A stretch of 44,341 nucleotides of DNA, taken from contig OMIR01000046.1 in assembly GCA_900299125.1 (NCBI GenBank), forward strand, positions 1-44,341, in the 5' to 3' direction. Position numbers and translations under genes: made by a program. Positions 1 to 44,341 of the stretch are shown piece by piece; the first letter of the stretch is position 1, and each line of letters opens with the position of its first letter. The DNA is from Nitrosopumilales archaeon (GTDB taxonomy: Archaea; Thermoproteota; Nitrososphaeria; Nitrososphaerales; Nitrosopumilaceae). The notes under the pieces are model-generated. The model saw only the letters and a list, made by a program, of their open reading frames with translations. It was not told the origin of the DNA and ran no database searches.

Positions 1-39
1 AACTAATCCTATCTTTATTCCAAGCGTGATTTTCTGCAT
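1..39 (-). CDS. N-terminal fragment of a minus-strand gene
   Basis: An ATG on the minus strand at 39-37 opens a frame (MQKITLGIKIGLV) that runs off the left edge of the window. The residues are hydrophobic with early lysines, which would suit the start of a signal peptide or first membrane helix. It would be divergent from the S17e gene. Thirteen codons are too few to name a family, and the call rests only on an open frame at the edge. Confidence 0.3.
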   Translation of the reverse strand, partial: MQKITLGIKIGLV

Positions 40-149
40 ATCAAAACTACTAAAAATTTCATATGATGACGCTGAAAATATGATGGAAACAAATTCCAAA
101 CAGTATTTGGGAATATAGGTTAAATTACCCCCAACCGACAGAATCACTC

Positions 150-464
150 GTGGATAGAATAAAAAGACTCTCGATGCAAGTTCTTGATCAACACAAAAAT
201 AAATTCTCAGTTGATTTTGCAGATAATAAAAAAATTCTAGACCAGTTAGCTGTTGTGAGATCCAAGGGACTCAAAAATGAAATGGCCGGCTATATCACAA
301 AGCTTCTAAAACGTGAGAAAGATTACCTCCTATCCAAAGAAAGTAGAGTTCGAGAAGATGTCGAAATTAATGAAGATGAAATGGAGCAAGATTCTGAGCA
401 ACAAGATACTGAGGAATCTGAAATTCCTCAAGAAATAACAATAGATTCCGGCGAAGAATCTTAA
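150..464 (+). CDS. rps17e: 30S ribosomal protein S17e with acidic C-terminal extension
   Basis: Small-subunit ribosomal protein of the archaeal/eukaryotic S17e family. Residues 1 to about 57 carry the family pattern: a basic helix, the DFADNKKILDQL segment, then SKGLKNEMAGYITKLLKRE, matching the archaeal 'F..NKK...L....SK.LRN.IAGY.T.L.KR' consensus. Archaeal S17e proteins are usually about 60-70 residues. This one continues for about 45 more residues, almost all Glu, Asp, Gln and Ser. The start is GTG; no strong ribosome binding site is visible. It is followed after 24 nt by the MoaD/Cgi121 gene on the same strand. The core assignment is firm. The role of the acidic tail is unknown. Confidence 0.85.
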   Translation: MDRIKRLSMQVLDQHKNKFSVDFADNKKILDQLAVVRSKGLKNEMAGYITKLLKREKDYLLSKESRVREDVEINEDEMEQDSEQQDTEESEIPQEITIDSGEES

Positions 465-488
465 CAAATCTGATTATATCATTATACC

Positions 489-1259
489 ATGATTTTGATA
501 AAACTGCTAGGCGGTGCAAAAAAATCGTTTGACAACGATGTAATTAAGATAGATGCTGCAAGTATGTCAATTTTACAATTACTAGATTATCTGGAAAAAA
601 TAAAACCAATCAATACTTTGGAATTCGATAAAAAAAACCTGTTAATTGCTGTAAACGGTGCAGACTCATCATCATTACAGGGTTATGATACGATTCTTCA
701 TTCTGGAGATATCGTTAACATAATACCGATAATACACGGTGGTAGTAGAATTCAATTTGTATTAGAATCACAGAATGTCGAGTTATTCAATATTAAAGGA
801 AAAAAAGGTAAAAACTATGATCATTTGATTAAGATTAGAAACTTATTTCCGAAGATCATAATGGAAGGTATCTCGTCTAAGAAAATAGCTAGCGTTTTAC
901 ATGTCAAAAAGATTCTTACTAAATCGTTTTTTGCTAAAAAAAATAACATGTTGCTGGCAAAAAAATTCGAAACAGACATTTTACTAAGATTTGCTGCAAC
1001 TACCCAAATTTTGAAAGCGCTAAAACAGGTTGGCATAGAAGAAACAGACAAATTTACAATTATTGCAATCGGCTCAAAATATCAGCTAGATCGGCTCTAT
1101 TCATATTTACAAAAAAATCTAATTAATGTTAATTATAATCAAAACAAATCACATATTCTAAAACAATTCAATATTTCAAATAGGTATCTTCAAATCGTTG
1201 ATTCAAAGAATCCCCTTGAAGATATTCTTGGAGAAAAAGCATCCGTATTATTCCAGTGA
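489..1259 (+). CDS. MoaD/ThiS-like domain fused to KEOPS subunit Cgi121
   Basis: Two domains are visible. Residues 1 to about 85 look like a ubiquitin-like MoaD/ThiS fold: an initial beta strand (ILIKLLGGAKK), an L..LL..L helix, a 'LLIAVNGAD' strand, 'L..GD.V.IIP', ending in His-Gly-Gly. Residues 86-256 match Cgi121, the KEOPS subunit that helps make the universal tRNA t6A37 modification: 'KIASVLHVKKIL', then 'ETDILLRFAATTQILKALKQVGI', the typical helix in which Cgi121 proteins read 'E.LL.L.G..QI..A....G'. Stand-alone archaeal Cgi121 is about 150 residues, so the N-terminal part is an addition. The Gly-Gly is internal, so it is not a free C-terminus unless processed. The stop overlaps the convergent THUMP gene by 12 nt. 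The Cgi121 call is good, and the MoaD-like call fairly good. Confidence 0.75.
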   Translation: MILIKLLGGAKKSFDNDVIKIDAASMSILQLLDYLEKIKPINTLEFDKKNLLIAVNGADSSSLQGYDTILHSGDIVNIIPIIHGGSRIQFVLESQNVELFNIKGKKGKNYDHLIKIRNLFPKIIMEGISSKKIASVLHVKKILTKSFFAKKNNMLLAKKFETDILLRFAATTQILKALKQVGIEETDKFTIIAIGSKYQLDRLYSYLQKNLINVNYNQNKSHILKQFNISNRYLQIVDSKNPLEDILGEKASVLFQ

Positions 1260-1769
1260 CTGCCGTTTTTCACTCTGTATTTTCAAAATTTCGTTCTTTT
1301 TTATGACCGAAATTCCAGTCATCGAACCAAAAATCTGAATTAGAATATTCCAATCATATTTTTCTAATGATACTTTGTTAGGAATTCTGTTTGCAATATT
1401 TGTGATAATATCTGAAGAAGAAATATTGGAATTTCGCTTTTCTATTGTGATTCTATAAGTCTGATCTTTTGTTATTTTGGGTAATTGTTTTAAAACTGAC
1501 TCTGTAATTTCTACTAGATCTGTTTTTGTCACAGAGTAAATTGGAATTACACGCATCGTGTATCGAATTGACCATGGTTCATCTTCTAGTTTTTCTCGAA
1601 TTTTTCTTACTAGTTTCGCAGGTTCTACAACAGTGTTGATATAGAGTATACCTGAGAATTCAGATAAGATAATTTCAGGACTATTGTCGTCTAACTCAGA
1701 CAGTAACTCTTTGATCTCTTTGATAGTATCGCTCTCAAAATGACGTGCACAAGTGACTATTATGTTCAA
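1248..1769 (-). CDS. THUMP-domain RNA-binding protein (Tan1/THUMPD1-like)
   Basis: A 173-residue protein made essentially of one THUMP domain with its N-terminal ferredoxin-like part. Visible are the opening strand 'IIVTCARHFESDTIKEIKELL', the central 'ILYINTVVEPAKLVRKIREKLEDEPWSIRYTMRVIPI', and the THUMP signature region 'YRITIEKRNSNISSSDIITNIANRIPNKVSLEKYDWNILIQIFG'. THUMP domains bind tRNA. Stand-alone forms related to yeast Tan1 help the N4-acetylation of tRNA cytidine. No methyltransferase or thiouridylase domain is attached. It converges on the Cgi121 gene, another tRNA-modification factor, with a 12-nt overlap of stops. Family confidence is high; the exact modification is inferred. Confidence 0.78.
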   Translation of the reverse strand: MNIIVTCARHFESDTIKEIKELLSELDDNSPEIILSEFSGILYINTVVEPAKLVRKIREKLEDEPWSIRYTMRVIPIYSVTKTDLVEITESVLKQLPKITKDQTYRITIEKRNSNISSSDIITNIANRIPNKVSLEKYDWNILIQIFGSMTGISVIKKNEILKIQSEKRQSLE

Positions 1770-1841
1770 TATGATGAAATTTATTTTATTACATATTTAT
1801 CTTGATTAAAAAAATAAATAAAGAAAATTCATAGTATATTT

Positions 1842-1943
1842 GTGAGTACTGAACCAGATGTAGAAAATGACTTTGAAGATGACTTTGAAGATGACTTTGA
1901 AGATATTGAAGATGAAGAAATAGTTGATGAAGATTTTGATTAG
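1842..1943 (+). CDS. tiny acidic protein with DFED repeats
   Basis: A GTG-started 33-residue frame, MSTEPDVEN followed by three copies of a four-residue DFED unit and an Asp/Glu-rich end. An AT-rich A-box-like stretch (aaaaataaataaag) lies about 25-30 nt upstream, which would allow a leaderless message. Its TAG stop overlaps the last codon of the convergent winged-helix gene. It is extremely acidic and has no lysine, arginine or cysteine. I do not recognise it. It may be a real micro-protein or a chance frame, and conservation would decide. Confidence 0.45.
   Translation: MSTEPDVENDFEDDFEDDFEDIEDEEIVDEDFD
1869..1904 (+). repeat. three perfect tandem copies of a 12-bp unit
   Basis: The unit gactttgaagat occurs three times without mismatch or spacer at 1869-1880, 1881-1892 and 1893-1904. 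It is in phase with the GTG frame and encodes repeated Asp-Phe-Glu-Asp, so copy-number change would lengthen or shorten the peptide without a frameshift. Confidence 0.9.
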
Positions 1944-2248
1944 ATGGTCAAACCAAAACTATCTGCGAATTTGTTAAATGTATTATATGCCTGAAGAAAT
2001 TCTCTACCATTGGAGCTTATCTTATACTTACAAGCACCATCAGAATTAGTTTGTTCTAGTAAACCCTGTGACACCAAAGTATTCAAAATTTTAGATATTC
2101 TTACATGAGAGATATTGGCCTTTCGTATCAGATAGGTTATGTTGGCACCCTGTTCATCTGGCAGCTCATCACGAGTAGTAGTTAAAATGTCACCTATGAT
2201 TTTCATGTGGGTTCTATAGACTTGCATTTTGACGAATTTAGTGTTCAA
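1940..2248 (-). CDS. winged-helix DNA-binding protein (HTH_45-like)
   Basis: A 102-residue protein with the architecture of the small archaeal winged-helix regulators. It has an N-terminal helix (THMKIIGDILTTTRD), then 'GANITYLIRKANISHVRISKILNTLVSQGLLEQ' as helix-turn-helix and recognition helix, then the wing 'ACKYKISSNGREFLQAYNTF'. The end pattern 'Y.IS..G..FL..Y' is typical of PF14947-type (HTH_45) proteins, which are abundant in thaumarchaea. Target and effector are unknown. It stands alone, convergent with the tiny acidic ORF and co-oriented with the membrane protein gene downstream in coordinates. Confidence 0.72.
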   Translation of the reverse strand: MNTKFVKMQVYRTHMKIIGDILTTTRDELPDEQGANITYLIRKANISHVRISKILNTLVSQGLLEQTNSDGACKYKISSNGREFLQAYNTFNKFADSFGLTI

Positions 2249-2323
2249 TTATTATAGGATATGTTGGCAGGATAAGTTTTTTTGACAAAATAATGGGAAT
2301 CAGCTAAATTCGAGCCTAGACAA

Positions 2324-2968
2324 TCATAAATTTTCATCAAATTTTATTTTCGTAAGTGGAACCTTGGTAACTGGAATAAATAATAACCCAAGTCCAAGGA
2401 TTTTAATCGATATTGATACTAGATTTAGTATGGATTGTGGAAATACAAAATAATACCAACCCAGAAACTCCCCCAATCCTAACAACCCGAGACCCGATGC
2501 CACGAAAATTGCCGTTTTTCTCCTACTTTCAAAATACGACATCATTGTCTCAATTGAACCATATGCAAGTAAAATGAATGAAATTGAGCGAATTACATTT
2601 TCAATCGATGTAAATGAAATCAAAAACATGGGAATTATTCCTATTGTTCTCAAATAGTTTGATCTAGGGAAAAATGACTTGATAGTATGGGAAAATGCAA
2701 TAAAAAAATACCCTAGTGTTTGAATTGCAATTCCAATTGTTTGAATCCATCTTTGTGGTTCTTTGGGTTCGAAAATATACGCGTCGAGAGTTATTCCGAT
2801 CCACATTATCATAAAACCAGCTCCTATTGAAAAGAATGCCACTGTAAGTCGAAAAAGTGTTGGACTTCCAGTATTCCTAAAACCAATGTATGACAATACG
2901 CCTATTAAGATACCAACTAAAAACCCAACTAAATTTAAGACACTTTCTAAAAAAAATGCATCCATCAT
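2324..2968 (-). CDS. multi-pass membrane protein of unknown function
   Basis: A 214-residue hydrophobic protein with about seven membrane segments. They include residues about 8-28, 40-60 (TVAFFSIGAGFMIMWIGI), 78-95 (GIAIQTLGYFFIAFSH), 108-125, 127-145, 153-172 and 183-203. Loops are short, and the first outward loop is basic. No cofactor or transport motif is visible. The helix layout resembles the small seven-helix archaeal membrane proteins often found next to winged-helix regulators, and such a regulator lies just downstream (1940-2248). I do not recognise a named family. Confidence 0.6.
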   Translation of the reverse strand: MMDAFFLESVLNLVGFLVGILIGVLSYIGFRNTGSPTLFRLTVAFFSIGAGFMIMWIGITLDAYIFEPKEPQRWIQTIGIAIQTLGYFFIAFSHTIKSFFPRSNYLRTIGIIPMFLISFTSIENVIRSISFILLAYGSIETMMSYFESRRKTAIFVASGLGLLGLGEFLGWYYFVFPQSILNLVSISIKILGLGLLFIPVTKVPLTKIKFDENL

Positions 2969-2996
2969 TTCTGTAATGACTATTTGATTTTAAAAG

Positions 2997-3206
2997 TTAA
3001 TCCCATTCGTCTAGAGTTCCAGCCGTCTGACCTTCAGTAGAACCTGCATAATCACCCAAAATATCCGAATATGTAACATCATTATGTGCTACATATTTTA
3101 CATATTCACCATAGGACATTTCTAGATTACATTGACTGCATGTGACTATGGTAAAGTCAGGTGCCAGTTCTGCGTTACCTTTACATTTTGGACACTTGAT
3201 CCTCAC
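2997..3206 (-). CDS. small single zinc-ribbon protein
   Basis: A 69-residue protein with GTG start. Residues 5-8 (CPKC) and 23-26 (CSQC) form a Cys4 zinc ribbon of the kind seen in archaeal transcription or RNA-processing factors. The C-terminal part is acidic with an SDILGDYAGSTEGQTAGTLDEWD tail. It is divergent from the YggX-like gene at 3280, sharing a 73-nt AT-rich intergenic region. The function is not recognisable beyond metal binding. Confidence 0.6.
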   Translation of the reverse strand: MRIKCPKCKGNAELAPDFTIVTCSQCNLEMSYGEYVKYVAHNDVTYSDILGDYAGSTEGQTAGTLDEWD

Positions 3207-3279
3207 ACAAATTTTACTCTAATTATGTTATTATTTATTGCCAAAAAAAGAATAAATTGACTCTTGTAAATGCGATTTT

Positions 3280-3558
3280 ATGGTTAGAATCTGTACAAAA
3301 TGTAAAGCAGAAATTCTAGACACTGAACAACTTGATGCTGTTGGAGGTACATATCCTTGTTGCACAAAATGTTGGGAAGAATGGAAAACCTATCGAATCA
3401 TGGTTATGAATGAATTAAGATTAGACATGTCTTTGCCAGACCATAGAAAACTACTCAAAAAGAATGAAAAGATCTTTGTTGGAGTACTATCACCTCAAGG
3501 AGATGTCATTGATTTTTCTAATGAAGATAATCGTAAACCTGACAAGCCTGAAACTTAG
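3280..3558 (+). CDS. YggX-like Fe(II)-trafficking family protein with Cys-rich N-terminus
   Basis: A 92-residue protein. Residues about 31-70 (CWEEWKTYRIMVMNELRLDMSLPDHRKLLKKNEKIFV) line up with the core of bacterial YggX, where a Trp, 'T.LINE..L....PEHR..L...M..FLF' pattern is characteristic. YggX protects iron-sulfur proteins and limits oxidative damage. Unlike YggX, the N-terminus carries CxxC (C5, C8) and CCxxC (C27, C28, C31), which could bind zinc, iron or a cluster. YggX has about 90 residues, so the length agrees. The stop overlaps the convergent unknown gene. Assignment rests on the motif pattern only. Confidence 0.6.
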   Translation: MVRICTKCKAEILDTEQLDAVGGTYPCCTKCWEEWKTYRIMVMNELRLDMSLPDHRKLLKKNEKIFVGVLSPQGDVIDFSNEDNRKPDKPET

Positions 3559-4019
3559 ATTCCGAGTTTTTCTTTAGCAACCTTAGGTATAATGAGAAAG
3601 AATTGTCTTCTTTGTTGTTCAGATAGACTTGAGAAAATTTTTCTAATGGTATCTGAGATTGACTCCTGATTTGACTTGTCAATAGTTGAAAAAACCTCCA
3701 AAATACCATCTAAATTAAAGAGAATTAGTTTATGTGGATCTTTTAATATTTCAAAGATGTATGCTGATACTAGAGTCATTTTGTCCTTTTCAGGCATTGC
3801 AGCCAGAATTTCCAGCCAAGTTGAAAAAAGTTTGGCAAAGTTCGGAAATGGAATTGTTGGACCAGCTTCTAATGCATTATTGATTATTTCTAATTGATCT
3901 AATGAGGATAAAGTAAAAAATTCATTCATTCTTTTTCTGAGTATTGGTTTTCGTAAGAAATCAGGTAGGTTTGCCAAATTCACTATGATGTTTCCTGCAA
4001 AATTTTCATGTGACATCAA
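3555..4019 (-). CDS. helical protein of unknown function
   Basis: A 154-residue, largely alpha-helical soluble protein with no signal peptide or metal motif. It shows repeated amphipathic segments such as 'RKPILRKRMNEFFTLSSLDQLEIINNAL' and 'ESISDTIRKIFSSLSEQQRRQFFLIIPKVAKEKLGI', resembling short HEAT-like or four-helix arrangements. It is divergent from purA and convergent with the YggX-like gene. I do not recognise the family. Composition matches its neighbours, so there is no sign of recent transfer. Confidence 0.5.
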   Translation of the reverse strand: MMSHENFAGNIIVNLANLPDFLRKPILRKRMNEFFTLSSLDQLEIINNALEAGPTIPFPNFAKLFSTWLEILAAMPEKDKMTLVSAYIFEILKDPHKLILFNLDGILEVFSTIDKSNQESISDTIRKIFSSLSEQQRRQFFLIIPKVAKEKLGI

Positions 4020-4099
4020 AAATTAATTATGCTGGCTCATTAAAAATTTAGATCGGATCTATATAACTTGGCTTAAATTAAAGCTAAGAATTCCATCCA

Positions 4100-5104
4100 A
4101 TGATGCCCTCTACAGTAGTGGTTGGTGGATTCTTCGGAGATGAAGGAAAAGGTAAAATCATTTCATATTTGGCACAAAAAGATGATCCTAAAATTGTCGT
4201 TAGAGGGGGTGCAGGGCCCAATGCTGGTCATACTATTGAGGATGGTGAAAAAAAATACAAGGTCCGCATGCTTCCAAGTGGATTCTTGAATAAAAATGCC
4301 GGACTTATGATTGGACCAGGTGTAGTTATTAATCCAGAAGTTTTGCATAAGGAAATTGAGGAATTTGGCACATCCACAAGAACATTTATTGATAATAATT
4401 GTGGAATCATAGAAAAAACTCATACTGATGTAGATGCTGGTGGAAGATTAAAAGAAAAAATCGGCAGTACTGGGTCTGGTACGGGACCTGCCAATGCCGA
4501 TAGAGCACTACGAACACTAAAGATGGCAAAAGAGATACAATCACTCAAACCGTATTTGATTGATGTTGCTGAGCAATTACATAATGCTCTTGATTCCGAA
4601 CAAAATATCCTAGTCGAGGGAACTCAAGGTACTTTTCTCTCATTGTGGCATGGAACATATCCTTATGTTCCATCAAAGGATGTGACTGCCTCTGGAATTT
4701 GTGCAGACATTGGGTTAGGACCAAAAAACGTCGACGATGTCATGGTGGTCTTCAAATCCTACGTAACTCGTGTAGGTACAGGCACGCTTGATGGAGAGCT
4801 TCCTATGGATGAAGTATCTAAGCGTGGGTGGTCAGAAGTAGGGACAGTTACTGGAAGACAACGACGTGCGGCTGAATTTGATTTTAATCTAGCCAAGCGT
4901 GCAATCATGCTCAACTCTGCCACCCAAATAGCACTTACAAAATTAGATGTTTTGTTCCCAGAGTGCGCACACAAAAACTCATTTGATGATTTAAGCTTGA
5001 GCGCAAAAAAATTCATTACGCGGATAGAAGATAGTACTGACGTGGCTGTTACACTAATAGGTACTGGTCCAGGCGTAAATGATATTATCGATTTACGAGA
5101 ATAA
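4100..5104 (+). CDS. purA: adenylosuccinate synthetase
   Basis: Catalyses GTP-dependent condensation of IMP with aspartate, the first committed step to AMP. The N-terminal P-loop-like motif GGFFGDEGKGKI (residues 8-19) contains the catalytic Asp and the Lys. 'GGAGPNAGHTI' is the IMP-binding His region, 'GSTGSGTGPANADR' follows, and 'EGTQGTFLSLWHGTYPYVPSKDVTASG' matches the conserved 'EGAQG..LD...GTYPYVTSS.T...G'. At 334 residues it is the short archaeal form (bacterial enzymes are about 430). Two adjacent ATGs allow a start one codon later (4103). TATA-like sequences lie upstream (tatataac at 4060-4067 and cttaaatta near 4072). Confidence 0.95.
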   Translation: MMPSTVVVGGFFGDEGKGKIISYLAQKDDPKIVVRGGAGPNAGHTIEDGEKKYKVRMLPSGFLNKNAGLMIGPGVVINPEVLHKEIEEFGTSTRTFIDNNCGIIEKTHTDVDAGGRLKEKIGSTGSGTGPANADRALRTLKMAKEIQSLKPYLIDVAEQLHNALDSEQNILVEGTQGTFLSLWHGTYPYVPSKDVTASGICADIGLGPKNVDDVMVVFKSYVTRVGTGTLDGELPMDEVSKRGWSEVGTVTGRQRRAAEFDFNLAKRAIMLNSATQIALTKLDVLFPECAHKNSFDDLSLSAKKFITRIEDSTDVAVTLIGTGPGVNDIIDLRE

Positions 5105-5153
5105 ATGAATCTATTTTCCTAAACTTTATTTTGCCAACTGTTTTAACGCTTCC

Positions 5154-5813
5154 GTGGCACCACCAAAATCTCCTAAATATATTCAACTGGCCTCACAACT
5201 TGAATTCTCACGCTTGGTATCAGCATTAGAGCGTATTCCACGGGTTTCATTCATGCATGAACACAATGGAAAAAAAATCATCTCAATTCAAATGGATTTG
5301 CTAAAAGAGCGACCTATAATCTACTATGTGCCTCTGGAAAAAAATGGGCATTATTTGGCATATGGCTTCAAAAATGGAAAAGAAGAATCATTGGTAGTAG
5401 ATACAGTATCGGAACCCACGAAACTTTATTCACCTATAGTGAAAATTAAGGAACTTCCGCAATCCCTTCGTCAAAATACTGATGAACAATTAGAGAAATA
5501 TGAGCTAATTGAGCTGGAGGATCTTGCGAGTTTAGCTAAAATAAGCCATGGATATGAAGAAGCGCCGTTCCCATTATTTTCTTTCCCACGTGGTGATAAA
5601 TGGTTATTGGGAGTCTTTATGAATTTTAATGAGGAAGGACCATCATATTTTTGTCATGTGTCTATTGATTCAGAACCATCACAACCATTTTTGAAATATT
5701 CAATGTTTAATGGAAATCCACCACAATTTTCCGATAATCTAAATGAGCATGGTTATTCATATATCAAAATAATAAAGCTAGTAGAAACACACCCATTAAT
5801 TCACTATGAATAA
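5154..5813 (+). CDS. conserved-looking protein of unknown function upstream of pyrF
   Basis: A 219-residue soluble protein with GTG start. It has no signal peptide, membrane helix or cysteine pair that suggests metal binding. It reads as an alpha/beta protein with many aromatic and proline residues (for example 'RPIIYYVPLEKNGHYLAYGF' and 'FPLFSFPRGDKWLLGVFMNF'). Its last 8 nt overlap the start of pyrF, so the two genes are almost certainly cotranscribed, and possibly with purA, 49 nt upstream. A link to nucleotide metabolism is suggested by position only. Confidence 0.6.
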   Translation: MAPPKSPKYIQLASQLEFSRLVSALERIPRVSFMHEHNGKKIISIQMDLLKERPIIYYVPLEKNGHYLAYGFKNGKEESLVVDTVSEPTKLYSPIVKIKELPQSLRQNTDEQLEKYELIELEDLASLAKISHGYEEAPFPLFSFPRGDKWLLGVFMNFNEEGPSYFCHVSIDSEPSQPFLKYSMFNGNPPQFSDNLNEHGYSYIKIIKLVETHPLIHYE

Positions 5814-6546
5814 TTTTTCAGAACGAATTAAAAAGTTAGCCCGACAAAAAAGCCCGCTTATTTTGGCAAATGATTACGATGATCAAAAAAATCTAGAATC
5901 TAGAACTCTCAAAAACATTGATACTTTATCTGATTATCTCTGTGCAATAAAATTCAATATGCATGTTTTACTCCCACTCGGAGAAAAACAAATCAAAAAA
6001 ATTACAAAAAAAGCGCATGAAAATCAACTCCAAGTAATAGCAGACATAAAGCTCAATGATATTGGAAATACCAATCTGGTGGCTGTTAATACTCTCTGGA
6101 ATCTAGGCTTTGATTGTGTAATTGTGAATCCTATTATGGGTCCAGAAAACCTTCAAAGACTAATCCAATTTTCTCATAAAAACAAAAAGGGGATAATTTC
6201 ATTGTGTCATATGAGCTCTCCTGAAGCAAAAGTTACATACGAATTAAGCGTAAGATTAGGCTCAAAGGAAAAACCACTCTTCAAATTATTCCTAGAATGG
6301 GCAAAAAAAATGTCCGCAGATGGAATAATAGTCGGTGCCACTTTTCCTGACATCATAAAATACTGCAAAAAGCATAGTAACTTCAAGTTGAACGTTTTCT
6401 CGCCAGGAATCGGCACTCAAGGTGGAGACATAAAGAGCACAATTTCTGCTGGTTCTGATTATCTTATCGTAGGTCGAACAATTCTAAATGCTAAGGATCC
6501 TGTAGACACCGCAAGACAGATGGTAAGACTAACTCGTATAGACTAG
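5806..6546 (+). CDS. pyrF: orotidine 5'-phosphate decarboxylase
   Basis: Final step of UMP synthesis. The catalytic Asp-x-Lys-x2-Asp-Ile motif is present as DIKLNDIGNT (residues about 80-89). The N-terminal 'LILANDYDD' supplies the substrate-binding Asp, 'AIKFNMHVLLPLG' the second-strand Lys, and the phosphate-gripping end reads 'SPGIGTQGGD...SAGSDYLIVGRTI'. At 246 residues it fits the TIM-barrel family. The ATG lies inside the end of the preceding gene. The 3' end overlaps the convergent Nudix gene by 18 nt. PyrD and PyrK of the same pathway are encoded 22 kb away. Confidence 0.92.
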   Translation: MNNFSERIKKLARQKSPLILANDYDDQKNLESRTLKNIDTLSDYLCAIKFNMHVLLPLGEKQIKKITKKAHENQLQVIADIKLNDIGNTNLVAVNTLWNLGFDCVIVNPIMGPENLQRLIQFSHKNKKGIISLCHMSSPEAKVTYELSVRLGSKEKPLFKLFLEWAKKMSADGIIVGATFPDIIKYCKKHSNFKLNVFSPGIGTQGGDIKSTISAGSDYLIVGRTILNAKDPVDTARQMVRLTRID

Positions 6547-6951
6547 TGAGCGACATTTCTGCAATAGGTTTTTTGCGTTTTGATATGTGGTCTTGGTATA
6601 AGCTGATTCATATTCTAACCATATGTGATCTATGTGCTCGTCTGAAATAATTACTTGACTACTGTATGTAATTCCCAAGAAAAACACTACTTCTTTTTTG
6701 ATTATTTTATTGTCGTGTACATATGTGTAGTGAATTTTTTCCTTAAAGCCTTCAATAAAATTGATATCGATAATTCCTGTTTCTTCTCTAGTTTCTCTTA
6801 TTGCAGCTTGCATTTCATCTTCTCCTTTTTCGATTCTACCTTTTACAAAATCCCAATGTCCTGAAGGATAATGTAAAAGTAGAAACAATTTCTTATTTCC
6901 TTCTTCTCGAAATAAAATAATCCCAGCAGATTTTTCAGAAATTTCCTGCAT
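6529..6951 (-). CDS. Nudix hydrolase (Ap4A-pyrophosphohydrolase-like)
   Basis: A 140-residue Nudix protein. The complete Nudix box GX5EX7REUXEEXGU reads from GRIEKGEDE to RETREETGI (about residues 37-59), including the metal-binding glutamates. The preceding 'KSAGIILFREEGNKKLFLLLHYPSGHWDFVKG' is typical of bis(5'-nucleosyl)-tetraphosphatase-like members ('W.FPKGH'). It probably removes nucleotide by-products, but substrate cannot be read from sequence. Its ATG shares one base with the uppS stop (TAATG), indicating translational coupling in a DUF373-uppS-nudix unit. Confidence 0.88.
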   Translation of the reverse strand: MQEISEKSAGIILFREEGNKKLFLLLHYPSGHWDFVKGRIEKGEDEMQAAIRETREETGIIDINFIEGFKEKIHYTYVHDNKIIKKEVVFFLGITYSSQVIISDEHIDHIWLEYESAYTKTTYQNAKNLLQKCRSLVYTS

Positions 6952-7739
6952 TATTTTCCAATCCTTCTACTTCTTTTTTGAAATGTTCTAATTGCTCTAA
7001 GTAAGTCTATCTTTCTAAATTCAGGCCATAGAATATCCATAAAAATTAATTCACTATATGCTCCTTGCCAAAGTAAGAATCCACTCATTCGTTGTTCACC
7101 AGATGTTCGTAATATCAGATCAGGTGCTTGTTGTGGCAAATGAGAGGTATACAAATTTGCCTCAATAATTTCTTTATTAATATCATTGATATCGATACTC
7201 CCATTTTTGATAAGTATGGAGATTTTTTTTACAGCATCAACTAATTCATTTTGTCCGCCATAAGCAATTGCAATATTCAGATAATGTTCGTCATATTCAT
7301 GTGTAGCTTCATCTAATCTTTTTAATATTTGATTTATTGAATCTGGCAATAATTCTGTTCTCCCCATTGCTTTCACTCGCATTTTATTTTTATGAATTCG
7401 TGGGTCTAAATACAACTTTTCTAATCTCTGACTAATCAGCCCATAGAGATATTCTAACTCTTCATCCTTACGGTCAAGATTTTCTGTTGATAAAACATAC
7501 AGAGTGATGATTTTGATATCCAACTCTTCACACCAATCCAAAAGATTCTCTACCGCATCCGCTCCCTTGAAATGACCTTCTTTAGAAATTATTAGTGCTC
7601 TTTTTGCCCATCTTCTATTTCCATCTAGAATTACAGCAATATGATTGGGAATTATTCCATGTCTGATCTCATTTTCTAGCCTCTGTGAGTATAGCCTGTA
7701 AAAATAATTGAGAAAAGGTTTTGCTTTTTCTATTCCGAT
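6951..7739 (-). CDS. uppS: cis-prenyltransferase (undecaprenyl-diphosphate synthase family), non-canonical start
   Basis: Makes long-chain Z-polyprenyl diphosphates, the lipid carriers for archaeal glycosylation. The catalytic signature PNHIAVILDGNRRWAKR is complete, followed by GHFKGADAVENLLDWC, 'ITLYVLSTENLDR' and the C-terminal 'DLILRTSGEQRMSGFLLWQGAYSELIFMDILWPEFR'. The only ATG/GTG/TTG in frame is a TTG at 7541, which lies inside the protein beyond the catalytic Asp and so cannot be the real start. The frame is open back to a TGA at 7853-7851. I placed the start at ATC (7739-7737) because a GGAGGAG Shine-Dalgarno sits 7 nt upstream. ATA at 7733 is the alternative. This gives 262 residues, the normal family length. 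It overlaps the DUF373 stop. Confidence 0.82.
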   Translation of the reverse strand: MGIEKAKPFLNYFYRLYSQRLENEIRHGIIPNHIAVILDGNRRWAKRALIISKEGHFKGADAVENLLDWCEELDIKIITLYVLSTENLDRKDEELEYLYGLISQRLEKLYLDPRIHKNKMRVKAMGRTELLPDSINQILKRLDEATHEYDEHYLNIAIAYGGQNELVDAVKKISILIKNGSIDINDINKEIIEANLYTSHLPQQAPDLILRTSGEQRMSGFLLWQGAYSELIFMDILWPEFRKIDLLRAIRTFQKRSRRIGK

Positions 7740-8881
7740 AAGACTTCTCCTCCCCTCTTCTTCCTGTATTTTCGGAATAAGAAGGTAGCAGATATCATTG
7801 TTATTACTAGGCCCGCGAAAAACGGAGGGATCAAAGTATAGGAACTTTCGTCATTTACAAGTAAATTTGTAAATTGGTATACTGTTGGATATAACGCCAC
7901 CAGTACAATCATGCGTAAAATGTCAGTAATATGTCTCATACTTCCCTTCAGCCAATTGCTTATGAGAATCCCAGCAAAGATTGCACCTATTCCCATCCAC
8001 AAAAATGGTAATGCTCCAGCAATGAACTGTCCTAATGTTACTTTATCAGCAATAATATTTGGAAATCCTGATCCCAAAACCTCAGGATCTAAAATGTTTG
8101 TATGAATAGCAGAAAATCCTGATAGCAATGATGCCAATGCAATTGTGATTCCAGTAATAACCGTGAACATTCGAATCAAACCAGCTGGTGTGGGTTTTGC
8201 CCAGTTGGACCAAGCTCTGTCGACATCAAATGCACGAATCAAAAACGCACCACCCAATATGCTTACTAGCACTGCAAATATTTCCTGTGTGTAACCAAAA
8301 ATAGTTCCAATTCCGCCGATTAGTAATAATATTCCAGGCAATCCCAGAAAAAACTTGGAATATTTGGAATCATACACAATCATTTTTAGATACTTACCAA
8401 ATACTGCATAGGAATACTCTACACTCCTGCTGACTCTCATGACACATCTTTGGACAGAAACAATCGGTACAACGTTTTGTATTATGGGTATAACACTTTC
8501 ATCATCTTCACCATCTGAAACAATAACTGCACCATTAGCTGCAAAACCTGATAAAACTGATTTTACTTCCCGAATTATTTTTTCATCGGCTTGAACCCCT
8601 CTGTCACTCACTCCAGCAACAATAATGACCTCTGCTTTGTAGCCTTTGCTAATCAGATCTTCATATGTCTTTATTGAATAAAAAATTGAATTTGCATCAG
8701 CATCCTCAGGATCCTGCAAAGCTAATTTTTGTGCAGCTTCTATACAGGCGTTTCTACCAATTACTGGAGTATTAACACCCCCTTTATCACCAACATCGTT
8801 ATCTCTATCTACACAAATAACTAACAGTCTACTTGATAGTGGTGTGTCAATCTTCTTTTCTATTTTGGAGTCTAAAGACAA
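7730..8881 (-). CDS. DUF373 family integral membrane protein
   Basis: A 383-residue protein. Residues 1 to about 150 form a soluble alpha/beta domain with the family hallmarks 'LLVICVDRDNDVGDKGGVNTPVIGRNACIEAAQKLALQDPEDADANSI' and 'AEVIIVAGVSDRG'. The remainder holds about six membrane helices (for example residues about 178-196, 201-216, 237-256, 282-309, 325-341 and 349-367). DUF373 is an archaeal family without an assigned function. The Asp-rich N-terminal motif suggests metal or nucleotide binding, an inference only. It is the first gene of a unit with uppS and the Nudix gene, which hints at a role at the membrane near polyprenyl-phosphate metabolism. Confidence 0.88.
   Translation of the reverse strand: MSLDSKIEKKIDTPLSSRLLVICVDRDNDVGDKGGVNTPVIGRNACIEAAQKLALQDPEDADANSIFYSIKTYEDLISKGYKAEVIIVAGVSDRGVQADEKIIREVKSVLSGFAANGAVIVSDGEDDESVIPIIQNVVPIVSVQRCVMRVSRSVEYSYAVFGKYLKMIVYDSKYSKFFLGLPGILLLIGGIGTIFGYTQEIFAVLVSILGGAFLIRAFDVDRAWSNWAKPTPAGLIRMFTVITGITIALASLLSGFSAIHTNILDPEVLGSGFPNIIADKVTLGQFIAGALPFLWMGIGAIFAGILISNWLKGSMRHITDILRMIVLVALYPTVYQFTNLLVNDESSYTLIPPFFAGLVITMISATFLFRKYRKKRGGEVLSE
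7747..7753 (-). promoter_or_regulatory. strong Shine-Dalgarno for uppS
   Basis: GGAGGAG on the minus strand lies 7 nt before the ATC proposed as the uppS start, inside the last codons of the DUF373 gene. It can pair with the anti-Shine-Dalgarno CUCC of archaeal 16S rRNA. It decides the start placement because no standard start codon exists in this frame. Confidence 0.6.
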
Positions 8882-8954
8882 TATTACTTTGTGTAGTAAA
8901 ATTACCTATTAACGATTTCCAACAATTCAAAATATTACATATAGGAAACTAGGC

Positions 8955-9464
8955 TCAATTTTGAGGCCGTGACTCGTTTGATGCTAATAATGAATCTTGA
9001 GTTTGGGCTAGTAATTGCTCAAGCTTATCCAAGTTCTCTGATAAATCTGCCATTGGATTTTCTTTCATTTTCTCTGCGATGACAATTGTCTCTCTAAGAT
9101 ACGTATTGTATGTCCGAAGAGAGTCTCCCAACAAATAATAGCTCTGCCTCCATTCTTGAGAAACATCTGGTTCTGTTAAACTAATTATCATGGATCTGAT
9201 CTGCCCAGATGAAATTTTTGCAATTGCGATATAATTTTCAGGAGTAATCTGACTAGACAACAATTTGTCAAATTCAGTCTTGTCTGATTCGGATATTGTC
9301 TTTATCTGATCAATTAAAGCATTCAGACCGTCTTCTGGATCTGAAATCGTGATGCTTGATTGGTGGTTTTGTGGAATTAACCAAGTGGCAAAACTACCAC
9401 CTGTGATTGCAGCTAAGACTATCACCGTAACAATAAATCCCTTTTTAGATTTCAACATCAACAT
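8955..9464 (-). CDS. membrane-anchored or secreted helical protein of unknown function
   Basis: A 169-residue protein with a basic N-terminus (MLMLKSKKG) followed by one hydrophobic segment at about residues 10-29 (FIVTVIVLAAITGGSFATWL). The rest is a soluble, helical, Gln- and Glu-rich domain, for example 'NLDKLEQLLAQTQDSLLASNES'. It could be a signal peptide or a single N-terminal anchor with the body outside the cell. I do not recognise the family. It is separated from the DUF373 gene by a 73-nt gap and probably has its own promoter. Confidence 0.6.
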   Translation of the reverse strand: MLMLKSKKGFIVTVIVLAAITGGSFATWLIPQNHQSSITISDPEDGLNALIDQIKTISESDKTEFDKLLSSQITPENYIAIAKISSGQIRSMIISLTEPDVSQEWRQSYYLLGDSLRTYNTYLRETIVIAEKMKENPMADLSENLDKLEQLLAQTQDSLLASNESRPQN

Positions 9465-9686
9465 AATTTCATTCTATTATATATTTGAAATCTGGAAATT
9501 ACTGAAATTTTTACAAGAAATCGTCTTTTTACTGAATTTAATATTTTGCCTAAAACATGTATGTTTTTATCAGTCTCTTAACGAAATTCGTATTAAATTC
9601 TATTAAAAAAATACAGACTAGTCTATCGTGTAGTAAAATAATTTTCACCGTTTCTTGCTAAATACACGCACGATTATTCCAATCGT
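9465..9686. other. 222-nt intergenic region between divergent genes
   Basis: This AT-rich region lies between the anchored-protein gene on the minus strand and the DUF5679-like gene on the plus strand. It contains an inverted repeat AAAACAT-GT-ATGTTTT at 9552-9567 and a TATA-like gctaaata at 9657-9664, 23-30 nt before the ATG at 9687. I see no convincing RNA gene. Confidence 0.45.
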
Positions 9687-9830
9687 ATGGCTCAAGCTTA
9701 CTGTGTAAAATGCAGAGCAAAAAGGGAAATTAAAGATCCTAAACCAACAAAGCTAAAGAATGGTCGTCCAGCTGTTAAAGGCGTTTGTCCAAAATGTGGC
9801 ACTAACGTCTTTAGAATTGGCGCTGCTTAA
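9687..9830 (+). CDS. DUF5679-like zinc-ribbon protein
   Basis: A 47-residue protein, MAQAYCVKCRAKREIKDPKP then KGVCPKCGTNVFRIGAA. Two CxxC pairs (C6/C9 and C34/C37) form a compact zinc ribbon, and the central 'KP..LKNGRPAVKG.CP.CGT...RI' is the pattern of the DUF5679 micro-proteins found in archaea. The start is an ATG 23-30 nt after a TATA-like box, so it is probably leaderless. It heads the aIF2-beta cluster with a 60-nt gap. The role is unknown, though nucleic-acid or translation factor binding is plausible from context. Confidence 0.72.
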   Translation: MAQAYCVKCRAKREIKDPKPTKLKNGRPAVKGVCPKCGTNVFRIGAA

Positions 9831-9890
9831 GCTAAACCACTCTTTCTTTTTAACTTAAGCTCATATAGGTAAAGTAGTCTTCATCTCATA

Positions 9891-10313
9891 TTGAGCAAAA
9901 CAGATTACGAAAAATTACTCAAGCGAATACAAGATAAGATTTCCGAAAAACAGACTAGTTCTGGAGAGAGATTTGAACTTCCTTCGCCTAATGTAATGTG
10001 GGAAGGCCAACGTACGATTTTACATAATTTTATGGATTTTACAAAAAAGTTAAGGCGAGATCCAGAAAAAGTACTCCAATATTTGGCAAAAGAATTTGCT
10101 ACCCCTGCAGAGCGAAACGGTGACAAGGCTATTTTTGTAGGAAGACGCGAACCTCATGACTTTGCAAATTTACTAAATATTTATGTCAAAGATTATCTCG
10201 AATGCCAAACTTGTAAAAGCCCTGATACTAGAATTGAAAGAGAAAACCGGATAACCTTTCTGGTTTGCGAAGCTTGCGGTGCTAAATCATCTCTAAAAGG
10301 TAAATACGCATAA
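9891..10313 (+). CDS. eif2b: translation initiation factor 2 subunit beta (aIF2-beta)
   Basis: A subunit of the aIF2 heterotrimer that brings initiator Met-tRNA to the small ribosomal subunit. All parts are visible in 140 residues: the N-terminal helix 'YEKLLKRIQDKI', the core 'FELPSPNVMWEGQRTILHNFMDFTKKLRRDPEKVLQYLAKEFATPAERNGDKAIFVGR', and a C-terminal Cys4 zinc ribbon (CQTC...CEAC). The start is TTG. The stop overlaps the DUF424 ATG by one base (TAATG), so the two are coupled. Neighbouring aIF1A and RIO1 support a translation-initiation cluster. Confidence 0.95.
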   Translation: MSKTDYEKLLKRIQDKISEKQTSSGERFELPSPNVMWEGQRTILHNFMDFTKKLRRDPEKVLQYLAKEFATPAERNGDKAIFVGRREPHDFANLLNIYVKDYLECQTCKSPDTRIERENRITFLVCEACGAKSSLKGKYA

Positions 10314-10609
10314 TGCGATTCTTTGTAAAAACTTCTAACTATCAGAATAGCAATATGCTGAACATGTGTGATGAAAATTTACTAGGGAAAATTATCAAAA
10401 ATGGTAATGTTCAGATTAACATTAGTAAAAACTACTATGGTCAGAGACTCGTTGAAAAACAAGAAGCCGAAGAACTCATACAAAATTCCTCAATTCTAAA
10501 TTTGGTTGGAACTAATACAATACAAATGTCGATACAACTTAAGATTGGTTCCTCTCAAGGTATCAAAACAATTGAGGATGTTCCGTTTTTGTTAGTATTC
10601 AAAATGTAA
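10313..10609 (+). CDS. DUF424 family protein
   Basis: A 98-residue archaeal protein with the DUF424 layout: 'MRFFVKTSNYQNSNMLNMCDENLLGKIIKNGNVQINISKNYYGQRLVEKQEAEELIQNSSILNLVGTNTI'. The family pattern is 'V......LAACDEELLGK.F.EG...L.V...FY.G..V...E....L..A...N.VG', which this follows closely. DUF424 is typically encoded beside aIF2-beta in archaea, as here, with a one-base overlap. A role in translation is inferred from this context; no activity is known to me. Confidence 0.85.
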   Translation: MRFFVKTSNYQNSNMLNMCDENLLGKIIKNGNVQINISKNYYGQRLVEKQEAEELIQNSSILNLVGTNTIQMSIQLKIGSSQGIKTIEDVPFLLVFKM

Positions 10610-10647
10610 TACACACAATTATATACAAAAATTTTCTTTAATACCTA

Positions 10648-10959
10648 TTGGGAAAGCGTAAAGTTCTAAATGAAAGTGAACTAAAAGATATTCAATTACC
10701 GCAACAAGGTGAACTTCTAGGTAGAGTGATCAAACTTCTAGGTAGTGATCAAGTACTTGTAAAATGCACTGATGAAAAAATTCGTAGAGGAAGAATCCGC
10801 GGAACCCTAAAACGCAGAATCTGGATTAGAGATAACGATGTTGTCATAATTGCACCATGGGATTTTAAGCAAGACGATCGCGGTGATATTACTTGGAGAT
10901 TCACATTATCCCAAGTGGACTGGCTTAAAAATAATGGTCACTTACCCAAAGACTTCTAA
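10648..10959 (+). CDS. eif1a: translation initiation factor 1A (aIF1A)
   Basis: An OB-fold factor that binds the A site of the small subunit during initiation. The 103 residues contain 'GELLGRVIKLLGSDQVLVKCTDEKIRRGRIRGTLKRRIWIRDNDVVIIAPWDFKQDDRGDITWRF', the full eIF1A/IF1 core including the R-G-R-I-R-G segment and 'DVVIVSPWDFQ..K.DI..RY'. The start is TTG (ttgggaaag). It sits between DUF424 and RIO1 with gaps of 38 and 12 nt. Confidence 0.95.
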   Translation: MGKRKVLNESELKDIQLPQQGELLGRVIKLLGSDQVLVKCTDEKIRRGRIRGTLKRRIWIRDNDVVIIAPWDFKQDDRGDITWRFTLSQVDWLKNNGHLPKDF

Positions 10960-10971
10960 AATTATTTAGAA

Positions 10972-11766
10972 TTGTCTGAAGACGATTTTTCTGGATTAGA
11001 AAAAATTGAAGATTATGAATCTCAGTTTGAAAAAGTTTTTCCTAAGCAAAAACGTCGTAAGCCACAAGATGGATTCAAAAATGATAAAGTGGTAAATCAA
11101 GTCCTTGATAAAACTACTATGTTTACTATGTATCAGATGATTAACTCTAAAATCATATCCTTTGTAAATGGAATTGTAAAAGCAGGAAAAGAATCGGTTC
11201 TTTTTTGGGCAGTTGATCCATCTGGGAACAATGTGGCTCTTAAAGTATACCTGACATCCACCTCGAGTTTCAAAAAACGAGCTCCTTACATTATAGGTGA
11301 TCCAAGGTTTTCTCATCTAAAAAAAGGCACCAGAAATATGGTATATCTTTGGGCGCAAAAGGAATTCAAGAATCTCAAACAATGCATAAAACACGGATTA
11401 CCAGTCGTAAAACCTTTACATGTATCAAAAAATGTACTTGCAATGGAATTTGTAGGAGAAGCCGGCGTTCCATCACCCACTCTTCACGAAACCGAAGTTG
11501 ATGAAAATGACTATACACAAATTATGGATTTTATAAAAAAACTCTACAAAAAAGCAAAACTAGTCCATGGCGATCTATCTGAATTTAATGTATTCAAGAC
11601 CAAAAACGGCCTTTTAGTGTTTGATTTTGGATCAGCTGTTGATACAATACACCCAAATGCTCAAAACTTTCTTGAAAGAGACATTAAAAATATGTCATAC
11701 TTTTTTGCTAAAAGAGGACTAACAGTCACAAATCCGACTGATATTCTTCAATCAGTAATATCATGA
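10972..11766 (+). CDS. rio1: RIO1-type serine protein kinase
   Basis: An atypical kinase/ATPase that acts in late small-subunit maturation. Seen in order in 264 residues are a short N-terminal extension, 'SFVNGIVKAGKESVLFWAVDPSGNNVALKVYLTSTSSFKK' (nucleotide loop and catalytic Lys), 'RMVYLWAQKEFKNL'-like helix C, the hinge 'VLAMEFVG', the catalytic loop LVHGDLSEFNVF and the metal motif VFDFGSAVDTIHPNA. The HGDLSEfN and DFGSAV..HPNA forms are specific to RIO1. The start is TTG. Its end overlaps the KH protein by 4 nt (ATGA), and that partner acts in the same pathway. Confidence 0.95.
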   Translation: MSEDDFSGLEKIEDYESQFEKVFPKQKRRKPQDGFKNDKVVNQVLDKTTMFTMYQMINSKIISFVNGIVKAGKESVLFWAVDPSGNNVALKVYLTSTSSFKKRAPYIIGDPRFSHLKKGTRNMVYLWAQKEFKNLKQCIKHGLPVVKPLHVSKNVLAMEFVGEAGVPSPTLHETEVDENDYTQIMDFIKKLYKKAKLVHGDLSEFNVFKTKNGLLVFDFGSAVDTIHPNAQNFLERDIKNMSYFFAKRGLTVTNPTDILQSVIS

Positions 11767-12329
11767 GCTTTGAAAAATTAGTAAGAATACCAGTAGACCG
11801 TGTAGGTGCATTAATTGGAAAATCAGGTAACGTCAAGACTCGTATAGAGAAAGCCTGTTTTGTCAAACTAGAAATCGACGGTGAATCTGGTGAGGTAGAG
11901 ATCATCACCGACGGCCCAGTAGATCAAATCCAACCTTTCAAAGCCATAGAAATTGTCACCGCGATAGGTCGCGGCTTTTCTCCTGAAAATGCTATGAAAT
12001 TGTTGATTGAAGATTATGTCTTACATATTGTGGATCTAAGAGATTTTGCAGGAAAGTCTGCCCATCAAATTGAAAGGATAAAAGGAAGAATAATCGGAGA
12101 GGGAGGTAGGGCAAGAACTAACATGGAAAATCTTACTAATACTAATATCAGCATTTATGGAAAAACGGTTTCTATAATTGGAGAACCAATTCAAATCAAA
12201 TTAGCAGTATCCGCAATATCTTCAATATCGTCTGGTAGCAAACACGGTTCCGTCTACGGTAGATTGGAAGCCAACAAGAGAAAGCAAAAGATAGAACGAA
12301 TGCAATTGTGGGAAGAAAAAGATGTCTAA
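11763..12329 (+). CDS. KH-domain RNA-processing protein (Pno1/Dim2-like)
   Basis: A 188-residue protein with two KH domains. The first (residues about 6-75) shows 'RIPVDRVGALIGKSGNVKTRIEKACFVKLEID', with the GxxG loop as GKSG. The second (about 95-165) shows 'ERIKGRIIGEGGRARTNMENLTNTNISIYGKTVSIIG', with GEGG. This is the archaeal homologue of Pno1/Dim2, which works with RIO1 and KsgA/Dim1 in 16S rRNA 3'-end maturation. It overlaps rio1 by 4 nt and top6B by 8 nt. Both partners, RIO1 and KsgA (37.9 kb), are in this window. Confidence 0.92.
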   Translation: MSFEKLVRIPVDRVGALIGKSGNVKTRIEKACFVKLEIDGESGEVEIITDGPVDQIQPFKAIEIVTAIGRGFSPENAMKLLIEDYVLHIVDLRDFAGKSAHQIERIKGRIIGEGGRARTNMENLTNTNISIYGKTVSIIGEPIQIKLAVSAISSISSGSKHGSVYGRLEANKRKQKIERMQLWEEKDV

Positions 12330-14160
12330 AGAAACCTTTAGCCAAATTTCCCCCAGTGAATTTTTTTATAGAAATAGGGATCTTGCTGGATTCTCTAACC
12401 CTACTCGCTCTTTATACACTGCAGTTAGAGAATTTGTTGAAAATGCATTAGATGCATGTGATCAAAGAGGAATACTGCCTGACGTAAAACTCATAATTCA
12501 AGCAGTTGATCCTGAAAAACCGGATCCAAAACCATACATTCTCACTGTTAAGGACAATGGCCCTGGTATGGATTCCAAGCAAATACCGCTTGCTTTTGGA
12601 ACTGTACTTTATGGTTCTAAATTCGGACTCAAACAGGCTAGAGGCATGTTTGGGTTGGGAGCAACAATGGCAATTTTGTATGGTCAAATAACTACTAACA
12701 AACCAGTCATAGTATCAAGCTCAGTAGATGGTAATACTTCCCACGAATATTCGATGATGCTTGACATACAAAAAAACAAACCAGTAATTATCAAGCAAGT
12801 AACTAAGGAGACTAATAAAAAAGGACTCAATGTTTCTATTACACTAGAAGGTGATTACTCTAAGGCAGGTTCTAAAATAAGGGACTATGTTTATCAGACA
12901 TCACTAATTACACCGTACGCGACAATCTCCTTTGATGACCCTAAGGGGGAAAAATTTCATTACAAAAGAATTGTTGAAACGATGCCTGCACCCCCAACTA
13001 TTATCAAACCGCATCCTCATGGAGTAGATGTCGAAACAATCAGACGAATGATAGCGGACACTCATTATGAAATTCCGACTCTTGATAACGCAATGATTGA
13101 AAAAGTTCGTAAAGAACTTGGACTTTCAAAAAAGAATCTAAATTTTGAAGGAATAATGCAAAGGGCTGAAAAAAAATGGGCGATACTATCTAGACCTGTT
13201 CGTATAATTGTTGCACTGAATTCTTTTTTACAAATGGACTTTGAAAAAATTATGAAGATAAGAATTGAAGATGTTGATCTGACTAACAAACATCTCACCT
13301 ACTGGGACTTTGGTGAATCAAAATCAGTAACAGTTGATATGCCAAAATCAAGTCAATACTATAAACAACTTGCAAACACGGTAGCCGGTGAATCCCTTGG
13401 AACATTTCTTACAAAAAGATTTCAAAGAATTGGACCGTCAACAGCAGAAAAATTCTCTGAATTTGCTAACCTAAAACCGGAGAAAAGAATTGGCTCCTTT
13501 ACAAATGAAGAATTAGTTCAATTAAGTGACTCTCTTCAGAGATATGAGGAATTTTTATCCCCTGATCCAAGCTGTCTAGCACCTTTAGGAGAAGAACCTC
13601 TTCGTAAGGGTATCGCACAATTCTTCAAACCTGATTTCTATGACGTTCTTCAAAGAAGTGCTTCAGCATACTCGGGCTTTCCATTTGTTATTGAGATGGG
13701 TATTGCGTATGGGGGTCAAATTCCAGCAGGTAAAATCAACGTTTATCGATTTGCAAACAGAATTCCTTTATTATATGACGAGGGAAGTGACGTGGTATTG
13801 CAAGTAGTTAATGAAACTGATTGGGGAAGATACAAACTCAAGAACGATTCTCCGGTTGTAATAGTTACTCATATCTGCTCTACTAGAATCCCATACAAAA
13901 CAGTAGGAAAGGAAAATGTTGCAGACAGGCCGGAAATTGAAAAAGAACTACGACTCGCACTGCAATTTTTACTAAGAAAGCTATCTGCATACATGTCAAA
14001 AAAAGGACTCGCAGAAGCAGAAAAAAAGAGATCAAACCTATATCAAAAATATCTTCCACTTATTGCACAATTTGCTACCGAGTTAGCAGGAAAAAATAAA
14101 CAGCCTGACTATAAGAAATTGATCAAGGATCTGAGTACCAATGTCCAAACCGAAGAATAA
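12322..14160 (+). CDS. top6B: DNA topoisomerase VI subunit B
   Basis: The ATPase subunit of the type IIB topoisomerase that relaxes and decatenates DNA. The GHKL/Bergerat motifs are complete: 'VREFVENALDACD' (N box), 'VKDNGPGMD' (G1) and 'ARGMFGLGATMAILYGQ' (G2). A helix-two-turn-helix and transducer domain follow, including 'FVIEMGIAYGGQIPAGKINVYRFANRIPLLYD' and the conserved Lys region. At 612 residues it is slightly longer than crenarchaeal versions (about 530). It overlaps top6A by 20 nt, so the two subunits are made from one message. There is no sign of damage. Confidence 0.97.
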   Translation: MSKETFSQISPSEFFYRNRDLAGFSNPTRSLYTAVREFVENALDACDQRGILPDVKLIIQAVDPEKPDPKPYILTVKDNGPGMDSKQIPLAFGTVLYGSKFGLKQARGMFGLGATMAILYGQITTNKPVIVSSSVDGNTSHEYSMMLDIQKNKPVIIKQVTKETNKKGLNVSITLEGDYSKAGSKIRDYVYQTSLITPYATISFDDPKGEKFHYKRIVETMPAPPTIIKPHPHGVDVETIRRMIADTHYEIPTLDNAMIEKVRKELGLSKKNLNFEGIMQRAEKKWAILSRPVRIIVALNSFLQMDFEKIMKIRIEDVDLTNKHLTYWDFGESKSVTVDMPKSSQYYKQLANTVAGESLGTFLTKRFQRIGPSTAEKFSEFANLKPEKRIGSFTNEELVQLSDSLQRYEEFLSPDPSCLAPLGEEPLRKGIAQFFKPDFYDVLQRSASAYSGFPFVIEMGIAYGGQIPAGKINVYRFANRIPLLYDEGSDVVLQVVNETDWGRYKLKNDSPVVIVTHICSTRIPYKTVGKENVADRPEIEKELRLALQFLLRKLSAYMSKKGLAEAEKKRSNLYQKYLPLIAQFATELAGKNKQPDYKKLIKDLSTNVQTEE

Positions 14161-15244
14161 ATCCGAAAAAATCGAGTCAACAAAGTATGACGCTTTGTTG
14201 GGTCTGCTCAAATCGGAAGGTGCAAAAATCTACAGTGATCTAGAAAAGGGTCAATTTCCACAATTCTATGTTCCTAGTAGATCTGTGAGCAATATAGTAT
14301 ATGACAAAAAACTACGTCAATACATTCTTGGAAAAGCCGCGGGACTTCGAAGCTCGCGTAATATGTCGCAACTGCGATCATTTACACAATTAATTTGGCT
14401 GGCATTCTTTGCAAACCGATTAGTCCAAGAAAAAAAATCCTCTACATTAAGAGATATCTATTATTCATCTCAAGCATTCGAAGTAGACTTTGAGGATCAG
14501 CCAGAATCTGATAATATCATTGTGGATTTGGAAGCAGTACTTGCAAGACCTAGGGAAGATTTGCACATATTCCCTGAGGAACGAAGCAGTGTATTTGGTG
14601 ATTTGACAATAGAATATACAGTTCCTGGCTATGAAGGAAAAAGAACTAATCTATCAGATCATCCGGACGGATACCTGATTGGACCTAGTTTATCAAGTGC
14701 CGAGCTTGTCGATACCAGTGCCGAGTTGGTAATTGCAATAGAAAAAGGTGGGTTGTTTACTAGATTTGTTGAAGAAAAAGTCGACAAGAAATTCAAGGCA
14801 ATAATAATTGATACTGCGGGTCAGGCTCCACGTTCAACTAGATATCTACTAAAAAGATTACGTGATCAAATGAAACTCCCTGTTGTAATTTTAACAGATG
14901 GTGATGTATACGGTGAACACATTGCAATGGTGATCAAATCTGGCTCTGCAAATGCTGCTCATCTAAGAGAGCTCACAGTTCCAGATGCCAAATGGGTTGG
15001 TGTCTGGGCATCGGATATTGAAAAGTACAAACTACCAACAATCCCAATGACTGAATCGGACATCAAGAGAATCTATGATTTACAAAAAGATCCAAGATAT
15101 CAAGAAGGCATATGGAAAACAGAACTAGAGATTTTCCTCAAGATCAAAAGAAAGGCTGAACTCGAAGCTTTCTCAAAATACGGCTTGACAAATATCACTG
15201 ACAAGTATTTACCAGAAAAACTAGAAGTTGCTAAGTCTCTGTAG
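14141..15244 (+). CDS. top6A: DNA topoisomerase VI subunit A (Spo11-like)
   Basis: The DNA-cleaving subunit. The catalytic-tyrosine helix reads STLRDIYYSSQAF (Tyr107/108), matching the 'LRD.YY' motif of Spo11/TopVIA. The TOPRIM domain has the acidic 'VILTDGDVYGEHI' motif near residue 250 and an upstream 'AIEKGGLF' glutamate. At 367 residues it is the normal size. Overlap with top6B implies coupled translation. The 3' end overlaps the convergent membrane/Hsp20-like gene by 14 nt. Confidence 0.97.
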   Translation: MSKPKNKSEKIESTKYDALLGLLKSEGAKIYSDLEKGQFPQFYVPSRSVSNIVYDKKLRQYILGKAAGLRSSRNMSQLRSFTQLIWLAFFANRLVQEKKSSTLRDIYYSSQAFEVDFEDQPESDNIIVDLEAVLARPREDLHIFPEERSSVFGDLTIEYTVPGYEGKRTNLSDHPDGYLIGPSLSSAELVDTSAELVIAIEKGGLFTRFVEEKVDKKFKAIIIDTAGQAPRSTRYLLKRLRDQMKLPVVILTDGDVYGEHIAMVIKSGSANAAHLRELTVPDAKWVGVWASDIEKYKLPTIPMTESDIKRIYDLQKDPRYQEGIWKTELEIFLKIKRKAELEAFSKYGLTNITDKYLPEKLEVAKSL

Positions 15245-15701
15245 ACTTTCCAATTCGCAAAGTAAGAACACCGTTTCTGTATTTGAAGTCAGAAATCTGT
15301 AAACCTGAGGCACCCTCTATTGGTACCTCTTTGGAAAAGTTTCCAGAACCGCGAATGTATAGTACACCCTCTATTAGTCGCACCATTATCTTATCATCCG
15401 GTCCTGGCACTTCTGCAACAAAGATTATTTCATTTTCTCCTTTGATGACATCATACACCCAGTTTTTGCTTTCCGTATCTCTGGCAGTGTATTTGGGCTT
15501 GTCGCTTTTTGTCATCTTTTTGATTACAAAACCCCAGTAGATCATCGTTACTGATGATATTCCAACAAGTATGAAGCTCACAGAACCAAATCCATATCGA
15601 AGAGACATGATATACACAATTCCAAGGAAAAGAATAATCATGATGGGTATTATGAAATTGACAGATTGTTCGTTGGAATAACTTCTTTTGTAACTAGACA
15701 C
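15231..15701 (-). CDS. membrane protein with C-terminal Hsp20/CS-like domain
   Basis: A 156-residue protein. Two membrane helices at about residues 14-32 (VNFIIPIMIILFLGIVYIM) and 38-59 (GSVSFILVGISSVTMIYWGFVI) are followed by a basic linker and a cytosolic domain. That domain, 'WVYDVIKGENEIIFVAEVPGPDDKIMVRLIEGVLYIRGSGNFSKEVPI...FKYRNGVLTLRI', has the alpha-crystallin/CS pattern (V..elPG...d..V....g.L.I......) with the final 'NGVL.l.i' strand. Hsp20 proteins are normally soluble, so this would be a membrane-tethered chaperone-like or p23-like protein. Domain call is moderately sure, and function is inferred. Confidence 0.68.
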   Translation of the reverse strand: MSSYKRSYSNEQSVNFIIPIMIILFLGIVYIMSLRYGFGSVSFILVGISSVTMIYWGFVIKKMTKSDKPKYTARDTESKNWVYDVIKGENEIIFVAEVPGPDDKIMVRLIEGVLYIRGSGNFSKEVPIEGASGLQISDFKYRNGVLTLRIGKSTET

Positions 15702-15788
15702 TTGATTAGATTTCCTTTTGGTAAATATAAAGTAATTATGTACAGCAAAAAAATCTTGATTTTTATTATCATCTGAAAGAAATTATTT

Positions 15789-16004
15789 GTGGACAAGACA
15801 AAAAGTCCAATGAAAGGATTGTTTCTTAAAGGTTCAATTATTGGAGCTATTATCACGGTTCCATCGCTAGCCGCATTTTTCACCTCTTGGCTCATTACTG
15901 GTGACAAATATACTTCGTTGATTATTGGAGTTGTAGTACATTTTATTGGAATGGGTTTCACTCTCAAACTGTCCAAAAAATTATTTAGGCTAAAGCAAAA
16001 CTAG
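15789..16004 (+). CDS. small two-helix membrane protein
   Basis: A 71-residue protein with GTG start. It has two hydrophobic segments, about residues 12-35 (LKGSIIGAIITVPSLAAFFTSWLI) and 39-57 (YTSLIIGVVVHFIGMGFTL), flanked by lysines. It is divergent from the Hsp20-like membrane gene and lies 37 nt before a helix-turn-helix gene. Family and function are not recognised. A long antisense frame over the same bases is less likely because it lacks a sensible protein pattern. Confidence 0.5.
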   Translation: MDKTKSPMKGLFLKGSIIGAIITVPSLAAFFTSWLITGDKYTSLIIGVVVHFIGMGFTLKLSKKLFRLKQN

Positions 16005-16041
16005 TTCAAATTTAATTAATCATTTATATCAATACTAAACA

Positions 16042-16395
16042 ATGAACTTAGAAAAAATAGAAAGTGATCTGATATCTGAAGTAAAGCTTGAACCTTTGGA
16101 AGCCAAGATCTTTTTATTAGTGACGACCAAAGGTAAAATGACTACTGAAAAGATTGCTAAAGAGATTGGATTAGATTATGTTCAAACACTTAGTATTGCA
16201 AAAAAACTAGTTACATTCGGTGGACTAATAGATATTTCAGAATCAGAGTTTGAGGCAATGCATCCAAGATTTACTGCAGTCAACATGTATAGAAAAACAT
16301 GTACCATGAATAATATCAAATTTAAAAAAAATCTTATAGTAGATAATATCGGAGTCGCATTAGAGGAGCTTTATGAACGTGCAAGGACTAAATAA
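16042..16395 (+). CDS. winged-helix DNA-binding protein (TrmB-like N-terminus)
   Basis: A 117-residue protein. Residues about 14-62 read 'VKLEPLEAKIFLLVTTKGKMTTEKIAKEIGLDYVQTLSIAKKLVTFGGLIDI', a helix-turn-helix of the TrmB/ArsR-like kind ('L...E..I...L...G..T...IA...G......L..L...G.I'). The C-terminal part 'MHPRFTAVNMYRKTCTMNN' resembles the linker that follows the HTH in archaeal TrmB-like proteins, but no sugar-binding domain is present. It overlaps the next gene by 23 nt if that gene starts at 16373. Confidence 0.62.
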   Translation: MNLEKIESDLISEVKLEPLEAKIFLLVTTKGKMTTEKIAKEIGLDYVQTLSIAKKLVTFGGLIDISESEFEAMHPRFTAVNMYRKTCTMNNIKFKKNLIVDNIGVALEELYERARTK

Positions 16396-16816
16396 TCCTG
16401 ATTCACGCCAAAATTCAATGAGCGTTAATACTGAAACTTGCAAACATGAAATTACTTATTTTGGAGTAACAAATGTAAATGTTGACTCTAGAACTATTGG
16501 TTCTGTAGATGTATGGCGTTGTGCTATTTGCAAAAAAAGATTTTGTGAAGAAAAACAACTTGGAATTGATTCAATTGTCGACTATGTTGGAATGCCCAAA
16601 ATAGAGCCTGATGAAAAATGGGCTATCTTGGTCCGTAAATTATTCAAGGGTAAAGATAGATGGAAGCTTGTCAGGTTGATGCAAAATGGTTCTCTCAAAG
16701 TAGAAAATCCTGACAATAAAGTTATTGAAATCCACATCAAAGATTTCAAAGTGGATGATCCGAATCACACAAGTTTTCTAATTGATGATAACATTAACAA
16801 GGCAATAGAAATCTAG
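16373..16816 (+). CDS. Cys/His-containing protein of unknown function
   Basis: A 147-residue protein, or 132 if the ATG at 16418 is the real start, which would remove the overlap with the HTH gene. A probable metal site is formed by C-K-H near the N-terminus and 'WRCAICKKRFCEE' (CxxCxxxxC). The C-terminal half ('KWAILVRKLFKGKDRWKLVRLMQNGSLKVENPDNKVIEIHIKDF') is basic and beta-rich. I do not recognise it. Its tight spacing with genes on both sides suggests one transcript with the HTH protein. Confidence 0.55.
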   Translation: MNVQGLNNPDSRQNSMSVNTETCKHEITYFGVTNVNVDSRTIGSVDVWRCAICKKRFCEEKQLGIDSIVDYVGMPKIEPDEKWAILVRKLFKGKDRWKLVRLMQNGSLKVENPDNKVIEIHIKDFKVDDPNHTSFLIDDNINKAIEI

Positions 16817-16867
16817 GTGTTGCTCTTGGACTTGTTGGTTCATATCAATAATGTGAAAGGTAACCAA

Positions 16868-17110
16868 ATGGCAGCAAAAATAACTGGTACTTTTACTATT
16901 GAAAATAACACGTTCAAGTTTTCTGCAATCGCATTTGGCAGAATAGGCGGACATAACATTGGAGCAAAAATATCAAACGCCACTCAAAAATCACTCAAAA
17001 AACTAGGCTATGATTATAACGAAGTAATAGATACACTGCAAAAAAATCTCGTTTCAGGGAATATCACATTACCTGAAGGACTCAACAAAGAGTCATTTGC
17101 TGATTCTTAG
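16868..17110 (+). CDS. small conserved-looking protein of unknown function
   Basis: An 80-residue protein starting at ATG 16868, [36 protein letters not shown]. The frame is open further upstream to a GTG at 16817. The ATG is preferred because AAAGGT precedes it and the extra residues (MLLLDLLVHINNVKGNQ) do not look like part of the domain. The protein is mixed alpha/beta with a Gly-rich centre and no cysteines. The family is not recognised. It overlaps the convergent mtnP stop by 4 nt. Confidence 0.55.
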
Positions 17111-17895
17111 AATTGGGCTTCTTCGAGAGCTTTAGCACACGAACAACCACGATGTTCTGGTATGGAATCTGGAATTGATGTGAGTAATCTCTTCGTATTT
17201 TCAACATTATTGTGCAGAGTCTCAATGACTTCTTTTGCAGTCACCGGTTTTTCAGCCCAAACATCATAATCAGTTACAGTTGAAATTGATGCGTAACAGA
17301 TCTGTGCTTCACGTGCAAGCTGGCATTCTGGAACCAATGTCATACCGATTATATCAGCGCCAGTTGATTTGTAGAATTTTGATTCCGCTTTTGTAGAAAA
17401 TCTGGGACCCTCAATACAAACATATGTTGCATTTTTATGCACTGAAATATTTTGGTCACTACTTGCCTGCAATATTGCCTTTTGTAACTCTGGACAGAAT
17501 GGATCTGCGACTGAAATGTGAATCACTTTACCTTCCTCTGAGAATGTACCTTTACGAGATTTTGTAAAATCAATAAATTGGTTGGGTAATACAAAATGAC
17601 CTGGTGCTATTTCTTCTTTAAGACTACCAACTGCTGATGGTGCGATAATTCTAGTTATGCCCATTTGCTTGAATGCCCAAATGTTAGCCTTGTAATTGAT
17701 TAGGTGTGGTGGAATGGTGTGTTTTCTTCCATGTCTAGGCATGAATGCGACTTTTTTACCCTTGAATATTCCTACAGTAATTGCATCAGACGGTTTACCG
17801 AATGGAGTTTCGATAGTTATTTCCTTTGACTCTTTCAAGAGTCCGGAATCATAAATTCCAGTTCCACCGAAAATTCCTATATCTGCCTGTTCCAC
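17107..17895 (-). CDS. mtnP: S-methyl-5'-thioadenosine phosphorylase
   Basis: Splits 5'-methylthioadenosine (a by-product of polyamine and SAM metabolism) with phosphate into adenine and methylthioribose-1-phosphate. Signatures in the 262 residues are '[15 protein letters not shown]' (phosphate loop), '[44 protein letters not shown]', '[39 protein letters not shown]' and 'ISTVTDYD'. These are the standard PNP/MTAP family 2 motifs. It shares one base with the upstream apt gene, whose product uses the adenine released here, forming a two-gene adenine-salvage unit. Confidence 0.95.
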
Positions 17896-18407
17896 TAGTA
17901 TTTCACCAAAGACTCTGTTCTGTATTTTGAAATCTTTTTGACTCCATCTAATTCTGTTAACTCTACCATGAAAGCAAATCCTGTTACATGTCCACCGATT
18001 CTTTCAATTAGATCAGCAGCAGCTTTTGCAGTTCCACCTGTGGCCAACAAGTCGTCACAAATAACTACTCGCTGTTCCTTGCTGATCGCATTTTTTTGAA
18101 TTTCCATGGTTGCCTTTCCATATTCTATTGTGTAAGATCTTTTAACGGTTGCACCTGGAAGTTTGCCCTGCTTTCTTATCATTATCATTCCCTTGTTGAA
18201 TCGTAATGCCAATGCACACGCAATAGGAAATCCACGGGATTCTATACCCGCAAAGACATCCACATCGTTTACATGATATCTCTTTGCAAACTCATCTATA
18301 CAATGAGACATTGCGGATGGATTCTTTAGGACTGGACTAATATCTCTAAATAAAATGCCCTTTTTAGGAAAATCTGCATACTCTGTAATGATATTTTGTA
18401 GGTTCAC
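17895..18407 (-). CDS. apt: adenine phosphoribosyltransferase
   Basis: Converts adenine plus PRPP to AMP. The PRPP-binding motif [17 protein letters not shown] lies near residues 117-133. The N-terminal '[18 protein letters not shown]', '[35 protein letters not shown]' and the tail '[18 protein letters not shown]' complete the APRT pattern. The length of 170 residues is normal. It is translationally coupled to mtnP by a one-base overlap. There is a 40-nt gap to the surface-protein gene upstream. Confidence 0.96.
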
Positions 18408-18447
18408 GATTTTGGTTTTTTATGAGTAATTAAAAGGGTTTCTTGGT

Positions 18448-20556
18448 CTATTGTATCTCAAAAGTAGTTTCTGCGGTATCTGCACCTAATTCGGCCTTTA
18501 TCGAATATTTGCCAGGCAGAATATTTTGAGGAATTACCCATACTATCTGAAAACTACCGTCCTTAGTTGAGCTTGTATTTAGTTCGTCAACTTTGACATT
18601 ATTGGAATCTGTTATTGTGATAATTGTTGTCTGGGTTTTTCCTCCACCTGCACCGATTATTGTAACATAGTCTTCAACTTTGTATGGCGAATTCTTGTCA
18701 GTGTGAATATTGAATGTTTTCAAAGAAGTACCTGATACCGTGAATTTGATTTCTGCAAATTTCGGTCCGCTTTTCGCCTTAATTATCCACTGTCCTTGTT
18801 TGGCATCGCTAGGAACTCTAAAAGTTCCATCTGAAAACTTGCCGTTCTTATCAGAGAAAATATCCTTTATCTTTACAATTTTTCCATCAGGATCCGACAT
18901 CTCTAAATTCAATATGGCGTTTGGACTGGTCGAACCCAATAACAGAATATTGGCTCCTGGTAGGTATTCTGGTTTTGTTGATTGCATCAAAATATTTTCT
19001 GATGTTATTTGGAGACCAACAGAAAACACAAGATTGGTATCTGACTGAGGATGTTTGATTACTGCAGTATATACACCCGACTTGTATCCGCTTAATGGTA
19101 AATCATAGTAATTCATTCCATCAAGACCCAGAGTCACACTATCACTGAGCTTTACTTTATCACTTGGATCAATTATTAAAATAGAAATCGTAGATTTTGC
19201 TGGCCCATTTATGATTAGTTTGGCAGTATCTGATGAGGCATAATTGAGCTTATCAAACTTGGCAATGATTTGTGGTCCTGGAAGTTCACCTAAGCCGATC
19301 CTAACGATTTCTGATTCTTGATCTTGTGTTAGATATACAACATAGGTGCCTTTTGTTGATGTAGATTCAGTTTGGTAATTGAAACTAAATACACCAGATT
19401 CATCAATATTTAGAATATCTGAAAAAATCTCTTTCCCTATAGGATCGTTGATGATAACTTGCAGTGTTTTTCCTGATTTAGCAGTCCCATTTATGACAAA
19501 GTTATCCCCAGGAGTGTATTTTAATTGGGAAGGAGTAGCTCTAATAATCTTGGATATGGATACACTAGTGGATTTTGTGATTGTTTCAATACCGTCGCTG
19601 AATTCGATATTCTTTGTGCCTAGTGGCGCATCTAGTGGTATGACGACTTCAAATTTCCAATTACCTTGATTATCTACCTCTATCACGATTTGGTTTAACT
19701 TGTTGCCTTGGGGATCTTTACCGGTGATGGTAACTGAGCTTCCAGGTCTTCCCATTCCACTAGCGGATAATTTTTGTCCGGGTTCAACAATTTCGGTAAT
19801 CTGATCGACGGTAAGTTTTTTAATATTTACCGGGGCGATAATTTCTTGTGAACTGTCAATTCTGATACTTATTGTCTTTTTATTTCCTTGAGAATCAGCC
19901 AATGCTAAATCCACTCTGTCCTCTTTAATGGTTAGTGGAATCTTTACAGTTCCAACAACGTTTCCATTTTGATCAGTTGAGAAATCTTCTAACGAATTTC
20001 CATTTATTTGAAAAGTCAGAATTGTATTTCTCGGAAATCCCTCTCCAACTATTCTGATACTATCTCCAGATTTTGGAGATTGTGGAATTATGTGAAATGT
20101 AGCACCCTCAATATTCTGTGAGTTTTGTGAATTATTTGGTTGTTGATTAATTCTAGATATGACTTGGCCAACTGATATTTCACTCCCGGAATTATCTAAT
20201 GTCTTCCAGTTAACTCCTGGGTTCTCGATTTCTGTTTTAATTCCAATTTTTACTGACTCACCATTATTCAATGGCTTGGATGAAGTAAATACTATGACGC
20301 CTTGAGGATTCTTTATTCCTGTCCACCCATTTTCAGCTTTAAATGACTTGAAATTTCCTGATTCTTTGCCAAGCCATAGTTTGACAGTCTGTACTGGAGA
20401 TACGTCATTATTTGTAAACTCTAATAATGTGGTTTTTTCAAAAGTTGTACTTTTAGCAACAGTCTCCGCGTTAACGGGTATTGATAATATGGAAATTCCA
20501 ATGATCCCGATAATTGTAAAAATTAGATAATCCGTATGCAACCTAACAGCCCTCAA
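18448..20556 (-). CDS. secreted multi-Ig-like-domain surface protein
   Basis: A 702-residue protein with a Sec signal peptide (residues about 10-30, hydrophobic, probable cleavage after VNA). After an N-terminal domain (about 31-140) there are roughly five repeats of 90-100 residues of beta-sandwich type. They share 'F..DK..Y...D...I.G.....T..I.I.DP.G......' openings and 'G.F...' turns, as in archaeal Ig-like/Big or MG2-like domains. No C-terminal anchor, sortase-like or cysteine motif is present. Extracellular location is well supported. Adhesion, envelope association or glycan binding are possible but not shown. It is not linked functionally to apt-mtnP by sequence. Confidence 0.75.
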   Translation of the reverse strand: MRAVRLHTDYLIFTIIGIIGISILSIPVNAETVAKSTTFEKTTLLEFTNNDVSPVQTVKLWLGKESGNFKSFKAENGWTGIKNPQGVIVFTSSKPLNNGESVKIGIKTEIENPGVNWKTLDNSGSEISVGQVISRINQQPNNSQNSQNIEGATFHIIPQSPKSGDSIRIVGEGFPRNTILTFQINGNSLEDFSTDQNGNVVGTVKIPLTIKEDRVDLALADSQGNKKTISIRIDSSQEIIAPVNIKKLTVDQITEIVEPGQKLSASGMGRPGSSVTITGKDPQGNKLNQIVIEVDNQGNWKFEVVIPLDAPLGTKNIEFSDGIETITKSTSVSISKIIRATPSQLKYTPGDNFVINGTAKSGKTLQVIINDPIGKEIFSDILNIDESGVFSFNYQTESTSTKGTYVVYLTQDQESEIVRIGLGELPGPQIIAKFDKLNYASSDTAKLIINGPAKSTISILIIDPSDKVKLSDSVTLGLDGMNYYDLPLSGYKSGVYTAVIKHPQSDTNLVFSVGLQITSENILMQSTKPEYLPGANILLLGSTSPNAILNLEMSDPDGKIVKIKDIFSDKNGKFSDGTFRVPSDAKQGQWIIKAKSGPKFAEIKFTVSGTSLKTFNIHTDKNSPYKVEDYVTIIGAGGGKTQTTIITITDSNNVKVDELNTSSTKDGSFQIVWVIPQNILPGKYSIKAELGADTAETTFEIQ

Positions 20557-20621
20557 AAATATTGTTTAATTATTCTTTTTGAGCGTTAGTAATGAGTTGT
20601 GCGTAATACTCTTTAAGGCGG

Positions 20622-22709
20622 TTATCTGGGCTTGCTTCGCTGGAACTTGGTTAAACCAACATGCGCTGTCATATTCTGATGCTGTCTGATTCTTTCAGCT
20701 ATTAATCTGAATAACCCTCTAAATTGATCCTTTGTCTTTTCTGATAGAAAATCTGCTTCCTTTAGGGCGATTTTTTCACAAATATACCTTGCAATCTCCT
20801 CAACATCGAAATTATACCAACCGTCATCCCTACGTTCATACCATATGTCTTTCAAATTCTCGATGATTCCTTTTTTATTTCGAGCCACAACCTCTTCCTT
20901 TGTTAGATTTCTAAAACCCTCTTTTCTAAGCTTGATCTCATATGTTTGATTTACTGCATGTAGATAGTCCTCAGGCAACATGAGGTCTTCTATTGACTCA
21001 ATTGATTTTCCGCCTTGTTCCAAGTAGATTATTTGCATATCAGTAAATTCGTTGGACTTGAGTTGTTCAGCTATTCTTTTTGATTCTAGTGTGTTATCCA
21101 ATATCACAAACACATTGTGACCGTGGTTTCTGTAAAATATTGCTAGAGGGAGTGTAGAGTTTTTACTATATGCTGCAACGACGTTAAGAGGATTCATTGA
21201 AATATTTGGATCCTCTAGAAACTTGTCAAAAGAGTTAAGAAACATCGCATCTGACATTGTCTCTACAATGATCACTGGTCTCGAATTTGTACCGATCTCC
21301 CTGTCTACAATTGATTCTACCAATCCGCGTGATAAACCATACAAAATTGGAATTAGGGTGGCATCATCTGCATTCCAATAATCATAGTGTATTCTGCTTA
21401 GATGCTTTCGTTTATCTAATTCAACTACGAGCAAGTTACCCGGCGTATAATCAAATATCATGAATGGAGAATGTGTTGCATATAGAACCTGATTGGATCC
21501 GGCTAAATTCTTGAGAAGATCAGATATGCCCATTTGTTGCGCTGGATGTAGGTTTCTTGCAGGTTCGTCTAAGAGTAAAATTGCTTCTTTAAGTTCAGCT
21601 CTTTGTGTTTCAGCTGCAAAGTTTACAATAAATGAAAACGTCCATTTGAATCCCTCCGCTCTTCTGCTAAGTAATCCTGTATTGGTAACTGTTCCGTCTC
21701 GGTGAACATCAGAGATAACTACGCTCATTATGTTACCTGGATTGTATCTCAGATCGACATGAATTGGATCACCTTTCCAAGCCGGATTTAGCCTGTCTGT
21801 TAATCTCCTACTGGCAGTGTTGAGTAGTTTGATTAGCTTTGGCGGACTTGATTTGTATTCTTCTAGTTTCTCAGTATCTAATTCTGCCAAGTAAAACAAA
21901 TTTCGAACAGTTTCGGCTTTGTCAAATTCTTCATAACCCTCACTTTCCAGTTTTTGTGTTTCTTTGATATATTCATCAAGATTTATGTTTCCATATATTT
22001 TCTTATAATCAGAAAAATAAACAAATCTAGGATGAAGATGTTCTAGAACAAAATTTTCAAGTGCGGTTCTTTCAGTGGCACCAACTAGAAGTTCATCATA
22101 TGTTTTTTCCATATCATTGTAAAATTTTGACCATTCTGAGAGAACATAGGGTTCATCAGATGCAAGCACATTCAATGAATTATTAAAAATAGTCATTTCA
22201 CTCAGAAAAGTATCTTTATCCTTTGGTGGATGTCCTTCAAAGAATTTAGTATCGCACTGAATTTTTATATGATTGGGAATTGTCGAGATAAAATTTAGGA
22301 TTTTTTCAGTATAGTTTTCCCATGAGTTTAACACTCTGTCTTTTTCCTCACTTATCTTTACAGATCCGAAATCATACTGTATCTTAGGATTAGTATTGGT
22401 TCTAAAAATTCTCATAGTAGTGATTTCTGGCAAGTGGGAGAATCTCTCTTTGATGAGTTTAGTTTCTTGATTGGTAAGCTGAAAATCACCTTCGACTAGG
22501 ACTAACTCTGATTTGAGTTCTTCAGTCATTTCATCACATAAATCTAATTCAGATAATCGTTCATCTCGATTTAATAGAGTAAGAGCCTGCAAAATTGTGG
22601 TTTTACCACTTTCGTTTCGTCCTACGAATGCAGCCAAATCACCCACTTTGATTTCCCCTGAATCATGGATGCATCGATATGCCCTCACTCGGAATTTTCG
22701 TAGTCTCAT
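20622..22709 (-). CDS. OLD-family ATPase with TOPRIM domain (candidate defence or DNA-repair nuclease)
   Basis: A 695-residue protein. It has a Walker A GRNESGKTT (residues 30-38), a long coiled insertion (about 100-300), the signature 'SRRAEGFKW' (348-356), Walker B 'AILLLDEP' (376-383) and the 'ATHSPFM' His loop (411-417). This is the ABC-type ATPase of OLD (overcoming lysogenization defect) nucleases. The C-terminal TOPRIM (from about 478) retains Glu483 in 'VIIVETMSD', Asp538 in 'VFVILDNTL' and the 'SIEDLM' region, but the usual EG and DxD are altered (ET and DNT). It would be a class 1, stand-alone OLD: no UvrD-like helicase neighbour is present. It is divergent from a secreted protein gene. 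ATPase call is strong, and active-nuclease status uncertain. Confidence 0.85.
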   Translation of the reverse strand: MRLRKFRVRAYRCIHDSGEIKVGDLAAFVGRNESGKTTILQALTLLNRDERLSELDLCDEMTEELKSELVLVEGDFQLTNQETKLIKERFSHLPEITTMRIFRTNTNPKIQYDFGSVKISEEKDRVLNSWENYTEKILNFISTIPNHIKIQCDTKFFEGHPPKDKDTFLSEMTIFNNSLNVLASDEPYVLSEWSKFYNDMEKTYDELLVGATERTALENFVLEHLHPRFVYFSDYKKIYGNINLDEYIKETQKLESEGYEEFDKAETVRNLFYLAELDTEKLEEYKSSPPKLIKLLNTASRRLTDRLNPAWKGDPIHVDLRYNPGNIMSVVISDVHRDGTVTNTGLLSRRAEGFKWTFSFIVNFAAETQRAELKEAILLLDEPARNLHPAQQMGISDLLKNLAGSNQVLYATHSPFMIFDYTPGNLLVVELDKRKHLSRIHYDYWNADDATLIPILYGLSRGLVESIVDREIGTNSRPVIIVETMSDAMFLNSFDKFLEDPNISMNPLNVVAAYSKNSTLPLAIFYRNHGHNVFVILDNTLESKRIAEQLKSNEFTDMQIIYLEQGGKSIESIEDLMLPEDYLHAVNQTYEIKLRKEGFRNLTKEEVVARNKKGIIENLKDIWYERRDDGWYNFDVEEIARYICEKIALKEADFLSEKTKDQFRGLFRLIAERIRQHQNMTAHVGLTKFQRSKPR

Positions 22710-22810
22710 CTAGCGCACATCTGGGGTGGCAACGATTTAACTTATTCGACATTCTATTACGCACAAAAATCACCATAGATATAAAAACTCAAGATGAGGA
22801 GAAAATTCTA

Positions 22811-23245
22811 ATGACCTCTAAAGGTATTTTAATTTTCATCATTCCAATATTATTCTCATTTGTATATGGTACAGTAGTACTTGGTAGTGCATTTAATGTG
22901 CAGGGTGATACCACGACCATAAATTTTTCCAATTCGATTGAAATTCTATCGTTACAATCAATATATGCAAATGATGAAGAAATAATAGTACAAATTTCTG
23001 TTAGTGATGAAGAATATGACTGTGGGGATCTCTACATAACAATTTATGATGTTTCAGGATTCCGAAAGAAAGTAGTAAAACAACAAGCATTTTTTGATCA
23101 ATGTTTGGGAGGATCAGGAATCCTTCCGAACGATGATACTTTTTCTGAAAAATTGGGTGCTGGCGAATACTTACTAGAGGCCCAATTTTTCGACAAAAAT
23201 GGTTCTAAATCCCTAAGTACATCTCATAACTTTAGAGTGGAATAA
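22811..23245 (+). CDS. secreted or membrane-anchored protein of unknown function
   Basis: A 144-residue protein. The ATG at 22811 is chosen because GATGAGGAG lies about 10 nt upstream and the protein then begins with a signal peptide or anchor, MTSKGILIFIIPILFSFVYGTVVLGSAF. The frame extends open to 22679 but that part overlaps the divergent OLD gene and looks non-coding. The mature part is beta-rich with 'IEILSLQSIYANDEEIIVQISVSDEEYDCGDLYITIYDVSG' and two cysteines (one in DCGD, one in FDQCLGG) that may form a disulfide. It resembles a single Ig-like domain. The family is not recognised. Confidence 0.6.
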   Translation: MTSKGILIFIIPILFSFVYGTVVLGSAFNVQGDTTTINFSNSIEILSLQSIYANDEEIIVQISVSDEEYDCGDLYITIYDVSGFRKKVVKQQAFFDQCLGGSGILPNDDTFSEKLGAGEYLLEAQFFDKNGSKSLSTSHNFRVE

Positions 23246-23282
23246 TGCGATGTTATATATTCTAAAATAAGATTAGTTCATC

Positions 23283-23912
23283 ATGGCAAAAAAGGCTGTT
23301 GAAAAAGATTCTAAGAAAGATAGAAAGAAGGAAGAAAAAAAATCCAAGCCGCTAAAAGAGGAAAAAATTTCCAAGTCAGTCAAAGAGGATAAGAAAAAAT
23401 CTAAAAAAGAGAAATCCGCTACAAAGGAAATCAAAGAAGAGAAGAAAAAGAAAAAAGAAGATGATCAGCCGGAGAAAACACTTGAGGAACAATTAGAGGA
23501 AGAATTAACTGATGAGGAAATCGAGAACTTTCAAATCGATAAGGTCGATATGGAAAAGCTCACTAATCGAGTCTGTTTGTTTTTAGCAAATTATGATGAT
23601 GGTATAATTCAAAGTGAGCTATGGAAAAAATTCAAGCTTTCAAGCCGTGATGGATCTAGATTGGCACTAAAACTAGAGAGGATGGGAATTATAACTCGTG
23701 AAAAAATTCTTGAAAACAAAAGATGGACCTATGTCTTAAAAATTAAAAAAACTCCTGTTAGTACAGAATCTATAGAGAATTCTCCCTGTTTGGTATGTCC
23801 GGTTGAGCAAAAATGTTCACTTGACGGTGAGGTTAGTCCTAGAACATGTCAATTTCTAGAAGATTGGTCAATTAACGAACTCTCAAAACCTAAGAAAAAG
23901 AAAGAACAATGA
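23283..23912 (+). CDS. TFE-beta / RPC34(RPC39)-like transcription factor with Fe-S cluster motif
   Basis: Archaeal homologue of RNA polymerase III subunit RPC34/39, now known as TFE-beta, which helps TFE-alpha open promoter DNA. The first about 80 residues are a lysine/glutamate-rich tail. A winged helix follows (about 97-160): 'LTNRVCLFLANYDDGIIQSELWKKFKLSSRDGSRLALKLERMGIITREKILENKRWTYVL'. The C-terminus has CX2CX5CX10C in 'PCLVCPVEQKCSLDGEVSPRTC' form, close to the 'PC..CPV...C..GG.ISP..C.Y...WL' end of human RPC39 that binds a [4Fe-4S] cluster. It overlaps rlmE by 4 nt (ATGA), so the genes are coupled. The charged tail is longer than the domain requires. Confidence 0.8.
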   Translation: MAKKAVEKDSKKDRKKEEKKSKPLKEEKISKSVKEDKKKSKKEKSATKEIKEEKKKKKEDDQPEKTLEEQLEEELTDEEIENFQIDKVDMEKLTNRVCLFLANYDDGIIQSELWKKFKLSSRDGSRLALKLERMGIITREKILENKRWTYVLKIKKTPVSTESIENSPCLVCPVEQKCSLDGEVSPRTCQFLEDWSINELSKPKKKKEQ

Positions 23913-24505
23913 AGCTACTTGATGCAAAACGTGATCATTATCGTAAGCTAGCAAAAGAACAAGGATATCGTAGTCGGGCAACATACAAACTACTCGAATT
24001 AAATAATTCGTATAGGGTTATAGGCCCTGGATTCAATGTTGTTGACTTGGGTTGTGCACCAGGTGGATGGTTGCAGGCTGCCGTAAAGCTTTCTGGAAAC
24101 AAAGGTAAGGTCGTGGGAGTAGACACATCATACATGGACGAAGTTAATGGTGCTCATTTTATCAAAGGCAGTGTAGAGGATGAATCCATTGTTGATGAAA
24201 TCATAGAATATCTTGGAACAAAAGCAAACGCTGTGATCTGTGATATATCTCCGCAAATTACTGGGCATTGGTCTATGGATCATGCAAGGCAAATCTCTCT
24301 AAACTATTCTTGTTCGAAAATAATGGAACGCATTTTAGCGCAAAAAGGAAATGCTCTTTTCAAAGTTTTTGATGGTGAATATTCTATGGAATTTCGTGAT
24401 TATTTGAAAAAAAAATTCCTAAAGATTCACTTAAAAAAGCCGAATGCAAGCAGAAAACCTAGTAGTGAGATGTATTTTGTTTGCTTAGGATATGGGCTAA
24501 GCTAA
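23909..24505 (+). CDS. rlmE: FtsJ/RlmE-type 2'-O-methyltransferase
   Basis: An SAM-dependent RNA ribose methyltransferase. The 198 residues open with 'DHYRKLAKEQGYRSRATYKLLELN' (contains the first catalytic Lys), followed by SAM motif I 'VVDLGCAPGGWLQAA', the Asp of 'VICDISPQITGHWSMDHARQ', the Lys of 'NALFKVFDGEY' and the final 'SRKPSSEMYFVCLGY' with the catalytic Glu. The K-D-K-E tetrad is thus complete. The FtsJ fold is certain. The target (rRNA or tRNA) is not readable; 23S rRNA is the usual one. The stop overlaps convergent trm1 by 9 nt. Confidence 0.93.
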   Translation: MKLLDAKRDHYRKLAKEQGYRSRATYKLLELNNSYRVIGPGFNVVDLGCAPGGWLQAAVKLSGNKGKVVGVDTSYMDEVNGAHFIKGSVEDESIVDEIIEYLGTKANAVICDISPQITGHWSMDHARQISLNYSCSKIMERILAQKGNALFKVFDGEYSMEFRDYLKKKFLKIHLKKPNASRKPSSEMYFVCLGYGLS

Positions 24506-25633
24506 AAAAATCTCTTTGATTTTATCCACTTTGCAATTTGTTCTAAAACCAGTCGGATTAAACGAGGTAGGACTCGCAAAAAAACCATTTGCTTGTAGTC
24601 TTGATATTATTTCCTCAAGTGGTATTGGTGCTATTTTTAGACGTTCTGCAATTTCATCTAGCGTAAAATAACATGAAGGCATATCTGATTCCAAGAATGC
24701 TTTCTGAATTATCTTTTGACATTTTTTATCCACATGATCGGGAATCTCTTTTGACATCTTTTTGACAAATTCTGTATCGAATAGTTTACCTATCCATAAC
24801 GGACCAGCTAACTCCATTTTATGAGAACATAATTCGCAAATTGGTATGGGTTCTAATACAGAATATCTGCTTCCACAGTTTTTACAATGGACAATGTATC
24901 CAATTTTGTTACGAGTATCCGGTTTGTTTAGTATTTTGAGATATGTTCTGTAGTAATGTTGATTTGTCTCTACAAAAAGAGGTGTGGCTTCTACGTCTAG
25001 TCTTGCAGCCACTGTTATGATCAGGCCTAGTATTAATCTAATAGATATTTCATTACTATATTCTGTTTTGATTGGTAATCCATGATATTTTTTCTTACAT
25101 GCATCATTGAACAATCCATGTAAGACTTGCAAGTCAGTTGCAGATACCGACAAAAGTCCTTTGTGGATTGTGGCTCTGATTCCACAATCAATGTATTTTG
25201 AAGGCGAACCAAACGGATCAATATCTACAATTGCGCCTCTACTGCCTTTTTTTGAAAAATTATTAAAAAACTGGCAAACATCATCTTTTGATATTTGATA
25301 GTTTCTCAACTTATTCAATTCTGCAGATTTTTTTGATAACTCCAGAGCACTAGGATTCAGGTCATTTACGAAGACATCAGTATTTGGTATTTCATTTGCA
25401 ACGCGTAATCCACGTGCTCCAAGACCTGAAAGTCCATCAAGAAACAATCTTTTACCTTCGAAGTTTTTCAAAAATGTGGCATATACTATGATCGAAAAAT
25501 CTCTACTCAACTTTGCTCTTGGATTAAAAAATGCAATTTCTCTAGGCGGAACTTTTTGCTCTAATGCACCTTTGGGAACTAGCATCTGAGTATTTCCCTC
25601 TACTATGGAAGTAATTAGATCATCTGTTGGCAA
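24497..25633 (-). CDS. trm1: tRNA (guanine26-N2)-dimethyltransferase
   Basis: Makes m2,2G26 in tRNA. The 378 residues show 'EGNTQMLVPKGALEQKVPPREIAFFNPRAKLSRDFSIIVY' (Trm1 start), the SAM motif 'FLDGLSGLGARGLRVANE', 'VFVNDLNPSALELSKKSAELN', the catalytic motif 'IVDIDPFGSPSKYID', and 'KGLLSVSATDLQVLHG'. The C-terminal part contains a CKNC...CELC zinc ribbon (around residues 258-278) as in archaeal Trm1. Length is typical. The gene stands opposite rlmE and is divergent from rnhB with a 58-nt shared promoter region. Confidence 0.95.
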   Translation of the reverse strand: MPTDDLITSIVEGNTQMLVPKGALEQKVPPREIAFFNPRAKLSRDFSIIVYATFLKNFEGKRLFLDGLSGLGARGLRVANEIPNTDVFVNDLNPSALELSKKSAELNKLRNYQISKDDVCQFFNNFSKKGSRGAIVDIDPFGSPSKYIDCGIRATIHKGLLSVSATDLQVLHGLFNDACKKKYHGLPIKTEYSNEISIRLILGLIITVAARLDVEATPLFVETNQHYYRTYLKILNKPDTRNKIGYIVHCKNCGSRYSVLEPIPICELCSHKMELAGPLWIGKLFDTEFVKKMSKEIPDHVDKKCQKIIQKAFLESDMPSCYFTLDEIAERLKIAPIPLEEIISRLQANGFFASPTSFNPTGFRTNCKVDKIKEIFLA

Positions 25634-25691
25634 CTGTTTGTATCTATTTTCTCTAAAATGGTTTAATACGTTACTAGATTGAATGTGACTC

Positions 25692-26315
25692 GTGCTAGTT
25701 TGCGGTGTTGATGAAGCGGGAAGAGGCTCAATGCTTGGCCCTCTTGTTATTGCAGGAGTTCTAATTGAAAAATCTAAAATTCCTGAACTGGAGAAAATCG
25801 GAGTTAAGGATTCTAAAAAATTATCACCAAAAATGAGACAAGAATTGTATAAAAAAATTCTTAGAATTGTGGATGACTATAAAATTTTCAAGGCTACTCC
25901 GAGACAAATAGACTTGGCAGTTAATCAACACAAACTAAATTATTTGGAATCTATGAATATGGCAAAAGTCATTTCACACCTAAAACCATCACTATCATAT
26001 GTTGATTCATGTGATGTAAATGCCACGCGATTTGGTAATGAAATAAACAAAATGACTCGAAGAAAAATCAAATCCTATCATCACGCAGATTCAAAATTCA
26101 TTGTAGTCTCAGCAGCATCAATTATTGCAAAGGTGACTCGTGATAACGCGATTGCTACAATTAATAAAAAATATCCAGTTGGAAGTGGTTATCCTTCTGA
26201 TCCCACGACTGTATCTTTTGTTAAATCCTGGTTTTCAGAGCATGGTAAACTTCCAGAATGTGTTAGAAAAAGTTGGGCTCCATCAAAACTGATAATGTCT
26301 CAAACTTTGACATGA
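25692..26315 (+). CDS. rnhB: ribonuclease HII
   Basis: Removes ribonucleotides and RNA primers from RNA-DNA hybrids. The catalytic motif VCGVDEAGRGSMLGPLVIAGV begins at residue 3, supplying the first Asp and Glu. 'GVKDSKKLSPKMRQELY', 'LSYVDSCDVNATRF' and 'HHADSKFIVVSAASIIAKVTRDNAI' supply the remaining acidic residues and the conserved 'ASI.AKV.RD'. The 207 residues are normal for archaeal RNase HII. The start is GTG at 25692. It is convergent with the fibrillarin gene, with stops overlapping by 16 nt. Confidence 0.95.
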   Translation: MLVCGVDEAGRGSMLGPLVIAGVLIEKSKIPELEKIGVKDSKKLSPKMRQELYKKILRIVDDYKIFKATPRQIDLAVNQHKLNYLESMNMAKVISHLKPSLSYVDSCDVNATRFGNEINKMTRRKIKSYHHADSKFIVVSAASIIAKVTRDNAIATINKKYPVGSGYPSDPTTVSFVKSWFSEHGKLPECVRKSWAPSKLIMSQTLT

Positions 26316-26980
26316 TATCTTGCTATTACTAGACCGTGATCTTTATCGTATGGCTCTAGAGTCATTTCTTGTTTGATTTCAAAATCTGTCTTGAGTTTTT
26401 TTATTTCTCCCTGAATTACAATTTTTGGCGGTAATGTGACGTCTATACTCCTTGTTTTGATTACAAGAAAAAGATAACCACCTTCTTTTAGAAATGTATG
26501 GCAATTTTCTATGGCAATTTCTGTTTGGTCTGGTTGGGCAATATCGGAATACACAACATCCACTTTGCCATATATGGAAAAATATTGTTTTGGATGACGG
26601 GCATCCTGAAGAATTGGTATTACATTTTTTCTAAAGGATGCAACTCTATCTAAAAAATCTCTAGCAACTCTACTAGCATGTTCTACTGCAAAAACTACAC
26701 CGTTATGTCCAACTATGTCTGATATATGTGAGACTGTCGTTCCAGTCGATGCACCAAGATACAATACTTTGGTACCTCGTGTAATTGGAAAAACATCTAG
26801 ACCAATATACAATGCTGCAGCTAACTTACTTCGAAAAGGATCCCATACACGAAATTCGATTTTGGATTTTTTATACAGTTTTTCTCCGTATACAGTATTA
26901 CCCTCAACATAATTTTCAGTGGCTAATCTCTTTTGACCGTCTAGTCTTAGCCAAATATAATCAGAATCTTCGCTTTCCAA
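26300..26980 (-). CDS. flpA: fibrillarin-like rRNA/tRNA 2'-O-methyltransferase
   Basis: The methyltransferase of box C/D ribonucleoproteins. It shows 'KRLATENYVEGNTVYGEKLYKKSKIEFRVWDPFRSKLAAALYIGLDVFPI' (fibrillarin N-terminus), SAM motif 'VLYLGASTGTTVSHISDIVG', 'FAVEHASRVARDFLDRV', 'VDVVYSDIAQPDQ' and 'YLFLVIKTRSIDVT'. I chose the TTG at 26980, giving 226 residues, close to the usual size. A GTG at 27058 would add 26 residues but overlaps the NOP5 coding tail by 98 nt. Either way the gene overlaps nop5, its binding partner, by at least 20 nt, so both proteins come from one message. Confidence 0.92.
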   Translation of the reverse strand: MESEDSDYIWLRLDGQKRLATENYVEGNTVYGEKLYKKSKIEFRVWDPFRSKLAAALYIGLDVFPITRGTKVLYLGASTGTTVSHISDIVGHNGVVFAVEHASRVARDFLDRVASFRKNVIPILQDARHPKQYFSIYGKVDVVYSDIAQPDQTEIAIENCHTFLKEGGYLFLVIKTRSIDVTLPPKIVIQGEIKKLKTDFEIKQEMTLEPYDKDHGLVIARYHVKV

Positions 26981-28385
26981 ACTTTTTTCGCTTACTGGAA
27001 TCTCCTCTAAATTCTCTACGCGGTGTGTCTGACTCTCCGCGAGATCTAAATCCGTCACGTCTAGAATCTCTTTCGCCTATGCTATCCCGATTTTGATTTC
27101 TAAAACTATCTCGTGGCCTATCATCACGTGAACTAAAGCTGTCTCTTTTTCCAAAACCTCGTGATTCCCGAGGCCTATCATCCCTTGACCTAAAACTATC
27201 GCGAGATCTAAATTGATCCTTTCTTCCAAATTCTCGACGTACTTCCTTATGTGTCGGTGATATTCCCTCTGTTGGTTCCTTGTATTTTTCACCAATTTCT
27301 TTTACTCGAATATTCAATTTATCCAACAATGTTTGATTTAGACCTGCACCATAGACGTCCACTCTTGCTGCAATAGCTGCCTTTGAAGCAATTGCTCTAG
27401 CCATCTTACCACGTTGCCATCTTGGAGCAGCATGTACAATTGGATGTTGGAATAAGATTCCATGTTTTGGTGGTTGTGTTCCAGTCTTTAGTGCGCGAAA
27501 TAGTGCTTTTTCAGCACCAAGAACTTGAATAGTACTTGCTGGTAAAGTTGCCATCTTTTTGATACTGCCAGCTTTAGCAAGTAATCTCGCACCAACAACT
27601 GTACCAAGTATTGCAGCTACATTGGGAGCTATGATTTTCATTTGTGACTCGATATGATCTTCGATTGCGTTTCTTGCCTTTGCCATGTCTAGAATTTGTT
27701 TTGCAATAGATTGGACAATTGCAAGATTTTCGGGTGAAATATCACCACCTTTGCTTTTTTGTTGAATCACAGAGAGCATTTGAACCTTGGAATCTGGAAA
27801 GCCAGCGTCTTGATAGACTCTTTCTGACAGAGAAGATCTGTTGCCAGCAATTACAATTTGAGCATATCCGTTTATACTGTCGATGATGTTGTCAAGTTCA
27901 GGAAAATGTAATCCATACCATTCTCGTAATCTGGATGATAATCCATTAATCATAACATCCATTTCATCAAGTGCGTTTATTGCTTGAATTATGTGTAGGT
28001 CTGGACTCTGAGATACTTCGGTGACTTTGGATGCAGAAAGCGATAATGCAAAATCGCGTAATTTTGACATTGCATCTCCAACGTTTTTTGCAAATCCAGC
28101 ATCAACTAATAATTGGGGTTTTTCTTCTTGTATTTTTTCAAGTTGTTTTTTTTCCATGATTTGTACATCTAGAGATTCTTTTTTGAGCGTCTTTAGAAGA
28201 GCTTCATCACTTACAAAAAACCCTGCATTTATTTCTCTTAGATAATCAATTACTGAATTATTTTTCAGATTACCTTTTTTTGCTTCTACAAATTCTAGTG
28301 CCGGATTATCAAATTCAAATGATTTGGACACTGCATTATTTTCTGAAATTACAATTCCAAGCTCTGTTACTATAATAAAATGCAT
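26961..28385 (-). CDS. nop5: NOP5/NOP56-family box C/D RNP scaffold protein with Arg/Asp-rich tail
   Basis: A scaffold that joins L7Ae-bound guide RNA and fibrillarin. The Nop domain is clear: 'DHIESQMKIIAPNVAAILGTVVGARLLAKAGSIKKMATLPASTIQVLGAEKALFRALKTGTQPPKHGILFQHPIVHAAPRWQRGKMARAIASKAAIAARVDVYG'. The N-terminal domain and the central coiled coil precede it. The 474 residues exceed the usual archaeal 380-410 because of an 80-90-residue C-terminal tail built of repeated FRSRD, RDDRPR and RDSF units. Charged KKE-type tails are known in archaeal Nop5, but this one is unusually Arg/Asp rich. It is followed by overlapping flpA. Confidence 0.93.
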   Translation of the reverse strand: MHFIIVTELGIVISENNAVSKSFEFDNPALEFVEAKKGNLKNNSVIDYLREINAGFFVSDEALLKTLKKESLDVQIMEKKQLEKIQEEKPQLLVDAGFAKNVGDAMSKLRDFALSLSASKVTEVSQSPDLHIIQAINALDEMDVMINGLSSRLREWYGLHFPELDNIIDSINGYAQIVIAGNRSSLSERVYQDAGFPDSKVQMLSVIQQKSKGGDISPENLAIVQSIAKQILDMAKARNAIEDHIESQMKIIAPNVAAILGTVVGARLLAKAGSIKKMATLPASTIQVLGAEKALFRALKTGTQPPKHGILFQHPIVHAAPRWQRGKMARAIASKAAIAARVDVYGAGLNQTLLDKLNIRVKEIGEKYKEPTEGISPTHKEVRREFGRKDQFRSRDSFRSRDDRPRESRGFGKRDSFSSRDDRPRDSFRNQNRDSIGERDSRRDGFRSRGESDTPRREFRGDSSKRKKFGKRRF

Positions 28386-28461
28386 AATGCATGTCTGCTC
28401 TTCGGATTAAAAAAGCTACCATAAATCAACTATTATAAGACAACAAAATCAACCGAATCAA

Positions 28462-29370
28462 GTGACACCTGACCTTTCTGTATCGATTGGACGAATCCAG
28501 TTTGACAGGCCTGCCATGCTTGCCTCTGGAATTTTGGGTATATCATTAGATGTTTTCAAGAGAATTTTTCATTGTGGGGCAGGAGCTGTTGTAACTAAAT
28601 CGCTTAGCAAGGAACCTTGGGAAGGATACCCTAATCCTACTATTGTTGGAACCGATGGTGGTTATCTTAATGCCGTAGGATTATCAAATCCAGGCGCTCC
28701 ATATTTTGCAAATATGATAAAACTAAATAATGAAGTTCCAATCATCGTTAGCCTAGTTGGATCTATAGAAGAAGAATTCGAGTTCATGGTCAAACAATTT
28801 GAGAATTGCAAAGTCGCCGCATATGAGTTGAATCTTTCTTGTCCACATGTCGAGAAAGTTGGATTAGAAGTAGGAGATGATCCAAAACTAGTTACCAAAA
28901 TCGTCTCTCGAGTCAAATCACAAACCAAAGTGCCTGTTATCGGAAAAGTTGGACTTGGTACAACTAACTATCTAGATACTGTCAAGGCGGCAATTGAGGG
29001 TGGTGCAGATGCAATAACTGCAATCAACACATTGCGTGCAATGGGAATTGATATTGAAACTCAACGACCAATTCTTAGTCACAAAATTGGAGGCTTGTCT
29101 GGACATTCTATCAAACCTGTAGCTGTTAGATGTGTCTATGAAATCACATCAAAGTATGACATACCTGTAATTGGATGTGGAGGGGTCTCAACATGGGAAG
29201 ATGCACTTGAATTCATTTTTGCAGGCGCATCTGCTATTCAAGTTGGTAGTGCAATTGGTGAAGGATGGATAGATGTATTTGGAGAAATCAATGAAGGAAT
29301 TTCAAATTATATGAAGAAAAAAGGATTCTCAAAAATTTCGGAGATGGTGGGGCTTGCAAAACATTACTAA
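28462..29370 (+). CDS. pyrD: dihydroorotate dehydrogenase, catalytic subunit (class 1B)
   Basis: Oxidises dihydroorotate to orotate. It has 'IGRIQFDRPAMLASGILG', 'GAGAVVTKSLSKEPWEGYPNPTIVGTDGGYLNAVGLSNPG' (substrate loop), 'AYELNLSCPHVEKVGLEVG' with the catalytic Cys of class 1B, 'PVIGKVGLG' with the flavin Lys, and 'VIGCGGVSTWEDALEFIFAGASAIQVGSA' (FMN phosphate site). Its 302 residues fit the class, and the adjacent pyrK confirms class 1B. The start is GTG. Its 3' end overlaps pyrK by 17 nt. Confidence 0.95.
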   Translation: MTPDLSVSIGRIQFDRPAMLASGILGISLDVFKRIFHCGAGAVVTKSLSKEPWEGYPNPTIVGTDGGYLNAVGLSNPGAPYFANMIKLNNEVPIIVSLVGSIEEEFEFMVKQFENCKVAAYELNLSCPHVEKVGLEVGDDPKLVTKIVSRVKSQTKVPVIGKVGLGTTNYLDTVKAAIEGGADAITAINTLRAMGIDIETQRPILSHKIGGLSGHSIKPVAVRCVYEITSKYDIPVIGCGGVSTWEDALEFIFAGASAIQVGSAIGEGWIDVFGEINEGISNYMKKKGFSKISEMVGLAKHY

Positions 29371-30166
29371 GGCGCATTCAATTAGAACAATTGAAAAAAT
29401 AATTGACGAGACTCCTACTGTACGCACATTAGTAATTTCAGATTCGAATTTAGAAAATGTACTCCCAGGACAATTTGCAATGGTGTGGATTCCAGGCGTT
29501 AACGAAATTCCTATGAGTATAATGATTACCGAGGAAAAAGGCAAAGTCGCATTCACAGTTAGAAAACGAGGTATATCTTCTAGCGCTTTTTATGAACTTA
29601 AGATTGGTCAGCAAATAGGAATTCGTGGTCCATATGGAAATACATTTGATATCAAGGATGGCAAAATAGCACTAGTAGGTGGAGGCACAGGACTTGTTCC
29701 ATTAATGAGGCTTGCAAAATTCTCGAAACCCAATAACGAAATAATTATTCTCATGGGTTCAAAAAACAAGGAAGAAGTGTTCTTTGAGAATCTCGCAAAC
29801 AGAATTCTCAAGGAAAAAAAACATGAAGTAATAGTTACCACTGAAGATGGTTCATACGGTGAAAAAGGATTTGTCACTGACGTTTTAGCAAAACTTGTCG
29901 AAACAACAAAGTTCAACGCTATATACACATGCGGTCCTGAAATAATGATGCATAAAATTGTCCAACTTGCCAATTCCAAAGGAATTTTTGTTCAAGCATC
30001 AATTGAACGAATGATGAAATGTGGAATAGGAATATGTGGCAGTTGCTGCATGGATGATGTTTTAGTATGTCATGATGGAACTGTATTTGACGGAAAATTC
30101 TTGGCACAATCCAAAGAATTCGGACATAGTCATAGAACCAAGTCGGGAATGATTCAAAATTACTAG
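29354..30166 (+). CDS. pyrK: dihydroorotate dehydrogenase electron-transfer subunit
   Basis: An iron-sulfur flavoprotein that passes electrons from PyrD to NAD. It contains a ferredoxin-reductase FAD fold ('GQFAMVWIPGVNEIPMSI', 'GIRGPYGNTFDI'), the NAD domain 'KIALVGGGTGLVPLMRLAKF...ILMGSKNKEEVFFEN...TTEDGSYGEKGFVTDVL...YTCGPEIMM', and the C-terminal [2Fe-2S] cysteines in 'MKCGIGICGSCCMDD' plus a later Cys in 'VLVCHDG'. It has 270 residues. The start is TTG (29354), inside pyrD, indicating coupled synthesis of the two subunits. Confidence 0.93.
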   Translation: MQNITKAHSIRTIEKIIDETPTVRTLVISDSNLENVLPGQFAMVWIPGVNEIPMSIMITEEKGKVAFTVRKRGISSSAFYELKIGQQIGIRGPYGNTFDIKDGKIALVGGGTGLVPLMRLAKFSKPNNEIIILMGSKNKEEVFFENLANRILKEKKHEVIVTTEDGSYGEKGFVTDVLAKLVETTKFNAIYTCGPEIMMHKIVQLANSKGIFVQASIERMMKCGIGICGSCCMDDVLVCHDGTVFDGKFLAQSKEFGHSHRTKSGMIQNY

Positions 30167-30195
30167 AACCAAAAAAATATGCCTGAAAATACCTA

Positions 30196-30228
30196 AAGGT
30201 TTAAAATAAATAAAAAAAGAGACGCGTC
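30196..30228 (+). promoter_or_regulatory. TATA promoter with palindrome before the radical SAM gene
   Basis: AAGGTTTAAAATAA ends 19 nt before the ATG at 30230, so the TATA core (ttaaaata, 30201-30208) is at the distance expected for a leaderless message. The same 14 bases occur before the L21e gene at 36693. A perfect 8-bp palindrome GACGCGTC occupies 30221-30228, the expected transcription start zone. Confidence 0.65.
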
Positions 30229-30229
30229 A

Positions 30230-31960
30230 ATGGCAAAACCAAAGATTGTATTGACAGCAGATCGTACTTTGATGTCTAATTATCGGGGTATTTCATTAGC
30301 CACATTCTTTGGTTGTGCCCCGGCACTAGATCCAAATAGAGATCATAATTCATTTTGGTACAAAATTCTAAAAAACCAAGTTACCCCAAAGGTTCTCTTT
30401 GATTTTATTTGTAATCCAATTCCTCATAATAATGGTGTTGCTGCTTATGCACCTTATGGACTAAGAAAAGTGGAGGCAGGTCTATTACGTGATGGCTTTT
30501 CACGTGAAGACGTAGTTGTTGCTCATCCAGACCATGTAGAGAAATTCATTGGTCCTGAAACCCAAGTGGTTGGAACATACGAGATGGATCCTTTAGGAAT
30601 GGGACCAGTAACAATGACTTTCACTTATGGTAGAAAACAAATGTCATATGATGAATATTATAATATCTTTTTACACAAAAAAATTATTGAGGCAAAGAAA
30701 AAATCAGGCAGCAATGCCAAAGTAATCTCTGGCGCATCTGGTACATGGCAGTACAATTACGATCCTGAAAAAATTGAGGAGCTTGGAATTTATGCAATTT
30801 TGGAAGGTGAACTTGGTGGAATTGCACCAGAAATAGACGGACATGCTGGTAGATTTTTCAATTATCTTATCGATGGCGAGTTTGATAACATGAATCCTTT
30901 TAGAAAAAGAAGTGACTTTAAAGTAGATATCAAAGAATTTGAGCGAAACGGAAGAAAAATCCATGGAAGATTTGTTAATTTTTGGGATCGACCGGAAATT
31001 GATGAAATTCCTGAAATCGTTGAACCTTCAATGCATGGAATGATTGAAGTCATGAGAGGATGTGGAAGAGGATGTAAATTCTGTGATGTTACGCTAAGAG
31101 CATTAAGATACTATCCGCCAGAAAAAGTAAAACGTGAAATAGAAATCAATATCAAAAAAGGCGGATTAAGAAATGCATGGCTGCATTCAGATGATATTTT
31201 CGTATATGGAATGGATCCAAGAACTAACAAACAGATGGAGCCAAATAGGGAAGCTTTAGAAGAATTATTCCAAGCCGTAATGGATGCTGGAGTAGTGCAT
31301 ACAAATCCGACACATGGAACACTTGCTGGAGCCATTGCAGATGAAAAATTAATTCCAAATATTTCCAAAATTATCAATTCCGGACCATCGAATCTAATTG
31401 GAATTCAATGTGGATTTGAAACAGGAAGCCTTAGATTAATCGGCAAATATGCAGACAGAAAGCTTGCACCATTCATGCCTGAAGAATGGCATTGGGTGGT
31501 TAAAGAAGGTGTTAAGACACTAAATGAATATCATTGGGTTCCTGCATTCACACTAATCATGGGATTGGACAATGATGAAACCCCAGAAGATTCTTGGGAG
31601 ACAATTCAACTGATCAGTGAACTAGAGCGTGAACAACCTGATTCAATGTTTACTACGACACCTTTGACATTTGTACCAATAGGACTATTGGAAAAATCTG
31701 AATTCTTTAACATTGGCAACGAGATGAGCCCTGCTCAATTAGGTGTTATGTACAAAACATGGCAACACAACTTCAAGTATGGCATTCAAAAATTCATGAC
31801 AAAGACTGGAACTCGTCAGACATCTGTACAGAAACAATTCTTTAACTTACTAGCTAGATCTTTGGGCGGTGTTCCATTAGCCGCAATGGAAAAATATGCC
31901 AGAAAGAAGGGTAAGGAACACGAGCAAGTAATAGAAAAAGTCAAAGCAAAGTACTGGTAA
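30230..31960 (+). CDS. radical SAM protein (archaeal B12-binding-like/radical SAM family)
   Basis: A 576-residue enzyme. The radical SAM cluster motif CX3CX2C is Cys278, Cys282, Cys285 in EVMRGCGRGCKFCDV, followed by 'YYPPEKVKREIEINIKKGGLRNAWLHSDDIF' and the SAM-binding 'GIQCGFETGSLRLIGKYADRK'. The first about 270 residues have the alpha/beta layout of B12-binding radical SAM proteins ('APYGLRKVEAGLLRDGFSREDVVVAHPDHVEKFIGPETQVVGTYEMDPLGMGP') but without a clear DxHxxG cobalamin motif. It resembles uncharacterised archaeal proteins annotated as Fe-S oxidoreductases. Radical SAM enzymes of this general type act in archaeal tetraether lipid ring formation and in tRNA and cofactor chemistry. The substrate here is unknown. 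It is transcribed alone. Confidence 0.8.
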   Translation: MAKPKIVLTADRTLMSNYRGISLATFFGCAPALDPNRDHNSFWYKILKNQVTPKVLFDFICNPIPHNNGVAAYAPYGLRKVEAGLLRDGFSREDVVVAHPDHVEKFIGPETQVVGTYEMDPLGMGPVTMTFTYGRKQMSYDEYYNIFLHKKIIEAKKKSGSNAKVISGASGTWQYNYDPEKIEELGIYAILEGELGGIAPEIDGHAGRFFNYLIDGEFDNMNPFRKRSDFKVDIKEFERNGRKIHGRFVNFWDRPEIDEIPEIVEPSMHGMIEVMRGCGRGCKFCDVTLRALRYYPPEKVKREIEINIKKGGLRNAWLHSDDIFVYGMDPRTNKQMEPNREALEELFQAVMDAGVVHTNPTHGTLAGAIADEKLIPNISKIINSGPSNLIGIQCGFETGSLRLIGKYADRKLAPFMPEEWHWVVKEGVKTLNEYHWVPAFTLIMGLDNDETPEDSWETIQLISELEREQPDSMFTTTPLTFVPIGLLEKSEFFNIGNEMSPAQLGVMYKTWQHNFKYGIQKFMTKTGTRQTSVQKQFFNLLARSLGGVPLAAMEKYARKKGKEHEQVIEKVKAKYW

Positions 31961-31978
31961 AACAATCTGACATACTGG

Positions 31979-31988
31979 CATTTATAAA
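31979..31988 (+). promoter_or_regulatory. TATA box for S30e gene
   Basis: The sequence atttataaaa lies 26-35 nt before the S30e ATG at 32014, consistent with a promoter giving a short or absent leader. Confidence 0.5.
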
Positions 31989-32013
31989 ACCGAATTAATA
32001 ATTAAGAATCAGT

Positions 32014-32196
32014 ATGGCAACACACGGATCTATTACCAAAGCAGGAAAAGTAAAGGGTCAGACTCCAAAAGTTGAAGGAAGAAAAAGAGTAGGTACAATT
32101 TCTAGTCTCCGTAACAAGAGTAACTTTAGAAAGAGATTCGAACTACATCGAGTCCCAGGTCAAAATAAACCCGGACAAAAGAAGCGAAAACGCTAG
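32014..32196 (+). CDS. rps30e: 30S ribosomal protein S30e
   Basis: A 60-residue, very basic protein, MATHGSITKAGKVKGQTPKV then GRKRVG and a C-terminal KKRKR. The 'HGS...AGKV.GQTPKV' start is the S30e hallmark (in eukaryotes this protein is fused to a ubiquitin-like FAU domain, which is absent here). Its own TATA box lies upstream. It stands alone after the radical SAM gene. Confidence 0.95.
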   Translation: MATHGSITKAGKVKGQTPKVEGRKRVGTISSLRNKSNFRKRFELHRVPGQNKPGQKKRKR

Positions 32197-32637
32197 ATTT
32201 TTTCATATTTGCTAAAGTAACTTCAATTATCATAAAATTTTTCAATAAAATTATTGTACTAAACTATTGGCGGTCAATGGCAAAGATCAGAGATTTGAAA
32301 ATCCTAATCTCTTACTCATGATCGAATTAAGGGAATTGTATATCTGGGTAAGATTTTTACTATGAATTTCTTTTACCTATTGACTCATAATATTCCTGTG
32401 AAAATCAAGATTGTATTTTTTGTAATGCTGATGATTATCTCGTTACTTACTGTCTCTATTACATCAATTGATGAAGTTAATGCGCAAAAGTGTATGGAAA
32501 ATTATGCTTAGTAAGGATAAATCTGGCAAAAACTCTTCATCATATTAGTCAAAAATGTTTAGAAGCTGACCAAAAAAATCACTCAAGGTCTGAATTTTCA
32601 AACCTTTATCTAAAAATTTAGTTACTCTTTCTGGTTT
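32197..32637. other. 441-nt region with only a short signal-peptide ORF
   Basis: The longest poorly coding stretch in the window. It is AT-rich, with an ORF of 49 codons at 32362-32511 (listed separately). I see no tRNA, no clear box C/D sRNA and no fluoride-riboswitch-like GGNGAUG pattern ahead of the FluC gene. Confidence 0.4.
32362..32511 (+). CDS. short signal-peptide-like ORF, possibly a gene remnant
   Basis: A 49-residue frame. After MNFFYLLTHNIPV it carries lysines and a long hydrophobic core (IVFFVMLMIISLLTVSITSI), then a plausible signal-peptidase site at VNA-Q and only about eight further residues (KCMENYA). It looks like a complete Sec signal peptide with almost no mature protein. 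It could be a micro-peptide or the surviving start of a decayed secreted protein, since no continuation is obvious in the next 120 nt in another frame. Real-gene status is uncertain. Confidence 0.35.
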   Translation: MNFFYLLTHNIPVKIKIVFFVMLMIISLLTVSITSIDEVNAQKCMENYA

Positions 32638-32640
32638 TTG

Positions 32641-33021
32641 ATGAAAATACTTGAACTAGGACTATTGGCAGCAGGAGGAATTCTGGGAACTTTTCTGAGA
32701 TACAAAATTACTGAATCTCCAGTGTTGTTAGGAGCTTTACAGATGAATGTCTTAATTGTTAATCTAATTGGTAGTTTTGTTCTTGGCTTGTTTTTTGTTT
32801 TATCAGGGCAATTTAATCTTGATACAAAATATATCCTATTTTTATCAGTGGGATTTTGTGGCTCGTTAACAACAATGTCTGCATTTGCGCTGGAAACTAG
32901 TAATCTACTTGAAAATAAGCAGTTCGCACTTGTATCTGTCAACGTTTTAGCTAATGTGGGACTATCGATCGGTTCTCTATTTGCTGGAAAAACAATCATG
33001 AGTTTGATTTTGAATACGTAA
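32641..33021 (+). CDS. crcB: fluoride channel FluC/CrcB
   Basis: A dual-topology channel that exports fluoride. The 126 residues hold four membrane helices and the family motifs 'GGILGTFLRYKIT' (GGxxGxxxRY), 'NLIGSFVLGLFFVLSG' (the NxxG fluoride-path Asn) and 'VGFCGSLTTMSAFALET' (GFCGSLTTFSTF-like, with the central Na site). The ATG at 32641 is preferred to the TTG directly before it. It is a single copy here, so it would work as a homodimer. No linked riboswitch is seen. Confidence 0.9.
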   Translation: MKILELGLLAAGGILGTFLRYKITESPVLLGALQMNVLIVNLIGSFVLGLFFVLSGQFNLDTKYILFLSVGFCGSLTTMSAFALETSNLLENKQFALVSVNVLANVGLSIGSLFAGKTIMSLILNT

Positions 33022-33170
33022 ACATCAATAAATTATGGATTTCAATTATAATATTATTGAAAAAAAATATCTCTCACTACGAAATCTTAAGAAATCGATT
33101 GGAGTATGAATCACATAAATGCAATTAGTAAATTATAAACACTCTCAAAACAATTATTCAGGAATCTTTC

Positions 33171-35582
33171 ATGTCAAATAATTCCAAAACCGTCCTAAAA
33201 ATTAGTGGAATGTCTTGTGCGGGGTGTGTCAATGTTATTCAAAACAAACTCTTAGAAACTAAAGGAGTAATCAATTGCGAGGTAAATCTTGGAGGAGAAA
33301 AGGCCTTACTGGAATATGATCCTACTCAAATCGATATTTCCAAGATTGAACATGCGATTGATAGTGCAGGGTATAAAGTAGTTTATGATAAAATCACTCT
33401 AAAACTTTCAGGACTAATGGATCCTAGTGATGCGGGTGTTCTTGAGAAAAAACTAATTGTGACTTTGGGAATAAGGAGTGCATCAATAAATTATGGTCTA
33501 TCTCAAGCATTTTTAGAATTTAACCAATACATTATCTCTATTCCTGAAATAAAATCAATAATAAAAAAAAGTGGGTATCAAATAATTTCTGAAGAAATTC
33601 ATGAATCATTGGATGAAATCGAAGCCAGAAAAACAAAATCGTTATTCCTATTAGGTTTAATTCTGTCAATTCCGGTTGTAATATTTGGACACCATGGAAT
33701 TCATAATTTTTCATTTCATCTGATTGACGAACCTCTAGCAGCATATCTGTCCTTCATCTGTGCATCTATAGTTCAGATTTGGATTGGTAGAAGATTCTAC
33801 AGTGGAGCTTACCATATGGCAAGGATGAGGACTGCTAATATGGATACTCTGATCGTGCTTGGAACTGTAACTGCATATCTATTCAGTGTAGTGAACACAT
33901 TTCCAAAACCAATATGGGAGAATATCAATTACGATGCATCTGTCCTAATCATCGTATTCATACATCTTGGTAAATATTTGGAAAGTAAAACTAAGGGCAA
34001 AGCATCATCAACAATAAAAAAACTCCTAGAACTACAGCCGAAATTAGTAAAGGTTCAAAGAGAAAACATGGAAGTTGATATTCCAATTGAATTATTACAA
34101 AAAGGTGATCTTATCAGGATACATCCAGGACAAAAAATTCCTGTTGACTCCAAGATCTTGGAGGGTACCTCCGCAATTAATGAATCAATGATTACTGGCG
34201 AATCAATCCCAGTTACAAAAAATCCAGGAGATATTCTCATTGGTGGAACTATTAATTTGGAAGGGACACTTTTAGTAGAAGCTTCCAAAGTTGGTAAGGA
34301 ATCGTTTCTCTCTCAGATAATTTGTCTAGTTGAAGATGCCATGGCCAAAAAACCACCCATGCAACAATTAGCTGACAGAGTTGCTGGTAAATTTGCATTT
34401 ATAGTAATTGGTATTGCTACCGCAACGTTTCTTTCCTGGTTTCTTATTGGTGTTCCTTTCGCTATAATGACTGCTATTATTCCGACCATATCAGTACTGG
34501 TAATAGCATGTCCATGTGCACTAGGTCTTGCAACTCCAACAGCGGTTATGGTTGGAATGGGAATGGCAGCTCAAAATGGAATAATTTTCAAAGATGGTAA
34601 AAATCTTGAATTACTGTCAAAATCTGATACTGTAATTTTTGATAAAACAGGTACACTAACTATGGGCAAACCAATAGTCACAAAAATCATATCGTTTTTT
34701 CCAAAATCTTATTCTGAAAAACAGATACTTGAAATTGCTGCAACAGCTGAAATCCAATCCGAGCATCCATTGGGATTATCTATTGTTCAAAAAGCTAAAG
34801 ATACCGGAATATTGATTGGAAAACCCTCTTCTTTCATATCCTTTCCAGGACAGGGAGTTAAAGCAATCGTAAATGAAGATGATGTGATTATAGGAAGTCC
34901 AAAAATGTGCTCCAAAGAAGAGGTTGACCTTTCAGAAATTCAGCATGTAATTGATTCTGTACAAAATGAGGGAAAAACAACTTCGATTGTAATAATTAAT
35001 AAAAAACCTATGGGAATTTTAGCCCTCTCAGATATACCAAAACCCTCTGCGAAAATTGCGATTAAACAAATTCAAAAACATAACATCGAAATTATAATGC
35101 TTACAGGAGATAATGAGCAAACTGCTCAAGCAATTGCAAAAGAGGTGGGAATCAAAAAATTCATTGCAAATGTTCTTCCATCTGATAAAGTGGAGCAAAT
35201 TGCTAAGATTCAGAGAGATGGTAAAACTGTCATTATGGTTGGAGATGGAATTAATGACGCTCCTGCCTTAACCAAGGCAGACGTTGGCATTGCCATGGGT
35301 TCGGGAACTGATATTGCAGTCGACTCTGGAGGAATCGTACTATTGCGAAACAACATTTCTGATGTGGTATCTGCAATAGAAATTAGCAAGACAACAGTGG
35401 CAAAAATAAAACAAAATCTGGCATATTCGTTTGTATACAATATTGCACTCATTCCAGTTGCAGCATTTGGATTATTACATCCTGCATTATCTGGAATCGC
35501 TATGGCTGCAAGTTCTGTATCTGTTACATGCAGCTCACTATCATTGAAGCGATGGAAGCCATTAATTTCTAAAAAATCATGA
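33171..35582 (+). CDS. copA: copper-translocating P1B-type ATPase
   Basis: Exports Cu(I). Residues 8-70 form a heavy-metal-associated domain with GMSCAGC (Cys16, Cys19). Residues about 75-140 form a second such domain that has lost its CxxC (SGLMDPSDAG). Membrane helices follow, then the actuator TGES (342-345), the ion-channel CPC (447-449), the phosphorylation motif DKTGT (Asp491), 'SEHPLG', 'MLTGDNEQTAQAIA' and 'VGDGINDAPAL'. The ends of the last helices read 'YNIALIPVAA' and 'MAASSVSV', the Cu(I)-specific signature. At 803 residues it is complete. An inverted repeat (TTCAAT...ATTGAA, 33041-33061) upstream might be an operator. No regulator gene is adjacent. Confidence 0.95.
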   Translation: MSNNSKTVLKISGMSCAGCVNVIQNKLLETKGVINCEVNLGGEKALLEYDPTQIDISKIEHAIDSAGYKVVYDKITLKLSGLMDPSDAGVLEKKLIVTLGIRSASINYGLSQAFLEFNQYIISIPEIKSIIKKSGYQIISEEIHESLDEIEARKTKSLFLLGLILSIPVVIFGHHGIHNFSFHLIDEPLAAYLSFICASIVQIWIGRRFYSGAYHMARMRTANMDTLIVLGTVTAYLFSVVNTFPKPIWENINYDASVLIIVFIHLGKYLESKTKGKASSTIKKLLELQPKLVKVQRENMEVDIPIELLQKGDLIRIHPGQKIPVDSKILEGTSAINESMITGESIPVTKNPGDILIGGTINLEGTLLVEASKVGKESFLSQIICLVEDAMAKKPPMQQLADRVAGKFAFIVIGIATATFLSWFLIGVPFAIMTAIIPTISVLVIACPCALGLATPTAVMVGMGMAAQNGIIFKDGKNLELLSKSDTVIFDKTGTLTMGKPIVTKIISFFPKSYSEKQILEIAATAEIQSEHPLGLSIVQKAKDTGILIGKPSSFISFPGQGVKAIVNEDDVIIGSPKMCSKEEVDLSEIQHVIDSVQNEGKTTSIVIINKKPMGILALSDIPKPSAKIAIKQIQKHNIEIIMLTGDNEQTAQAIAKEVGIKKFIANVLPSDKVEQIAKIQRDGKTVIMVGDGINDAPALTKADVGIAMGSGTDIAVDSGGIVLLRNNISDVVSAIEISKTTVAKIKQNLAYSFVYNIALIPVAAFGLLHPALSGIAMAASSVSVTCSSLSLKRWKPLISKKS

Positions 35583-35621
35583 TCTGTACATCTAATGTCT
35601 GCCCGAATAAAGATCGACATC

Positions 35622-35658
35622 TTTATAACGTACAGGTACCGTACCATACGGTATGGTA
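35622..35658 (+). promoter_or_regulatory. radA TATA box and start-site palindrome
   Basis: A TATA box (tttataa, 35622-35628) is 25-31 nt before the radA ATG at 35653. Between them and over the start codon is the inverted repeat TACCGTA-CCA-TACGGTA (35637-35653), overlapped by CCATAC-G-GTATGG (35644-35656). The position at the expected transcription start suits a repressor operator. Confidence 0.6.
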
Positions 35659-36651
35659 GAAGAATTAAGACTAGATAGTCTTGACGGTGTAGGCCCAGTC
35701 ACAACCAAAAAACTGACTGATGCAGGCGTACACAACATCATGGACCTAGTTGTCAGGGGCCCAGTAGATATCGCTGAAGTAACTGGCATGGACAAGGAAA
35801 CCGCAGAAAAAATTGTAACCAAAGCAAGACAAACTCTGGTAGAACAGGGACTAATTGCTAAGGATTTTGTCACTGCAACTGAAATCTATAAAAGAAGACA
35901 GGATATTGGCAAAATTTCAACTGGTACACAATGCCTTGATCAGTTGCTGGACGGTGGAATCGAAACCCAGGCACTAACTGAAGTATATGGTGAATTCGGT
36001 GCTGGCAAAACTCAATTCTGTCTCACTGCATGTGTAATGGTACAAAAACCAAAGGAGGAAGGAGGACTTGGCGGCGGCGTATTATATGTCGACTCTGAGA
36101 ACACTTTCAGACCAGAAAGAATTGTATCAATTGCAAAAGCAAAGGGATTAGATCCAGAAAAAGTATAGGATAACATAATCGTTGCACGTGCATACAATTC
36201 CGCACACCAGACACTAATTCTAGAGGAAGCTGGTTCTATCATAGAACAACACAACATCAAACTAATCATTGCAGACTCGGCAGTAGGTTTGTTCAGATCA
36301 GAGTATCTAGGAAGAGGTACGCTATCTGAGAGACAACAAAGACTAAACCGATTCATGCATTTGTTGGTTAGAACTGCTGAAACATACAATTGTGCAGCAA
36401 TCGCAACAAACCAAGTTCAAGCATCTCCAGATGTGTTCTTTGGTGATCCGATCAAGGCGATTGGAGGGAATGTAGTTGCACACACCAGCACGTACAGAAT
36501 ATACTTCAAGAAATCTGGCAAAAAACGAATTGCTAGAATGGTAGACAGTCCTCATCATCCTGAAGAAGAGGTAATCTTTACCGTAACAGAAAGCGGAATT
36601 ACTGATCCTGAAGATGATACCAAAAAGAAGAAGAAACCCGAAGAGGAATAG
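35653..36651 (+). pseudogene. radA: DNA repair/recombination protein RadA, interrupted by in-frame TAG
   Basis: The archaeal Rad51/RecA recombinase. The first 171 codons hold the N-terminal HhH domain ('[24 protein letters not shown]') and Walker [10 protein letters not shown], and end at TAG (36166-36168) after LDPEKV. In the same frame, codons 173-332 continue perfectly: 'DNIIVARAYNSAHQ', Walker B 'LIIADSAVGLFRSE', 'RQQRLNRFMHLLVRTAETYNCAAIATNQVQ', 'PIKAIGGNVVAHTSTYRIYFKKS', with a Lys/Glu tail. No indel is needed. The TAG replaces one residue, most likely Leu (TTG to TAG is one change). Total would be about 332 residues, the normal length. Without readthrough the product lacks Walker B. 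Sequencing error, real mutation or recoding cannot be separated here. Confidence 0.85.
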
Positions 36652-36655
36652 GTCT

Positions 36656-36668
36656 AAGGTTTAAAATA
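36656..36668 (+). promoter_or_regulatory. TATA promoter of the L21e-rpoF cluster
   Basis: AAGGTTTAAAATA with TATA core ttaaaata at 36661-36668, 25-32 nt before the L21e ATG (36693). It is identical in its core 14 bases to the promoter of the radical SAM gene at about 30197. It implies a leaderless L21e transcript. Confidence 0.6.
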
Positions 36669-36669
36669 A

Positions 36670-36690
36670 GGGCTCTAACCCCTTTTTTTT
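36670..36690 (+). terminator. short hairpin plus T8 tract after radA
   Basis: GGG-CTCTAA-CCC followed by C and eight T residues (36683-36690). Archaeal termination uses T-rich tracts, so this probably ends radA transcription. It lies between the L21e TATA box and the L21e start codon, so terminator and promoter elements overlap. Confidence 0.5.
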
Positions 36691-36692
36691 GT

Positions 36693-36995
36693 ATGACTAC
36701 GAAGAAACCATCTGGACATTCTCATGGATTTAGACACAAATCCCGTTCTGCATTAACCAAACAACAACCACGCGGTGTTGCATTTTTAATGCGAGAATAC
36801 AAAGAAGGTGAACAAGCATTGGTAATTGTAGATCCAAGACAGCATAAGTCTTTGCCGCACAGGCGTTACCATGGTAAAGTCGGAACTATAACTGCGGTTG
36901 GTAGACGTGCTGTAACGATAGACGTCAAGCTAGGTAATAAGACGAAAACCTTAATCACTAGATTAGATCATATCAAACCATTCGGTGTGAAATAA
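36693..36995 (+). CDS. rpl21e: 50S ribosomal protein L21e
   Basis: A 100-residue large-subunit protein. 'SHGFRHKSRSALTKQQPRG', 'YKEGEQALVIVDPRQHKSLPHRRYHGKVGTITAVGRRAVTIDV' and 'ITRLDHIKPF' match the archaeal L21e consensus throughout ('G.P...YHGKTG.V......A..V.V'). It begins a tightly spaced cluster L21e-rpoF-DUF655-ksgA-hemK. Its stop shares one base with the rpoF ATG (TAATG). This gene order is common in archaea. Confidence 0.96.
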   Translation: MTTKKPSGHSHGFRHKSRSALTKQQPRGVAFLMREYKEGEQALVIVDPRQHKSLPHRRYHGKVGTITAVGRRAVTIDVKLGNKTKTLITRLDHIKPFGVK

Positions 36996-37321
36996 TGGAA
37001 CAAATAAAAAAAAGCCAACCCATTTCATTGGCTGAAGTAAAAGAAATCTTGGAAAAAGAGGATGCAGATAAGATGGACCAAATCCAACGATGGACTCATG
37101 ATTATGTGACCAAGTTTGCCAAAGTTGATGCCAAATCTGCAAAAAAGATTAGGCAAGAACTCAAAAAAGAATGTGGACTGACAGAAGAAGAGGCAACAGA
37201 AATTGTTAACATCATGCCAACCACACTTGCAGAACTTCGTGCATTTACATTCGGATGGAAAAAACTCATCCTTGCAGAAACACTAGAAAAAATTCTAAAC
37301 ATTATCAAGGGGAACTCTTAA
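36995..37321 (+). CDS. rpoF: DNA-directed RNA polymerase subunit F (Rpb4)
   Basis: The 108-residue Rpb4 homologue, which forms the polymerase stalk with RpoE (Rpb7). 'PISLAEVKEILEK...DQIQRWTHDYVTKFAKVDAKSAKKIRQELKK', then 'GLTEEEATEIVNIMPTTLAELRAFTFGWKKLILAETLEKILNII', give the HRDC-like helical domain and the conserved 'IA.I.P....ELR' segment. It is translationally coupled to L21e. Confidence 0.93.
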   Translation: MEQIKKSQPISLAEVKEILEKEDADKMDQIQRWTHDYVTKFAKVDAKSAKKIRQELKKECGLTEEEATEIVNIMPTTLAELRAFTFGWKKLILAETLEKILNIIKGNS

Positions 37322-37338
37322 GAATCAAGTGATCTTTT

Positions 37339-37905
37339 TTGGAAAGGAGTTACACAGCACCACGCAAGTATGAAGAGTATGCATATGTCTTAGACTATGT
37401 AACACGTGGAAGAGCGACAACTGTAAGGGGACGAGAAGGTGTTATAATTACTGCAATAGGTGAAGATAGACTCACATTGCTTGAAGTTTTGGGAATGGAA
37501 GGATCTGCATTTGATATTGGTGAGAGGATCTATATTGGCAAAGAAGGTAGAACAAAAATCCAATCAGTACTGGGCAAACTAGAACATGCGAATATCTCTG
37601 CCGCGGCACAAAGTGAACTAAAAAATGTGATCACCAATATTGTCTTAACTAATGAGAAAAGGTTTGTAGATTATATCAATAACGCACAACCTCTGACACC
37701 AAGGATTCACGCTCTGGAATTAATCCCTGGAATTGGTAAGACTTACATGAAAACCATTCTCGAAGAACGAGAAAAAACAAAATTCTCTAGTTTTGCAGAC
37801 TTGCAGGAACGTGTTGGACTCAAAGAACCAATGAAGCACATTATAGATAGAATAATGGATGAAATCACTGGCGAAGTCAAAGTGACCCTGTTTGTCAAAA
37901 AATAG
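37339..37905 (+). CDS. DUF655 family protein
   Basis: A 188-residue archaeal protein with the DUF655 pattern: 'KYEEYAYVLDYVTRGR', 'GVIITAIGEDRLTLLEVLGMEGSAFDIGERIYIGKEGRTKIQSVLGKLEHANISAAAQSELKNVITNIVLTNEKRFVDYINNAQPLTPRIHALELIPGIGKTYMKTILEEREKTKFSSFADLQERV'. The N-terminal half looks like an OB fold; the C-terminal half contains a helix-hairpin-helix (LIPGIGKTYMKTI), so nucleic-acid binding is likely. It is always found near rpoF and ksgA, supporting an RNA-related role. The start is TTG at 37339. It overlaps ksgA by 14 nt. Confidence 0.9.
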   Translation: MERSYTAPRKYEEYAYVLDYVTRGRATTVRGREGVIITAIGEDRLTLLEVLGMEGSAFDIGERIYIGKEGRTKIQSVLGKLEHANISAAAQSELKNVITNIVLTNEKRFVDYINNAQPLTPRIHALELIPGIGKTYMKTILEEREKTKFSSFADLQERVGLKEPMKHIIDRIMDEITGEVKVTLFVKK

Positions 37906-38593
37906 ACGCCAGAGACTGGGACAGCACTTTCTCATATCACAAAATATTGCTCATGAAATAGTAAATTCCGCACAAATAACAACAAATGATACCGTATTTG
38001 AGGTGGGTACAGGTCGTGGGGTTTTAACTGAACTACTCCATGATAAAGCAAAATCTGTAATTACAATAGAAGCAGATGATTTGTTATATTCTGATGCAAT
38101 ACTAAAATTCTCCAAAATACCGAATCTGGAAATAATGTTTGGGGATGGTTTTGAATATGATGCTGATTTTACGATTTTTGTATCGAATCTCCCATATTCA
38201 CAAAGCAAAAGGGCAATAGAATGGCTTGCTCAAAAAAAATTCAAACGGGCTGTTTTAATGGTTCAAGAGGAATTTGCAGAGAAACTATTGGCTAAAAAAA
38301 GAGAAATTCATGCAATAACGATTATAGCAGATTATTGTTTTAAAATAGAGAAAATAATTAAGGTTGGAAAAAACAACTTTTCTCCTCCACCAAAAGTTGA
38401 TTCTGTTGTATTAAGATTGAGACCAAAAAGGCAGATCTCTAAAGACTTGATAGATTCTATAGAAAAATTGTTTTCTCAGAGAAGAAAAACAATATGCAAT
38501 ATTGCAAAATCTTTTGGTAGATACATAAAATCAGATAAAAGATTAGAGGAGCTCGAAACTAACGAGATAATTTATATTGCAAAACAAATCTAG
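37892..38593 (+). CDS. rsmA: 16S rRNA dimethyladenosine transferase (KsgA/Dim1)
   Basis: Dimethylates the two adjacent adenosines near the 3' end of 16S rRNA. It has 'RRQRLGQHFLISQNIAHEIV' (family start), SAM motif 'VFEVGTGRGVLTELL', 'ITIEADDLLY', 'IFVSNLPYSQSKRAIEWL' (NLPY catalytic motif), 'AVLMVQEEFAEKLLAKK' and 'FSPPPKVDSVVLRLRPK'. The TTG start at 37892 gives 233 residues, a little shorter than E. coli KsgA (273) as is usual in this group. Its end overlaps the HemK-like gene by 17 nt. It acts in the same pathway as the Pno1-like and RIO1 proteins above. Confidence 0.93.
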   Translation: MSKNRRQRLGQHFLISQNIAHEIVNSAQITTNDTVFEVGTGRGVLTELLHDKAKSVITIEADDLLYSDAILKFSKIPNLEIMFGDGFEYDADFTIFVSNLPYSQSKRAIEWLAQKKFKRAVLMVQEEFAEKLLAKKREIHAITIIADYCFKIEKIIKVGKNNFSPPPKVDSVVLRLRPKRQISKDLIDSIEKLFSQRRKTICNIAKSFGRYIKSDKRLEELETNEIIYIAKQI

Positions 38594-39116
38594 ATATGAA
38601 CCTGCGGAAGACACTTTTTTCCTTGCTGATATAATTCAAAATGAAAAAGGTAATTCAGCACTTGAGGTAGGCACTGGTTCTGGTTATTTAGCTGAAATTC
38701 TGAAATCAAACTTTGATTTAGTTGTCGCAACAGACATTGATTTTGATTCCTTAGCTAGTCATGAAAAAAAAAATTATAATGAAATTTGTTGTGTTGGAGC
38801 CGATGCATTACGAGGACATTTTGATCTAGTGGTATGTAATCTCCCATATCTTCCCTCAGATGGAATTATGGATAGAGCTGTAGATGGTGGAAAGGATGGC
38901 CTTGAAATACCAAATCAGATTATAAAATCTGTAAAATACCGCCTCAAAAACGGAGGCAAACTTGTCTATCTTAGCTCATCATTGGCAAACATACCTAAAT
39001 TGATACGACAAACTGAACTATTGGGATTTGATGTTAAAATTCTGGCTAAAAGAAAACTATTCTTTGAGGAATTAATTATAGTGGAAGCTAGATTACCTTC
39101 TCAGCTTTGTTTTTGA
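38577..39116 (+). CDS. HemK/Mtq2-like protein (release factor glutamine) methyltransferase
   Basis: A 179-residue class I methyltransferase beginning 'SRYEPAEDTFFLADII', then SAM motif 'ALEVGTGSGYLAEIL', 'VVATDIDFDSLASHEK' and the catalytic '[ND]PPY'-type motif as NLPYLPSD. The absence of an N-terminal helical domain and the 'YEPAEDT.LL' start match archaeal/eukaryotic Mtq2, which methylates the GGQ glutamine of release factor aRF1. It is coupled to ksgA with TTG start. The NLPY form and the short size are compatible with Mtq2. Substrate is by homology only. The end overlaps convergent icd by 24 nt. Confidence 0.85.
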   Translation: MQNKSRYEPAEDTFFLADIIQNEKGNSALEVGTGSGYLAEILKSNFDLVVATDIDFDSLASHEKKNYNEICCVGADALRGHFDLVVCNLPYLPSDGIMDRAVDGGKDGLEIPNQIIKSVKYRLKNGGKLVYLSSSLANIPKLIRQTELLGFDVKILAKRKLFFEELIIVEARLPSQLCF

Positions 39117-40127
39117 TACCTTGCATATTTCGTCAGTCATTTGTTGCGTTGTTGCAGTTCCGCCTATATCGAATGTGACGTATTTTCCTTCATTGATTAC
39201 TTGTTCGGTAGCAGAAAATATGGCGTTTCTAATATCGCGTTCACCAAGATATTCTGCCATCCATGCTCCTGATAAAATCGTTGCAGTGGGATTTACCTTG
39301 TTTAATCCCTTGAAAGATGGAGCGCTTCCATGCGCTGCCTCGAACATTGCATAGTTATCTCCCATATTTGATGAATATACCAGTCCAATAGAACCGATAA
39401 TTCCAGAGGCAAGCTCCGAAACAATATCCATGAAAAGATTTGTACTCGCAAGAACGGCTCCGTTAAATTGTGATGGGTTTACCACTAATTGCTGCATTAT
39501 GTTGTCGATGTAAATCTCAGATACTTCTAATCCTGGAACCTGGCTACCGGCCTTAGAAATCTCATCCCAAAATATACCATCTGTCATCTTGAGAATATTT
39601 CGTTTGGTTATGGCTACAAATTTTTTCATATTGTATTGATTGGCCCAATTAATTGCAGAGCTAATGAATCTGCGACAACCCTGTCTAGTGATCTTTCGTA
39701 TTGCAATGGCGGCATCTTCAGTTAACTGTATTTCAATTCCTGTATAGAGTCCTTCAGTTGCCTCTCTAAAACACACAAAATCAAGATCATGATTTGGAGT
39801 AATTCGTTTGTATGTCTTAATTGGTCTGATATTCGAATAAAGCTCAAATTTCTGTCTTAGAGTCACTGCAACGCTTCTAGGCGCACCTGGCTTGGGTATG
39901 GTTGTAGTTGGACCCTTAAAACAGGCATCTGTTTTCTCTAGTAATTTCATGGTATCTTCTGGAATGTATGATGGATCTTTTTCACCGTTATTTTGCCACT
40001 GCTCAGAACCTGCATCTGCTAGAATTAATTCAATATTGGAGCTGCACTCTTTGAGCACCTTAATCATAGAGTCAACTACTTCGGGACCTATACCATCTCC
40101 TCTTATCACGGTAGCTTTTTTACCCAA
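39093..40127 (-). CDS. icd: isocitrate dehydrogenase (IDH/IPMDH family)
   Basis: A beta-decarboxylating dehydrogenase of 344 residues. 'ATVIRGDGIGPEVVDSMIKVL' starts it. 'KGPTTTIPKPGAPRSVAVTLRQKFELYSNIRPIKTY' contains the Ser and the Arg/Tyr/Asn of the substrate site, a form closer to isocitrate than to isopropylmalate dehydrogenases. 'FVCFREATEGLYTGIE', 'ITKRNILKMTDGIFWDE' (catalytic Lys) and 'YSSNMGDNYAMFEAAHGSAP' (metal Asp region) complete it. The gene is monocistronic and convergent with the HemK-like gene. NAD or NADP use cannot be decided. Isopropylmalate or homoisocitrate dehydrogenase are less likely alternatives. Confidence 0.85.
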   Translation of the reverse strand: MGKKATVIRGDGIGPEVVDSMIKVLKECSSNIELILADAGSEQWQNNGEKDPSYIPEDTMKLLEKTDACFKGPTTTIPKPGAPRSVAVTLRQKFELYSNIRPIKTYKRITPNHDLDFVCFREATEGLYTGIEIQLTEDAAIAIRKITRQGCRRFISSAINWANQYNMKKFVAITKRNILKMTDGIFWDEISKAGSQVPGLEVSEIYIDNIMQQLVVNPSQFNGAVLASTNLFMDIVSELASGIIGSIGLVYSSNMGDNYAMFEAAHGSAPSFKGLNKVNPTATILSGAWMAEYLGERDIRNAIFSATEQVINEGKYVTFDIGGTATTQQMTDEICKVSKTKLRR

Positions 40128-40211
40128 TCTGATTTTTTTGGTCAGAATTTGATTATTTAACTTTAGGCATGAAAGAAAACTAAATTACCTGATTTTAATA
40201 AATTCAATTAA

Positions 40212-40958
40212 ATGATTATAGTCCAACTCTCTGACATTCACGTTGGTTCACAATTCAAAGAGGAAACATTTGAACAAGTTATTGATGAGGTGAATGATCT
40301 AAAACCTGACGCGGTAATACTGACTGGCGATCTCACTAACGAGGGACTCTCCAAAGAATATGAAAAATGCAAAGCTCTAATTTCAAGACTGGATACCAAA
40401 AAAGTAATTGCGCTACCTGGAAATCACGATTACCGTAATACTGGATATCTTTTATTCAAAAGACACTTTCCGTTTGAAACAGTAAATGATCTAGGTGAGG
40501 GTGTAATAGTAGTAACAATTGGAACTGCAAGGCCTGATAGAGATGAGGGTGAAGTAGGATACAGACAAAATCTCTGGTTAGAGAGAACTATGAAAAAATA
40601 TGAAAATAAGATTAAGATTCTTGCAATGCATCATCACTTGGTTGGAATCCCTGATACAGGATCTGCTAGAGTAGAGGTTATAGATGCAGGAGATGTACTT
40701 AGAACCATTCTTGCAACAAGGGTCAATCTTGTTTTATGTGGTCATAAACATAGACCTTGGATTTGGAATCTAAAAGGACTATCGATTGTTAATGCAGGAA
40801 CTGCTTCTTCTGAGCGAGTTCGTGGATTATTTGAGAATACCTACAATATTATCACAATTAAGAACAAGAAAATCCATGTGGATCTTAAAATCATCGGCGG
40901 CAAAAAAATTCCTCTGGAAAGTATAGTTGAGCATTATACTCGTTCCGGTGAAGAATAA
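40212..40958 (+). CDS. calcineurin-like metallophosphoesterase
   Basis: A 248-residue phosphoesterase. All five metal motifs are present: 'QLSDIHVGS' (D-x-H), 'VILTGDLTNEG' (GDLT), 'VIALPGNHDYRN' (GNHD), 'ILAMHHHLV' (H) and 'VLCGHKHRPW' (GHxH). It is close to the 3',5'-cAMP phosphodiesterase CpdA/YfcE class by layout. The substrate could be a cyclic nucleotide, nucleic acid or phosphoester. It is a single gene, with the tRNA gene only 40 nt downstream. Confidence 0.88.
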   Translation: MIIVQLSDIHVGSQFKEETFEQVIDEVNDLKPDAVILTGDLTNEGLSKEYEKCKALISRLDTKKVIALPGNHDYRNTGYLLFKRHFPFETVNDLGEGVIVVTIGTARPDRDEGEVGYRQNLWLERTMKKYENKIKILAMHHHLVGIPDTGSARVEVIDAGDVLRTILATRVNLVLCGHKHRPWIWNLKGLSIVNAGTASSERVRGLFENTYNIITIKNKKIHVDLKIIGGKKIPLESIVEHYTRSGEE

Positions 40959-40965
40959 AGGCTCA

Positions 40966-40973
40966 ATTTATTT
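40966..40973 (+). promoter_or_regulatory. TATA-like box of tRNA-Ser
   Basis: The sequence aatttatt is centred about 28 nt before the first base of the tRNA, the usual archaeal TATA spacing. Confidence 0.5.
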
Positions 40974-40998
40974 ACAGATTGATATCTTCAGACCTTGA

Positions 40999-41082
40999 GC
41001 GGGGGTCGCCTAGCCTGGTAGGGCGTGGGATTGCTAATCCCATGTCAGCAATGACCCGTGGGTTCAAATCCCACTCCCCGCG
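40999..41082 (+). tRNA. tRNA-Ser (anticodon GCT)
   Basis: A cloverleaf with a long variable arm (class II). Acceptor stem GCGGGGG pairs with TCCCCGC (last pair G-U), followed by discriminator G. The D arm is gcct-agcctggta-gggc. The anticodon stem TGGGA/TCCCA encloses TTGCTAA, so the anticodon is GCT, reading AGC/AGU serine codons. The variable arm folds as GTCA-GCAA-TGAC. The T arm is GTGGG-TTCAAAT-CCCAC. CCA is not encoded and no intron is present. Confidence 0.95.
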
Positions 41083-41127
41083 CTTAAAACCCTTAAACTT
41101 AATAGACGATTCACAAACAATTCTTTA

Positions 41128-41289
41128 ATGGGACGTCGAAAGACTCAGAAAGTAATCAAGACAGGTCCAAAAAACGTTACAACTGGATTCTGTCCAAAAT
41201 GTCAAACAGTAGGTCGAATCTTCATTATAGGACAAGTTGGAGCCGAACATGCCAAATGTGCCTCGTGCAACCAAGAGTTTGATTTGTAA
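41128..41289 (+). CDS. Elf1-like zinc-ribbon protein
   Basis: A 53-residue protein, MGRRKTQKVIKTGPKN then 'FCPKCQTVGRIFIIGQVGAEHAKCASCNQEFDL'. The basic MGRRK start and two CxxC pairs (CPKC and CASC) resemble transcription elongation factor Elf1 (MGRRK... CP.C... C..C). Archaeal Elf1-like proteins are shorter than the eukaryotic one, as here. A generic zinc ribbon is the alternative. It follows the tRNA gene by 45 nt. Confidence 0.65.
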   Translation: MGRRKTQKVIKTGPKNVTTGFCPKCQTVGRIFIIGQVGAEHAKCASCNQEFDL

Positions 41290-41351
41290 AGCAAACTGGC
41301 AAATAATTTAACCCATAAATTTTTAAGCTCTTTTTCTGATTGAACGGTATA

Positions 41352-41522
41352 ATGAGCACTGAAGGAGAGACAATTTACGAGCGTGTTGCCAAACTAGAAG
41401 ATGAAATCGCAGCACTACGCAATGAAGTCGATGTTCTTAAAAAAGCACTTAGGAACAAACTTGCAAGGCATGAGATCTCAGAGATCAAAAAAGGGCATGA
41501 TATTACATCAATTATCGACTAG
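41352..41522 (+). CDS. small coiled-coil protein
   Basis: A 56-residue protein from ATG 41352, MSTEGETIYERVAKLEDEIAALRNEVDVLKKALRNKL with leucines and other hydrophobics at heptad spacing over about residues 10-40. This resembles a coiled-coil/leucine-zipper dimer. A TTG at 41340 would add four residues. The C-terminus is basic with a short tail. The family is not recognised. It overlaps the convergent SirB1-like gene by 11 nt. Confidence 0.6.
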   Translation: MSTEGETIYERVAKLEDEIAALRNEVDVLKKALRNKLARHEISEIKKGHDITSIID

Positions 41523-42333
41523 ATTTTTCTCTAGTGTTTCGAATTAATTCCAAAATAAAATCAACATCTTGAGCCTCGGGAGCGATTTCTATATACCTGT
41601 TTAGATGGTCCAGCGCTGGCTGGTATTTTTGCAGTCTTTCTAATATAATCCCCTTATCACGTATTTCGTCTGGTGAATCTGGCTCCACTGCAAGTATCAT
41701 ATCGGCACAACGCAATGCGTTATCATAAGCATAAGATTGGGCATAGGAATTTTTGAGATTTCGTAATATGCGCACTAGTATCTTGTCTTCTTGCAACTCA
41801 TCTAGAAATTCCGGCGAAAATTCTATTTCTTCCCCAAAATTCCTATACAAAATCTCTTCCAAATCGTCAATTGACAGTAATTGACCGCCGCTAAACGGAT
41901 CCAAGATCATCTCCTCGTTGTATTTTACAACGACATGGCTTGGAAAACCACAAATTTTCAACTCCAGACCTATTCTTCTTGCGATTTCAACATATAGTAT
42001 TGAAAGTGTGATTGGAATACCTGTTTTTTTCCTCAGTACTTCATTTAAAAAATTATTCTTTGGGTCATAGTAATCATCTGTATCACCTTGAAATTCTAAA
42101 GTGTCAAAGAGATGTTCATTTAACATCGAAATCAGATATGTTGGATTTTTCACATCTGATAACAAGACTTTGAGAGTTTTAGCAATCTCATTAATCTTTT
42201 GAATATTGCTTTCAATGTCTAAATTTGGATATTCCAAAATCTGTGCGAGCTTGAGACATTTTTCGACTAGGTTGTATTTTGGGTCATTTGAAAAAACAAC
42301 CCACTCTGCTACAAACGGATCAAAATCATTCAT
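41512..42333 (-). CDS. SirB1/YchA-type transglutaminase-like protein with TPR-like tail
   Basis: A 273-residue protein. The middle section 'LFDTLEFQGDTDDYYDPKNNFLNEVLRKKTGIPITLSILYVEIARRIGLELKICGFPSHVVVKYN...MILDPFSGGQLLS' matches the SirB1 family (PF13369), a transglutaminase-like fold ('GIPI.L..L....A...GL...G...P.HF'). The residue at the catalytic Cys position is not obviously present. The last about 90 residues look like two TPR-like helix pairs ('SYAYDNALRCADMILAVEPDSPDEIRDKGIILERLQKYQPALDHLNRYIEIAP'). It is only 4 nt from the upstream gene, so cotranscribed with it. Confidence 0.85.
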   Translation of the reverse strand: MNDFDPFVAEWVVFSNDPKYNLVEKCLKLAQILEYPNLDIESNIQKINEIAKTLKVLLSDVKNPTYLISMLNEHLFDTLEFQGDTDDYYDPKNNFLNEVLRKKTGIPITLSILYVEIARRIGLELKICGFPSHVVVKYNEEMILDPFSGGQLLSIDDLEEILYRNFGEEIEFSPEFLDELQEDKILVRILRNLKNSYAQSYAYDNALRCADMILAVEPDSPDEIRDKGIILERLQKYQPALDHLNRYIEIAPEAQDVDFILELIRNTREKSSR

Positions 42334-42337
42334 TATT

Positions 42338-43531
42338 CTATTTAATTCTCTTTAGATATAATTGCGGTTCCTTTAATTCACGAGTATTGGGTGGATTTTC
42401 TAAAAGGAACTTAAATGAATTCTTTCCATGATTTGTGTAAACCGAACTTGTCAAGTCATTTCCAAGGTGTTTTCTTACTTGATATGAAGAAATGTCTGTA
42501 TTCATGAATGTTGTAAGATACTGTGAAAAATCCTCATCTTTTGCCAAAATATTTTGTACGCAAAATTCAGCCATTCCCTCCATAGTAGAAAATGCTGCAT
42601 GATGTCTTTGTATTGGGCCAAGCCATCTCTGGTAAATCTCATGGAGTTGAGGTACCATTGATGATATTCCAGGCTCTATCTCAACTTTGGTATATGTCAT
42701 GACATCTGGTCCAAGTACATTTACAATAAAATTATCTGGATTTAGCGTAAAAAACAGATTTGCTCTTTTTGCAATTGGAAATTCTAAAGGCACGTCTGGC
42801 AATTGTAAATGTTCTGATAATTTAGTGGCGGTATTATCATCGAGATCTAAAATTATTTTTGCAAGTTCTTCGTTTATTCGGTTTACTTCGATAACAGCTT
42901 GCTTATTTTGGTCGTAGAGATTTTTTTGAATAGAGTGTACTAATTCTTCAAGGAGTGTCATTTTTAGCGCACCAACATAACCTGATTTTACCCCCTCATA
43001 TCTGAGAAAATATGGTTTACCTTGTTTGTACAAAATTATCTTAGGATAGCTAGAAAGAACAAAGTTGTTTACATAAATGACATTGTCTAGATAGTCACCG
43101 TAAGTAGTAGAAATTTTTGAAATGTATGATTTTGCATATGTAGAATAGACCAAAAATTTTGGTGTATTCTCTTTAATTATGCTGGCAATTGATTGGCGCT
43201 CTTGTTTAGCTATGGCTAAAAACAATCTATCTACAAAGTCTCGCGAGTCGTCAGTTGCAAACACTTTTCGACCCTTGATCTTTTTGAGTTCGTCTAGTTC
43301 TGGGAATTCTATTTTTATAGTAGAATCAGGTGTAACTCCTGTAAATTCACCAATCTTTTGAATCAATTCCGGCATTACTTTATTTCCGACTTCTTCAGGC
43401 GTATCGAATTTCAGAGTAAATTCCGAATCTTCTGCAATTCTAGTAGTCATACTCGCAATGTCTTTTTCTTCGTTAATCTCTACAGAAATTTGATCCAAAA
43501 GTGCATCTGCAAACTCTTCAAACTCTGTCAT
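42338..43531 (-). CDS. protein of unknown function with degenerate zincin-like motif (EExxH...EGxAEF)
   Basis: A 397-residue soluble protein. The region 'LKMTLLEELVHSIQKNLYDQ' (residues 189-208) has a helix like the zinc-metalloprotease HExxH helix, but the first His is Glu (EELVH, 195-199). Residues 315-323 (STMEGMAEF) fit the 'EGxAEY' helix that supplies the third ligand in gluzincins. It may therefore be a zincin fold with a changed site. There is no signal peptide, so it acts in the cytosol if it is an enzyme. It shares an operon with the SirB1-like gene 4 nt downstream. Function is an inference from these two short patterns. Confidence 0.55.
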   Translation of the reverse strand: MTEFEEFADALLDQISVEINEEKDIASMTTRIAEDSEFTLKFDTPEEVGNKVMPELIQKIGEFTGVTPDSTIKIEFPELDELKKIKGRKVFATDDSRDFVDRLFLAIAKQERQSIASIIKENTPKFLVYSTYAKSYISKISTTYGDYLDNVIYVNNFVLSSYPKIILYKQGKPYFLRYEGVKSGYVGALKMTLLEELVHSIQKNLYDQNKQAVIEVNRINEELAKIILDLDDNTATKLSEHLQLPDVPLEFPIAKRANLFFTLNPDNFIVNVLGPDVMTYTKVEIEPGISSMVPQLHEIYQRWLGPIQRHHAAFSTMEGMAEFCVQNILAKDEDFSQYLTTFMNTDISSYQVRKHLGNDLTSSVYTNHGKNSFKFLLENPPNTRELKEPQLYLKRIK

Positions 43532-43635
43532 TGAATATCTGAGTTTTTGCCATACAATTTAACATTACTGGAATTATTTGTTAACCAAGGTTTAATTCGA
43601 TTTATTCTCCAAAATGATTTGATTTGCTCAAAAAT

Positions 43636-44341
43636 ATGGATATGATTGTCTGTGTTAGATGCCATGGATATGTAGAACTAACCATTTACAAAAAAAACAA
43701 AGAAATCCATGAAGGAACACTAAACTGCAAAAACTGTGAAATTGTATACCCTATTCTTTACGGCATTCCAATTATGTGGGGTGATCCTATTCAGTATTTT
43801 TCTAATCGACAAAAACTAGGAGGAGAACTTTTATCATCTGTCCAGTCGCCACAACTAAAATCCCTTATCAAAAATGCTCTCAGTAAAGCAAGCAAAAATA
43901 CTGATCTCTCATTAATAGAAAAACGATGGACTGAGATCTATCTACAAAATCAGAAATCAAAATTCTATGATCACATAATAAAATCTACAGATAGCAATTA
44001 CAATACTGTACTAGAACATGGTTGTTCTATAGGGATAATATCTAGGAGCTTGTCTAAAAAAACCTCCAAAGTATTTGGTATTGACAAATCATTTTATGCT
44101 ATTATGGAGGCAAAAAAGCTTGGACTAGAGAATGCTGAATTCGTCGTTGCTGATTCTTTGGATAATCCGTTTGGAGATGTTAAATTTGAGCTGATTTTAG
44201 GTTTGAATCTATTTGAGATAATCGAACCCAAACAACTCATCAAATTGATATCGACACAGATTCAAAAAAATGGTAAATTGATTCTATCTGATCCGTATGA
44301 TTATGACCGTGGCACGAGAACTGTAAAGGAACCACTGTATG
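43636..44341 (+). CDS. Trm112-like zinc segment plus SAM methyltransferase (3'-truncated by the window)
   Basis: A frame from ATG 43636 that is still open at the right edge (235 codons seen). The start MDMIVCVRCHGYVELTIYKK followed by 'LNCKNCEIVYPILYGIPIMWG' gives CxxC...CxxC, a zinc-binding module like the Trm112/UbiE-associated 'L.CP.C...L.........C..C...YPI..GIP.M'. A class I methyltransferase follows: motif I 'VLEHGCSIGIISRSL' and 'VFGIDKSFYAIMEAKKLGLENAEFVVADSLDNPFG', then 'LILGLNLFEII'. The motif I Gly is preceded by His rather than Glu/Asp-rich spacing. The substrate is unknown. The C-terminus is outside the window. Confidence 0.75.
   Translation, partial: MDMIVCVRCHGYVELTIYKKNKEIHEGTLNCKNCEIVYPILYGIPIMWGDPIQYFSNRQKLGGELLSSVQSPQLKSLIKNALSKASKNTDLSLIEKRWTEIYLQNQKSKFYDHIIKSTDSNYNTVLEHGCSIGIISRSLSKKTSKVFGIDKSFYAIMEAKKLGLENAEFVVADSLDNPFGDVKFELILGLNLFEIIEPKQLIKLISTQIQKNGKLILSDPYDYDRGTRTVKEPLY

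Follow-up and report, generated by a model that had tools for sequence, protein, structure and literature searches.

Comparative evidence on the Gly-Gly joint of the ubiquitin-like–Cgi121 fusion of Nitrosopumilaceae suggests a processed precursor

Eukaryotic ubiquitin is made as fusions that need cleavage, including the ubiquitin-ribosomal protein fusions, in which Gly-Gly stands at the joint. MoaX, the fused MoaD-MoaE of Mycobacterium tuberculosis, is reported to be cut at Gly82|Ser83, the cut being needed for activity; recognition depends on Gly81 and activity on Gly82, and the protease is called unidentified in that account (PMC4326299). DRJAMM is described as cutting MoaD-MoaE (PMC8832034), and HvJAMM1 as cutting SAMP1-MoaE into active parts (PMC4443979). 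Likewise, CsRpn11 is described as cutting the CsUb precursor just after Gly-Gly, and CsJAMM as cutting CsSAMP precursors (PMC6043591). In 2010 Makarova and Koonin reported a fusion of a ubiquitin-like (Ubl) domain with Cgi121, conserved in every thaumarchaeon available at the time. They noted that in N. maritimus the gene is apparently co-transcribed with S17, and proposed either that SAMPylation regulates KEOPS or that the fusion ties in with tRNA modification (PMC2948915). In the accessible part of that paper no discussion of Gly-Gly cleavage or of a missing free Ubl was found, and a search among open-licence papers found no further paper on the fusion. The fusion is certainly real and certainly known; what is new here is the comparative evidence on its Gly-Gly, not the fusion itself.

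The stretch of DNA analysed here, referred to as the window, is 44,341 nucleotides of a contig from a Nitrosopumilales archaeon (OMIR01000046.1), whose genome is designated G000. Near its start is an open reading frame (ORF) of 256 codons with an ATG start (489-1259, forward strand), encoding a Ubl domain joined to Cgi121 (Table 1); both the protein and its S17 neighbour are the same as those described by Makarova and Koonin. The S17e gene is present in 77 of 80 related loci and in 12 of the 20 outgroup loci, the latter read with short flanks. The THUMP neighbour to which the original prediction drew attention is real, but its gene is convergent and therefore not in the operon of the fusion gene, so that it adds little. 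Elsewhere in the window, a RadA/Rad51 gene (35653-36168) has an in-frame TAG at 36166-36168, after which the same frame reads as the rest of RadA; the TAG may be an error of the draft sequence or a genuine interruption of the gene.

Table 1. Features of the fusion ORF and its flanking genes, in window positions.
Feature	Position	Strand	Evidence
Gene of ribosomal protein S17e, immediately upstream; a conserved neighbour	150-464	+	Pfam, 9e-17
Urm1/ThiS-like beta-grasp ubiquitin-like (Ubl) domain, residues 1-85	489-743	+	Pfam ThiS, model, MoaD/Urm1/SAMP structures
His83-Gly84-Gly85, proposed cleavage motif (after Gly85)	735-743	+	0 parsimony changes over 106 fusions; at or near the end of 18 unfused outgroup Ubls
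Cgi121 domain, residues 86-256 (KEOPS tRNA-binding subunit)	744-1256	+	NCBIfam Cgi121; VIA-align
Stop codon of the fusion ORF	1257-1259	+	
THUMP-domain gene, convergent, overlapping the 3' end of the fusion ORF	1248-1769	-	Domain search

The identity of the two halves, beta-grasp and Cgi121, is well supported. Pfam ThiS matches residues 17-85 (E = 3e-8) and Pfam CGI-121 matches residues 128-231 (E = 8e-7), both above cut-off, and NCBIfam calls the protein KEOPS subunit Cgi121 (6.6e-29). NCBIfam Urm1_like (26.7 bits, cut-off 70) and Pfam Urm1 (14.3 bits, cut-off 21.8) both score below threshold; because these curated cut-offs are not passed, the domain is labelled here Urm1/ThiS-like and not Urm1. 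This wording is also preferable to the 'MoaD/ThiS-like' of the original prediction. A 2015 review places Urm1 orthologues only in Sulfolobales (PMC4571572).

A structure model based on 46 aligned sequences (pLDDT 90.5, pTM 0.71) contains, in its Ubl part, the elements E2-6, H9-14, E18-21, H28-38, E51-55, E69-71 and E75-80. The predicted beta-grasp extends to residue 80 and is followed by a short tail with H83-G84-G85, Cgi121 beginning with a strand at residues 87-92; the lowest confidence in the model falls on the junction block 81-90 (value 74). In structural alignments (VIA-align), MoaD, Urm1 and SAMP structures match model residues 1-85 with Z-scores of 9-12, and the best Cgi121 structures, among them the tRNA-bound archaeal structures 8up5 and 7kjt, match with Z-scores of 15-17 (model from 85-96 to 253-256). 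Around the joint, most Ubl structures align up to residues 82-86, and Cgi121 structures align from 85-88 (eukaryotic) or 90-96 (archaeal). The first half hence has the beta-grasp fold, the ThiS profile and a Gly-Gly at the domain end, internal to the encoded protein, and the second half has both the fold and the sequence profile of Cgi121, which in M. jannaschii is reported to bind Bud32 and the CCA end of tRNA (PMC7718258). These matches and alignments, together with 106 fused relatives, confirm the predicted fusion of a ubiquitin-fold domain to Cgi121, including the beta-grasp of its N-terminal part and the internal Gly-Gly, read as H83-G84-G85, that closes the first 85 residues.

The joint also has the features of processed precursors of the MoaX and CsUb-pre type, with Gly-Gly exactly at the joint and a small next residue. 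The protein resembles MoaX in having an N-terminal beta-grasp carrier, an internal Gly-Gly, a small residue after it and a partner domain directly following; it differs in that the partner is Cgi121 and not MoaE, and in that cleavage was measured in MoaX and is proposed here. As in the archaeal JAMM/MPN+ systems (CsUb, CsSAMP and SAMP1-MoaE), a Ubl would be freed from a linear extension or fusion. In the CsUb precursor, however, the extension is a nine-residue tail, and the linear SAMP1-MoaE fusion appears to have been an in vivo cleavage test (PMC4443979), whereas here a complete, conserved KEOPS subunit follows the Gly-Gly. With the ubiquitin-ribosomal protein fusions it shares the arrangement of a Ubl precursor joined to a component of the translation machinery with Gly-Gly at the joint, albeit with a tRNA-modification subunit as the partner and an Urm1-like Ubl; no relation by descent is claimed.

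The same fusion was sought in relatives, and a match was obtained in 229 of 250 genomes of the family Nitrosopumilaceae and in 129 of the 131 high-quality ones, the named genera including Nitrosopumilus, Nitrosotenuis, Nitrosarchaeum, Nitrosopelagicus and Nitrosotalea. In one genus (g11), two genomes gave no match to the fusion (G026 and G072) and a third (G073) only a weak one. Loci were read in 109 of the 229 matching genomes: 106 are fused, two are split (G005 and G010) and one is cut by a contig end (G036; left out of the 106, as its contig starts inside the gene and contains no full Ubl). Owing to this breadth, 229 of 250 genomes with a match and 106 of 109 read loci fused, the fusion is not a sequencing accident. 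In G005 an in-frame TGA follows HGGA, and in G010 the sequence HGGNK-TGA overlaps the ATG of Cgi121; both splits fall just after the Gly-Gly and leave Ubl and Cgi121 intact. As the two differ in mechanism, two independent re-splits within the window's genus appear likelier than one, although single drafts could hold errors.

Outside the family, an outgroup of 24 genomes covered 16 further families of the order and gave 20 readable loci; four genomes (G042, G047, G054 and G058) gave no match in the outgroup search and are absent from these 20. The N-terminal part is not missing from these other families, which have it as a separate gene: a separate Ubl gene is present in 18 of the 20 loci, the other two being those of G050 and G046. 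In the 18 unfused Ubls the HGG is as invariant as in the fusions and lies at or near the C-terminus: 12 of them have the stop codon directly after it, and in the other 6 another 1-9 residues intervene. The start of Cgi121 lies approximately 0.7 kb from the separate Ubl in G044, and in G043, with a separate Ubl, no Cgi121 was found in the stretch examined. Counted by hand, Ubl and Cgi121 matches lie within 0.75 kb of each other in at least 17 of the 126 genomes outside the family in a phylum sample of 151. In the split loci L065, L068, L069, L077 and L078 the first possible Cgi121 start falls within the codons for His-Gly-Gly, 11 bases short of where the Ubl stop codon ends.

In contrast to the conservation that Makarova and Koonin stated for all the Thaumarchaea of that time, the only fused Ubl-Cgi121 among these 24 outgroup genomes is that of G050 (L064:481-1212), an independent fusion in which the Gly-Gly has been lost (LHCSAF). 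No JAMM or E1 was found in this genome, an 82%-complete draft and the single genome of its family. The lack of these matches fits the cleavage model, yet the case also shows that uncut fusions can exist and survive. G046 (L072:576-1433), also the single genome of its family, has a separate Cgi121 gene; the Ubl that stands before it is instead joined to a phosphoribosyltransferase domain, and HGG again marks the junction.

In a tree for which 127 rows were thinned to 67 and the split pairs were joined in silico, the family fusions form one clade (100/98), in which the two split rows are nested within the window's genus. Four changes of the fusion label are needed on this tree, which we read as the family fusion, the two splits and G050; owing to long branches, the placement of G050, G046, G040, G044, G041, G057 and G060 is unsure. 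The tree and the outgroup gene arrangements suggest one fusion of neighbouring Ubl and Cgi121 genes at the base of Nitrosopumilaceae.

Each of the 106 family fusions has His-Gly-Gly, and across them every one of the four Gly codons is used at either glycine. By parsimony on the tree of these fusions, none of the three positions requires a change, and the next residue requires 23; reference columns 87-95 require 13-41, and the median is 16 over the Ubl columns and 20 over those of Cgi121. Only 9 of the 85 Ubl columns are changeless, of which the HGG makes up three. Variation in the residue after the Gly-Gly is mostly confined to small residues (S, A, T or G in 100 of 106). Judged from these alignments, the Gly-Gly is under selection. 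For HvJAMM1, cleavage of linear SAMP1 fusions is reported not to depend on a diglycine (PMC8832034), so that cleavage by JAMM alone would not force retention of the Gly-Gly; its invariance would speak more for later use by E1 than for the cutting itself. We also considered production of Cgi121 from a conserved internal start and rejected it: an in-frame ATG, GTG or TTG occurs within 20 codons after the Gly-Gly in 52 of the 106 fusions, and the remaining 54 have no possible start there.

Candidates for the enzymes of such a pathway were identified with thresholds of E ≤ 1e-20 for E1, E ≤ 1e-5 for JAMM and E ≤ 1e-60 for the PLP-enzyme neighbour, and Ubls with a broad profile at E ≤ 10. All 24 single-contig family genomes contain E1 and at least two JAMM matches, the motif having been read in part of them. 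The JAMM proteases, which the original prediction had proposed to locate, number two in the window's genome: JAMM-A (137 residues), for which the best solved match is PfJAMM1 (4e-17), and JAMM-B (131 residues), for which it is AfJAMM (1oi0, 3e-11), the metal-binding motif being intact in both. A reduced genus (g5; three genomes of 0.8 Mb) has one JAMM in each genome, read as type A. JAMM-A is also present in several families with an unfused Ubl; since it thus occurs beside separate Ubl genes, the presence of a PfJAMM1-type protease is not specific to the fusion. Only type-B matches were obtained in G045 (a single contig), G059, G048, G060 and G051, and a genome search gave no JAMM match in G049. 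Fused and unfused families are thus not cleanly divided by the occurrence of JAMM-A. In three genomes JAMM-A lies directly after a membrane-protein-like gene (L082:1386-3057, L084:2067-4032 and L089:2139-4146); a gene near JAMM-A in these genomes presumably encodes haem farnesyltransferase.

Exactly two Ubls per genome were detected in all 24 single-contig genomes and in G000, even at E ≤ 10. All 50 start longer frames, of 258-419 residues (Ubl-Cgi121) or 438-814 residues (Ubl-E1); the fusion itself was read in 14 of the 24, and the others were assigned by frame length and position, including a 419-residue frame in G064. No free-standing Ubl was detected with the broad profile in any of these 25 genomes. 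E1 chemistry needs a free C-terminal Gly-Gly on the Ubl. Because both Ubls sit at the start of longer frames, no detected Ubl would have a free Gly-Gly for E1 unless it is cut.

The second Ubl of G000 (L081:2553-3872, contig C96) is fused to E1, with an internal AGG, and lies directly after a PLP-enzyme gene, which we read as threonine synthase. The same Ubl-E1, AGG included, was seen in G000, G013, G014, G016, G034, G017 and G032, seven members of the family, and outside the family in G053, G038, G043 and G057. In G037, G039, G049, G042, G046 and G051 the PLP-enzyme, the Ubl, which ends at or close to Gly-Gly, and E1 each have a gene of their own, and G060 has the PLP-enzyme and a separate second Ubl, with E1 outside the stretch read. 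From these gene arrangements, the second Ubl has a like history of separate genes and fusion. As Ubl-E1 has a Ubl of its own, its E1 may not serve the Cgi121-linked Ubl. Ubl-E1-TBP fusions in Thaumarchaeota are mentioned by Makarova and Koonin (PMC2948915).

The genomes behind 59 of the 106 fusions gave no E1 match, which is probably an assembly effect, since all single-contig genomes have E1. Among 25 high-quality E1-negative drafts, 18 have no PLP-enzyme match, and the contig ends inside the PLP gene in five and inside the Ubl-E1 gene in two. The idea that the Gly-Gly is kept without E1, in an E1-independent role, was dropped, given E1 in 24 of 24 single-contig genomes and the missing or broken neighbouring locus in these drafts. 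In four of five loci a gene near E1 is, we assume, that of an S-layer protein.

We propose that the product of the ORF is a Ubl-Cgi121 precursor. Its cleavage after Gly85 would be the work of JAMM-A, a metalloprotease of the PfJAMM1 type whose gene lies elsewhere in the genome. The freed 85-residue Urm1-like protein would end in Gly-Gly and could be activated by E1, to pass sulfur to tRNA, to be attached to proteins, or both; the freed Cgi121, whose first residue is small (in most cases Ser or Ala), would join KEOPS and hold the CCA end of tRNA for t6A synthesis. We consider processing after Gly85 probable; that JAMM-A, rather than JAMM-B, is the protease is a weaker guess. The original prediction had offered the Gly-Gly as a possible processing site, an idea that we still infer but that gains support from the invariant HGG, the position of the outgroup stops, the re-splits, the lack of a detected free Ubl and the presence of E1 and JAMM. 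Against it stands the rarity of splits (2 of 108 full family loci read), fewer than might be expected if the linkage did not matter. Every Ubl detected in the single-contig genomes is encoded only at the N-terminus of a longer protein, so that proteolysis by JAMM may be an obligatory first step and not only a means of recycling, with Ubl supply tied one-to-one to Cgi121; this stronger form of the proposal we hold more tentatively, at slightly below an even chance.

The linkage could instead be permanent, with the Ubl serving as a structural arm of KEOPS that, for example, docks E1, a thiolase or another partner near the bound tRNA, and the Gly-Gly forming a tight turn conserved for its geometry. 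Such a two-domain protein would agree with the persistence of the fusion, given only two splits against 106 fused loci out of 109 and a match in nearly all high-quality genomes (129 of 131), and also with the near absence of a linker in the model and the Gly-Gly-less fusion of G050. A structural role of the joint is, however, less readily reconciled with an HGG that is just as invariant in the 18 unfused outgroup Ubls, at or near their C-termini, with a block around the HGG that is the least certain of the model and is followed by variable residues, and with in-family splits that fall at this same place and keep both parts intact. If the protein stayed uncut, moreover, no free Gly-Gly Ubl has been found that could feed E1, and we regard permanent linkage as rather unlikely.

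Lower still do we rate regulated, partial cleavage, in which the uncut form would be an inhibited or distinct state of KEOPS and a JAMM cut would turn on t6A synthesis. Parallels are reported: the enzyme is inhibited when MoaE is linked to SAMP1 and recovers through HvJAMM1 (PMC4443979), and MoaX was observed in its uncut as well as its cut form (PMC4326299). However, t6A is described as universal and essential, which argues for a constant supply, and we find this reading improbable. The fusion might also be the leftover of chance read-through, the stop between two co-transcribed genes having been lost, with a joint that is not needed and Cgi121 made from internal starts as well. The genes are indeed already adjacent or overlapping in outgroups, and 5 of the 17 loci with both genes separate have the Cgi121 start at offset -11. 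Internal starts are not conserved in the fusions, though, over half of which have none within 20 codons after the Gly-Gly (54 of 106), and drift would not be expected to leave the HGG invariant over 106 sequences, so that we give read-through very little credence.

If Nitrosopumilaceae make all their Ubls as precursors that need cutting, one on Cgi121 and one on the activating enzyme E1, these archaea would have a Ubl system with proteolysis as its entry step. Each molecule of a tRNA-thiolation carrier or protein modifier would then come with one molecule of the subunit that binds tRNA for t6A synthesis, and a single polypeptide would connect the t6A pathway, which acts at position 37, with a second tRNA pathway, possibly thiolation of the wobble base.
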